A program made the translations under genes and the position numbers. The notes under the pieces are model-generated. The model was not told the origin of the DNA and did no database searches. It worked only from the letters and a program-made list of their open reading frames with translations. A DNA stretch of 35,835 nt from Bacillota bacterium (GTDB lineage: Bacteria; Chloroflexota; Dormibacteria; Dormibacterales; Dormibacteraceae): the NCBI GenBank assembly GCA_021323605.1, contig JAJPKS010000192.1, positions 1 through 35,835 of the forward strand. Reading direction: 5' to 3'. This document shows, piece by piece, positions 1 to 35,835 of this stretch (position 1 is the first letter of the stretch; each line of letters begins with the position of its first letter).

Positions 1-296
1 GAGGGTGAGGGTGAGGGTGAGGGCGAGGGGCTCGGCGAAGGCGAGGGGGTGGGAGATGGGCTCGGAGCGGCGGTGACCGTCGGCGATGGCGACGGGGTCG
101 CGGTGCCCGGCGAGGGTGAGGGCGAGGGGCTCGGCGGAGCGGACGGTGAGATCGACGGGACCGCGCTCGGGCTCGGGTCGGGCGTGGGGGCCAGGAGGGA
201 GGAGGCGGCCACGGCCGTGGTCGAGAGGCACACCAGCACCACCGCTCCCACCAACGCCGCGGCACCCCTCCCCGCGCAGCCACGTCCACTCCTCAT
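1..296 (-). CDS. Secreted Pro/Ser/Thr-rich protein, N-terminal part (runs off left edge)
   Basis: Read on the minus strand from ATG at 296, 98 codons are open to the window edge. The first 32 residues are a classical Sec signal peptide: Arg-rich start (MRSGRGCAGR), a hydrophobic core rich in Ala/Val/Leu, and an Ala-containing exit near VAAS. The rest is almost pure Pro-Ser with some Thr (PSPSPS repeats), like the flexible wall-spanning linkers of exported actinobacterial proteins. The functional domain lies outside the window, so no activity can be assigned. A strong Shine-Dalgarno (GGGGAGGGAG) ends 3 nt before the ATG, which fixes the start. It diverges from the DUF6230 cassette and shares its control region. 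Confidence 0.7.
   Translation of the reverse strand, partial: MRSGRGCAGRGAAALVGAVVLVCLSTTAVAASSLLAPTPDPSPSAVPSISPSAPPSPSPSPSPGTATPSPSPTVTAAPSPSPTPSPSPSPSPSPSPSP
3..30 (+). repeat. GGGTGA tandem repeat with G-quadruplex potential
   Basis: Five G-tracts of three or more (3-5, 9-11, 15-17, 21-23, 27-30) are separated by exactly three bases (TGA or CGA). This matches the canonical intramolecular G-quadruplex pattern. It is the template strand of the repetitive Pro-Ser codons in the minus-strand secreted-protein gene, so the repeat also encodes part of the PSPS linker. Confidence 0.6.
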
Positions 297-347
297 GACT
301 CTCTCCCTCCCCTGCGAACGCCGGTTCTCGAATTACGACTCAGGTTC

Positions 348-365
348 TGGTACCTGGTCGTACCA
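348..365. promoter_or_regulatory. Operator-like palindrome TGGTAC-N6-GTACCA
   Basis: A perfect 6-bp inverted repeat, TGGTAC at 348-353 and GTACCA at 360-365, with a 6-nt spacer. It sits 52 bp upstream of the minus-strand secreted-protein start. A second palindrome with the same core and spacing lies at 521-536, which argues for a common dimeric repressor. No regulator gene is present in the window. Confidence 0.5.
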
Positions 366-512
366 ATGTGCCGAGATGGTAGCCGAAGGGGGCGGTCGAA
401 AGCGAGCCGTCTCGGCTCACCACCACCGGTTCCAGCCCTCGTCCCGCCCCCGCGAGTCCCCCTCCTGCCCTCGACCGGGACCCCTCAGACCGGCCTCGTC
501 CGAAGCCGCCTA

Positions 513-541
513 TTGACTTCGGTACGCACAGGTACCAAACT
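513..541 (+). promoter_or_regulatory. Promoter with embedded operator GGTAC-N6-GTACC
   Basis: TTGACT (513-518) is a good -35. A 17-nt spacer follows, then a weak -10 CAAACT (536-541). The perfect inverted repeat GGTAC (521-525) / GTACC (532-536) occupies almost the whole spacer, the classic place for a repressor to exclude RNA polymerase. It points toward the DUF6230-DUF6114-signal peptidase cassette, with a leader of roughly 185 nt. No convincing gene lies in 297-734. Confidence 0.45.
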
Positions 542-734
542 TCCCGACTGCAAGGCCCTCGGGGCCAGCGGGGAGCCATCGGCTCGCCGTGGAACGTTGG
601 ACGTAGGGGAGACTCAGGGGTGAGACAACGGTTCAGCGTGGTCGCTGCTGGCGCCGGCAGCGCGCCCTTCGGCCCGACCGATGGCCCTCGGGAGATCCCC
701 GCACCCCGAGGCGAACTCACCGGGAGGTGCATCC

Positions 735-1391
735 ATGGCTGAAACCCAGGACAGCGTTCCCGCTGGTCGAACCCGCTGGCGCCGAGTCGCCGCCGTGCTC
801 GCCCCCGCCTACCTGACCCTGGCGGCGCTGGTCGTCCTCGCCTGGTCGGGGGTGCTCGCCGTCTCCTTCGCCATCTCGGGCACGGCGTTCACGGTCACCG
901 CGGACAACCTGACCAGCACCGGAACGGACGGCAACGGGCTGGGCTTCTACCAGCTGGGCGTCGTCGACTTCAAGGGCGACGGCACCCCGGTGCCCCAGGT
1001 GGAGTCGATCATCCCCAGCGCCAGCCTGACCAACCTCTGCCAGTCCGTGTCCGTGGGCCCGCTCACGTTGCGGATCACGGCCGGTGACGCCGGCACGCCG
1101 GTGACGGCCAGCAACCTGGTGGTGGACGCCACCTCGCTGAGCGCGGGCAGCGCCCAGTTCTCGAACATCAACATCGGCCAGGACATGGGCCAGTTCTCCA
1201 ACCCGGCCCTGACCGCGCCCACCGGACGTGGCTCGGGGCCGAACGTGAACACCGGCCCCGTGCCGGCCGGGACCTTCGGGCAGACGGCGACCGCGGTGAC
1301 CATCAACAGCCTGCGGCAGGTGGCCAACGGGACCTCGGCCAGCTCGTTCACGCTCCCGCACCTGAACCTCGGCTTCGGGTCGGCGTGCTGA
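735..1391 (+). CDS. DUF6230 family exported or membrane-anchored protein
   Basis: 218 residues. A charged N terminus (AGRTRWRR) precedes one long hydrophobic segment (about residues 18-48) that ends near SFAISGTAF, so the protein is either cleaved or membrane anchored. The remainder is a soluble, Gly/Thr/Ser/Asn-rich, beta-type domain with two Cys (in NLCQS and the C-terminal GSAC) that could form a disulfide outside the cell. The arrangement and the DUF6114 partner downstream match the DUF6230 family, sometimes annotated 'cholesterol esterase' without good support. Start chosen at ATG 735 because GGGAGGTG lies 6 nt upstream; an in-frame ATG at 681 lacks a ribosome site. Function unknown; a surface or envelope role is inferred. 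Confidence 0.8.
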   Translation: MAETQDSVPAGRTRWRRVAAVLAPAYLTLAALVVLAWSGVLAVSFAISGTAFTVTADNLTSTGTDGNGLGFYQLGVVDFKGDGTPVPQVESIIPSASLTNLCQSVSVGPLTLRITAGDAGTPVTASNLVVDATSLSAGSAQFSNINIGQDMGQFSNPALTAPTGRGSGPNVNTGPVPAGTFGQTATAVTINSLRQVANGTSASSFTLPHLNLGFGSAC

Positions 1392-1431
1392 CGGACTGCC
1401 TGGCCTCCGAGCCAGCCCCCGCCGCGGAGGC

Positions 1432-1914
1432 GTGGTCACGGAGGACGGTGGGAGGGCGCCCGGCGGCGCTCTCCCCCGGCGTCGCCGGATGAGGACCGGC
1501 CTCGGGCTCGTGGGTCGGTCGGGGGCACCGGGCGGCTACCGCGAGTCGTGGCTGCGGCGGATGCGCGCCCGCTTTCGCGGCTGGCGCCGAACGCGCCCCT
1601 TCTGGGGTGGCCTCTGGTGCCTGATCGGAGGGTGCCTGATCGCCTTCGGGCCGGCCACGGCGATCAGGGTGATCCTGATCGCCGGCACCACCGTCTGGCT
1701 GGGCATCGTGGTCGGAGTGATCGTCGCGGTGATGGGGCTCTTCCTGTGGTTCACGCCCCACCTCCGCCAGATCGCCGGCATCCTGGCGGTCGTGTTCTCG
1801 ATGGTCTCGCTTTTGACCTCGGACTACGGCGGCTTCCTGATCGGGCTGATCCTGGGCACCGTGGGCGGAGCGCTGGGGTTCGCCTGGACGCCGGTGCAGC
1901 GGCCGGCGAGGTAG
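1432..1914 (+). CDS. DUF6114 family integral membrane protein
   Basis: About 160 residues if GTG 1432 is used. A basic N-terminal stretch (RMRARFRGWRRTRPF) is followed by four hydrophobic segments, beginning with a FWGGLWCLIGGCLIAFGP-type helix, with short loops. This is the layout of DUF6114 proteins, which are typically encoded next to DUF6230 proteins in actinobacteria. It lies 40 nt after the DUF6230 gene and 3 nt before the signal peptidase, so one transcript is likely. The start is uncertain: GGAGG ends 1 nt before GTG 1432, which is too close, and ATG 1489 has no clear ribosome site. No enzymatic motif is visible. A membrane partner of the DUF6230 protein is inferred from synteny. Confidence 0.75.
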   Translation: MVTEDGGRAPGGALPRRRRMRTGLGLVGRSGAPGGYRESWLRRMRARFRGWRRTRPFWGGLWCLIGGCLIAFGPATAIRVILIAGTTVWLGIVVGVIVAVMGLFLWFTPHLRQIAGILAVVFSMVSLLTSDYGGFLIGLILGTVGGALGFAWTPVQRPAR

Positions 1915-1917
1915 CCG

Positions 1918-2538
1918 GTGCGTCGCGCTGCCAGGCTGGTTCGAGACGCCGGCCTCGTCCTCGCCTCGCTGGTCGCCCTGGCGGCGCTGGCGCTGGCGCT
2001 CCTGACGGTTCGGGTGGACGGTCTCAGCATGTCCCCCACCCTCCACGACGGGGACGCGCTGATCGCCGATCGGTTCCTGCTCCCCTGGCAGTCGCCGCAC
2101 CGCGGCGATCTCGTGATCCTGCTGCAGCCCAACGGGGTGGCCGCGGTCAAGCGGGTCATCGGCCTGCCCGGGGACACGATCGAGATCGAGGATCGGCCCC
2201 CGTGGCCCGGCGCTCCCCCGTCCCACCCCACGATCTCGATCAAGCCCGGTGGCCGGGGGCCGTGGCGCAGGTTGGTGGAGCCGTACCTCGAGCCGGGATG
2301 GGTGCGGCTGGGGTCCTGCTGCGACGCTCAGGGCCGGGCGGTGAGCGGCGAGCCCCGGCCTCTGAGCCTCCCCCCGGGCCGGTACTTCGTGCTGGGAGAC
2401 AACCGCAACGCCTCGCTGGACTCACGGGAGTTCGGGCTCGTGCCCCGTTCCCGCATCGTCGGCCTCGTCCTGGCCCGGTACTGGCCCCTCGACCGGGCCG
2501 GCGTCCTGGCCGCCCGGCCCCGGCTGGCCGCGGCGTGA
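1918..2538 (+). CDS. lepB: Type I signal peptidase (S26 family)
   Basis: 206 residues. One N-terminal transmembrane segment (about residues 10-31) is followed at once by the catalytic box GLSMSPTL, with nucleophile Ser37. The general-base Lys78 is in VKRVIGLPGD, and the C-terminal box GDNRNASLDSREFG closes the fold. All S26A catalytic motifs are intact. It cleaves signal peptides at the outer face of the membrane. The gene begins (GTG) 3 nt after the DUF6114 stop, so it is probably co-expressed with the DUF6230/DUF6114 pair, whose exported member is a natural substrate. The domain between Lys78 and the GDNRN box carries Cys-Cys (GSCCDAQ). A hairpin lies directly after the stop. Confidence 0.92.
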   Translation: MRRAARLVRDAGLVLASLVALAALALALLTVRVDGLSMSPTLHDGDALIADRFLLPWQSPHRGDLVILLQPNGVAAVKRVIGLPGDTIEIEDRPPWPGAPPSHPTISIKPGGRGPWRRLVEPYLEPGWVRLGSCCDAQGRAVSGEPRPLSLPPGRYFVLGDNRNASLDSREFGLVPRSRIVGLVLARYWPLDRAGVLAARPRLAAA

Positions 2539-2543
2539 GGGCT

Positions 2544-2582
2544 GGTCGGGTCACGCCGCCGCCGGCCTGTGGTCACCCGACC
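2544..2582. terminator. Hairpin between convergent genes
   Basis: GGTCGGGT (2544-2551) pairs perfectly with ACCCGACC (2575-2582), with a GC-rich loop that can fold further. It lies between the signal peptidase stop and the convergent gene end at 2588. No U-tract is present. Confidence 0.45.
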
Positions 2583-2587
2583 GCGGC

Positions 2588-2956
2588 TCAGAGACCCTGG
2601 CTTCCCAGTCGTTCGGAGATCCGCCGGGTCATGGCGGCGAGCTGGTCCAGCTCGACCAGCAGGTCGAGCGATGGCCGCGGCCGACGCACCACCTGAGCCA
2701 TCGCCGGCCAGGGCCGGGCCGTCGCCAGCCAGTAAAGCTGGACGGTTTGCTCCAGCTCCTCCGCCACCGCCTGGAGCGTGGTCGACAACCGATCTCGGTC
2801 AGTGTCGAGCACCAGGCCGTGGATCGTCCGCAGCGGCCTGGCCAGGCCCAGACACAGGGCGAACGTCAGATCCTGGAGGTCCCAATCGGACGGTTCGATC
2901 TGGCCGGGCGCCTCATCGACCTCCAGCTCCAGTGCCACCCGGTGTGTCGCGCGCAT
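2588..2956 (-). CDS. Conserved-looking protein of unknown function
   Basis: 122 residues from ATG 2956. The sequence is Leu-rich and largely helical, with no signal peptide or transmembrane segment. It has an acidic first third (VDEAPGQIEPSDWDLQ) and a basic tail (VVRRPRPSLDL...AAMTRRISERL). I do not recognise the family. Real-gene support comes from balanced composition and its convergent position with a hairpin between. The start is uncertain: a GGAGGG lies 13 nt upstream of ATG 2956, while an in-frame GTG at 3040 would add 28 low-complexity residues and has no ribosome site. Confidence 0.5.
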   Translation of the reverse strand: MRATHRVALELEVDEAPGQIEPSDWDLQDLTFALCLGLARPLRTIHGLVLDTDRDRLSTTLQAVAEELEQTVQLYWLATARPWPAMAQVVRRPRPSLDLLVELDQLAAMTRRISERLGSQGL

Positions 2957-3495
2957 CGGCGTCTCTGTACCCTCCGAAGCGAAGCCGGCAGCCTGTTCGC
3001 CGCCCGGGTCGTCGCCCGGGCTGGTCCGAGCCTCTCCCACCGGGCAATCGCCCCGTCACGACGTCGAATCCGCCCCACCCATCGGGATCGAGGCTCGTCC
3101 CGTGCGCATAAGTGTAGTTCTTGGGATGTCGAAGCGAAATAGCTATGTTCGTTTCATGCCGATGCTTCCAAGCGGACTGGAGGGGCCGGGGCCAGGCCCG
3201 GCCGGGATGCCGCAGCGGAGCCGGGACCTCGCCTGAGGCGGGCCCCGCTGCCGGCGCTGGACAGGCCGACGCCTCAGCGGGTAGCCTGCAGGAGTTCCGG
3301 GGCGGCCTTCCTGGATACGCCAGCGAGACGGGGGGTAGACGCTGCCGACGTGGCGGAGGCCGTCCCGGTTACATCATCGTACCCCTAATTTGCCCACCGG
3401 GGATGACTGGACTCGGGAGCCAGTCGCGTCGATCGATGATGAGTGGCCTGGACGCCGCCACCTCCGGCCCGGCGGAGAGGGCATCCTTATAGCGC
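2957..3495. other. Gene-poor stretch with an AT-richer island
   Basis: No convincing long gene. The section 3105-3160 is distinctly AT-richer than its surroundings and holds the near-palindrome CGAAATAGCTATGTTCG (3135-3151). A 36-codon ORF (3126-3236, starting MSKRNSYVRF) starts here, but its C-terminal half is low-complexity Gly/Pro. The remainder up to the carboxypeptidase start is GC-rich with local self-complementarity, but it matches no riboswitch class I know. Confidence 0.4.
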
Positions 3496-4704
3496 GTGAG
3501 ATCCTCGCCCCGCACGGCGGTCCTGGCCGGGGCCGCGGTCCTGGTGGCCGCCCTGCTGGCCTGGAACGCCCTCCGACCCATCGAGATCGCCCCCGTCCAG
3601 GTGATCGCCTCCTCCTTCAGCGAGGGGACGTCACCCGACGTCCCCTGGCCCGACCAGGGTCAGGCAGCGGTGGGTGCGGCGGTCGGCGGACAGGGTTCCG
3701 GCGTGCTCGCCGCCAGCCCCAACCCCACCCCCCAGCCCACGGGTAGCGTCGCCAAGGTGATGACGGCCCTGGTCGTGCTCGAGGAGAAGCCGTTGCAGGT
3801 GGGGGAGCAGGGGCCCACCATCCGGGTCACGGAGGAGGACGTTCAGGACTACCGCCAGATGCTCGCCCAGGAGCAGTCGGTGGTGCCGGTGGTCGCCGGG
3901 GAGGCGCTCACCGAGTACCAGGCCCTGCAGGGCCTCCTGCTGCCGTCGGCGAACAACTTCGCCCTGATGCTGGCGCGCTGGGCCTCGGGGTCGCTCCAGC
4001 AGCATCTGGATCGCATGACCGCCGAGGCGCGCCGGCTGGGCATGATGCAGACCACCTTCGCCGACGCCAGCGGCTTCTCGCCCGAGACCCGGAGTACCCC
4101 GTCCGACCTGATCCGGCTCGGAGAGGCGGCGATGCAGAACCCCGTCATCGCTCGGATCGTCGCCCAGCCCCAGGCGGTGCTGCCGGTGGCGGGCGTGGTC
4201 TACAACGTGAACGCGGTCCTGGGGCAGGACGGGATCGTCGGGATCAAGACGGGCAACACGCCCGAGGCGGGAGGCTGCTACCTGTTCGCGGCCACCGACC
4301 GACTCGACGACGGCCGTGAGATCCTGCTCTTCGGCGCCGTACAGGGCATGGAGACGCTGAGGGACGCCTTCGTCGCCGCGGAGGCGCTCCTGCGGGTCAT
4401 GCGGCTGACGCTGGAGATCCGTCACATCGTGCACCGCTACCAGGTCGTCGGTCACTACCAGGCGCCGTGGGGGGCCAGCACCGACCTCGTCGTCACCAGA
4501 GACGTGGACCTGGCCCTGTGGCCGGGGGCCGACGTCAGCGTCACCCTGCACGCCCGGCCCATCTCGCCTCCGGTGCCGCGCGGGGCGACGGTCGGGAGCC
4601 TCCACCTCACGGTCGGTGGCTCCTCGTACGACATCCCGGTGGTGACGGTGCGGGCGGTGCCCGGCCCCGGCATCCCGGCCCGGCTCGTCCGCACCTCGTG
4701 GTGA
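3496..4704 (+). CDS. D-alanyl-D-alanine carboxypeptidase family protein (peptidase S11)
   Basis: 402 residues. A short hydrophobic N-terminal segment (residues 8-24) serves as signal anchor. All three penicillin-binding motifs are present: SVAK (Ser84, Lys87), SAN (151-153) and KTG (251-253). The spacing is that of DacA-type S11 enzymes, which trim the terminal D-Ala of peptidoglycan stem peptides outside the membrane. The last ~130 residues form a beta-rich domain like the C-terminal domain of PBP5 relatives. GTG 3496 is the first start of the open frame; the only purine-rich box (GGAGAGG, 3474-3480) is 15 nt away, which is long. The HAD gene follows closely. Confidence 0.88.
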   Translation: MRSSPRTAVLAGAAVLVAALLAWNALRPIEIAPVQVIASSFSEGTSPDVPWPDQGQAAVGAAVGGQGSGVLAASPNPTPQPTGSVAKVMTALVVLEEKPLQVGEQGPTIRVTEEDVQDYRQMLAQEQSVVPVVAGEALTEYQALQGLLLPSANNFALMLARWASGSLQQHLDRMTAEARRLGMMQTTFADASGFSPETRSTPSDLIRLGEAAMQNPVIARIVAQPQAVLPVAGVVYNVNAVLGQDGIVGIKTGNTPEAGGCYLFAATDRLDDGREILLFGAVQGMETLRDAFVAAEALLRVMRLTLEIRHIVHRYQVVGHYQAPWGASTDLVVTRDVDLALWPGADVSVTLHARPISPPVPRGATVGSLHLTVGGSSYDIPVVTVRAVPGPGIPARLVRTSW

Positions 4705-4745
4705 GCCCCACCCCGAGGGCGGGCCGCGGGCGGCGGGATGACCTC

Positions 4746-5411
4746 GTGATCCGGGCCCTGGTCTTCGACTTCGACGGCCTGATCCTCGACACCGAGGTGC
4801 CCGTCTACCGGGCCTGGGCCGAGATCTACGAGGACTTCGGGCAGCGGCTGGAGCTGGAGCTGTGGCAGGGCGTCATCGGTCGGGGGCCCGGCTATTTCGA
4901 CCCCCTGGCCGCGCTCGAACGCCGCCTGGGCTGCGTACTCGACCGGGAGGCCATCCAGGCGCGGCGCCGGCGGCGGGAGCTGGAGCTGGTGGAGCGCCTG
5001 ACGGTGCAGCCGGGCGTGCGGGAGTGGCGTGCCGAGGCCATGTCGATGGGGGTGCGGCTGGGGGTGGCCTCGAGCTCCTCACGGGCCTGGGTCACCGGAC
5101 ACCTCCGGCGCCTGGGACTGGACGAGTGGGACTGCATCCGCTGTCGCGACGATGTGGCCCGCACCAAACCGGCCCCGGACGTCTACCTGTCGGTGCTCGA
5201 GTGCCTCGGCTCGAGCCCCGGGCAGGCCCTGGCGGTCGAGGACTCGGAGCCGGGGGTGGCGGCGGCGAAGGCCGCCGGCATGCACTGCGTCGCCGTGCCC
5301 AGCGCCATGACCGCCGGTCACGACCTCCGGCGGGCGGACCTGGTCCTGCGTTCGCTCGCCGAGCGATCCTTCGCCGAGGTCGCCGCGGAGATCGCCGGGA
5401 TCTCGGGCTGA
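4746..5411 (+). CDS. HAD-superfamily hydrolase (beta-phosphoglucomutase-like)
   Basis: 221 residues. HAD motif I is DFDGLILDTE with nucleophile Asp8 and acid Asp10. A helical cap follows (about 17-80). Motif II is the Ser in GVASSSS, motif III the Lys in RTKPAPDVYL, and motif IV the acidic pair in VEDSEPGV. This is the subclass I cap arrangement of beta-phosphoglucomutase and sugar-phosphate phosphatases. The substrate cannot be read from the sequence. Start GTG 4746 is chosen because family members begin one or two residues before the first beta strand. GTG 4701, overlapping the upstream stop (GTGA), is an alternative that would add 15 residues and couple translation to the carboxypeptidase. 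Confidence 0.85.
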   Translation: MIRALVFDFDGLILDTEVPVYRAWAEIYEDFGQRLELELWQGVIGRGPGYFDPLAALERRLGCVLDREAIQARRRRRELELVERLTVQPGVREWRAEAMSMGVRLGVASSSSRAWVTGHLRRLGLDEWDCIRCRDDVARTKPAPDVYLSVLECLGSSPGQALAVEDSEPGVAAAKAAGMHCVAVPSAMTAGHDLRRADLVLRSLAERSFAEVAAEIAGISG

Positions 5412-5420
5412 GCCCCTGCG

Positions 5421-5435
5421 CCCGGCCCCGCCGGG
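5421..5435. terminator. Short hairpin between convergent genes
   Basis: CCCGGC (5421-5426) and GCCGGG (5430-5435) form a 6-bp stem with a 3-nt loop, exactly between the HAD stop and the TenA-like stop. Confidence 0.35.
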
Positions 5436-6086
5436 TCAGCGGCGGAGGTGGTCGAAGAGCGTGTCCCAGTACAGCAGCTCATAGCCCTGGAGCAGGCGCG
5501 CCGCTCTGGCGATCCGACGCTCGGGCACCCCCTGCTCCAGCCCGCTCGCCACCACCTCCAGGGCCCGCTCTTCGAAGTCGCGATCGGGCTCGGCGAAGAG
5601 GTCGAAGAAACGCACCTCCGCCTCCGTTAGCCCGTAGCCACGCTTCAGCGCCGTGGCCATCCGGGCGCAGCTCTCGCCCCAGGTGGCGAAGTTCACCAGG
5701 TACGCGCCCGCCACCTCGGCCGCGGAGGCGTGGCTGGCCAGCCAGGCCATGTAGGCGGCGTAGGCGTGGGCTCCGGGCAAGGGCTCGTAGGCCTCCAGGT
5801 CCTCCCCCGTCATCCCCAGCGCGGAGGCGAAGTGCGGCAATGCCTCCCACGCCGCCCGCTCTCCGTCCAGGACGTGGAGGAAGAGCCCGTCGCCGAAGCG
5901 AGCCACGAGGCGGGCGACGCTGCGCAGGTCGCTGGCGATGATCGCGTGCTGCTCTCCGGCGAAGGGGCGGAGCCGGGCCAGGTCGATCCCCGCCTCGACG
6001 GTTCGGAGGTAGGGGTGGTCGACGAGCCGGTCGTGCTCGGGGGTGAGCTCCTCTCGGATGCGTTCGATCAACGCGTGGGCCGCCAT
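5436..6086 (-). CDS. TenA/THI-4-like protein (heme-oxygenase-like fold)
   Basis: 216 residues, almost wholly helical. It follows the TenA/PqqC-type pattern: N-terminal IREELTPEHDRLVDHPYL, a central HAIIASDLRSVARLV helix, a YAAYMAWLASHAS segment with aromatic residues, GESCARMATAL, and a C-terminal FFDLFAEPDRDFEERALEVV helix. TenA enzymes degrade or salvage thiamine intermediates, but many relatives act on other small molecules, so the substrate is open. Start at ATG 6086 is supported by a -10-like TATGCT ending 7 nt upstream, the spacing used by other leaderless genes here. In-frame ATG 6098 and GTG 6104 are alternatives. It is divergent from the adenosyltransferase gene. Confidence 0.7.
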   Translation of the reverse strand: MAAHALIERIREELTPEHDRLVDHPYLRTVEAGIDLARLRPFAGEQHAIIASDLRSVARLVARFGDGLFLHVLDGERAAWEALPHFASALGMTGEDLEAYEPLPGAHAYAAYMAWLASHASAAEVAGAYLVNFATWGESCARMATALKRGYGLTEAEVRFFDLFAEPDRDFEERALEVVASGLEQGVPERRIARAARLLQGYELLYWDTLFDHLRR

Positions 6087-6093
6087 CGGCCTC

Positions 6094-6099
6094 AGCATA
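6094..6099 (-). promoter_or_regulatory. Leaderless -10 box TATGCT
   Basis: Minus-strand TATGCT ends 7 nt before the ATG at 6086, so transcription would begin at or next to the start codon. No -35 match. Confidence 0.45.
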
Positions 6100-6130
6100 G
6101 TCACGGTCGAGGTGCATGGGCGGACGCGAG

Positions 6131-6136
6131 TAGAGT
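6131..6136 (+). promoter_or_regulatory. Leaderless -10 box TAGAGT
   Basis: TAGAGT is followed by 6 nt and the GTG at 6143. There is no Shine-Dalgarno between, consistent with a leaderless transcript. Confidence 0.5.
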
Positions 6137-6142
6137 GATCCC

Positions 6143-6727
6143 GTGGCCGGGCGCAGGAAGGCGATGCACGAGCTGGCGGGAAGCGGCGACGACGGCTCCA
6201 CCGGTCTCCTGGGTGGCGGACGCGCGTCCAAGGACGATCTCCGGATCGAGGCCTACGGCACGGTGGATGAGGCGTCCAGCGCGCTCGGACTGGCCCGCTC
6301 GCTCAGCTCCAGCCCGGAGGTGCGGGAGATCGTGGAGGGTCTCCAGCGGGGCCTCTATCGGCTGGGCGCGGAGCTGGCCACCAACCCCGCCCGGGCGGGG
6401 AGGTTCGTGACCACGTCGGCGAGGGACGTGGCCGAGCTGGAGCGCATCACGGCCCGGCTGGAGGCGGAGGTCACCATGCCCGACGAGTTCATCCTGCCCG
6501 GTGCCACCCCCGCCTCTGGCGCCCTGGACCTGGCCCGGGCAATCGTTCGCCGGGCCGAGCGCCGCTGTGTCACCCTGGTCCGCGAGGGCGGCCTGGGCAA
6601 CCTCGAGGTACGACGCTACCTGAACCGCCTGAGCCTGCTCCTCTTCGTGCTGGCACGGTACGAGGAGGACCGGAGCGGCCGGCGGGCGAAGCCGGCCCGG
6701 GAGGCGACGAGCCCGGGGGACGGCTGA
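6143..6727 (+). CDS. pduO: Cob(I)alamin adenosyltransferase, PduO type
   Basis: 194 residues. It transfers the adenosyl group of ATP to cob(I)alamin to make adenosylcobalamin. The N-terminal ATP-binding motif GDDGSTGLLGG (residues 15-25) is followed by EAYGTVDEASSALGLA. The C-terminal helix carries the Arg-rich signature AIVRRAERRC, and LGNLEVRRYLNRLSLLLF closes the five-helix bundle. Length fits the family. Start is GTG 6143, placed 6 nt after a -10-like TAGAGT, so the message is probably leaderless. The last ~20 residues are a charged low-complexity tail. A likely client such as methylmalonyl-CoA mutase or ribonucleotide reductase is not in the window. Confidence 0.9.
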   Translation: MAGRRKAMHELAGSGDDGSTGLLGGGRASKDDLRIEAYGTVDEASSALGLARSLSSSPEVREIVEGLQRGLYRLGAELATNPARAGRFVTTSARDVAELERITARLEAEVTMPDEFILPGATPASGALDLARAIVRRAERRCVTLVREGGLGNLEVRRYLNRLSLLLFVLARYEEDRSGRRAKPAREATSPGDG

Positions 6728-6785
6728 GACGGGCGTCCCGAGCCGCCGGGACGCCTGCCGGACGTCGTCTCGGACCGGAGGGGCC

Positions 6786-6791
6786 TAGACT
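6786..6791 (+). promoter_or_regulatory. -10-like box TAGACT
   Basis: Identical to the TAGACT box before 21817, but here 13 nt from the ATG at 6805, so a short leader of about 6 nt is expected rather than a strictly leaderless message. Confidence 0.35.
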
Positions 6792-6804
6792 TGACCGCAG
6801 CCTG

Positions 6805-7743
6805 ATGGCGTTGCTCACGATCCTCGCCCTCGCGGTGGGGGCTGCGGCGTGCGCCGGTGTGGCCCTGGCCGCCGTCCTCTATCGTCGCCTGTTCGTCCCT
6901 GCCCGTGGCCGTTACCTCGACGACTTCGCCTTCACCCCCTGGGAGTTCCAGGCCGACTACGAGGAAGCGGAGCTGCTCACGGCGGACGGCGTCCAGTTCG
7001 GGGCCTGGTTCTTCCGGCAGCCGGGGTCGCCTCAGGTGGTGGTGGTCAGCCCCGGTCACAAGGGGCGTCGGCAGGATCTGCTCGGAATCTCGGTCGCCCT
7101 CTGGCGCAAGGGTTTCAACGTCCTCGTCTACTCCTACCGGGGCATGCCCGGCAGCGACCGGACGCTGATCACGATGGGCGTGCGCGAGGTCCAGGAACTC
7201 TCGGCCGCGATCGCCTTCGCCCGGCAGCGGGTGCGTGAGGCGAGGATCGGCCTCCTCGGCTACTCGATGGGGGCGGCGGTGAGCCTCATGGGGGCCGCCG
7301 GCGATCCCGCGATCGAGGCCCTGGTGCTGGACAGCCCCTTCGCCGATCTGCGGCAGGTGGTGGCGGAGAACGTGCGTCGTCGGGTCTTCCTGCCCGGCAG
7401 ACCCCTGGTCGCCGCCTGCTCGCTCTGGATGCGTCTCCGTCACGGCGTCCGGCTGGCCGACGCAAGCCCGATCGGCTTGTTGAGCGGCCTCGAGCCCCGG
7501 CCCCTCTTCTTCATCCACGGCGCCGCCGACGCCGTCACCCCGGTCCAGCACTCACGGCGTCTCTACGAGGCCTACCGGGGCCCGCGGGAGATCTGGATCG
7601 TCCAGGGCGCTCCCCACGCCGGGGCCTACTTCGCCGACCGCGGGCTCTACGTGGAGCGGGTGGCCGGGTTCTTCGCCCGCCACCTCGGCCTCAAGGCCGG
7701 CCACCTGCGGCTGCTGGCGGACGAGGACGTCGAGGTCTCCTGA
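6805..7743 (+). CDS. Alpha/beta hydrolase, membrane-anchored
   Basis: 312 residues. An N-terminal hydrophobic helix (about residues 2-26) anchors the protein. The alpha/beta-hydrolase core follows: VVVVSPGHKGRRQDLL (the HG-like oxyanion turn after strand 3), NVLVYSYRGMPGSD, the nucleophile elbow GYSMG, VLDSPFADLR, the acid region PLFFIHGAADAVTP, and the final His in QGAPHAGAY. All triad elements appear intact. Its nearest look-alikes are YqkD/BAAT-like serine hydrolases of the cell envelope; the substrate is unknown. It is followed by two hairpins before radC. Confidence 0.8.
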   Translation: MALLTILALAVGAAACAGVALAAVLYRRLFVPARGRYLDDFAFTPWEFQADYEEAELLTADGVQFGAWFFRQPGSPQVVVVSPGHKGRRQDLLGISVALWRKGFNVLVYSYRGMPGSDRTLITMGVREVQELSAAIAFARQRVREARIGLLGYSMGAAVSLMGAAGDPAIEALVLDSPFADLRQVVAENVRRRVFLPGRPLVAACSLWMRLRHGVRLADASPIGLLSGLEPRPLFFIHGAADAVTPVQHSRRLYEAYRGPREIWIVQGAPHAGAYFADRGLYVERVAGFFARHLGLKAGHLRLLADEDVEVS

Positions 7744-7795
7744 GGTCCCCCGTGGGACCGGTCCCGGAGGCGCCCCGCCCTCTTCGCCGGCGGGG
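7744..7795 (+). terminator. Tandem hairpins after the hydrolase gene
   Basis: First stem GGTCCC (7744-7749) / GGGACC (7754-7759) begins right after the stop. Second stem CCCCGCC (7773-7779) / GGCGGGG (7789-7795) is followed by TTGTGG. Together they plausibly end the transcript and separate it from the radC promoter. Confidence 0.5.
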
Positions 7796-7824
7796 TTGTG
7801 GCGACCGCGGGCTGCCCCTAGCCT
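7796..7824 (+). promoter_or_regulatory. Leaderless promoter of radC
   Basis: TTGTGG (7796-7801), a 17-nt spacer, then TAGCCT (7819-7824). Six bases later is ATG 7831. Both elements are at ideal distances. Confidence 0.5.
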
Positions 7825-7830
7825 GTGGCC

Positions 7831-8550
7831 ATGCCGGCCGCCGCGGACTCGACCGCCTCTCGGGATGGGCGCGACCACCTGCCCGGGGTACGACCCGCGG
7901 CGCCGGCCAGCGCGCCGGGCCGGCGGCCGCGATTGGCCCGGTCCCGCCGCTCCATGGAGGAGGACCTGGCGAACGTGGACGATCGGGTCCTGCTCGGGGC
8001 GCTGCTCGGCTCCGCCGCCGCCCCGGCGAGCGCGATCCCGGTTTCCGAGCTGCTGGAGGCGGACGACTCCCGCCTGGCGGAGCTGGGTCTGGGTCGGGGG
8101 GCACGGCGGAGGGTGCTGGCGGCCGCCGAGCTGGCGCGCCGCTTCCAGCCGTCGGTCCGGGTGCCGGCGCCGTTGAACAGCCCGAGCCGCGTCCTCCAGC
8201 ACGTCGCCGGACTCCGGGCGGCCCGCACCGAGACCCTTGCCGTCCTCTCCCTCGACGTCCGGCTGGGTCTGTTGGGCGGTCCCCAGCGGGTCGCGGAAGG
8301 GGCGGTCGCGCACGTGGCCGTGGAGGCACGGGAGGTGTTCGCCCCGGCGCTGGAACAGCGCGCCTCGGCGATCGTGATCGTGCACAACCATCCCTCCGGG
8401 GTGGCGGAGCCCAGCCCGGAGGACGTGGCCTTCACCCGTGCCATGGGGAGGGCGGGAACCCTGCTGTCCATCCCCCTGCTGGACCACCTGATCGTCACCC
8501 GCCGTGGCTACTTCAGCTTTCGCGAGGCCGGCCTCTTGGAGCGGTCGTGA
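7831..8550 (+). CDS. radC: RadC-family JAB/MPN+ metalloprotease-like protein
   Basis: 239 residues. A poorly conserved basic N-terminal tail (about 45 residues) leads to a helical region (ELGLGRGARRRVLAAAELARRF) resembling the helix-hairpin-helix segment of RadC. The C-terminal JAB domain has the metal motif HNHPSG...PSPEDVAFT, giving His, His and Asp ligands, and ends with LDHLIVTRRGYFSFREAGLL, typical of RadC. The biochemical role of RadC is unsettled; the old DNA-repair name rests on weak evidence. Start ATG 7831 is preferred over in-frame GTG 7825 because TAGCCT lies exactly 6 nt upstream of it. Confidence 0.88.
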   Translation: MPAAADSTASRDGRDHLPGVRPAAPASAPGRRPRLARSRRSMEEDLANVDDRVLLGALLGSAAAPASAIPVSELLEADDSRLAELGLGRGARRRVLAAAELARRFQPSVRVPAPLNSPSRVLQHVAGLRAARTETLAVLSLDVRLGLLGGPQRVAEGAVAHVAVEAREVFAPALEQRASAIVIVHNHPSGVAEPSPEDVAFTRAMGRAGTLLSIPLLDHLIVTRRGYFSFREAGLLERS

Positions 8551-8697
8551 GCCGTACTGGAGGTCCTGACCCGGTTGCGCGGGCCGGTGTTGCCGGGAAG
8601 CCATCCCGCCGGGGTCCGGGCGGAGCGGATGCCGGACGGCCCGGGGTTCGTCCGGAGCGTTCCCCCGGCCCTTGCCAAGTTGCCAGAGTTGCGCCCA

Positions 8698-8703
8698 TAT
8701 AAT
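8698..8703 (+). promoter_or_regulatory. Consensus -10 TATAAT before the MoxR operon
   Basis: Perfect TATAAT in otherwise very GC-rich sequence. Possible -35 elements TTGCCA occur upstream (8672-8677 and 8680-8685) at non-ideal spacings of 20 and 12 nt. A short leader with GGGAGA (8717-8722) leads to ATG 8731. Confidence 0.55.
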
Positions 8704-8730
8704 GCCCAGGCGCGATGGGAGATTGAATCG

Positions 8731-9708
8731 ATGGCTGGACAGACAGACGGGCCGCCGCTAGACGTCGTCCGCCGGGTCGCCGATCCCGTGCTGGCCAACG
8801 TGTCGCGGGCCATCCTCCACAAGGACGACGAGGTCCGGCTCTGTCTGGTCACGCTCCTCTGCGAGGGCCACCTGCTGATCGAGGACGTCCCCGGGGTGGG
8901 CAAGACGATGCTGGCCAAGGCGCTCGCCCGCTCGCTGGACTGCACCTTTCGTCGCATCCAGTTCACGCCCGACCTGTTGCCCTCGGACGTCACCGGCGTT
9001 CGGGCCTTCAACCAGAAGCTCGGCGAGTTCGAGTTCCTGCCCGGCCCGGTGTTCGCCCAGATCCTGCTCGCCGACGAGATCAACCGGGCCACCCCCAAGA
9101 CGCAATCGGCGTTGCTGGAGGCGATGGAGGAGCGGCAGGTGACGATCGACGGCGAGACCCACGGCCTGCCTCAGCCCTTCATGGTCATGGCCACGCAGAA
9201 CCCGGTCGAGTACTCGGGCACCTTCCCCCTGCCGGAGGCGCAGCTCGATCGGTTCTTCATGAAGGTGCGGCTGGGGTACCTGAACGCCAGCGAGGAGGCC
9301 AGCCTGCTCGGCCGGGAGAAGGTGGAGTCACCTTTCGAGGAGCTGCAGCCGGTCGTCTCCCCGGGCGAGCTGCGTGCCGCCCAGCAGGCGGTCCGGGACG
9401 TCTACGTGGAGCCCGGGCTGAAGGCGTACATCGCGCGCCTGGTCGAGAGGACGCGGACCCATCCGGAGGTCGCGCTCGGGGCCAGCACCCGGGGGACCCT
9501 CAACCTGTTCCACGCGGCCCAGGCCCGGGCCGCGATCCTCGGCCGGGGGTACGTGTTGCCCGATGACGTGAAGTCGCTGATCGAGCCGGTGCTGGGCCAT
9601 CGCATCATCCTGCGTCCGAACGCCGAGATGCAGGGATCGAGCCCGGGCCGCGTCCTGCGCCAGCTCGTCGAGCGGGAGCAGGTCCCCCAGGCGAGCCATG
9701 ACGTGTGA
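8731..9708 (+). CDS. MoxR-family AAA+ ATPase
   Basis: 325 residues. Walker A is [10 protein letters not shown] (Lys58). Walker [11 protein letters not shown] and the following [18 protein letters not shown] are the MoxR signature. Sensor 1 is [23 protein letters not shown], split by short gaps in the family. The C-terminal lid carries [16 protein letters not shown] and [13 protein letters not shown]. MoxR ATPases act as chaperones that activate partner proteins. The next two genes encode DUF58 and transglutaminase-like partners, the standard MRP/MoxR operon. Start ATG 8731 has GGGAGA 8 nt upstream; an upstream in-frame extension to 8575 would cross the promoter. Confidence 0.93.
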
Positions 9709-9735
9709 GCGTCGGCCCGGCGGGTGCCACGGGCC

Positions 9736-10926
9736 ATGAACCGCGTCCTCCTCGCCGTCGGCCTCGCCATCCTCCTGCTCTTCGCCTACCTCACCGCCAT
9801 CCAGCCCGCTTACGCCCTGGCCTATGCCCTCTGCCTCCTCTTCGTGGTGGCGTGGGCGTGGCCCCGGCTCGTGCTGCGCGGCATCGAGATGGAGCGGATG
9901 CTCGATCCCGGCAGCCCGACCCTGGGCGAGGCGTTCCAGGAGACCTTCTGCGTGCGCACGCGGAGCCCGGTGCCCGGTCCCTGGGTGGAGGTGATCGACC
10001 TGAGCCGGCTCCCCGGCTACCAGCCGGGACGGGTGATCTCCCTGGGACGCCGGCCCGTCACCTGGAAGGCGCACGGGGTGTACCGGCAGCGCGGCTGGGT
10101 CACCTTCGGGCCGACGTTGGTGCGGGTCCGCGAGCCGTTCGGTCTCTTCAGCTGTGAGCGCCGCCTCGGCGACGCCGGCCAGGTCCTCGTCTATCCCCGG
10201 GTTCGTCCCTTGCCCGAGCTGCTCCTGCCCGCCGCCCAGCACGCAGGGGCGGCGGAGCGGTACGGGAACTGGGCGGACTACCCGCCGGAGACGGGGGGCG
10301 TGCGCGACTACGCGCCGGGCGACGCCTTCGGCCGCATCCACTGGCCGCTGTCGCAGCGTCATCAGCGCCTGATGAGCAAGACCTTCGAGCAGCCGTTGAC
10401 GGCCGATCTCTGGGTCGTGCTCGACCTCGATCGGCGCGTCCATTGGGGCGAAGGGGAGGAGTCGACGCTGGAGTACGCCATCTGCCTGGCGGCCTCGGTG
10501 GCGATGCAGGTGCACGATCGGGGCCGCACCGTGGGGCTGATCGCCAACGACGCCCGGGGCACGCTCCTGGAGCCCCACCGCGCCGTTCGCCAGGACCGGG
10601 CGATCATGGACTACCTGGCCGGAGCCAGGGCCGACGGCCTCCAGACCCTGGGCCGGGCCCTGGCCTGGGATCGGGTGCGCCGTCTGCCCAGGCGCGCCCT
10701 GGCGGTGATCACGCCCAGCTCCGACCCCGGCTGGATCGAGGCCATGCAGGCGATGCGGGGACGGGGGACCTCCCTGATCGCCTTCTACCTCGACGCCGCC
10801 AGCTTCGGAGCCCCCGGCCCCAGCCTCAGCTTCGAGCTGGGCTCCGATCTGGACCTCTACGTGGTGCGTCGGGGCGACGATCTCTCCCGCCTGGTGAGGA
10901 CGAGGGATGCCGTTCGCCTGGCCTAG
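9736..10926 (+). CDS. DUF58 domain protein, MoxR partner
   Basis: 396 residues. Two N-terminal transmembrane helices (about 4-40) precede a beta domain (about 50-150). The DUF58 signature follows: ETGGVRDYAPGDAFGRIHW, then LMSKTFEQPLTADLWVVLDL, which begins a von Willebrand A-like region with the DLDR metal-site relic. It is the usual membrane partner of MoxR ATPases. Start is between GTG 9724 and ATG 9736; neither has a strong ribosome site and I prefer the ATG, which begins the hydrophobic helix. The 3' end overlaps the next gene by 20 nt, so translation is coupled. Confidence 0.87.
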   Translation: MNRVLLAVGLAILLLFAYLTAIQPAYALAYALCLLFVVAWAWPRLVLRGIEMERMLDPGSPTLGEAFQETFCVRTRSPVPGPWVEVIDLSRLPGYQPGRVISLGRRPVTWKAHGVYRQRGWVTFGPTLVRVREPFGLFSCERRLGDAGQVLVYPRVRPLPELLLPAAQHAGAAERYGNWADYPPETGGVRDYAPGDAFGRIHWPLSQRHQRLMSKTFEQPLTADLWVVLDLDRRVHWGEGEESTLEYAICLAASVAMQVHDRGRTVGLIANDARGTLLEPHRAVRQDRAIMDYLAGARADGLQTLGRALAWDRVRRLPRRALAVITPSSDPGWIEAMQAMRGRGTSLIAFYLDAASFGAPGPSLSFELGSDLDLYVVRRGDDLSRLVRTRDAVRLA

Positions 10927-13273
10927 CCTCCGCCGCCCGCAGGTCCCGGCGGGAACCCTGCCCTCGGCCGTCCTGGTGCTGCTGCTCATCCTGTGCATCG
11001 TCAACTCGACCGTGGCCGCGGCGTGGGTTCCCGGCGGCGACGTGATGACCCCGCTGGCGCTGACCGCCGCCTTCTGCCTCGGGGTCGTGGCCCTGGTGCC
11101 CGCGGTCCCGGCACCGGTGGCCCTGGTCCTGGGCGCCCTGGCGGCGCCTCTGGCCGCCTTCGTGTCGGCCCACCAGGCGCTCTATCGGGCACATCCGGGA
11201 GATCCGGCCGATCCACTGGGCCTCCTCCAGGCCTGGCTGCGGCGCCTGGCCGACGGAGAGGCCGCCGCCGACGTCTCGCTCTACCTCTACCTGCTCTGCT
11301 GCCTGGCCTGGGGGGTGAGCGGTTGGTTGAGCTGGTGCGTGTTCCGCTGGCGCCGCCCCCTGCTGGGGCTGGCTCCCGGCGCGATCGCCCTCGCCACCAA
11401 CGTCCTCAACTATCCGGACGGACAGCAGGGGTACGTGCTGGTCTTCCTGGTCCTCACCTTCGGCCTCCTCCTCTGGACCAACTACGTGCGCTCGGTGCAG
11501 GGCGCCAGCCGCCGGCGGCTCCGGCTCAGCGCCGACGCCCGCTGGGATTTCTGGGAGAGCGGGGTGGTGGTGCTGGCCGCCGTGGTCGCCCTGGGCATCT
11601 TCCTGCCCCCGTTGTCGACCGCCGACCGGACGGTGGACATCCAGAACGCCGGCTTCCAGGAGTGGGCCCAGCTCCAGCAGCGACTGGATCATCCCGTGGC
11701 GCTGGGCAACGGGCCGGCCGGCTCCTACTCGGTGGGGCTGTCGCGGCTGGCCGCGCTCCTGGGCCCCCAGCGCAAGCCCTCCGGGGTCGTGTTCACCTAC
11801 GCGGTCCAGGGCACCTACGGGCCGCCGCCCTACTTCCGCGCCTTCGACCTCGGCACCACGTCCGGCGGTCCCGGGGGACCGACCTGGCGCTACCCGCTGG
11901 GCGACACGACCCAGACCCGGATCCAGAAGGGCACCACCCCGGACTACGCCGAGAGCTTCCAGGCCGAGCGCACGGCCACCTTCGCGATCTCGATGCTGCG
12001 GCCGCCCGGAGTTCAGCCCAACGTGCTCCCCTATCCGGGACGCCTGCAGCGGATCGATCGCAACGCGGTGGCCCACGTGGCCGCGGTCAACCAGAGCCCG
12101 CCCGCCGCCTCCGGCCGCCGGCTCGACACCATCGACGACCTCACGCTCGCCAACCGTGGCAGCAGTGCGGGGTCCTACACCGTGACCGTGGCCTACTCGG
12201 TCGCCACCGTGGCGCAGCTGGAGGCGGCGGGGACCGACTACCCGAGCTGGGTCCAGCCCTACCGGACGTTCGGGCCGAGCTACCGCTCTCCGGCCACGAT
12301 GCAGCGGATCCGGGAGCTGGCCCTGCAGGTGACGGCGGGACGGAACAACCCCTACGACCAGGCGCAGGCGATCGAGAGCTACCTGCGCTCGAACTTCCGG
12401 TACACGCTGACCCCGATCCAGCCTCCGGCCGGCGCCGATCCCATCGCCTACTTCCTGTTCACCTCGAAGGAGGGGTACTGCGAGTACTTCGCCACCGCGA
12501 TGGGGGACATGCTCCGTTCCCTGGGCATCCCCACCCGCCTGGTCAACGGCTACGGGCCGGGGTCGTTCGACGAGCAGCTCGGGCGCTACGTCGTGCGCGA
12601 GTCGGATGCCCACACCTGGGTCGAGGTGTACTTCCCCACCTACGGCTGGATCCCCTTCGAGCCCACCCCGGATGGCACCTACTTCCCCATCCCGCGAGGG
12701 ATCCCCAGCGCCGCCTGCAGCCGGGACAGCGCCGGCTGCGAGGCCACCGCCGGGGCGACCGCCGGCTCGCGGCCGGCGGTGAACCGGCCCGGACGGTTCG
12801 GGTTGGAGGTGGGACCGCTGCAGACCGGCGGGGGCGTGGGCCAGGGGACGTCGGTGGTCGACCGGCTCCCGATTGCCCTGGGGGTGCTGGTGCTGCTGGT
12901 CCTGGTGGCCTGGGCCGGGGTGACCCGCTACCTGCGGCCACGCACGGCCGGTGGGGCCTGGAGACGGTTGCGCCTGCTGGCCACCCTGGCCGGGGTGCGC
13001 CCGCGCTCGCACGAGACGCCCCTGGAGTTCGGCGCTCGCCTGGCCCGGGAGATCCCGGAGGCGGCCGGGCCGGCGCGCATGCTCGCCGAGCGGTACGCCG
13101 CCGTCGCCTATGGGCCCCGCGAGCTGGCCCCGGCCGTCCGCCCCGCGGTGCTGGCCGCCTGGGCCGACCTGCGCCCGATCCTCCTTCGGCGGCTGGGCCG
13201 TCGCGGCCGGGCCGGGCCGGCTGAGGCGAGCGACCGCCGCCCCGGCGTCTCCGGAGGCGGGTCCATGGGGTAG
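10907..13273 (+). CDS. TgpA-like transglutaminase-domain membrane protein
   Basis: 788 residues. About six transmembrane helices occupy the first ~245 residues. A large extracytoplasmic region (about 250-650) contains the transglutaminase core: Cys525 in EGYCEYFATAMG, LGIPTRLVNGYGPG, His569 in ESDAHTWVEV, and WIPFEPTPDG. One more transmembrane helix (IALGVLVLLVLVAW) and a cytoplasmic DUF4129-like tail (HETPLEFGARLAREIP) follow. This is the TgpA architecture seen with MoxR and DUF58. These proteins are thought to crosslink or cleave peptide bonds at the envelope; the substrate is unknown. ATG 10907 lies within the end of the DUF58 gene. Confidence 0.9.
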   Translation: MPFAWPSLRRPQVPAGTLPSAVLVLLLILCIVNSTVAAAWVPGGDVMTPLALTAAFCLGVVALVPAVPAPVALVLGALAAPLAAFVSAHQALYRAHPGDPADPLGLLQAWLRRLADGEAAADVSLYLYLLCCLAWGVSGWLSWCVFRWRRPLLGLAPGAIALATNVLNYPDGQQGYVLVFLVLTFGLLLWTNYVRSVQGASRRRLRLSADARWDFWESGVVVLAAVVALGIFLPPLSTADRTVDIQNAGFQEWAQLQQRLDHPVALGNGPAGSYSVGLSRLAALLGPQRKPSGVVFTYAVQGTYGPPPYFRAFDLGTTSGGPGGPTWRYPLGDTTQTRIQKGTTPDYAESFQAERTATFAISMLRPPGVQPNVLPYPGRLQRIDRNAVAHVAAVNQSPPAASGRRLDTIDDLTLANRGSSAGSYTVTVAYSVATVAQLEAAGTDYPSWVQPYRTFGPSYRSPATMQRIRELALQVTAGRNNPYDQAQAIESYLRSNFRYTLTPIQPPAGADPIAYFLFTSKEGYCEYFATAMGDMLRSLGIPTRLVNGYGPGSFDEQLGRYVVRESDAHTWVEVYFPTYGWIPFEPTPDGTYFPIPRGIPSAACSRDSAGCEATAGATAGSRPAVNRPGRFGLEVGPLQTGGGVGQGTSVVDRLPIALGVLVLLVLVAWAGVTRYLRPRTAGGAWRRLRLLATLAGVRPRSHETPLEFGARLAREIPEAAGPARMLAERYAAVAYGPRELAPAVRPAVLAAWADLRPILLRRLGRRGRAGPAEASDRRPGVSGGGSMG

Positions 13274-13286
13274 CCTCGTGATCGTC

Positions 13287-13484
13287 ATGGCGCTGCTGAA
13301 GGTCTCGCCGTCGGGGCAGGTCTACGACATCGCGTTGCCCTCCGTGAAGGTCACGCGCGATCAGGGGGGTGGGTACTACGTGCACGGCCGCGGGCACTTC
13401 CTCTTCTTCGAGGACCTGGAGGCCGCGGAGCGCAAGCGCCGCGAGCTGGAGCTGCACGGCGAACTCGGAGGGGAGCTCCCATAG
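13287..13484 (+). CDS. Small protein of unknown function (65 aa)
   Basis: 65 residues: a beta-rich first half (LLKVSPSGQVYDIALPSVKV, GGGYYVHGRGHFLFFEDL) and a charged C-terminal helix (EAAERKRRELELHGEL). No signal peptide or transmembrane segment. I do not recognise a named family. It starts 14 nt after the TgpA stop. A TAGCCT box (13271-13276), which also contains the TgpA stop codon, lies 10 nt before the ATG and could drive it. Its stop TAG overlaps the proposed ATA start of the next gene, so it heads the dehydratase cluster. Confidence 0.65.
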   Translation: MALLKVSPSGQVYDIALPSVKVTRDQGGGYYVHGRGHFLFFEDLEAAERKRRELELHGELGGELP

Positions 13485-13870
13485 GCGTCTCCGGTCGCAC
13501 CTACGAGCCGGTGGCATTCCTCATCGAGGCCGAGCACGTCGCCGCCTTCGCGAGGGCCCTGGGCGTGGACCCCGAACGGGGCGTTCCCCCCACCTACGCG
13601 GCGGTGTATGCGCTGGGGACGACCGTCCCCCAGCTCTTCTCCGATCCCGAGGCGGCGGTCGACGTCGCCCACCTGCTGCACGCCGAGCAGGAGTTCGCGT
13701 GGGAGCGACATCCCCGCGTGGGCGAGACCGTGGTCGCCCGGGGACGGGTGGCGGAGGACGTGGAGCGCCGGGGCGTGCGCCTCCTCACCTTCGAGACCGA
13801 GGTCACGGCCGGAGGCGAGCGGCTCTGCACGTCGCGGGCGCGGTTCGTGATCAGGGGCTCGCCCCGGTGA
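13481..13870 (+). CDS. MaoC-like dehydratase, N-terminal-type subunit (HadA-like)
   Basis: 129 residues if read from ATA 13481, 119 from GTG 13511. The sequence matches the N-terminal MaoC-like subunits of split (3R)-hydroxyacyl dehydratases: YEPVAFLIEAEHVAAFARALG, VPPTYAAVYALGT, LLHAEQEFAWERHPRVGETVVARGRV, and a final TSRARFVIRG strand. It lacks the catalytic Asp/His hydratase motif, which the next gene supplies, as in HadA/HadB pairs. The start is unusual. A strong Shine-Dalgarno (GGAGGGG, 13467-13473) is 7 nt before ATA 13481, which overlaps the upstream TAG. GTG 13511 has no ribosome site and would cut off residues expected in the family. Confidence 0.72.
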   Translation: MGVSGRTYEPVAFLIEAEHVAAFARALGVDPERGVPPTYAAVYALGTTVPQLFSDPEAAVDVAHLLHAEQEFAWERHPRVGETVVARGRVAEDVERRGVRLLTFETEVTAGGERLCTSRARFVIRGSPR

Positions 13871-14268
13871 GCTCCGTGGAGGCGGGGGCCCCGGGCGGCG
13901 GGACCGCGCGCCGGGAGCTGGTGGTCACGTTCACCCGGGAGCAGATCGCGGCCTACGCCGAGGCCTCCGGGGACCGGAACCCGATCCACCTGGACGACGA
14001 GGCGGCCCGCGCCGCCGGCCTTCCCGGTGTGATCGCCCACGGCATGCTGCAGATGGGGCTCCTGGCCAGGGTGGCAGGAGACCCGGCGCGGCTGCGTCGG
14101 CTGAGCTGTCGCTTCGCGGAGGTGGTCGCGCCGGGTGACACGGTGACCTTCCGGGGCGAGGAGACGAACGGCCGAGTCGAGCTGACGGCGGTGAATCAGG
14201 ACGGACGGGCGGTGATCACCCGGGGCCGGGCCGAGCTGGCCCCGTCCGGACTCGACGGCCGGAGCTGA
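13867..14268 (+). CDS. MaoC-like (R)-specific hydratase/dehydratase subunit (HadB-like)
   Basis: 133 residues. The hydratase-2 active-site motif is ASGDRNPIHLDDEAARAAG (catalytic Asp and His), followed by GVIAHGMLQMGLLARVAG, the substrate-helix motif, and RFAEVVAPGDTVTFRG. A single hot-dog domain of this length normally works as a heterodimer with a non-catalytic partner, here the preceding gene. The reaction is reversible dehydration of (3R)-hydroxyacyl-CoA or -ACP. GTG 13867 overlaps the upstream TGA (GTGA), so translation is coupled to its partner. Confidence 0.87.
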   Translation: MSSVEAGAPGGGTARRELVVTFTREQIAAYAEASGDRNPIHLDDEAARAAGLPGVIAHGMLQMGLLARVAGDPARLRRLSCRFAEVVAPGDTVTFRGEETNGRVELTAVNQDGRAVITRGRAELAPSGLDGRS

Positions 14269-14298
14269 GCCGATCCCGGTTCGGCGAAGGTTGCAGAA

Positions 14299-14310
14299 TA
14301 CGTCTCAGTA
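14299..14310. promoter_or_regulatory. Degenerate TAC-N6-GTA palindrome
   Basis: TAC (14299-14301) and GTA (14308-14310) have a 6-nt spacer, extended to GTACCAA on the right. This resembles the GGTAC-N6-GTACC palindromes near 348 and 521. It is about 110 bp upstream of the SDR gene. Only one arm matches well. Confidence 0.25.
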
Positions 14311-14419
14311 CCAACATGGGAGGAGCCTCGGCCCGGACCGGGGCCGGGGTCGGTGCCCGAAGCCGGCCGGTTCGGGCCGCCCTCGTTCCGTAGCGGCAAG
14401 CGGCAGGAGGAGACAGCGC

Positions 14420-15259
14420 ATGTTCGATCTGACCGGGAAGGTCGCCGTCGTCACCGGGGCCTCGCGCGGCCTCGGACGTGAGGACGCGCTCACGCTGGCC
14501 CGCCTGGGCGCGGACGTCGTGATCACCGACATCCTGCTGGAGGACGATCCCGATCTGCGCACCACCGCCGAGGGCGCGAACTCGGTCCTGGCCCAGGTGG
14601 CGGCCGCGCAGGGCTGGGTCTACGCCAACGCCACCGCCGAGGAGATCCGCCGGATGGGCCGGCGGTCCACGGCCATCAAGATGGACGTGACCGACCGCGA
14701 CCAGATCCGCGAGGTGTTCGCCCGCGTCAAGGAGCTGTTCGGCCGCATCGACATCCTGGTCAACAACGCCGCCACCCTGGACCACACCGCCCAGATCCCG
14801 AACCAGGACTACCGGCTCTGGGACCGTGACATCGCGGTCAACCTGACCGGGTCCTTCAACTGCACCAAGGAGGTGTGGCCCTACATGGTGGAGCAGCAAT
14901 GGGGCCGGATCGTCTTCATGTCCTCGGTGGCCGGCACCCTGGGTGGCTTCGGACAGGCCAGCTACTCCGCCACCAAGGCAGGCGTGATCGGCCTGGCCCG
15001 CACCGCGGCGCTGGAGGGGGGACGGTACAACATCACCGCCAACGCCGTCGTCCCCGGGATCATCCTCTCCGAGGCCGGCCAGGCGGCGGCGCAGTCGAAC
15101 CCGATGTACGAGCGTTTCAAGAACCGGACCGTCTTCAAGCGCTTCGGAGAGCCCTCGCACATCGCGGCCACGGTGGCCTTCCTGTGCACCGAAGAGGCGG
15201 GCTACATCACCGGGGCTGCGATCGAGGTCGCCGGCGGCATCCCGCTGTTCACGGCCTGA
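14420..15259 (+). CDS. Short-chain dehydrogenase/reductase with cofactor-site insertion
   Basis: 279 residues. The nucleotide-binding motif TGASRGLG (residues 13-20) starts a classical SDR fold. NNAA, the Ser in FMSSVAG and the YSATK pair complete the catalytic set. The C terminus (FLCTEEAGYITGAAIEVAGG) is FabG-like. Between strands 2 and 3 (about residues 36-78) there are roughly 35 extra residues compared with FabG, starting DILLEDDPDL. A strong ribosome site AGGAGGAG lies 8-10 nt before the ATG. The crotonase follows after 3 nt. A 3-hydroxyacyl or alcohol dehydrogenase role is inferred from the neighbours. Confidence 0.85.
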   Translation: MFDLTGKVAVVTGASRGLGREDALTLARLGADVVITDILLEDDPDLRTTAEGANSVLAQVAAAQGWVYANATAEEIRRMGRRSTAIKMDVTDRDQIREVFARVKELFGRIDILVNNAATLDHTAQIPNQDYRLWDRDIAVNLTGSFNCTKEVWPYMVEQQWGRIVFMSSVAGTLGGFGQASYSATKAGVIGLARTAALEGGRYNITANAVVPGIILSEAGQAAAQSNPMYERFKNRTVFKRFGEPSHIAATVAFLCTEEAGYITGAAIEVAGGIPLFTA

Positions 15260-15262
15260 GCC

Positions 15263-16063
15263 ATGGGCGAGCTGGTCGACGTGGTCCGCGAGGGGGCGGT
15301 GGCCCGGGTGGTCATGCACCGGGGAGGCAACAACGCGATCGCCCCGGATCTCACCGAGGAGCTGGAGGCCGCCTTCTCGGAGCTGGGCGCCGACCCCGGC
15401 TGCCGGGTGGTGGTCCTGCAGAGCGCGTACGAGCGGTACTTCAGCGTCGGGGCCGACCTGACCGGCGTGGGCGGGCTGGACCGCTCCGCGCCCGACGCCG
15501 AGGAGCGGATCGTGGAGATGGTGCGACGGACCGCCCGCGGCTTCCAGGCCGTGGCCTCCTGCCCCCGGCCGGTGATCGCCCGGATCAACGGCCATGCCCT
15601 GGGCGGCGGCTGCGAGCTGGCGCTCTGCTGCGACTACCGGGTGATGGTGGAGGATGGCCGCTCCCGTATCGGCCAGACCGAGGTCGGGCTCGGGATCATG
15701 CCCGGCGGGGGCGGCACCCAGCGGCTGGTGCGCCTGCTCGGCCGGGCGAAGGCGCTCCCCCTGCTCTACGAGGGCACCCGGCTCGGGGGGCGCGAGGCGG
15801 AGGCGATCGGGCTGGTCTGGCGGGCGGTGGCGCCGGAGGAACTCGATCGGACGGTGGACGAGCTCGCCGGACGGCTCGCGAAGGCGGCCACGCTGGCCAT
15901 CGCCCTGATCAAAGACGCCGTCGACCGCGGCCAGGACCTGCCCCTCGGGGAGGCGCTGGAGATCGAGGCCCGCAACTTCGCCCGGGCCGCGCTCAGCGAG
16001 GACGCGGTGACGGGGGTGGTGGCCTTCTTCCAGAAGACCCAGCCCGAGTTCAAGGGACGCTGA
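15263..16063 (+). CDS. Enoyl-CoA hydratase/isomerase (crotonase) family protein
   Basis: 266 residues. Crotonase fold with the first oxyanion-hole element in YFSVGADLTGVG and the second in INGHALGGGCELAL, followed by QTEVGLGIMPGGGGTQRLVRL, which carries the catalytic-loop Glu of hydratases. The C-terminal region (AIALIKDAVDRG...ARNFARAALSEDAVTGVVAFF) is the usual trimerisation part. It acts on enoyl-CoA in beta-oxidation or related degradation. With the SDR 3 nt upstream and the MaoC pair before that, it fits an acyl-CoA module. A hairpin follows the stop. Confidence 0.88.
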   Translation: MGELVDVVREGAVARVVMHRGGNNAIAPDLTEELEAAFSELGADPGCRVVVLQSAYERYFSVGADLTGVGGLDRSAPDAEERIVEMVRRTARGFQAVASCPRPVIARINGHALGGGCELALCCDYRVMVEDGRSRIGQTEVGLGIMPGGGGTQRLVRLLGRAKALPLLYEGTRLGGREAEAIGLVWRAVAPEELDRTVDELAGRLAKAATLAIALIKDAVDRGQDLPLGEALEIEARNFARAALSEDAVTGVVAFFQKTQPEFKGR

Positions 16064-16065
16064 GC

Positions 16066-16085
16066 GCCGGGGACCGGCCCCCGGC
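16066..16085. terminator. Hairpin between convergent genes
   Basis: GCCGGGG (16066-16072) pairs with CCCCGGC (16079-16085), loop 6 nt. An alternative stem CCGGCAGCTGCCGG overlaps. It lies between the crotonase stop and the convergent ATPase stop. Confidence 0.45.
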
Positions 16086-16113
16086 AGCTGCCGGCCCGGA
16101 CCTGGGCGATGGG

Positions 16114-17577
16114 TCAGTCGCCGGTGTAGAGCCGCTCCAGGTCGACGAGCTGGACCTCGGCCGAGCCTCGGGCCTCCGAGATCAGCTCCGGGGTGAAGCC
16201 CGACCGGCTGAAGAGGAGCAGCCTGGTGCCGGACGGCGACCGGCGTGGGCCGAGCAGATCGCGGAGGTGACGGAGGCGCTCCAGCTCGGATGGACCCACC
16301 GCTTGCGGACGCCACTTCGCCTCGCCCAGTGCGAGCGCCCGGTCACCATCCGTGACCAGCACGTCGATCTCATGGCGGCGGCGATGGGAGGGGCAGTCGA
16401 TCTCCGTGCTCCCGACCAGCCGGGGTGTCCCCCCCAGCGTCGCCGGTGTCGCGTGGAGCATGGTCCACTCCCTGGCCAGCTCCTCGAAGTGGGGACCGTA
16501 GATGAGGCTTGAAACCGTGTCCGCACAGCCGGCCCACACCCGCTGGCCGTCGCGACGTACCAAACGTGCCTCGTTGGGCGCGATCACGAGCTGGTGGAAG
16601 CGCAGCATGGGCTCGCAGATGTGGTAGATCGTCCTGGTCGGGCGGAGCGGGTCACGGCGGCGTTGGATCAGACGCATCTCCTCGAGCAGGGTGAGTGGAT
16701 GGCTGAGCGCGCTCTCCTTGCGTCCCAGCGCCAGCGCGATCTGCGTCCGCCGGCGGCTCCCTGACGCGATCGCCGCGAGCACCGAGAAGTAGAGCGACAG
16801 CTCGCTGATCTCCGGTTCCTCGGCGATCAGGGTGCGCCCTTCGCGAAAGAAGGCGCTGGAGGGATTCAGCAGGTGCCGGACCACCCAGGGGTCCAGATCG
16901 GCGGACGTGGCCGGCAGGTCGCCCAGGCAGAAGTCCCGGTAGGCGGGCGTTCCCCCGACCAGGGCGTGGAGGCGGAAGGCAAGGTCGAGGTCGGAGTCGA
17001 CGCCCCAGAAGGAGGCCGATTCGCGAAAGCCGAAGGGATGGATCACGATCTCGCAGCTCGCCCGTCCGCGCAGGGCGGCGGTCCCGCTCAGGAGACGACC
17101 CATCACCGCGAACGCGCTCCCGCACAGCACCAGCCTCGTCCGGGAGTGAGTCCGGGCACGCCCTCTCGGGCTGAGGGCACGCTGGACGAGGGATGGAATC
17201 TCGGGCGCGGTCCTGATCAGATAGGGCAACTCGTCCAAGATCACCGGCAGCGGGCGGCCGTCCTCTCCCAGGGCGAGGAGCGCTTCCAGGGCCTGCTCCC
17301 AGTCGGCGAAGGCAACTGGCGCCCCCAGCCCGCGGAAGGCCGCGTACGCTCGGCCGAGCGCGGCCAGGTTCTGCGTTGACGACTGCTCCAGGCCGGTAAA
17401 CATGAAGCCGCCGGTGGCCTCGGCGAGCAGCTCCAGCATCAGCGTCTTGCCCTGCCGGCGCCGCCCGTAGAGGACCGCCAGCGTCGCCCCCACCGAGGCG
17501 TCACTCGTGAACCGGGCCAGTTCCATCCACTCCGCCTCGCGGTCGAACAGGGCCGCCGGCCGGGGCAGTACATCCAT
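16114..17577 (-). CDS. AAA ATPase with C-terminal DUF234 / PD-(D/E)XK-like domain
   Basis: 487 residues. Walker A GRRRQGKT (38-45, Lys44) and Walker B PVILDELPYL (Asp115, Glu116) define the archaeal-type ATPase domain. A winged-helix-like segment (SRRRTQIALALGRKESALSHPLTLL) follows, then the DUF234 region (RFHQLVIAPNEARL...YGPHFEELARE). The end contains EIDVLV...GEAKW (Asp405, Glu419, Lys421), the spacing of a PD-(D/E)XK nuclease site. The biological role of this family is unknown. Start ATG 17577 has a minus-strand -10-like CATAAC ending 7 nt upstream; a longer in-frame reading to 17778 would include low-quality sequence. The upstream flank is AT-richer than the region, a possible sign of transfer. 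Confidence 0.82.
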   Translation of the reverse strand: MDVLPRPAALFDREAEWMELARFTSDASVGATLAVLYGRRRQGKTLMLELLAEATGGFMFTGLEQSSTQNLAALGRAYAAFRGLGAPVAFADWEQALEALLALGEDGRPLPVILDELPYLIRTAPEIPSLVQRALSPRGRARTHSRTRLVLCGSAFAVMGRLLSGTAALRGRASCEIVIHPFGFRESASFWGVDSDLDLAFRLHALVGGTPAYRDFCLGDLPATSADLDPWVVRHLLNPSSAFFREGRTLIAEEPEISELSLYFSVLAAIASGSRRRTQIALALGRKESALSHPLTLLEEMRLIQRRRDPLRPTRTIYHICEPMLRFHQLVIAPNEARLVRRDGQRVWAGCADTVSSLIYGPHFEELAREWTMLHATPATLGGTPRLVGSTEIDCPSHRRRHEIDVLVTDGDRALALGEAKWRPQAVGPSELERLRHLRDLLGPRRSPSGTRLLLFSRSGFTPELISEARGSAEVQLVDLERLYTGD

Positions 17578-17584
17578 GAATCGA

Positions 17585-17595
17585 GTTATGGTAAC
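17585..17595. promoter_or_regulatory. Palindrome GTTA-TGG-TAAC over the ATPase promoter
   Basis: A perfect 4-bp inverted repeat with a 3-nt spacer overlaps the minus-strand -10-like CATAAC (17585-17590), 7 nt from ATG 17577. It could be an autoregulatory operator or simply the promoter. Confidence 0.35.
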
Positions 17596-17907
17596 TGCAT
17601 TTATCCATTCTCTTCCCGCCCATTGGGTTCTATCCGGCCGGACCCGTCCGCTCTCCTGAGTCCGGCGGCCTGTGGATGTCCTCCGCCCGAAGAGGTAAGC
17701 GCGGGCAGCGGGCGTTGGCCGGCCCGACCCGTGACATGGGAGCGGGTGGGGGTGCGAGCGTTCGAGCCACGGGAGCAAGCGGCGATCGCCCGGCGTGGCG
17801 ATGGCCGCCGACGCGGTTCGAGAGGTGTCGCTGCCGGTCCGTCCTCCCCCGCTCGATCCGGCCGTTTCCTCACCATCCGACCGTCCTGGCGTATCGCGGG
17901 AGGGGTC

Positions 17908-18135
17908 GTGGTCGCGGACTACATCTCGACCTCGTTCCTGGCCGGCCAGCAGCGGGCGCTGCCCGCCTTCGCGGTGGGGTTGCCGCCCGGCCCGGGAGCC
18001 GCCTTCGAGGAGCTCACCTTCAGCGCCCTCGAGGAGGTGCGGGGTGGGTTGCGCCGGATGGGTGGCGATCCCGTTCTCACCCCGACCGGGGCCGGGGCGA
18101 GCGCTGATCTGGGGGAGGTGCCCACCGCCTTCTGA
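17908..18135 (+). pseudogene. Probable remnant of a sialidase/BNR-like secreted protein
   Basis: The frame ending at 18135 encodes about 75 residues that look like a real protein end: VADYISTSFLAGQQ, RALPAFAVGLPPGPG, AFEELTFSALEEV. The GDYISTSF...PVFAVA...F pattern recalls the last blades of exo-alpha-sialidase/BNR-type proteins, from memory only. Upstream in the same frame the sequence loses coding character, and no signal peptide or blade repeats are present. A truncated remnant is therefore likelier than an intact small gene. GTG 17908 has GGGAGGGG only 2 nt upstream. A strong hairpin follows the stop. The rest of 17578-17907 holds nothing I recognise. Confidence 0.35.
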
Positions 18136-18142
18136 CGCCTGG

Positions 18143-18174
18143 GGCCGGCGGGGCTGGTCCGTCCCCCGCCGGCC
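18143..18174. terminator. Perfect 11-bp hairpin
   Basis: GGCCGGCGGGG (18143-18153) pairs perfectly with CCCCGCCGGCC (18164-18174), loop 10 nt. It sits between the remnant's stop and the end of the convergent cinA-like gene, so it may serve both strands. Confidence 0.6.
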
Positions 18175-18177
18175 ACC

Positions 18178-18957
18178 TCAGGTGACCGGCTCCAGGCCCA
18201 TGGTCGCCGCCCAGCGTCGGACCAGGGCCATCGCCTCCAGGACCTGCTTTTCGCTCTCGCCGGAGAACCGGATCACCAGCTCCTGGGAGACGGACTGCGG
18301 GTAGGAGCCCACCGAGACCTGGGGGTGCGACTCCTCGAGCTGGCGCATGACCGGGTAGAACCGGGATTCCATGGCCTGGAGGAAGCGCAGCTCCCGGACC
18401 ACCGGAGCCGCCCGTCCGCCCAGGAACCGGGGCGCCAGCTCCTCGGTGAAGATCCCCCGCAACTCCGCCGGGACGCCGGGGAGCACGAACAGACGCCGGT
18501 GCCCTACCTGGTACATCAGGCCCGGGGCCAGTCCGCGACGGTTGTGGAAGACGTGGTCGGGATGGGCCGGGATCCGGGCCATCCGGCGGTGGCCCTCCGA
18601 GATCTCCGGTGTGTCGACGAGCCCGGCTTCATGCAGCAGGCGCACCCGGCGCTCGATCCGCTCCATCGCCGGCGACCACAGGACCGTCTCCCGGCCGAGC
18701 GCGTGGGCCACTGCCTCCAGCGTGCGGTCGTCCGGCGTCGGGCCCAGCCCGCCGCAGCAGAAGACGTCCTCGGTCTCGGGATCGGATAGATCCCTTCGCA
18801 CCTGTCCGGAGATGTCCTCGAGCCGGTCGCGGACCACGGTGATGCGACGGAGGGGGCGGCCGGCCAGCCGCAACCGCTCGGCGAGCCAGTGCGAGTTGGT
18901 GTCCAGGGTGAAGCCGGCGAGCAGCTCGTCTCCGATCGTGATCAGGGATGTGGCCAC
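18178..18957 (-). CDS. CinA-type molybdopterin-binding-domain protein (short form)
   Basis: 259 residues. N-terminal MoaB/MogA-like domain with ITIGDELLAGFTLDTNSHWL and the FCCGGLGPTPDDRTLEAV signature of CinA, followed by LFVLPGVPAELRGIF and a C-terminal extension with RFSGESEKQVLEA. CinA N-terminal domains hydrolyse ADP-ribose and NAD-cycle products. The C-terminal nicotinamide-nucleotide amidase domain of full CinA is absent, so this is the short stand-alone form. Start GTG 18957 is fixed by a minus-strand TATAAC ending exactly 6 nt upstream; the longer in-frame reading would include that box. Confidence 0.85.
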   Translation of the reverse strand: MATSLITIGDELLAGFTLDTNSHWLAERLRLAGRPLRRITVVRDRLEDISGQVRRDLSDPETEDVFCCGGLGPTPDDRTLEAVAHALGRETVLWSPAMERIERRVRLLHEAGLVDTPEISEGHRRMARIPAHPDHVFHNRRGLAPGLMYQVGHRRLFVLPGVPAELRGIFTEELAPRFLGGRAAPVVRELRFLQAMESRFYPVMRQLEESHPQVSVGSYPQSVSQELVIRFSGESEKQVLEAMALVRRWAATMGLEPVT

Positions 18958-18963
18958 GGAGCG

Positions 18964-18969
18964 GTTATA
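18964..18969 (-). promoter_or_regulatory. Leaderless -10 box TATAAC
   Basis: Minus-strand TATAAC, 5 of 6 bases matching TATAAT, ends 6 nt before GTG 18957. No good -35. Confidence 0.55.
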
Positions 18970-19239
18970 GCAGCGCCGGCGGGTCACGATTGACGCGGCG
19001 GACGGCCATCACGGTAGGCAGTTGCGGCCATGTGTCGGCTAAGCTATCGATCGGCAATCAGAGCCTCGACGGCTCCGGGCACCGGTGCGTGCGGGACGGT
19101 GTGGCACCGCCTCCAGCTCGGAGGTCACGACCTCGCGCCCGCCGGCCCTCTGATGCCGAACGCTCCCAGCTGCGGCGGAAGGGCCGGCGGGGTCGATAGA
19201 GAGTTTCGATAGCGACAAGGGAACAGAGGGTATGGATTG
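18970..19239 (+). other. Structured leader region upstream of the pyrophosphatase gene
   Basis: About 270 nt with no gene. TTGACG (18990-18995) and a TAAGCT box (19040-19045) are candidate promoter elements, not at ideal spacing to each other. Between 19075 and 19150 several short self-complementary elements occur (GCACCGGTGC, CGGTG-tgg-CACCG, AGGT-cacg-ACCT). This suggests a folded 5' leader; it matches no riboswitch class I know. AGAGGG (19225-19230) is the ribosome site for ATG 19240. Confidence 0.4.
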
Positions 19240-21267
<2,028 letters not shown>

Positions 21268-21291
21268 GCCCGGCCGGCGTCCCCTCCGGGC
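21268..21291 (+). terminator. Hairpin after hppA
   Basis: GCCCGG (21268-21273) pairs with CCGGGC (21286-21291), loop 12 nt, immediately after the hppA stop. There is no U-tract. Confidence 0.4.
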
Positions 21292-21389
21292 GGCGTGGGA
21301 GGCGGGGCGACGGAGGGCGGCGCGGCCTTCCGTCGTCGGCCCCCGAGCCCCGCGGCGGCCCCGGCCTCGTGGTGGGCCGGCCCCGGCGG

Positions 21390-21395
21390 TAGTCT
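21390..21395 (+). promoter_or_regulatory. Leaderless -10 box TAGTCT
   Basis: TAGTCT followed by 6 nt and ATG 21402; no ribosome site and no clear -35. Confidence 0.5.
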
Positions 21396-21401
21396 GTGTC
21401 C

Positions 21402-21743
21402 ATGGACGAGTACGCCACGGAGATCGACGAGCTCCAGGCGCAGGTCGACGCCCTGGTCGAGGCGGAGGGCGACGAGCGGGAGATCGCGGAGCTGCAGATG
21501 CAGCTCCAGATCCTGCGTGCCCTCTACCAGCAGGCGCGGCGGCTCTTCGAGCTCGGGCAGCGATCCTCGGAGCTGCGTGAGAACCTGGCCCTCCGCGGCT
21601 ACGGCGACTGGACCTTCGACAACGTCTACGCTTTCGTGTACGAGACCTCGGTGGACATGCCGGTGGACCGGCACCACTCGTTCCTGGGCGAGATCCGGGA
21701 CACCGACTTCGCCCGCCTCCTGGCCGGCACCGGCGCCAGGTAG
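21402..21743 (+). CDS. Coiled-coil protein of unknown function (113 aa)
   Basis: 113 residues, very acidic. Residues 1-65 form a long amphipathic helix with heptad-like Leu/Ile spacing (IDELQAQVDALVEAEGDERE, IAELQMQLQILRALYQQARR), probably a coiled coil. The second half is shorter and mixed (GYGDWTFDNVYAFVYETSVDM, split in the fold, then RDTDFARLLAG). No signal peptide. I do not recognise the family. ATG 21402 is chosen because TAGTCT lies 6 nt upstream; GTG 21396 would be inside the expected promoter. Confidence 0.68.
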   Translation: MDEYATEIDELQAQVDALVEAEGDEREIAELQMQLQILRALYQQARRLFELGQRSSELRENLALRGYGDWTFDNVYAFVYETSVDMPVDRHHSFLGEIRDTDFARLLAGTGAR

Positions 21744-21804
21744 CCCCCGGCGCTCTCGCCGTTCCCGCACGTCCGGCGGGATCGCGGTTCCGCCCCCGCC
21801 TCAC

Positions 21805-21810
21805 TAGACT
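21805..21810 (+). promoter_or_regulatory. Leaderless -10 box TAGACT
   Basis: TAGACT, 6 nt, then ATG 21817. No ribosome site between. Confidence 0.55.
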
Positions 21811-21816
21811 TCGGGA

Positions 21817-23397
21817 ATGAGCAGCGTGAGGGCCTGGAGCGCCAGCGAGCTCCCCGCGCGGTACAACGTCGCCGTCGACCTGCTGGACGGCAACCTGGAA
21901 GCCGGTCGCGGCGGCCGGGTGGCGATTCGTACCTTCGAGGGGGCGCAGCTCACCTACGCCGAGGTGGCGGCGGCCGCCGCCCGCGCGGGCAACGCGCTGC
22001 GGGGGCTGGGGCTGGAGATCGAGAACCGCGTCCTGATGGCGGTGCTCGACGGCCCGGAGTTCGTGGCCACCTTCCTCGGGGCCATCCGCATGGGGGCGAT
22101 CCCGGTTCCCGTCAACACCAACCTGACCGCCGACGACTACGCCTTCCTGCTCGACGACAGCCGGGCGCGGGCGGCCGTGGTGTCGGCCCCGCTCGCCGAT
22201 CGCTTCCGGCAGGTCCGAGACGGACGCCGCTACCTCCGCCATCTGATCGTGGTGGGCGAGGCGGGGCCGGGCGAGCTGAGCTACGAGGAGATCACCTCGG
22301 CCGCGCCGGACACGCTCGAGCCGGCCGACACCTGCCCCGACGACATGTGCTTCTGGCTCTACAGCTCCGGCACCACCGGCATGCCCAAGGGGGTCGTCCA
22401 CCTCCAGCACGACATCCGGTACTGCATCGAGAACTACGCCCGGCCCGTGCTCGGGCTGGGCGAGACCGACGTCACCTTCTCGGTGGCCAAGCTCTACTTC
22501 GCGTACGGGCTGGGCAACGCCCTCTACTTTCCCTTCGGAGTGGGAGGATCGAGCGTCCTTCTGGCCGGGCCTCCGGTGCCGGCCACCGTCCTGGATCTGG
22601 TCCGCCGCTTCCGCCCCACCGTCTACTTCGGCGTCCCCACCAGCTACGCGGGCCTGCTCGCCGCCGGCGAGGATCTCTGGGCAGGGGCCGACTTCAGCTC
22701 GGTGCGGGCGTGCGTGAGCGCCGGGGAGCCGCTGGCCGGCTCCATCCTGGAGCGGTGGAGGGCGCGCACCGGGACGGTCATCCTGGACGGCATCGGCTCC
22801 ACCGAGATCTGCCACATCTTCATCTCCAACCGGCTCGGCGACGTCCGGCCGGACAGCAGCGGGCGGGTCGTGCCCGGCTACGAGGTGAGGATCGTCGACG
22901 AGCAGGGCCGCGAGGTGGGGCCGGGCGAGATCGGCCGTCTGCTGGTCAAGGGCGATTCGATCTGCGCCTTCTACTGGAACCGGCACGAGCGGACCCGGCA
23001 GACCATCATCGGGGAGTGGATCGACACCGGCGACCAGTACCTGCGGGACGCCGACGGCTACTACCACTACCAGGGACGCAGCGACGACATGATGAAGGTC
23101 TCCGGCATGTGGGTGAGCCCGTCGGAGGTCGAGGCGGCCATCAACACCCACGAGGCGGTGCTGGAGTGCGCGGTGGTGGGGATGGCCGACGAACGCCGGC
23201 TGGTGCGCACCACGGCCTTCGTCGTCCTCCAGCCGGGCCGGGAGAGGAGCCCCGGGCTCGCCGAGGAGCTGCGCGAGCACGTCCGCGGCCGCCTGGCCCA
23301 CTTCAAGTGCCCGCACGAGATCCGGTTCGTGAACGATCTGCCCAAGACGGCGACGGGCAAGATCCAGCGCTACCGGCTTCGCTCCGGGGGCGGCTGA
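21817..23397 (+). CDS. Benzoate-CoA ligase-like AMP-forming acyl-CoA synthetase
   Basis: 526 residues. The P-loop-like A3 motif is YSSGTTGMPKGVVH. GIGSTEICHIF is A5, and GEWIDTGDQYLRDADGYY with the hinge YQGRSDDMMKVSGMWVSP is A7/A8. The catalytic A10 Lys is in PKTATGKIQRYRL. The start ARYNVAVDLLD and the IENYARPVLGLGETDVTFSV stretch resemble benzoate-CoA ligases more than acetyl-CoA synthetases. It activates an organic acid with ATP and CoA; the acid itself is not determinable. Its own leaderless promoter precedes it. The elongation cluster begins just 26 nt after its stop. Confidence 0.85.
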   Translation: MSSVRAWSASELPARYNVAVDLLDGNLEAGRGGRVAIRTFEGAQLTYAEVAAAAARAGNALRGLGLEIENRVLMAVLDGPEFVATFLGAIRMGAIPVPVNTNLTADDYAFLLDDSRARAAVVSAPLADRFRQVRDGRRYLRHLIVVGEAGPGELSYEEITSAAPDTLEPADTCPDDMCFWLYSSGTTGMPKGVVHLQHDIRYCIENYARPVLGLGETDVTFSVAKLYFAYGLGNALYFPFGVGGSSVLLAGPPVPATVLDLVRRFRPTVYFGVPTSYAGLLAAGEDLWAGADFSSVRACVSAGEPLAGSILERWRARTGTVILDGIGSTEICHIFISNRLGDVRPDSSGRVVPGYEVRIVDEQGREVGPGEIGRLLVKGDSICAFYWNRHERTRQTIIGEWIDTGDQYLRDADGYYHYQGRSDDMMKVSGMWVSPSEVEAAINTHEAVLECAVVGMADERRLVRTTAFVVLQPGRERSPGLAEELREHVRGRLAHFKCPHEIRFVNDLPKTATGKIQRYRLRSGGG

Positions 23398-23423
23398 GCG
23401 GCCGGCGGGGCACACTACAGGGC

Positions 23424-23474
23424 ATGCCTGGATCGATCCGACGTCGAATCGCCCCGGGGGAGGAGGCCCGATGA
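23424..23474 (+). CDS. Possible 16-residue leader peptide overlapping the dehydrogenase start
   Basis: ATG 23424 opens a 16-codon ORF (MPGSIRRRIAPGEEAR) whose TGA overlaps the ATG of the next gene as ATGA. CACACT (23411-23416) ends 7 nt upstream, the same spacing as the other leaderless boxes here. A near-palindrome CGATCCGACGTCGAATCG lies inside. It has two Ile and four Arg codons and no Leu, so it is not a classical leucine attenuator. Translation of this ORF would couple to the dehydrogenase, which also has its own strong ribosome site. Confidence 0.35.
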   Translation: MPGSIRRRIAPGEEAR

Positions 23475-24502
23475 CGAAGCACGTGGCGGTGGTGCCCGGC
23501 GATCTGGCCGGGCGCGAGGTGGTGCCCGAGGCGGTGAAGGTGTTGCGGGCGCTCGGGCTCGGCTACGAGTTCGAGGAGTTCGAGGTGGGCGCGGCGCCGC
23601 TGCTGCGCGGGGAACCGGCCATGTCGGAGGAGACCTTCCGCCAGATCGCCGGGGCGGACGCGATCCTGTTCGGCGCCATCGGCGACCCCAGGGTGCCCGA
23701 CGTGGGCTACGCCGCCCAGGTCCTGCTCCGCATGCGCTTCGAGCTCGACCTCTACGCCAACCTGCGCCCGGCCCGGCTCTACGACGACCGCCTGAGCCCG
23801 CTCCGCGATCCCGAGCGACGCTCCGTCGACCTCCTGATCGTGCGCGAGAACACCGAGGGGCTCTACGTGGGGGCGGGCGGGCGCTTCCGGCGCGGCACCG
23901 AGCACGAGGTCGCGATCCAGGAGGACGTCAACACCTACCGGGGCGTGACCCGCATCCTGGAGTGCGGCTTCCGCCACGCCCGGCGCCGTCTCTGCATGGT
24001 CGACAAGTCGAACGCCGTGCACCACGCCGGCGGGCTCTGGCAGGAGCGCTGGGCGGAGCTGCGCGCCCGCCATCCCGAGATCGAGACCCGTCACCTCTAC
24101 GTGGACGCGGCGGCGCTGGAGCTGGTCCGCGACCCGACCCAGTTCGAGGTCATCGTCACCGGCAACCTGTTCGGCGACATCCTGAGCGACCTCACCGCCG
24201 CCCTGATCGGGGGCATGGGACTGGCCCCCAGCGCCAACCTCAACTTCGAGACCGGCCAGGGTCTGTTCGAGCCCGTGCACGGCAGCGCCCCCACCATCGC
24301 CGGCAAGGGGATCGTGAACCCGTTGGGCGCCATCCTGAGCGCCGGTATGATGGTCGCGCATCTGGGTGAAGGCGAGGCCGCGAAGAGGATCGAGGAGGCG
24401 GTGGCGGCCGCCATCCGGGCCGGGGAGTGCACTCGGGATCTGGGCGGGTCCCTCTCCACGGCCGAGGCGGGCGACGCGGTGGCAAGGCGGCTGGCCGACT
24501 GA
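23471..24502 (+). CDS. leuB: Isopropylmalate/isocitrate dehydrogenase family (LeuB-like)
   Basis: 343 residues. Beta-decarboxylating dehydrogenase: it oxidises a 2-hydroxy acid with NAD+ and releases CO2. The specificity helix reads VLLRMRFELDLYANLRP, with the LLxxR...LYANLRP pattern of isopropylmalate dehydrogenases. REnTEGLYVG-type residues follow (VRENTEGLYVGAGG). The Mg2+ and substrate residues lie in VTGNLFGDILSDLTAALIGG, and the nucleotide end in FEPVHGSAPTIAGKGIVNP. A homoisocitrate or tartrate-type substrate cannot be excluded. GGGGGAGGAGG lies 5 nt before ATG 23471. First large gene of the chain-elongation cluster. Confidence 0.85.
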   Translation: MTKHVAVVPGDLAGREVVPEAVKVLRALGLGYEFEEFEVGAAPLLRGEPAMSEETFRQIAGADAILFGAIGDPRVPDVGYAAQVLLRMRFELDLYANLRPARLYDDRLSPLRDPERRSVDLLIVRENTEGLYVGAGGRFRRGTEHEVAIQEDVNTYRGVTRILECGFRHARRRLCMVDKSNAVHHAGGLWQERWAELRARHPEIETRHLYVDAAALELVRDPTQFEVIVTGNLFGDILSDLTAALIGGMGLAPSANLNFETGQGLFEPVHGSAPTIAGKGIVNPLGAILSAGMMVAHLGEGEAAKRIEEAVAAAIRAGECTRDLGGSLSTAEAGDAVARRLAD

Positions 24503-24526
24503 CGTGCGCGGGAGGAGGTGGTGTCG

Positions 24527-25810
24527 GTGGGCATGACCATGTCGGAGAAGATCCTGGCCCGGGCCAGCGGGCGGGAGCGGGTCCGGCCCGGCGACCTGGT
24601 CCTGGCCAAGATCGACTTCGCGATGGGACACGACCTGACCATCCCTCCCGCGGGCCGCATCATGCGGGAGGAGATGGGTGCGGACAGGGTCTGGGACCCG
24701 GAGCGGGTGGCGGTGGTCCAGGACCACTTCCAGCCCGCCAAGGACGCGGCCAGCGCCGCCCTGGGCCGACTGACCCGGGAGTTCGCGCGGGAGATGGGCG
24801 TGAGCTGGTACTTCGAGGTCGGCCAGGGGGGCATCTGCCACACCGTGCTCCCCGAGCGCGGTCTGGTGCTGCCCGGCGAGCTGGTGGTGGGGGCGGATTC
24901 GCACTCCTGCACCTACGGCGCGCTCAACTGCTTCGCCACCGGCATCGGGTCGACCGACCTGGCCTGCGTCCTGGCCCTGGGGGAGCTGTGGTTCCGGGTG
25001 CCCGAGTCCTTGAAGCTGGTCTACCACCACCGACTCGGCCCCTGGGTGGAGGCCAAGGATCTGATCCTGCACGTGATCGGTCTCCTCGGCGTCGACGGCG
25101 CCCGCTACCGGGCCATGGAGCACACCGGCGAGGCCCTGGGCTGGATCGACATGGAGGGACGGCTGACGATGACCAACATGGCCATCGAGGCCGGCGCCAA
25201 GAACGCCATCATGGCCTGCGACGAGGTCACGGAGGCGTACCTGCGGGGCCGCGCCCGGCGGCCGTACACGCCGGTGAGGTCGGACCCGGACGCCGGCTAC
25301 GAGCGCGTGATCGAGGTCGACGCCGAGCGGGTCCCGATCACGCTGGCCAGGCCGATGTCCCCCGCGGACACGGCGCCCATCGACGCCGTCGCCGGCACCA
25401 GACTGGACCAGGTCTTCATCGGCTCGTGCACCAACTCCCGGATCGGCGACCTGCGCCGGGCGGCACGGGTCCTGGAGGGGCGCCGGGTGGCCCCCTGGGT
25501 GCGGCTGATCGTCACCCCTTCCTCCCACGAGGTGGCGCTCCAGGCCGAGCGAGAGGGCCTCATCCGGGTCTTCCTGGAGGCCGGCGCGGCCTGGACCACC
25601 GCCACCTGTGGGGCCTGTCTGGGCGGCCACCAGGGGGTGCTGGGAGAGGGCGAGGTCTGCCTGTCGACCACCAACCGCAATTTCCCCGGCCGCATGGGCG
25701 ACCCCGGGGCGCTGGTCTACCTGGCCAGTCCGGTGGTGGCGGCGGCGAGCGCGGTGGCGGGCGAGATCGTGCACCCGGCCGAGGTGGTCGGGGAGCCGGT
25801 GAGCGCATGA
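24527..25810 (+). CDS. leuC: Isopropylmalate/homoaconitate isomerase large subunit (LeuC-like)
   Basis: 427 residues. The [4Fe-4S] cluster ligands are Cys301 in GSCTNSR and Cys361/Cys364 in TCGACLGGHQG. GADSHSCTYGALNCFATGIG is the aconitase-fold segment before them. At this length it is the archaeal/short LeuC-HacA type that works with a separate small subunit. Start GTG 24527 gives MGMTMSEKILARASG, the usual beginning of this subfamily, and lies 8 nt after a perfect GGAGGAGG. The upstream in-frame GTGs at 24518 and 24521 overlap or crowd that site. The stop overlaps the small-subunit start as ATGA. Confidence 0.9.
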   Translation: MGMTMSEKILARASGRERVRPGDLVLAKIDFAMGHDLTIPPAGRIMREEMGADRVWDPERVAVVQDHFQPAKDAASAALGRLTREFAREMGVSWYFEVGQGGICHTVLPERGLVLPGELVVGADSHSCTYGALNCFATGIGSTDLACVLALGELWFRVPESLKLVYHHRLGPWVEAKDLILHVIGLLGVDGARYRAMEHTGEALGWIDMEGRLTMTNMAIEAGAKNAIMACDEVTEAYLRGRARRPYTPVRSDPDAGYERVIEVDAERVPITLARPMSPADTAPIDAVAGTRLDQVFIGSCTNSRIGDLRRAARVLEGRRVAPWVRLIVTPSSHEVALQAEREGLIRVFLEAGAAWTTATCGACLGGHQGVLGEGEVCLSTTNRNFPGRMGDPGALVYLASPVVAAASAVAGEIVHPAEVVGEPVSA

Positions 25811-26355
25811 ACGCCACCGGCCCCGGCTCGATCCGCCTGCGGGGCCGGGCCTGGCGGTTCGGCGACGACGTCGACACCGACCAGATCATCCCCGCCCGGT
25901 ACGCCATCTATTCGCTCGACGAGCGACGGCTGGGGGAGCACGCCATGGAGGGGGTGCCGGGGGTGGGTCCGGGATGGGCGCAGCGTGTCCGTCCGGGCGA
26001 CGTGATCGTGGCCGGGTCCAACTTCGGCTGCGGCTCCTCCCGGGAGATCGCCCCTATCGCCATCCGCGGGGCGGGCATCGCCTGCGTGGTGGCCGCCTCC
26101 TTCGCCCGGATCTTCTTCCGCAACGCCATCAACCTCGGCTACCCGATCGTCCAGTCGCCGGCCGCGGCGGCCGCGGTCGAGGAGGGGGACGAGGTCGAGG
26201 TGGACCTGGAGGCCGGGGTGGTTCGCGACCTCACCACGGGCCGGGAGCATCCGGCCGAGCCCTTCCCGCCCTTCATGACCGAGCTCATGCGGACGGGGGG
26301 CCTGGTGCCATGGGTACGGCGACGGCTGGAGGAGAGGCGTCAGGGGGTGGGATAG
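25807..26355 (+). CDS. leuD: Isopropylmalate/homoaconitate isomerase small subunit (LeuD-like)
   Basis: 182 residues. The swivelling small subunit starts with DDVDTDQIIPARY and contains GSNFGCGSSREIAPIAIRGAG and FARIFFRNAINLGYP. The substrate loop after IIPARY reads Y32-A-I-Y35. In characterised archaeal enzymes an Arg in this loop reads a carboxylate in homoaconitases, while hydrophobic residues occur in isopropylmalate isomerases, so a hydrophobic side chain on the substrate is favoured here (inference). ATG overlaps the large-subunit stop, which keeps subunit ratio coupled. Confidence 0.9.
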   Translation: MNATGPGSIRLRGRAWRFGDDVDTDQIIPARYAIYSLDERRLGEHAMEGVPGVGPGWAQRVRPGDVIVAGSNFGCGSSREIAPIAIRGAGIACVVAASFARIFFRNAINLGYPIVQSPAAAAAVEEGDEVEVDLEAGVVRDLTTGREHPAEPFPPFMTELMRTGGLVPWVRRRLEERRQGVG

Positions 26356-26375
26356 CGAATCGCGAGGAGGGTGCC

Positions 26376-27794
26376 ATGAACGGGGTGGAAACGACCGGCC
26401 GGGACCCCACCCGGGGCCCGGTGGAGCTGCGGGAGCCGCTGGATGAGCTGGCCAGGCCCCCCTGGCGTTTCGAGCACGACCTTCGCTTCCCTCCCCCGGA
26501 GCGTATCCGCATCTACGACGACACGCTCCGCGACGGAGAGCAGATGCCGGGGGTCGCCATCTCCCCCCGGGACAAGTACGAGCTGGCCCGGGCCCTCTCC
26601 GAGATCGGCGTCCACATCATGGACGTGGGCTTCCCGGCCGTCTCCGAGAGCGAGCGGGAGACCCTGCGCCTCATCCTCGAGGGCCGGCGGCGGGGCGAGA
26701 TCCGGCCGGACGTGGAGCTGATCTGCATGATGCGCTGCGCCCCCGCCGACATCGAGGCCACGCTGCGCGTGCTGGACCGGCTCGGTCATCCCCGCGACGC
26801 GGTCGGCTATTTCATCTTCACCTCCGCCTCCGACCTCCACCTGAAGTACAAGCTGGGCCGGACGCTGCTGGCCCGCGAGGGCCGCTCGCCGGAGGAGTGG
26901 CTCGACCTCTCCCTCTCCTTCTACCGGGAGGCCAACCTGCGCATGCTCTGCGAGGCCATCCGCTACGCCCGGGCCGAGGGTGCGGAGCTGATCGAGTTCG
27001 GGGGCGAGGACGGCTCCCGGGCCGACCCGGAGTACGTCGGCCGCCTCCACCGGGAGGGGATCGCCGCCGGCGGGACCCGGCCCTCGACCCCGGACACGGT
27101 GGGCTGCTACTCCCCCTACGCCGTGCGCGACTACGTGCGTCGGATCAAGGCGGCGACCCCGGACGTGCCCCTGGTGGTCCACTTCCACAACGACCTCGGC
27201 CTGGGGGCGTGGAACTCGGTGGTGGCGCTCGGCTCCGGCGCCGACATCGTCACCACCAGCGTCAACGGCATCGGCGAACGGGCCGGCAACGCGCCCCTCC
27301 ATCAGGTGGTGCTCCAGCTGCGCTACCTCTTCGGGATCGAGATCCCCGGCTTCCGGTACGACCGACTGCGCGAGCTGGCCCGCTGCCTGGAGCGGATCAG
27401 CGGCATCCCCGTGGCTCCCACCGAGCCCGGCATCGGGCTCAACGTCTTCAGCCACGAGTCGGGCATCCACACCGCCGCCATGCTCATCCATCCCGCGCTC
27501 TACCAGTTCATCCCTCCCGAGGAGCTGGGGACCCGAACGCGGTACGTGTACGGCAAGCATTCAGGGACGGCGGTGATCGAGCACGCCCTGCGCGAGGGAG
27601 GTGTCCCGCCCGAACCGGAGCTGGTGGCGCGGGTGACCGAGGAGGTCAAGCGGGTGCGCGAGGAGCGGGCCGCGGGCGCCGACTTCGGCCAGTTCCAGCG
27701 CGCCCACCACGCCCACTTAGAGGGCCTGGGGCTGTCGGCGGCCGAGGTGGTTGAGATCGCCCGGGCGCTGGTCGAGGATGGTGCCCGCCGCTGA
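26376..27794 (+). CDS. 2-Isopropylmalate/homocitrate synthase family protein (short, no regulatory domain)
   Basis: 472 residues. DRE-TIM metallolyase that condenses acetyl-CoA with a 2-oxo acid. An N-terminal extension of about 42 residues precedes the barrel. IYDDTLRDGEQMPG (Arg52, Asp53, Glu55) is the catalytic start; VHFHNDLG supplies metal-binding His269 and His271; NGIGERAGNAPL follows. The next helical subdomain has HESGIHTAAMLIHPALY and YVYGKHSG. After that only about 75 helical residues remain, so the C-terminal allosteric LeuA dimer domain that senses leucine is missing, as in homocitrate synthases. Substrate class is therefore open. AGGAGGG lies 4 nt before ATG 26376. Confidence 0.85.
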   Translation: MNGVETTGRDPTRGPVELREPLDELARPPWRFEHDLRFPPPERIRIYDDTLRDGEQMPGVAISPRDKYELARALSEIGVHIMDVGFPAVSESERETLRLILEGRRRGEIRPDVELICMMRCAPADIEATLRVLDRLGHPRDAVGYFIFTSASDLHLKYKLGRTLLAREGRSPEEWLDLSLSFYREANLRMLCEAIRYARAEGAELIEFGGEDGSRADPEYVGRLHREGIAAGGTRPSTPDTVGCYSPYAVRDYVRRIKAATPDVPLVVHFHNDLGLGAWNSVVALGSGADIVTTSVNGIGERAGNAPLHQVVLQLRYLFGIEIPGFRYDRLRELARCLERISGIPVAPTEPGIGLNVFSHESGIHTAAMLIHPALYQFIPPEELGTRTRYVYGKHSGTAVIEHALREGGVPPEPELVARVTEEVKRVREERAAGADFGQFQRAHHAHLEGLGLSAAEVVEIARALVEDGARR

Positions 27795-28764
27795 GACCGC
27801 GGCCCACCGGGGCCGACACGTCCAGATGTACCGGTGGATGTGCGTGGCGAGAGCGCTCGACGAGCGCACCCACCTCCTGGTCCGGCAGGGTCGGGTGCCG
27901 TTCGCGGGTCCCATCCGGGGGCACGAGGGCATCCAGGTGGCGACGGCGGCGACGCTGGCCCCGGACGACTGGCTGGTCCTTCACTACCGGGGGCTGGCCA
28001 GCGCCGTGGCCCGCGGCCTCACCCCCCGTGAGTGGATGCTGGCGGTGTTCGCCAAGGCGGCCGACCCGCTCTCGGGAGGTCGCAACCTGCCCGGGGGATG
28101 CTTCTCCCACCGAGGGCTTCGGATCGCCCCGGTGTCCCAGGTGGTGGCGACCTGGATCCCGAAGGCGGTGGGCATCGCCTACGCGGCCCGGCTCCGGGGC
28201 GAGGCCACGGTGGTGCTGTGCACGTTCGGCGACGGCGCCACCTCCAAGGGCGACTTCCACGAGGGCCTGAACTTCGCCGCCGTGCATCGCCTGCCCGTCG
28301 TCTTCGTGTGCGAGAACAACGGCTACGCCATCTCGGTGCCGCTCTCGGCCCAGGCCGCCAACCCGGTGCTGGCCGAGCGAGCGGCGGGATACGGCATGCC
28401 CGGGGTGAGCGTGGACGGCACCGACGTGCCCGCCTGCCACGCGGTGGCGGTGGAGGCGGTGGCCCGGGCCCGGGCCGGGGAAGGGCCGACCCTGATCGAG
28501 GCCCGCGTCTGGCGCATCGACGCCCATACCTCGGAGGACGATCAGAGGCGCTACCGGTCCCCTGAGGAGCTGGAGGAGGCGGGCCGACACGATCCCCTGG
28601 TGACCTACGAACGCTGGCTGGAGGAACGGGGCTGGCTCGGGCGCGAGGAGGCCCGGGGCATTCGCGAGCAGGCCGCCCGAGAGGCGGCCGCGGCGGCGGC
28701 GTGGGCCGAGCGCCAGCCCGAGCCCCGGGCCGAGGACCTGGAGGCCCACGTCCTGGCCGGATGA
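27778..28764 (+). CDS. TPP-dependent dehydrogenase E1 component, alpha subunit
   Basis: 328 residues. Pyruvate/branched-chain 2-oxoacid dehydrogenase E1 alpha type. The thiamine-diphosphate motif is complete: GDG (151-153), 26 residues, then NN (180-181), within FGDGATSKGDFHEGLNFAAV and VCENNGYAIS. The N-terminal MYRWMCVARALDERTHLLVR and GHEGIQVATAATL are typical. RIDAHTSEDDQRRYRSPEE is the phosphorylation-loop region of the family. No beta subunit, E2 or E3 is encoded nearby. The ATG overlaps the synthase end by 17 nt, so it belongs to the same transcript. GTG 27781 and ATG 27826 are alternative starts. Confidence 0.87.
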   Translation: MVPAAETAAHRGRHVQMYRWMCVARALDERTHLLVRQGRVPFAGPIRGHEGIQVATAATLAPDDWLVLHYRGLASAVARGLTPREWMLAVFAKAADPLSGGRNLPGGCFSHRGLRIAPVSQVVATWIPKAVGIAYAARLRGEATVVLCTFGDGATSKGDFHEGLNFAAVHRLPVVFVCENNGYAISVPLSAQAANPVLAERAAGYGMPGVSVDGTDVPACHAVAVEAVARARAGEGPTLIEARVWRIDAHTSEDDQRRYRSPEELEEAGRHDPLVTYERWLEERGWLGREEARGIREQAAREAAAAAAWAERQPEPRAEDLEAHVLAG

Positions 28765-28777
28765 GGGAACCGGAGGG

Positions 28778-28803
28778 AGCCCCGGCGGCCCGCCGCCGGG
28801 GCT
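28778..28803. terminator. Strong bidirectional terminator hairpin
   Basis: AGCCCCGGCGG (28778-28788) and CCGCCGGGGCT (28793-28803) pair perfectly over 11 bp with a 4-nt loop, extendable by two more pairs. It lies between the convergent E1 alpha and transporter stops. Confidence 0.7.
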
Positions 28804-28828
28804 TCCCGAGTCCGTCGGCCTGGCGCCC

Positions 28829-30199
28829 TCAGCCCCCGGAGGCGGCGCCGACCGGCTGGACCCCGGCCTGGCGGACGTCGTCGTACTCGACCGACAGGTC
28901 CTGGCCGCGCCGGTCGCGCATCAGCGAGATGGCGATGATCCCGATCACGGCGCAGGCCATCATGTAGATGGCGATCGGGGTGGAGCTGTGGTACCGCTGG
29001 AACAGGCTGGTGGCGATGATCGGGCCGAGACCGCCGACGAGCCCGGCCGAGAGCTGGTAGCCGAGCGAGGCCCCGCTGTAGCGCAGCCGGCCGGTGAAGG
29101 TCTCGGGGATGAAGGCCGCCTGCGGCCCGTACTGGACGTCCTGCAGGGGCAGCGAGATCAGGATCGCCGCCGCCACCAGGATGGGCATGCGGGTGTTCAG
29201 CATCGCCCAGTAGGGGTAGGCGAAGGCCCCCATCAGGACGGCCCCGGTCAGGATCAGCTTCTTGCGGCCGACGCGGTCGCCGAGGTACCCGAAGAGGGGG
29301 CCGGTGACGATCTCCAGCATCCCGGCGATGACCGACCACATGATGATCTGGCCCTGGGGCAGGTGCAGGACCAGCACGCCGTAGGTGAGGACGAAGGTGG
29401 TGATGATGAAGGTCACGCCCTGCTGGCCGGTCCGCATCAGGGCCACCAGCACCACGTCGCCCCAGTTGCGCCGTAGCACCTGGATGGCCGGGAGCCGCTC
29501 GGTGCGGCGCTCCTCCAGGAGCTTGGAGAAGGCCGGGGTCTCGAGGATCCCCAGCCGCACGTACAGACCGACCAGGACCAGGAACAGGCTGAGCAGGAAG
29601 GGGACGCGCCAACCCCAGTAGGAGGTGCGGCCCAGCAACCCCGTGGAAAGGCCGAAGGCGAGGGTGGCCAGGGCGGCGCCGACCGGGGCCCCGGCCTGGG
29701 GGAAGGCGGTGAGAAAGCCACGGCGTCGCGAGTAGTTCGCCCACTCGATCGTGAGCAGCACCGAGCCGCCCCACTCGCCGCCGACGGCCAGGCCCTGGAA
29801 CAGCCGCAAGAGGGTCAGGATCAGCCCTCCGGCGATGCCGATCTGGGCGTAGGTGGGCACCAGCCCCACCAGCACGGTCGCGGTGCCGCCGGTGAGCAGG
29901 GTGACGATGAGCGTGGCCCGGCGTCCGACCCGGTCACCGAAGTGACCGAAGATGAAGCCCCCGAGCGGCCTCACCAGGAAGCCCACCCAGAAGGTGGTGA
30001 ACGCCACCAGCGTGCTGGTCAGCGCGTCCTTGGTCGGGAAGAAGAGCGGACCCAGGTAGAGGCTGGCGGCGAGCCCGTAGAGCCCGAAGTCGTAGAACTC
30101 GATCGCGTTCCCGATCGTGGCCGAGACCATGGCCCGGACGAGCTGTTTGCGATGTAGCTCCTGGTCCACGGGGTCGACGCCGGGCGAGATGGATGCCAT
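28829..30199 (-). CDS. MFS transporter, metabolite:H+ symporter (MHS) family
   Basis: 456 residues with 12 hydrophobic helices. The family marker GNAIEFYDFGLYG opens helix 1, and the loop 2-3 motif GHFGDRVGRRATL is present, repeated in the second half as GYLGDRVGRKKLI. RLFQGLAVGGEWGGSVLL is the helix 4-5 signature of MHS symporters such as ShiA, KgtP and ProP, which import organic acids or osmolytes with protons. Start ATG 30199 is set by GGAGGGG 7 nt upstream. It is convergent with the elongation cluster, so co-function is suggested by proximity only. Upstream lies a region of inverted repeats. Confidence 0.88.
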   Translation of the reverse strand: MASISPGVDPVDQELHRKQLVRAMVSATIGNAIEFYDFGLYGLAASLYLGPLFFPTKDALTSTLVAFTTFWVGFLVRPLGGFIFGHFGDRVGRRATLIVTLLTGGTATVLVGLVPTYAQIGIAGGLILTLLRLFQGLAVGGEWGGSVLLTIEWANYSRRRGFLTAFPQAGAPVGAALATLAFGLSTGLLGRTSYWGWRVPFLLSLFLVLVGLYVRLGILETPAFSKLLEERRTERLPAIQVLRRNWGDVVLVALMRTGQQGVTFIITTFVLTYGVLVLHLPQGQIIMWSVIAGMLEIVTGPLFGYLGDRVGRKKLILTGAVLMGAFAYPYWAMLNTRMPILVAAAILISLPLQDVQYGPQAAFIPETFTGRLRYSGASLGYQLSAGLVGGLGPIIATSLFQRYHSSTPIAIYMMACAVIGIIAISLMRDRRGQDLSVEYDDVRQAGVQPVGAASGG

Positions 30200-30218
30200 C
30201 GAAACTCCCCTCCACATG

Positions 30219-30302
30219 TTTAGACTGGCGGACGACCGCCATCCGTGCTTGACGGGACAAGAGCCTCAGTAACATCGTCAACGGTCGTCTGTCGTCAAGC
30301 AC
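30219..30302 (-). promoter_or_regulatory. Promoter/operator region of the MHS transporter
   Basis: GTGCTTGACG (30245-30254) and CGTCAAGCAC (30293-30302) form a perfect 10-bp inverted repeat 38 nt apart, with a third half-site CGTCAACG at 30276-30283. A possible minus-strand -10 TCTAAA (30219-30224) would place one arm over its -35 region. TGGCGG (30226-30231) / CCGCCA (30236-30241) could form a hairpin near the start of the message. This looks like a binding region for a multimeric regulator. Confidence 0.45.
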
Positions 30303-30381
30303 TACCGCGGTGAGGAGGTCGTCGAGGGACGGCGAGATGGAGGGGGGCGCGCTTTCCCGCCGCGATCGGCCACGGCCGGGG

Positions 30382-30759
30382 TCAGCGCTGGTTCAGCCCG
30401 CGCAGGGCCTCCTCGACGTCGATCTCGCCCCGCGCCAGCCGTTCCAGGACCTCCATCCTGGCGCCGGCGGGGCCGCGGTCCGGTGCCAGGCCGAGCCGGG
30501 CCAGGAGCTGGTCGAACCGCGCCCGGGCGGTGGGGTAGCTGATGCCGAGGTGGCGCTCGAGCTCCTTCATGTTGCCGCGCGAGGCCAGGAACACGCGCAG
30601 CACCTCGCGCTCCTGGGGGCCGAGGGAGCAGAACTCGCACGCCTCGAAGACCCCCGAGAGCTCGGTGCCGCACGATCGGCAGGAGAGACGGGTGAGGGCC
30701 AGCGGCTCGCCGCAGACGGGGCAGTCGCGGGGGGCGGAGCGGGCGGTGCGTTCGTTCAT
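30382..30759 (-). CDS. DUF2089 family protein (zinc ribbon plus HTH-like)
   Basis: 125 residues. The N-terminal zinc ribbon has two CxxC knuckles, CPVCGEPL and CRSCGTEL, followed by CEFC. FLASRGNMKELERHLGISYPT is the helix-turn-helix-like DUF2089 signature. The tail GEIDVEEALRGLNQR resembles the SHOCT-like ends seen in the same family. DUF2089 proteins are thought to be DNA-binding regulators, without firm biochemical proof. Its ATG overlaps the stop of the upstream DUF4097-like gene as ATGA, so the two are one operon and it may regulate that operon. Confidence 0.85.
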   Translation of the reverse strand: MNERTARSAPRDCPVCGEPLALTRLSCRSCGTELSGVFEACEFCSLGPQEREVLRVFLASRGNMKELERHLGISYPTARARFDQLLARLGLAPDRGPAGARMEVLERLARGEIDVEEALRGLNQR

Positions 30760-31604
30760 GGAGCGGTCGTGACCCTCACCGAGCCCATCGTGTTGCGGAT
30801 CTCCAGGCTGCCCTCACCGGCGCCGACGGTCCAGGGCGGCGGGGAAGGGACGTCGTCGAGGCTGACCCGGCCCAGGGTCGAGGCCGCCGTCACCCGCACG
30901 CTGGAGCCATGCTCCAGGTGGACACGTACCGTCCCGGCCTCGCAGTGGATGCGAGAGGCGCCGCCGGCAAGGCGGCCGCGCAGGTTGACGATGCCCGCCT
31001 GCACGCTCACCTCGAGCGGCCCCGGGCATCCCTCGAGCGCCACCTGGCCGGCCTGGACCTCGATCCGGATCGGCGCCCGGACCTCCCGGACGCGAACGCT
31101 GCTCGCCTGTGCCTCGATCTCGAGCGGAAGATCGGGGTTGAGGCGCACGCGAAGCCAGGCCGCGGGCGGCCGCCAGGGCCACGACGCGACCATGCGCTGG
31201 GCCTGACGGAGCGACGCCCGGCCGGGCCAGGCCGGCCCCACGGGTGGCCATCCGGCGTGGCGATGCCCCCCCGGCCAGGAGGCGCTGAACCAGAAACCCG
31301 CGATCGTCTGCTCGTCGGGCTCGCCCTCGATGACCAGGACGTCGTCGATCCGCCGAGCCAGGTGCGGTCCCTCCGCGACCGCCTCCCGCACCGAGGCGTC
31401 GCCGGTGACCTCGACCGGCCAGAGGGTGCGCACGATCCGGACCCGGGCGATGCGGTTGGGCCCCGGCTCCGGCCGTCGGGCGGTGGCGGTGGCCTGCGTC
31501 CCCCCGGCCCCGGCCTCGAGCGCGTCGAGCAGGGCGGCGGCCTCGGCGGGGCTCAGCTCACCGCTGGCGACGCGCTCCAGGACGTGTCGCCGTTCGTCGT
31601 CCAT
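30756..31604 (-). CDS. DUF4097-like beta-helix protein with N-terminal SHOCT-like helix
   Basis: 282 residues. The first ~30 residues form a short helical unit (RRHVLERVASGELSPAEAAA, then LLDALEAG) like the SHOCT-type start of YvlB/LiaX proteins. Residues about 50-282 are repetitive beta strands with the DUF4097 pattern: LEIEAQASSVRVREV, IRIEVQAGQVALEG, LEVSVQAGIVNLRG, RIHCEAGTVRVHL. These adhesin-like folds occur in envelope-stress proteins. No transmembrane helix or signal peptide, so a cytoplasmic location is expected. A near-consensus promoter lies directly upstream and the start appears leaderless. Confidence 0.78.
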   Translation of the reverse strand: MDDERRHVLERVASGELSPAEAAALLDALEAGAGGTQATATARRPEPGPNRIARVRIVRTLWPVEVTGDASVREAVAEGPHLARRIDDVLVIEGEPDEQTIAGFWFSASWPGGHRHAGWPPVGPAWPGRASLRQAQRMVASWPWRPPAAWLRVRLNPDLPLEIEAQASSVRVREVRAPIRIEVQAGQVALEGCPGPLEVSVQAGIVNLRGRLAGGASRIHCEAGTVRVHLEHGSSVRVTAASTLGRVSLDDVPSPPPWTVGAGEGSLEIRNTMGSVRVTTAP

Positions 31605-31611
31605 GGCTCAA

Positions 31612-31641
31612 ATTAGAAACCAATCCTTTTCAGATTGTCAA
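31612..31641 (-). promoter_or_regulatory. Near-consensus leaderless promoter of the DUF4097-DUF2089 operon
   Basis: On the minus strand: perfect -35 TTGACA (31641-31636), 18-nt spacer, -10 TCTAAT (31617-31612), then 7 nt to ATG 31604. It is the strongest promoter in the window and sits in an AT-rich island. Confidence 0.7.
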
Positions 31642-31668
31642 TATCTGATGAAAGAATGCTCCAACCGT

Positions 31669-31674
31669 CACAAT
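31669..31674 (+). promoter_or_regulatory. Possible leaderless -10 CACAAT
   Basis: CACAAT, 6 nt, then GTG 31681. The match to TATAAT is moderate, but the spacing agrees with other genes here. Divergent from the promoter at 31612-31641. Confidence 0.35.
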
Positions 31675-31680
31675 GGAGTC

Positions 31681-32301
31681 GTGGTTCGCATCGGGGTCGT
31701 CGCCGACACCCACTGCCCGGAGTTCCTCGACGAGCTGCCGTCGCGGCTCCTCCAGCGGCTGCACGGTGTGGATCTGATCATCCACGCCGGTGACGTGGGC
31801 GGGGAGGCGACCCTGGCGCGCCTGCGGACCATCGCCCCGGTGGAGGCGGTTCGCGGCGATCACGACCGCCACCTGCCCCACCTCCCTCCGGGCCGTGAGC
31901 TGTCGGTGGAGGGGCGGACGATCGCCGTCGTCCACGGCAACCGGAGCCGGCTGATCGAGGAGCCGGTCACCCTGCTCGGGACCCTCAGCCTGGGTCGGGC
32001 GTGGCCGGACGCCGGCATCCAGGGCTGGCTGTGCCGGCGCTTCCCCGAGGCGGACGTGATCGTGTACGGCCACACCCATCGCGCCCGCGTCCAGGTGGTG
32101 GGGGGAAAGCTGCTCTTCAACCCGGGTGCGGTGTACATGGTCGACGGGGCGGAGGCGCGGCGCCGGCTGGATCGCGGCCCCAACTGGTTCGAGTGGTGCT
32201 GGCTCCAGGTCATCCGCCACCGGCGGGACCGGCCGGTGCCGTCGTTCGGCCTCCTGGAGATCGGGGACCGCGTTCGGGCCCGCGTGTATCCGCTGCGCTG
32301 A
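31681..32301 (+). CDS. YfcE/MJ0936-type metallophosphoesterase
   Basis: 206 residues. All metal-binding blocks of the small calcineurin-like phosphodiesterases are present: IGVVADTHC (Asp, His), [10 protein letters not shown] (Asp), EAVRGDHDR (in place of the usual GNCD), VVHGN (His) and [10 protein letters not shown] (His, His). KLLFNPGAV matches the usual LxNPGS end. These enzymes cleave phosphodiesters; the physiological substrate is unknown. The GNCD-to-GDHD change replaces the conserved Asn by Asp and may alter metal preference. GTG 31681 is preferred as the start because family members begin one or two residues before the first strand. Confidence 0.86.
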
Positions 32302-32390
32302 CCGGCTCCCCGTGGCCAGGGGGCCGGCCGGGGAGGTGGCGGAGTGGCCACCGGCGGTTCCCCGCGGGGCGAGCTGGTATGAAGATGGCG

Positions 32391-33266
32391 ATGCCGACGT
32401 CCAGGGACTACTACGCGCTCCTCGGCCTCTCGCGCACCGCCACCCGAGACGAGGTCAACCGTGCCTTCCGACGGCTCGCGCGGCGCTACCACCCCGACCT
32501 CAACCCCGGTAACCGGGAGGCGGAACGACGCTTCAAGGAGATCTCGGAGGCCTACGACGTGCTCTCCGATCCGGAGAAGCGCACGCTCTACGACCGCTTC
32601 GGCGACGCCTGGAAGGGCGTCGTCGCCGGAGTCGACCCGGGTGTGTGGGGTGCGCGCGCCCCCTCCGGCGCCGGTGGTCGCCGCGCGGGGAGCCGGGTCG
32701 GGTCCGAGCGCGGCTTCCCGGGCTTCGGTGGCCGTCCCCGGGGCGGTTTCTCGGACCTGCTCGGGTCCCTCTTCGGATTCGGGGGGCGGCCGGGCGCGGT
32801 CCCCGCCCCGGACGCGGAGCGGGAGGTGGAGGTGAGCCTGGGCGAGGCCTACGTCGGGACCACGCGGCAGGTCGAACTCCCCGACGGCCGCCGCCTCGAG
32901 CTGCGGGTTCCGGCCGGCGTCCACGACGGCGTCGTGCTCCGCGCCCCCGGTCTCCGGGCGCGGGTACGCGTCCGCGAGGACCCCACCTTCCACCGTCATG
33001 GCAAGGACCTGGTGGTCGAGGTCGAGGTGCCGCTGCGATGCGCGTTGCTGGGCGGGAAGGTCGAGGTGCCGACGCCCGGAGGGACGCGGGTCGAGCTGCG
33101 GGTCCCCCCGGAGACCCAGAACGGGACCCGTCTGCGCCTGCGAGGGCTGGGCATGCCCGATCCACGCGGCGGCGGCCCGGGCGACCTGTACGCGAAGGTC
33201 CGGGTGCGCCTGCCGCTGCCCCTGGACGAGCGGACACGGCGCTGGGCGGAGGGACTGCCCGCCTGA
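32391..33266 (+). CDS. DnaJ/CbpA-type co-chaperone without zinc finger
   Basis: 291 residues. J domain about 3-70 with the essential HPD in [12 protein letters not shown] Gly/Arg/Phe-rich linker (about 85-140, [20 protein letters not shown]) follows, then two beta-sandwich substrate-binding domains ([40 protein letters not shown]). There are no CxxCxGxG zinc repeats, as in CbpA. It stimulates DnaK ATPase and presents substrates. Start ATG 32391 gives [13 protein letters not shown], typical of the family, and has TATGAA ending 7 nt upstream. ATG 32379 is a possible longer start. No dnaK or grpE is nearby. Confidence 0.88.
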
Positions 33267-33349
33267 CCGGCGGTCCGGATCGGTCACCGTCCCGCGGCGG
33301 CCCGCGAGCCCCGGAGGAGCGGATGGTGCGCGACCTCCGCGCCGGGCTC

Positions 33350-33355
33350 TAAGCT
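33350..33355 (+). promoter_or_regulatory. Leaderless-type -10 box TAAGCT
   Basis: TAAGCT followed by 8 nt and GTG 33364. No ribosome site between. The same hexamer occurs at 19040 before hppA. Confidence 0.4.
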
Positions 33356-33363
33356 TCGCCCGG

Positions 33364-34944
33364 GTGGACATCCATCGACCGTCGCTGGCCTCGCTGCTCC
33401 GGGTCGCCTCCCTGGGACTCGATCCCCGCCGGCTGCTGCTGCCCCTGGTCTTCGTCGCCGGCACCTCGTCGCTCGGGATCGAGTTCGGCGCCTCGCGCCT
33501 GCTGGCCCCCTACTTCGGGGCCAGCCTTCCCGTCTGGGGCATCCTGATCGGCTTGATCCTGATCTACCTGAGCGTGGGCTACGTGCTCGGCGGCCGGCTG
33601 GCCGACCGCCGGCCGAGCGCCCCCTTGCTGTTCCAGCTCACCGCCTGGGCCGGCCTCTGGATCGGGCTTGTCCCGCTGGTCGCCTATCCCATCCTGCTCG
33701 CCTCCCAGCAGGGGTTTGCCGAGGTGTCGATCGGACTGGTGGCGGGGACCCTGCTGGCGGTGGTGCTGCTCTTCGCGGTCCCGGTCGTCCTGCTGGGCTG
33801 CGTGTCACCCTTCGCCATCCGCCTCCTGTTGCGTGACGTGGGCAGCGGCGGCAACACCGCCGGGGCCGTGTACGCCTTGAGCACGGTGGGCAGCATCATC
33901 GGCACCTTCCTGCCCGTCTTCTTCCTGATCCCGACCTTCGGCACCCGGGTCACGCTGTTGATCTTCAGCCTGGCCCTGCTCGTGATCTCCGTCGCCGGGC
34001 TCTGGCGCCACCGGCGCATCTACGCCCTCCTCCTCGTGGTCGTGCTCCTGGCCAGCTATTTCCTGCCCCACGGGATCAAGCCGCCCGAGGCGGGCCGCCT
34101 GGTGTTCGAGCGTGACTCGGCCTACAACTACATCCAGGTGGTCCAGGTCGGCAGCCGCACCGAGCTGCTGCTCAACGAGGGGCAGGCGATCCACTCCATC
34201 TACGACCCCACCACGCTCCTCACCGGGGGCCCGTGGGACTACTTCGTGATCGCCGATGACTTCCGCCCGGCGCAGCCCACCGAGCCGGTCCCGCACCGGG
34301 TCGCGATCCTCGGCCTGGCCGGGGGCACGGCGGCTCGCCAGTACACCGCCGCCTACGGAACCTCGGTGCAGATCACCGGAGTCGAGATCGATCCCACCCT
34401 GGTGCAGGTGGCGCACCGCTACTTCCACCTCGACGAGCCCAACGTGCACCCGGTGGTGGCCGACGCCCGCTACTGGCTGGCCACCGACCGCGGCCGCTAC
34501 GACGTCATCTGCATGGACGCCTACCAGCAGCCCTACATCCCCTGGTACCTGACCACGAAGCAGTTCTTCTCGCTCGCCCGTCAGCACCTGAACCCGGGCG
34601 GGGTGGCCGTGGTCAACGCCGGGCGGACGGCCACCGACTACCGCCTGGTGGCGGCGCTGGCCAGCACCATGGCCTCGGTGTTCACCGACGTCTACCTGGT
34701 CGACGTGCCCGACTTCGACAACACGATGATCTACGGGACCACCCGGCCCACCACCCTGGCCGACATCCAGCACAACCTGGGCCTGGCCAGGCAGCCGTTC
34801 GTCCAGCAGGTGGCGCAGAGCGCCCTGGACGAGGGCGAACTGCGCCCCTCGACCTACCACGGGCTGGTCTACACCGACGACCTGGACCAGGTCGAGCAGC
34901 TGATCGACCAGATCATCTTCGGCTACGCGACCGGTCGGCGGTAG
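33364..34944 (+). CDS. Membrane-fused spermidine-synthase-like protein
   Basis: 526 residues. Six or seven transmembrane helices (about 20-230) include LGGRLADRR and GAVYALSTVGSIIGTFLPVF, motifs of the MFS-fused spermidine synthase family. The C-terminal Rossmann domain reads AILGLAGGTAARQY, GVEIDPTLVQVAHRYF, VVADARYWLA and DVICMDAYQQPYIPWYL. The aminopropyltransferase GGGDG loop is GLAGGTAA, lacking the usual Asp, so true spermidine synthesis is doubtful; a methyltransferase-like activity on another substrate is possible. GTG 33364 follows a TAAGCT box by 8 nt. A long hairpin follows the stop. Confidence 0.82.
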   Translation: MDIHRPSLASLLRVASLGLDPRRLLLPLVFVAGTSSLGIEFGASRLLAPYFGASLPVWGILIGLILIYLSVGYVLGGRLADRRPSAPLLFQLTAWAGLWIGLVPLVAYPILLASQQGFAEVSIGLVAGTLLAVVLLFAVPVVLLGCVSPFAIRLLLRDVGSGGNTAGAVYALSTVGSIIGTFLPVFFLIPTFGTRVTLLIFSLALLVISVAGLWRHRRIYALLLVVVLLASYFLPHGIKPPEAGRLVFERDSAYNYIQVVQVGSRTELLLNEGQAIHSIYDPTTLLTGGPWDYFVIADDFRPAQPTEPVPHRVAILGLAGGTAARQYTAAYGTSVQITGVEIDPTLVQVAHRYFHLDEPNVHPVVADARYWLATDRGRYDVICMDAYQQPYIPWYLTTKQFFSLARQHLNPGGVAVVNAGRTATDYRLVAALASTMASVFTDVYLVDVPDFDNTMIYGTTRPTTLADIQHNLGLARQPFVQQVAQSALDEGELRPSTYHGLVYTDDLDQVEQLIDQIIFGYATGRR

Positions 34945-34993
34945 GTCGCCGGGCGGCGATGCCGGCCGGTCCCGGCCCGGGGTCCCCGGCGAC
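34945..34993. terminator. Long-range hairpin after the synthase-like gene
   Basis: GTCGCCGGG (34945-34953) pairs perfectly with CCCGGCGAC (34985-34993); the 31-nt interior is GC-rich and can fold. The remaining sequence to 35128 contains no gene that I can support. Confidence 0.45.
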
Positions 34994-35128
34994 CGCGTCC
35001 TTCGGCGCTCGCGGCCATCGCCGCCGGCGGGGTGCCCACGGCCGAGTCACCCGGAACGGCCCTCCTCCCGGGCGGTCCGGGGGACGAAACCGGGAGCTGG
35101 GGCCGCGGTGCGGCCGGGCGTGACCGGG

Positions 35129-35560
35129 TCAGCCCGGCAGGGCCTCCTGCTCGGCCTGGCCGAGGCACAGCAGCCGCACCCGGCCCTGGGCCACCAGGCG
35201 GCCCTGCTCGTCCCGGATCCAGGCCTCCCAGACCTGTGTCCTCCGTCCCCGGTGGACGGGCCGGGCGACGCCGGTCAGCCGGCCCCGCCGCACCGCGCGC
35301 AGGAACGAGGTGCAGTTTTCGAGACCCACCACCCGCTGGCCCCGGGGCATGGCCACCAGGGCGGCGCCGACCGAGGCCAGCGTCTCCACCACCCCGCAGT
35401 GCACCCCGCCGTGAACGATGCCGAACGACTGGTGATGCTTCTCCCCCACCTCCCAGGCGCAGGTGACCTCGTCCGGGGTTGCGCTCAGGATGGTGATGCC
35501 CATCTCCTTCACCCAGCCGGAGGGCTGGCCGTTCATGTGCGCTATCAGGTCCTCGATCAT
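35129..35560 (-). CDS. PaaI-type hot-dog thioesterase
   Basis: 143 residues. Single hot-dog domain. The central helix motif HGGVHCGVVETLASVGAAL is the PaaI/YbdB signature (HGG...E/D...), preceded by EKHHQSFGIV. VGLENCTSFLRAVRRGRLT and RRTQVWEAWIRDEQGRLVAQG complete the beta sheet. It hydrolyses acyl-CoA thioesters, often hydroxyphenylacetyl- or hydroxybenzoyl-type; the substrate is not determinable. Start ATG 35560 is preferred because it precedes the first helix (MIEDLIAHMNG) directly; an in-frame GTG at 35590 would add ten residues. Two short blocks upstream is a perfect hairpin, so it may have a regulated leader. Confidence 0.85.
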   Translation of the reverse strand: MIEDLIAHMNGQPSGWVKEMGITILSATPDEVTCAWEVGEKHHQSFGIVHGGVHCGVVETLASVGAALVAMPRGQRVVGLENCTSFLRAVRRGRLTGVARPVHRGRRTQVWEAWIRDEQGRLVAQGRVRLLCLGQAEQEALPG

Positions 35561-35607
35561 GCCGGGTTCCAGCGTAGCCGGCCCGGCCACCGAGGCCCTC
35601 GAGAGGA

Positions 35608-35639
35608 CAGGGCCCGATCACCCCACGGACCGGGCCCTG
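35608..35639. terminator. Perfect 9-bp hairpin upstream of the thioesterase gene
   Basis: CAGGGCCCG (35608-35616) and CGGGCCCTG (35631-35639) form a perfect 9-bp stem with a 14-nt loop. On the minus strand it is followed by TCCTCTCG rather than a clear U-tract. It could end a gene entering from the right edge or act as an attenuator. Confidence 0.5.
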
Positions 35640-35719
35640 CTTCCGCCGTAGCGGCGACAATCTGCTCGCGGAACCCCCCACCTCCGACTCCAGGAGCCGG
35701 GAAGGGATTTCGGCAGCGT

Positions 35720-35835
35720 CTAGAGGGGACCCTCCGACACTCCCGGCGGGCAAACGAGGCGGTTGGCTCCACGACTAGCGTGTTCCAAGTCCGGCCTCAC
35801 CTCCTTTGCCTCGAGGGCGGTGGACTTCGCTACGA
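35720..35835 (-). CDS. C-terminal end of a right-edge gene, or a short leader peptide
   Basis: The minus-strand frame is open from the right edge to TAG at 35720, 37 codons, ending NRLVCPPGVSEGPL. Two readings are possible. It may be the C terminus of a gene beyond the edge. Alternatively it may be a 22-codon peptide starting at TTG 35788, because AAAGGAGGTGA (35807-35797), a perfect match to the 16S anti-Shine-Dalgarno, lies 11 nt before it. Codon third positions are less GC-rich than in the neighbouring genes. The stretch 35640-35719 shows no gene. Confidence 0.3.
   Translation of the reverse strand, partial: VAKSTALEAKEVRPDLEHASRGANRLVCPPGVSEGPL

Follow-up and report, generated by a model that had tools for sequence, protein, structure and literature searches.

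A DUF6230–DUF6114–signal peptidase gene trio as a possible export and processing unit, with a linked peptidase in two bacterial lineages

The window (the whole stretch of 35,835 nucleotides that was analysed) carries genes for a DUF6230 protein, a DUF6114 membrane protein and a type I signal peptidase in succession on the plus strand. The same genome holds a second signal peptidase gene, the linkage of a peptidase gene to the DUF pair recurs in a distant lineage, and Ala is conserved at the predicted P1 position of the DUF6230 proteins. We give about an even chance to the reading that the trio is one expression unit for an exported DUF6230 protein and that a second peptidase was recruited in two lineages for its cleavage. 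This dedicated-export reading is plausible for the loci that have the peptidase, and it is not general for the DUF pair.

The three open reading frames (735–1391, 1432–1914 and 1918–2538, all on the plus strand) are open and coding-like. The sequence-only reading had recognised DUF6230, DUF6114 and an intact type I signal peptidase at these places, and all three scored above the curated model cut-offs. The DUF6230 protein (735–1391, +) has 218 aa and gave 111.9 bits against PF19741 (cut-off 27.5). It is the single DUF6230 match in the window assembly and shares 72% identity with the copy of the same-genus genome G001. According to its hydropathy, an N-terminal hydrophobic signal segment (29–47) is followed by a predicted exported domain, and the protein has two Cys residues, Cys102 and the C-terminal Cys218. 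The DUF6114 membrane protein (1432–1914, +; up to 160 aa; PF19609 106.1 bits, cut-off 27.9) shows about four hydrophobic segments by hydropathy. Its start is uncertain and may be GTG 1432, ATG 1489 or ATG 1561, while its conserved domain starts near 1564. The close packing noted earlier therefore stands for the gap of 3 nt between DUF6114 and the peptidase, but the gap of 40 nt behind DUF6230 holds only from GTG 1432 and becomes 97 or 169 nt from ATG 1489 or ATG 1561.

The peptidase (1918–2538, +) has 206 aa and one N-terminal hydrophobic segment by hydropathy, and it gave 113.9 bits against PF10502 (cut-off 22.9) and 118.9 against TIGR02227 (cut-off 47). In an alignment of 10 peptidases, a Ser (GLSMSP, codon 2026–2028, +) and a Lys (AAVKRVIG, codon 2149–2151, +) in conserved boxes were invariant, and the GDN box was present. 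From general knowledge of the family, we take these two residues to be the catalytic Ser and the general-base Lys. An insert ahead of the GDNR box contains an adjacent Cys pair (2317–2322, +), which is common to the nine aligned linked peptidases. By the models and the Ser/Lys pattern, the enzyme is a bacterial type I signal peptidase (TIGR02227/PF10502). It is like the LepB relatives in sequence family, Ser/Lys pattern, GDNR box and single N-terminal hydrophobic segment, and differs from them in the double-Cys insert, in being a second copy and in its linkage to DUF6230/DUF6114. Rfam at gathering thresholds gave no match within the window. Positions 1–300, at the contig start, contain low-complexity repeats, and their minus strand, read by eye, would encode a protein rich in Pro and Ser that has a signal-like end and is cut by the contig edge.

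It had been proposed to look for a second signal peptidase in the genome, and one was found, so the window gene is not the only one. The window assembly (G000; 4.35 Mb, 494 contigs, 88.8% complete) harbors at least two S26 genes, the window gene with 111 bits and a gene at C204:25424-25834 with 153 bits, the latter cut by a contig end; G001 likewise has a second S26 gene. In a tree of 52 rows, the C204 gene and its G001 counterpart clustered with eight further peptidases from their family (support 99/95). In the two of these eight whose surroundings were inspected, the gene adjoins parB-like and M16-peptidase-like genes, and yidC-, jag- and rnpA-like genes are nearby (all named by eye). Because the C204 gene groups with these enzymes, its type is, on tree evidence, the usual peptidase of the window's family, and the window peptidase is an additional one. 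Two S26 genes in 4.35 Mb give a chance of about 0.003, in a simple estimate, that one of them lies 3 kb or less from a given locus, which argues that the adjacency is not due to chance.

The distribution of the linked peptidase was surveyed in several draws of genomes. A draw of relatives (101 genomes) contained 3 with DUF6230, and a draw from the window's own phylum (400 genomes) contained 15 with DUF6230 and 17 with DUF6114 over the cut-off. Draws from the family of Nocardioides sp. Root240 (149 genomes) and from the Nocardioides phylum (396 genomes) gave 4 and 24 genomes over the cut-off, and one scan of a collection gave 4 named loci. Between 7 and 30 best first-look candidates were scored per genome, so that some genes may have been missed. 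Counting each place once, there were 62 loci: 22 of the own phylum, 37 from the two draws of actinomycetes and 3 other named loci. Neighbourhoods of about 5–8 kb on each side, contigs permitting, were searched for S26 genes by means of a profile built from the window peptidase; this profile detected 31 of 31 control peptidase loci. A linked peptidase was present in 10 of the 62 loci, namely the window, G001 and eight loci of the Nocardioidaceae type (L097, L098, L099, L100, L122, L139, L141, and L140 with L007, which are one locus split over two contigs and counted once). L122 (G659) is counted under this label irrespective of its family. In L097 (G555:C1), the linked peptidase is read in two overlapping frames at 5906–6561, pointing to a frameshift or a misassembly.

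The peptidase thus stays with the pair in both loci seen of the window genus and in all eight doubled Nocardioidaceae-type loci, but it was not detected in the remaining 52 of the 62 neighbourhoods (0 of 32 other actinomycete loci and 0 of 20 other own-phylum loci), so it is not a general part of the DUF6230/DUF6114 pair. The negatives of G095, G196, G217 and one locus of G315 are weak, being cut by contig ends. In 18 own-phylum genomes, the places of S26 genes in the whole genome agreed with the neighbourhood results. G095, the nearest other relative, has an opposite-strand gene directly after DUF6114 and no linked S26 gene on its contig of 4.5 kb.

Two gene arrangements carry the linked peptidase. 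In G001:C42, the order is that of the window, with DUF6230, DUF6114 and the peptidase co-directional, and when the window was compared with the first 16 kb of this contig of 20.9 kb at E 1e-5, only the trio matched. The Nocardioidaceae type has a row of DUF6230, DUF6114, DUF6230 and DUF6114, usually with a further DUF6230, and its peptidase gene is oriented divergently from this row. This cluster resembles the window in its two DUF families and in a linked peptidase that is related and carries the CC insert; it differs in having two DUF6114 genes, usually three DUF6230 genes, a divergent peptidase and a GDNW box where the window enzyme has GDNR. Named carriers of the doubled cluster are Nocardioides sp. 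Root240 and SLBN-35, Pimelobacter simplex and a Propionibacteriales MAG. Because the own-phylum draw and the Nocardioides-phylum draw have no genome in common, the linkage appears to occur in two phyla. The own phylum may be Chloroflexota or one closely related to it.

DUF6114 accompanies DUF6230 in nearly all loci. Those that we call Streptomyces-like have DUF6230 and then DUF6114 as in the window, but no linked peptidase. The f19 loci of the own phylum also lack a linked peptidase; in them DUF6114 mostly comes first, and a few have DUF6230 on both sides. Neighbouring genes were compared with a custom gene caller, and the comparison is rough. A motif search found a further secreted-looking protein with QPG..PQQRRQ in the cluster of six of the eight Nocardioidaceae-type sequences. 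A TetR-like regulator gene, recognised by eye, recurs near 24 of the compared DUF loci, in both phyla. The own-phylum loci L033–L035, L038, L039 and L134 have a protein like the small chain of ribonucleotide reductase near the DUF6114/DUF6230 pair, and that of L033, the one tested, also contains an SCP-2 sterol-transfer domain. A membrane-like protein of 450 aa is located behind the divergent peptidase in L006, L008 and L009; that of L006, the only one tested, has a sub-threshold similarity to DUF445 and is adjoined by an Abi_alpha-domain protein.

The nine usable linked peptidases formed one clade in trees of 46 rows (100/99), 90 rows (100/99) and 52 rows (100/100), apart from those other peptidases of six of their genomes (G000, G001 and G446–G449) that were included in the trees. 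The L097 peptidase was too short and was left out of all trees. The 90-row tree omits 23 of 113 rows, mostly near-duplicates, plus all four L197 rows, and the 52-row tree has 44 of the 113 rows and 8 new ones. The CC insert was present in 9 of 9 aligned linked peptidases and also in 21 of 27 fetched S26 loci of the sister families f2 and f4, which rules it out as a mark of dedication. In 13 f2 genomes, the sole S26 match is of the double-Cys subtype, and no DUF6230/DUF6114 gene was found near f2 and f4 double-Cys enzymes in the seven neighbourhoods fetched from six genomes. From its sequence distribution, this subtype looks like the general peptidase of the sister families f2 and f4.

The AU test did not reject trees in which the window and G001 enzymes were united with the sister-family enzymes (p 0.137, and 0.281 in the 52-row set) or with the usual enzymes of their own family (p 0.161). 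The alternative placements were about 10 log-likelihood units worse. As neither is rejected, kinship of the window and G001 peptidases with the Nocardioidaceae enzymes is favoured by the trees and not proven; the Nocardioidaceae peptidases sit on a long branch, and the residue composition of the window row is unusual. Only 2 of 396 Nocardioides-phylum genomes, both with the doubled cluster, exceeded 300 bits with a profile of the linked peptidases when the best seven candidates or fewer were scored per genome, and the next score was 124. Since both top genomes were rows of the profile, the gap to 124 bits is telling rather than the top scores. The DUF6114 tree grouped the window with G001 and G095 (98/95), and the Nocardioidaceae with other actinomycetes (97/93), in an alignment of few columns, with many open forks and a long-branch warning. 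This difference suggests that the genes were not moved between the lineages as one block, and a transfer of the whole trio from Nocardioidaceae is not supported. By comparison of the trees, recruitment or exchange of the peptidase appears more likely than block movement. Plasmid searches yielded nothing useful, with 127 records for the peptidase and 5 for DUF6230, all below 60% identity; three of the DUF6230 regions inspected bear no annotation.

The predicted cleavage site of the window DUF6230 protein, inferred from the alignment of 21 DUF6230 proteins, is Ala42/Val43 (GVLA|VSF; 858–863, +). Across the 21 proteins, the predicted P1 residue is Ala in 19, Gly in one and Pro in one, P3 is Ala, Val or Gly in 20, and P2' is Ser, Ala, Asn or Gln in all and aromatic in none. 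The predicted site looks ordinary and is much alike at loci with and without a linked peptidase, and from these residues it suits any type I signal peptidase. As it would demand no special enzyme, dedication, if real, would rest elsewhere, for example on timing or amount.

In Bacillus subtilis, the SipW gene is linked to that of its substrate TasA, and the trio had been compared with this pair. The part of the analogy that stands is the gene linkage of a signal peptidase with an exported protein, whereas enzyme type, substrate family and the peculiarity of the cleavage site differ. SipW is an ER-type enzyme that cleaves TasA, and E. coli LepB cuts the TasA signal peptide badly owing to residues around the site, including Phe at P2', as stated in PMC10269814. 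In contrast, the window enzyme is of the bacterial Ser/Lys type, with DUF6230 as candidate substrate and a non-aromatic residue at the predicted P2'. It scored 14.1 bits against the ER-type model TIGR02228 (cut-off 51.85), with Lys and not His aligned. A search of 11 genomes gave no TIGR02228 match in G000 and G001. Its own family was the sole Pfam match of the DUF6230 protein, and NCBIfam gave no match at E 0.1, so there was no TasA/CalY-type match. Judged by these comparisons, the trio is not a member of the SipW–TasA system and would work, if at all, like it. As a separate observation, ER-type (TIGR02228) peptidases over the cut-off occur elsewhere in all eight doubled-cluster genomes (G446–G449, G538, G555, G587 and G659), five of which have two within a few kb. 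These genomes may therefore harbor a separate SipW-like system.

The statement that DUF6230/DUF6114 pairs have no described function needs some care. In 11 Streptomyces-like loci, DUF6114 is followed on the same strand by a gene for a secreted-looking protein, and in nine of them the next gene, on the other strand, encodes a pyruvate kinase (domains tested in L109 only), which makes DUF6230 the third gene before the pyruvate kinase gene. PMC7494193 gives S. coelicolor pyk2 as SCO5423 and calls SCO5420 a cholesterol esterase with an almost 37-fold rise on Tween40. SCO5420 is three numbers before pyk2, which matches the Streptomyces-like gene order, and on gene order only it is probably the Streptomyces DUF6230 gene. 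A function for DUF6230 may thus already have been proposed. Both PMC4098958 and PMC3514274 cite Xiang et al. 2007 for a novel cholesterol esterase family of actinomycetes, and the name cholesterol esterase probably originates in that work. The 21 DUF6230 proteins have no invariant Ser, His or Asp, so a catalytic triad is not family-wide. An AlphaFold2 model of DUF6230 from 12 sequences was unusable (mean pLDDT 37.3), and the only match of the 21-protein profile among PDB sequences was a phage coat protein (E 0.0088), taken as noise. In the literature covered, which leaves out most subscription journals, the two families were mentioned only once, where a table of Streptomyces promoters lists a DUF6230 gene (PMC12835213), and nothing was found within the same coverage on signal peptidases with such clusters. 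A 'putative cholesterol esterase' of another Streptomyces (PMC12772271) could not be linked to DUF6230.

Under the reading that we prefer, the three genes would be co-transcribed as one unit, and the DUF6230 protein would enter the Sec pathway through its hydrophobic N-terminus. A signal peptidase would cut it after Ala42, so that about 176 residues would remain as an extracellular mature domain, which a disulfide between Cys102 and Cys218 may close. DUF6114, a small polytopic membrane protein, would be its membrane partner in assembly, retention or protection. The window genus and the Nocardioidaceae-type lineage would each have recruited a second, non-housekeeping Ser/Lys peptidase that supplies or specialises this cleavage, possibly with a preference for DUF6230; at loci without a linked peptidase, general peptidases would cut the protein. 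More tentatively, and with somewhat less than even confidence, we suggest a previously undescribed export-and-processing unit of DUF6230, DUF6114 and a dedicated double-Cys Ser/Lys peptidase, linked in two phyla, as a bacterial-type counterpart of SipW–TasA.

The view that the peptidase is specific for DUF6230 draws on the second copy, the recurring linkage and the linked clade, but it is weakened by the 52 loci without a peptidase, the ordinary site and the indecisive AU test. These weaknesses are what would be expected if a spare copy, of the double-Cys or the family-usual type, came to lie beside the DUF pair by happenstance and serves exported proteins at large, as would the place of the subtype as sole S26 match in the 13 f2 genomes and its frequency in f2 and f4. 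This explanation is a doubtful one, however, for the genes have stayed adjacent in two genomes whose flanks differ, the adjacency is found again in a distant lineage in which the genes are oriented otherwise, the linked enzymes cluster together with high support (100/99–100), and chance adjacency is small. The linked peptidase might also act mainly on other exported proteins, such as the extra secreted proteins of the Nocardioidaceae cluster, with DUF6230 incidental. The QPG..PQQRRQ protein in that cluster fits such a role, but the window trio lacks it, and DUF6230 is the only product of the trio, apart from the peptidase, in which a soluble domain follows a hydrophobic segment at the N-terminus, so we consider this quite improbable.

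A true fibre system of the SipW/TasA type, with an ER-type peptidase and a TasA-like subunit, would share with the trio the linkage of a peptidase gene to an exported-protein gene. The low score on the archaeal/ER-type model with the Ser/Lys pattern, the ER-type searches of G000 and G001, the restriction of DUF6230 to its own family and the absence of an aromatic predicted P2' in the 21 proteins make it extremely unlikely. A further proposal concerns the activity of DUF6230 and is compatible with the export unit that we favour: the unit would export a lipid- or sterol-ester-acting protein, DUF6230 being the actinomycete 'cholesterol esterase' family and the peptidase a secretion helper. The name and Tween40 response of SCO5420, the place of DUF6230 before the pyruvate kinase gene and the citations of Xiang et al. 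point to it, while the identification by gene order only and the lack of an invariant Ser, His or Asp speak against it, and we regard it as rather unlikely.

Both DUF6230 and DUF6114 are curated as families without an assigned function, and the recurrent linked peptidase makes the cleavage of DUF6230 worth a test. The gene-order link to SCO5420 suggests that work on Streptomyces may have named a function for this family already, and it offers a laboratory organism.
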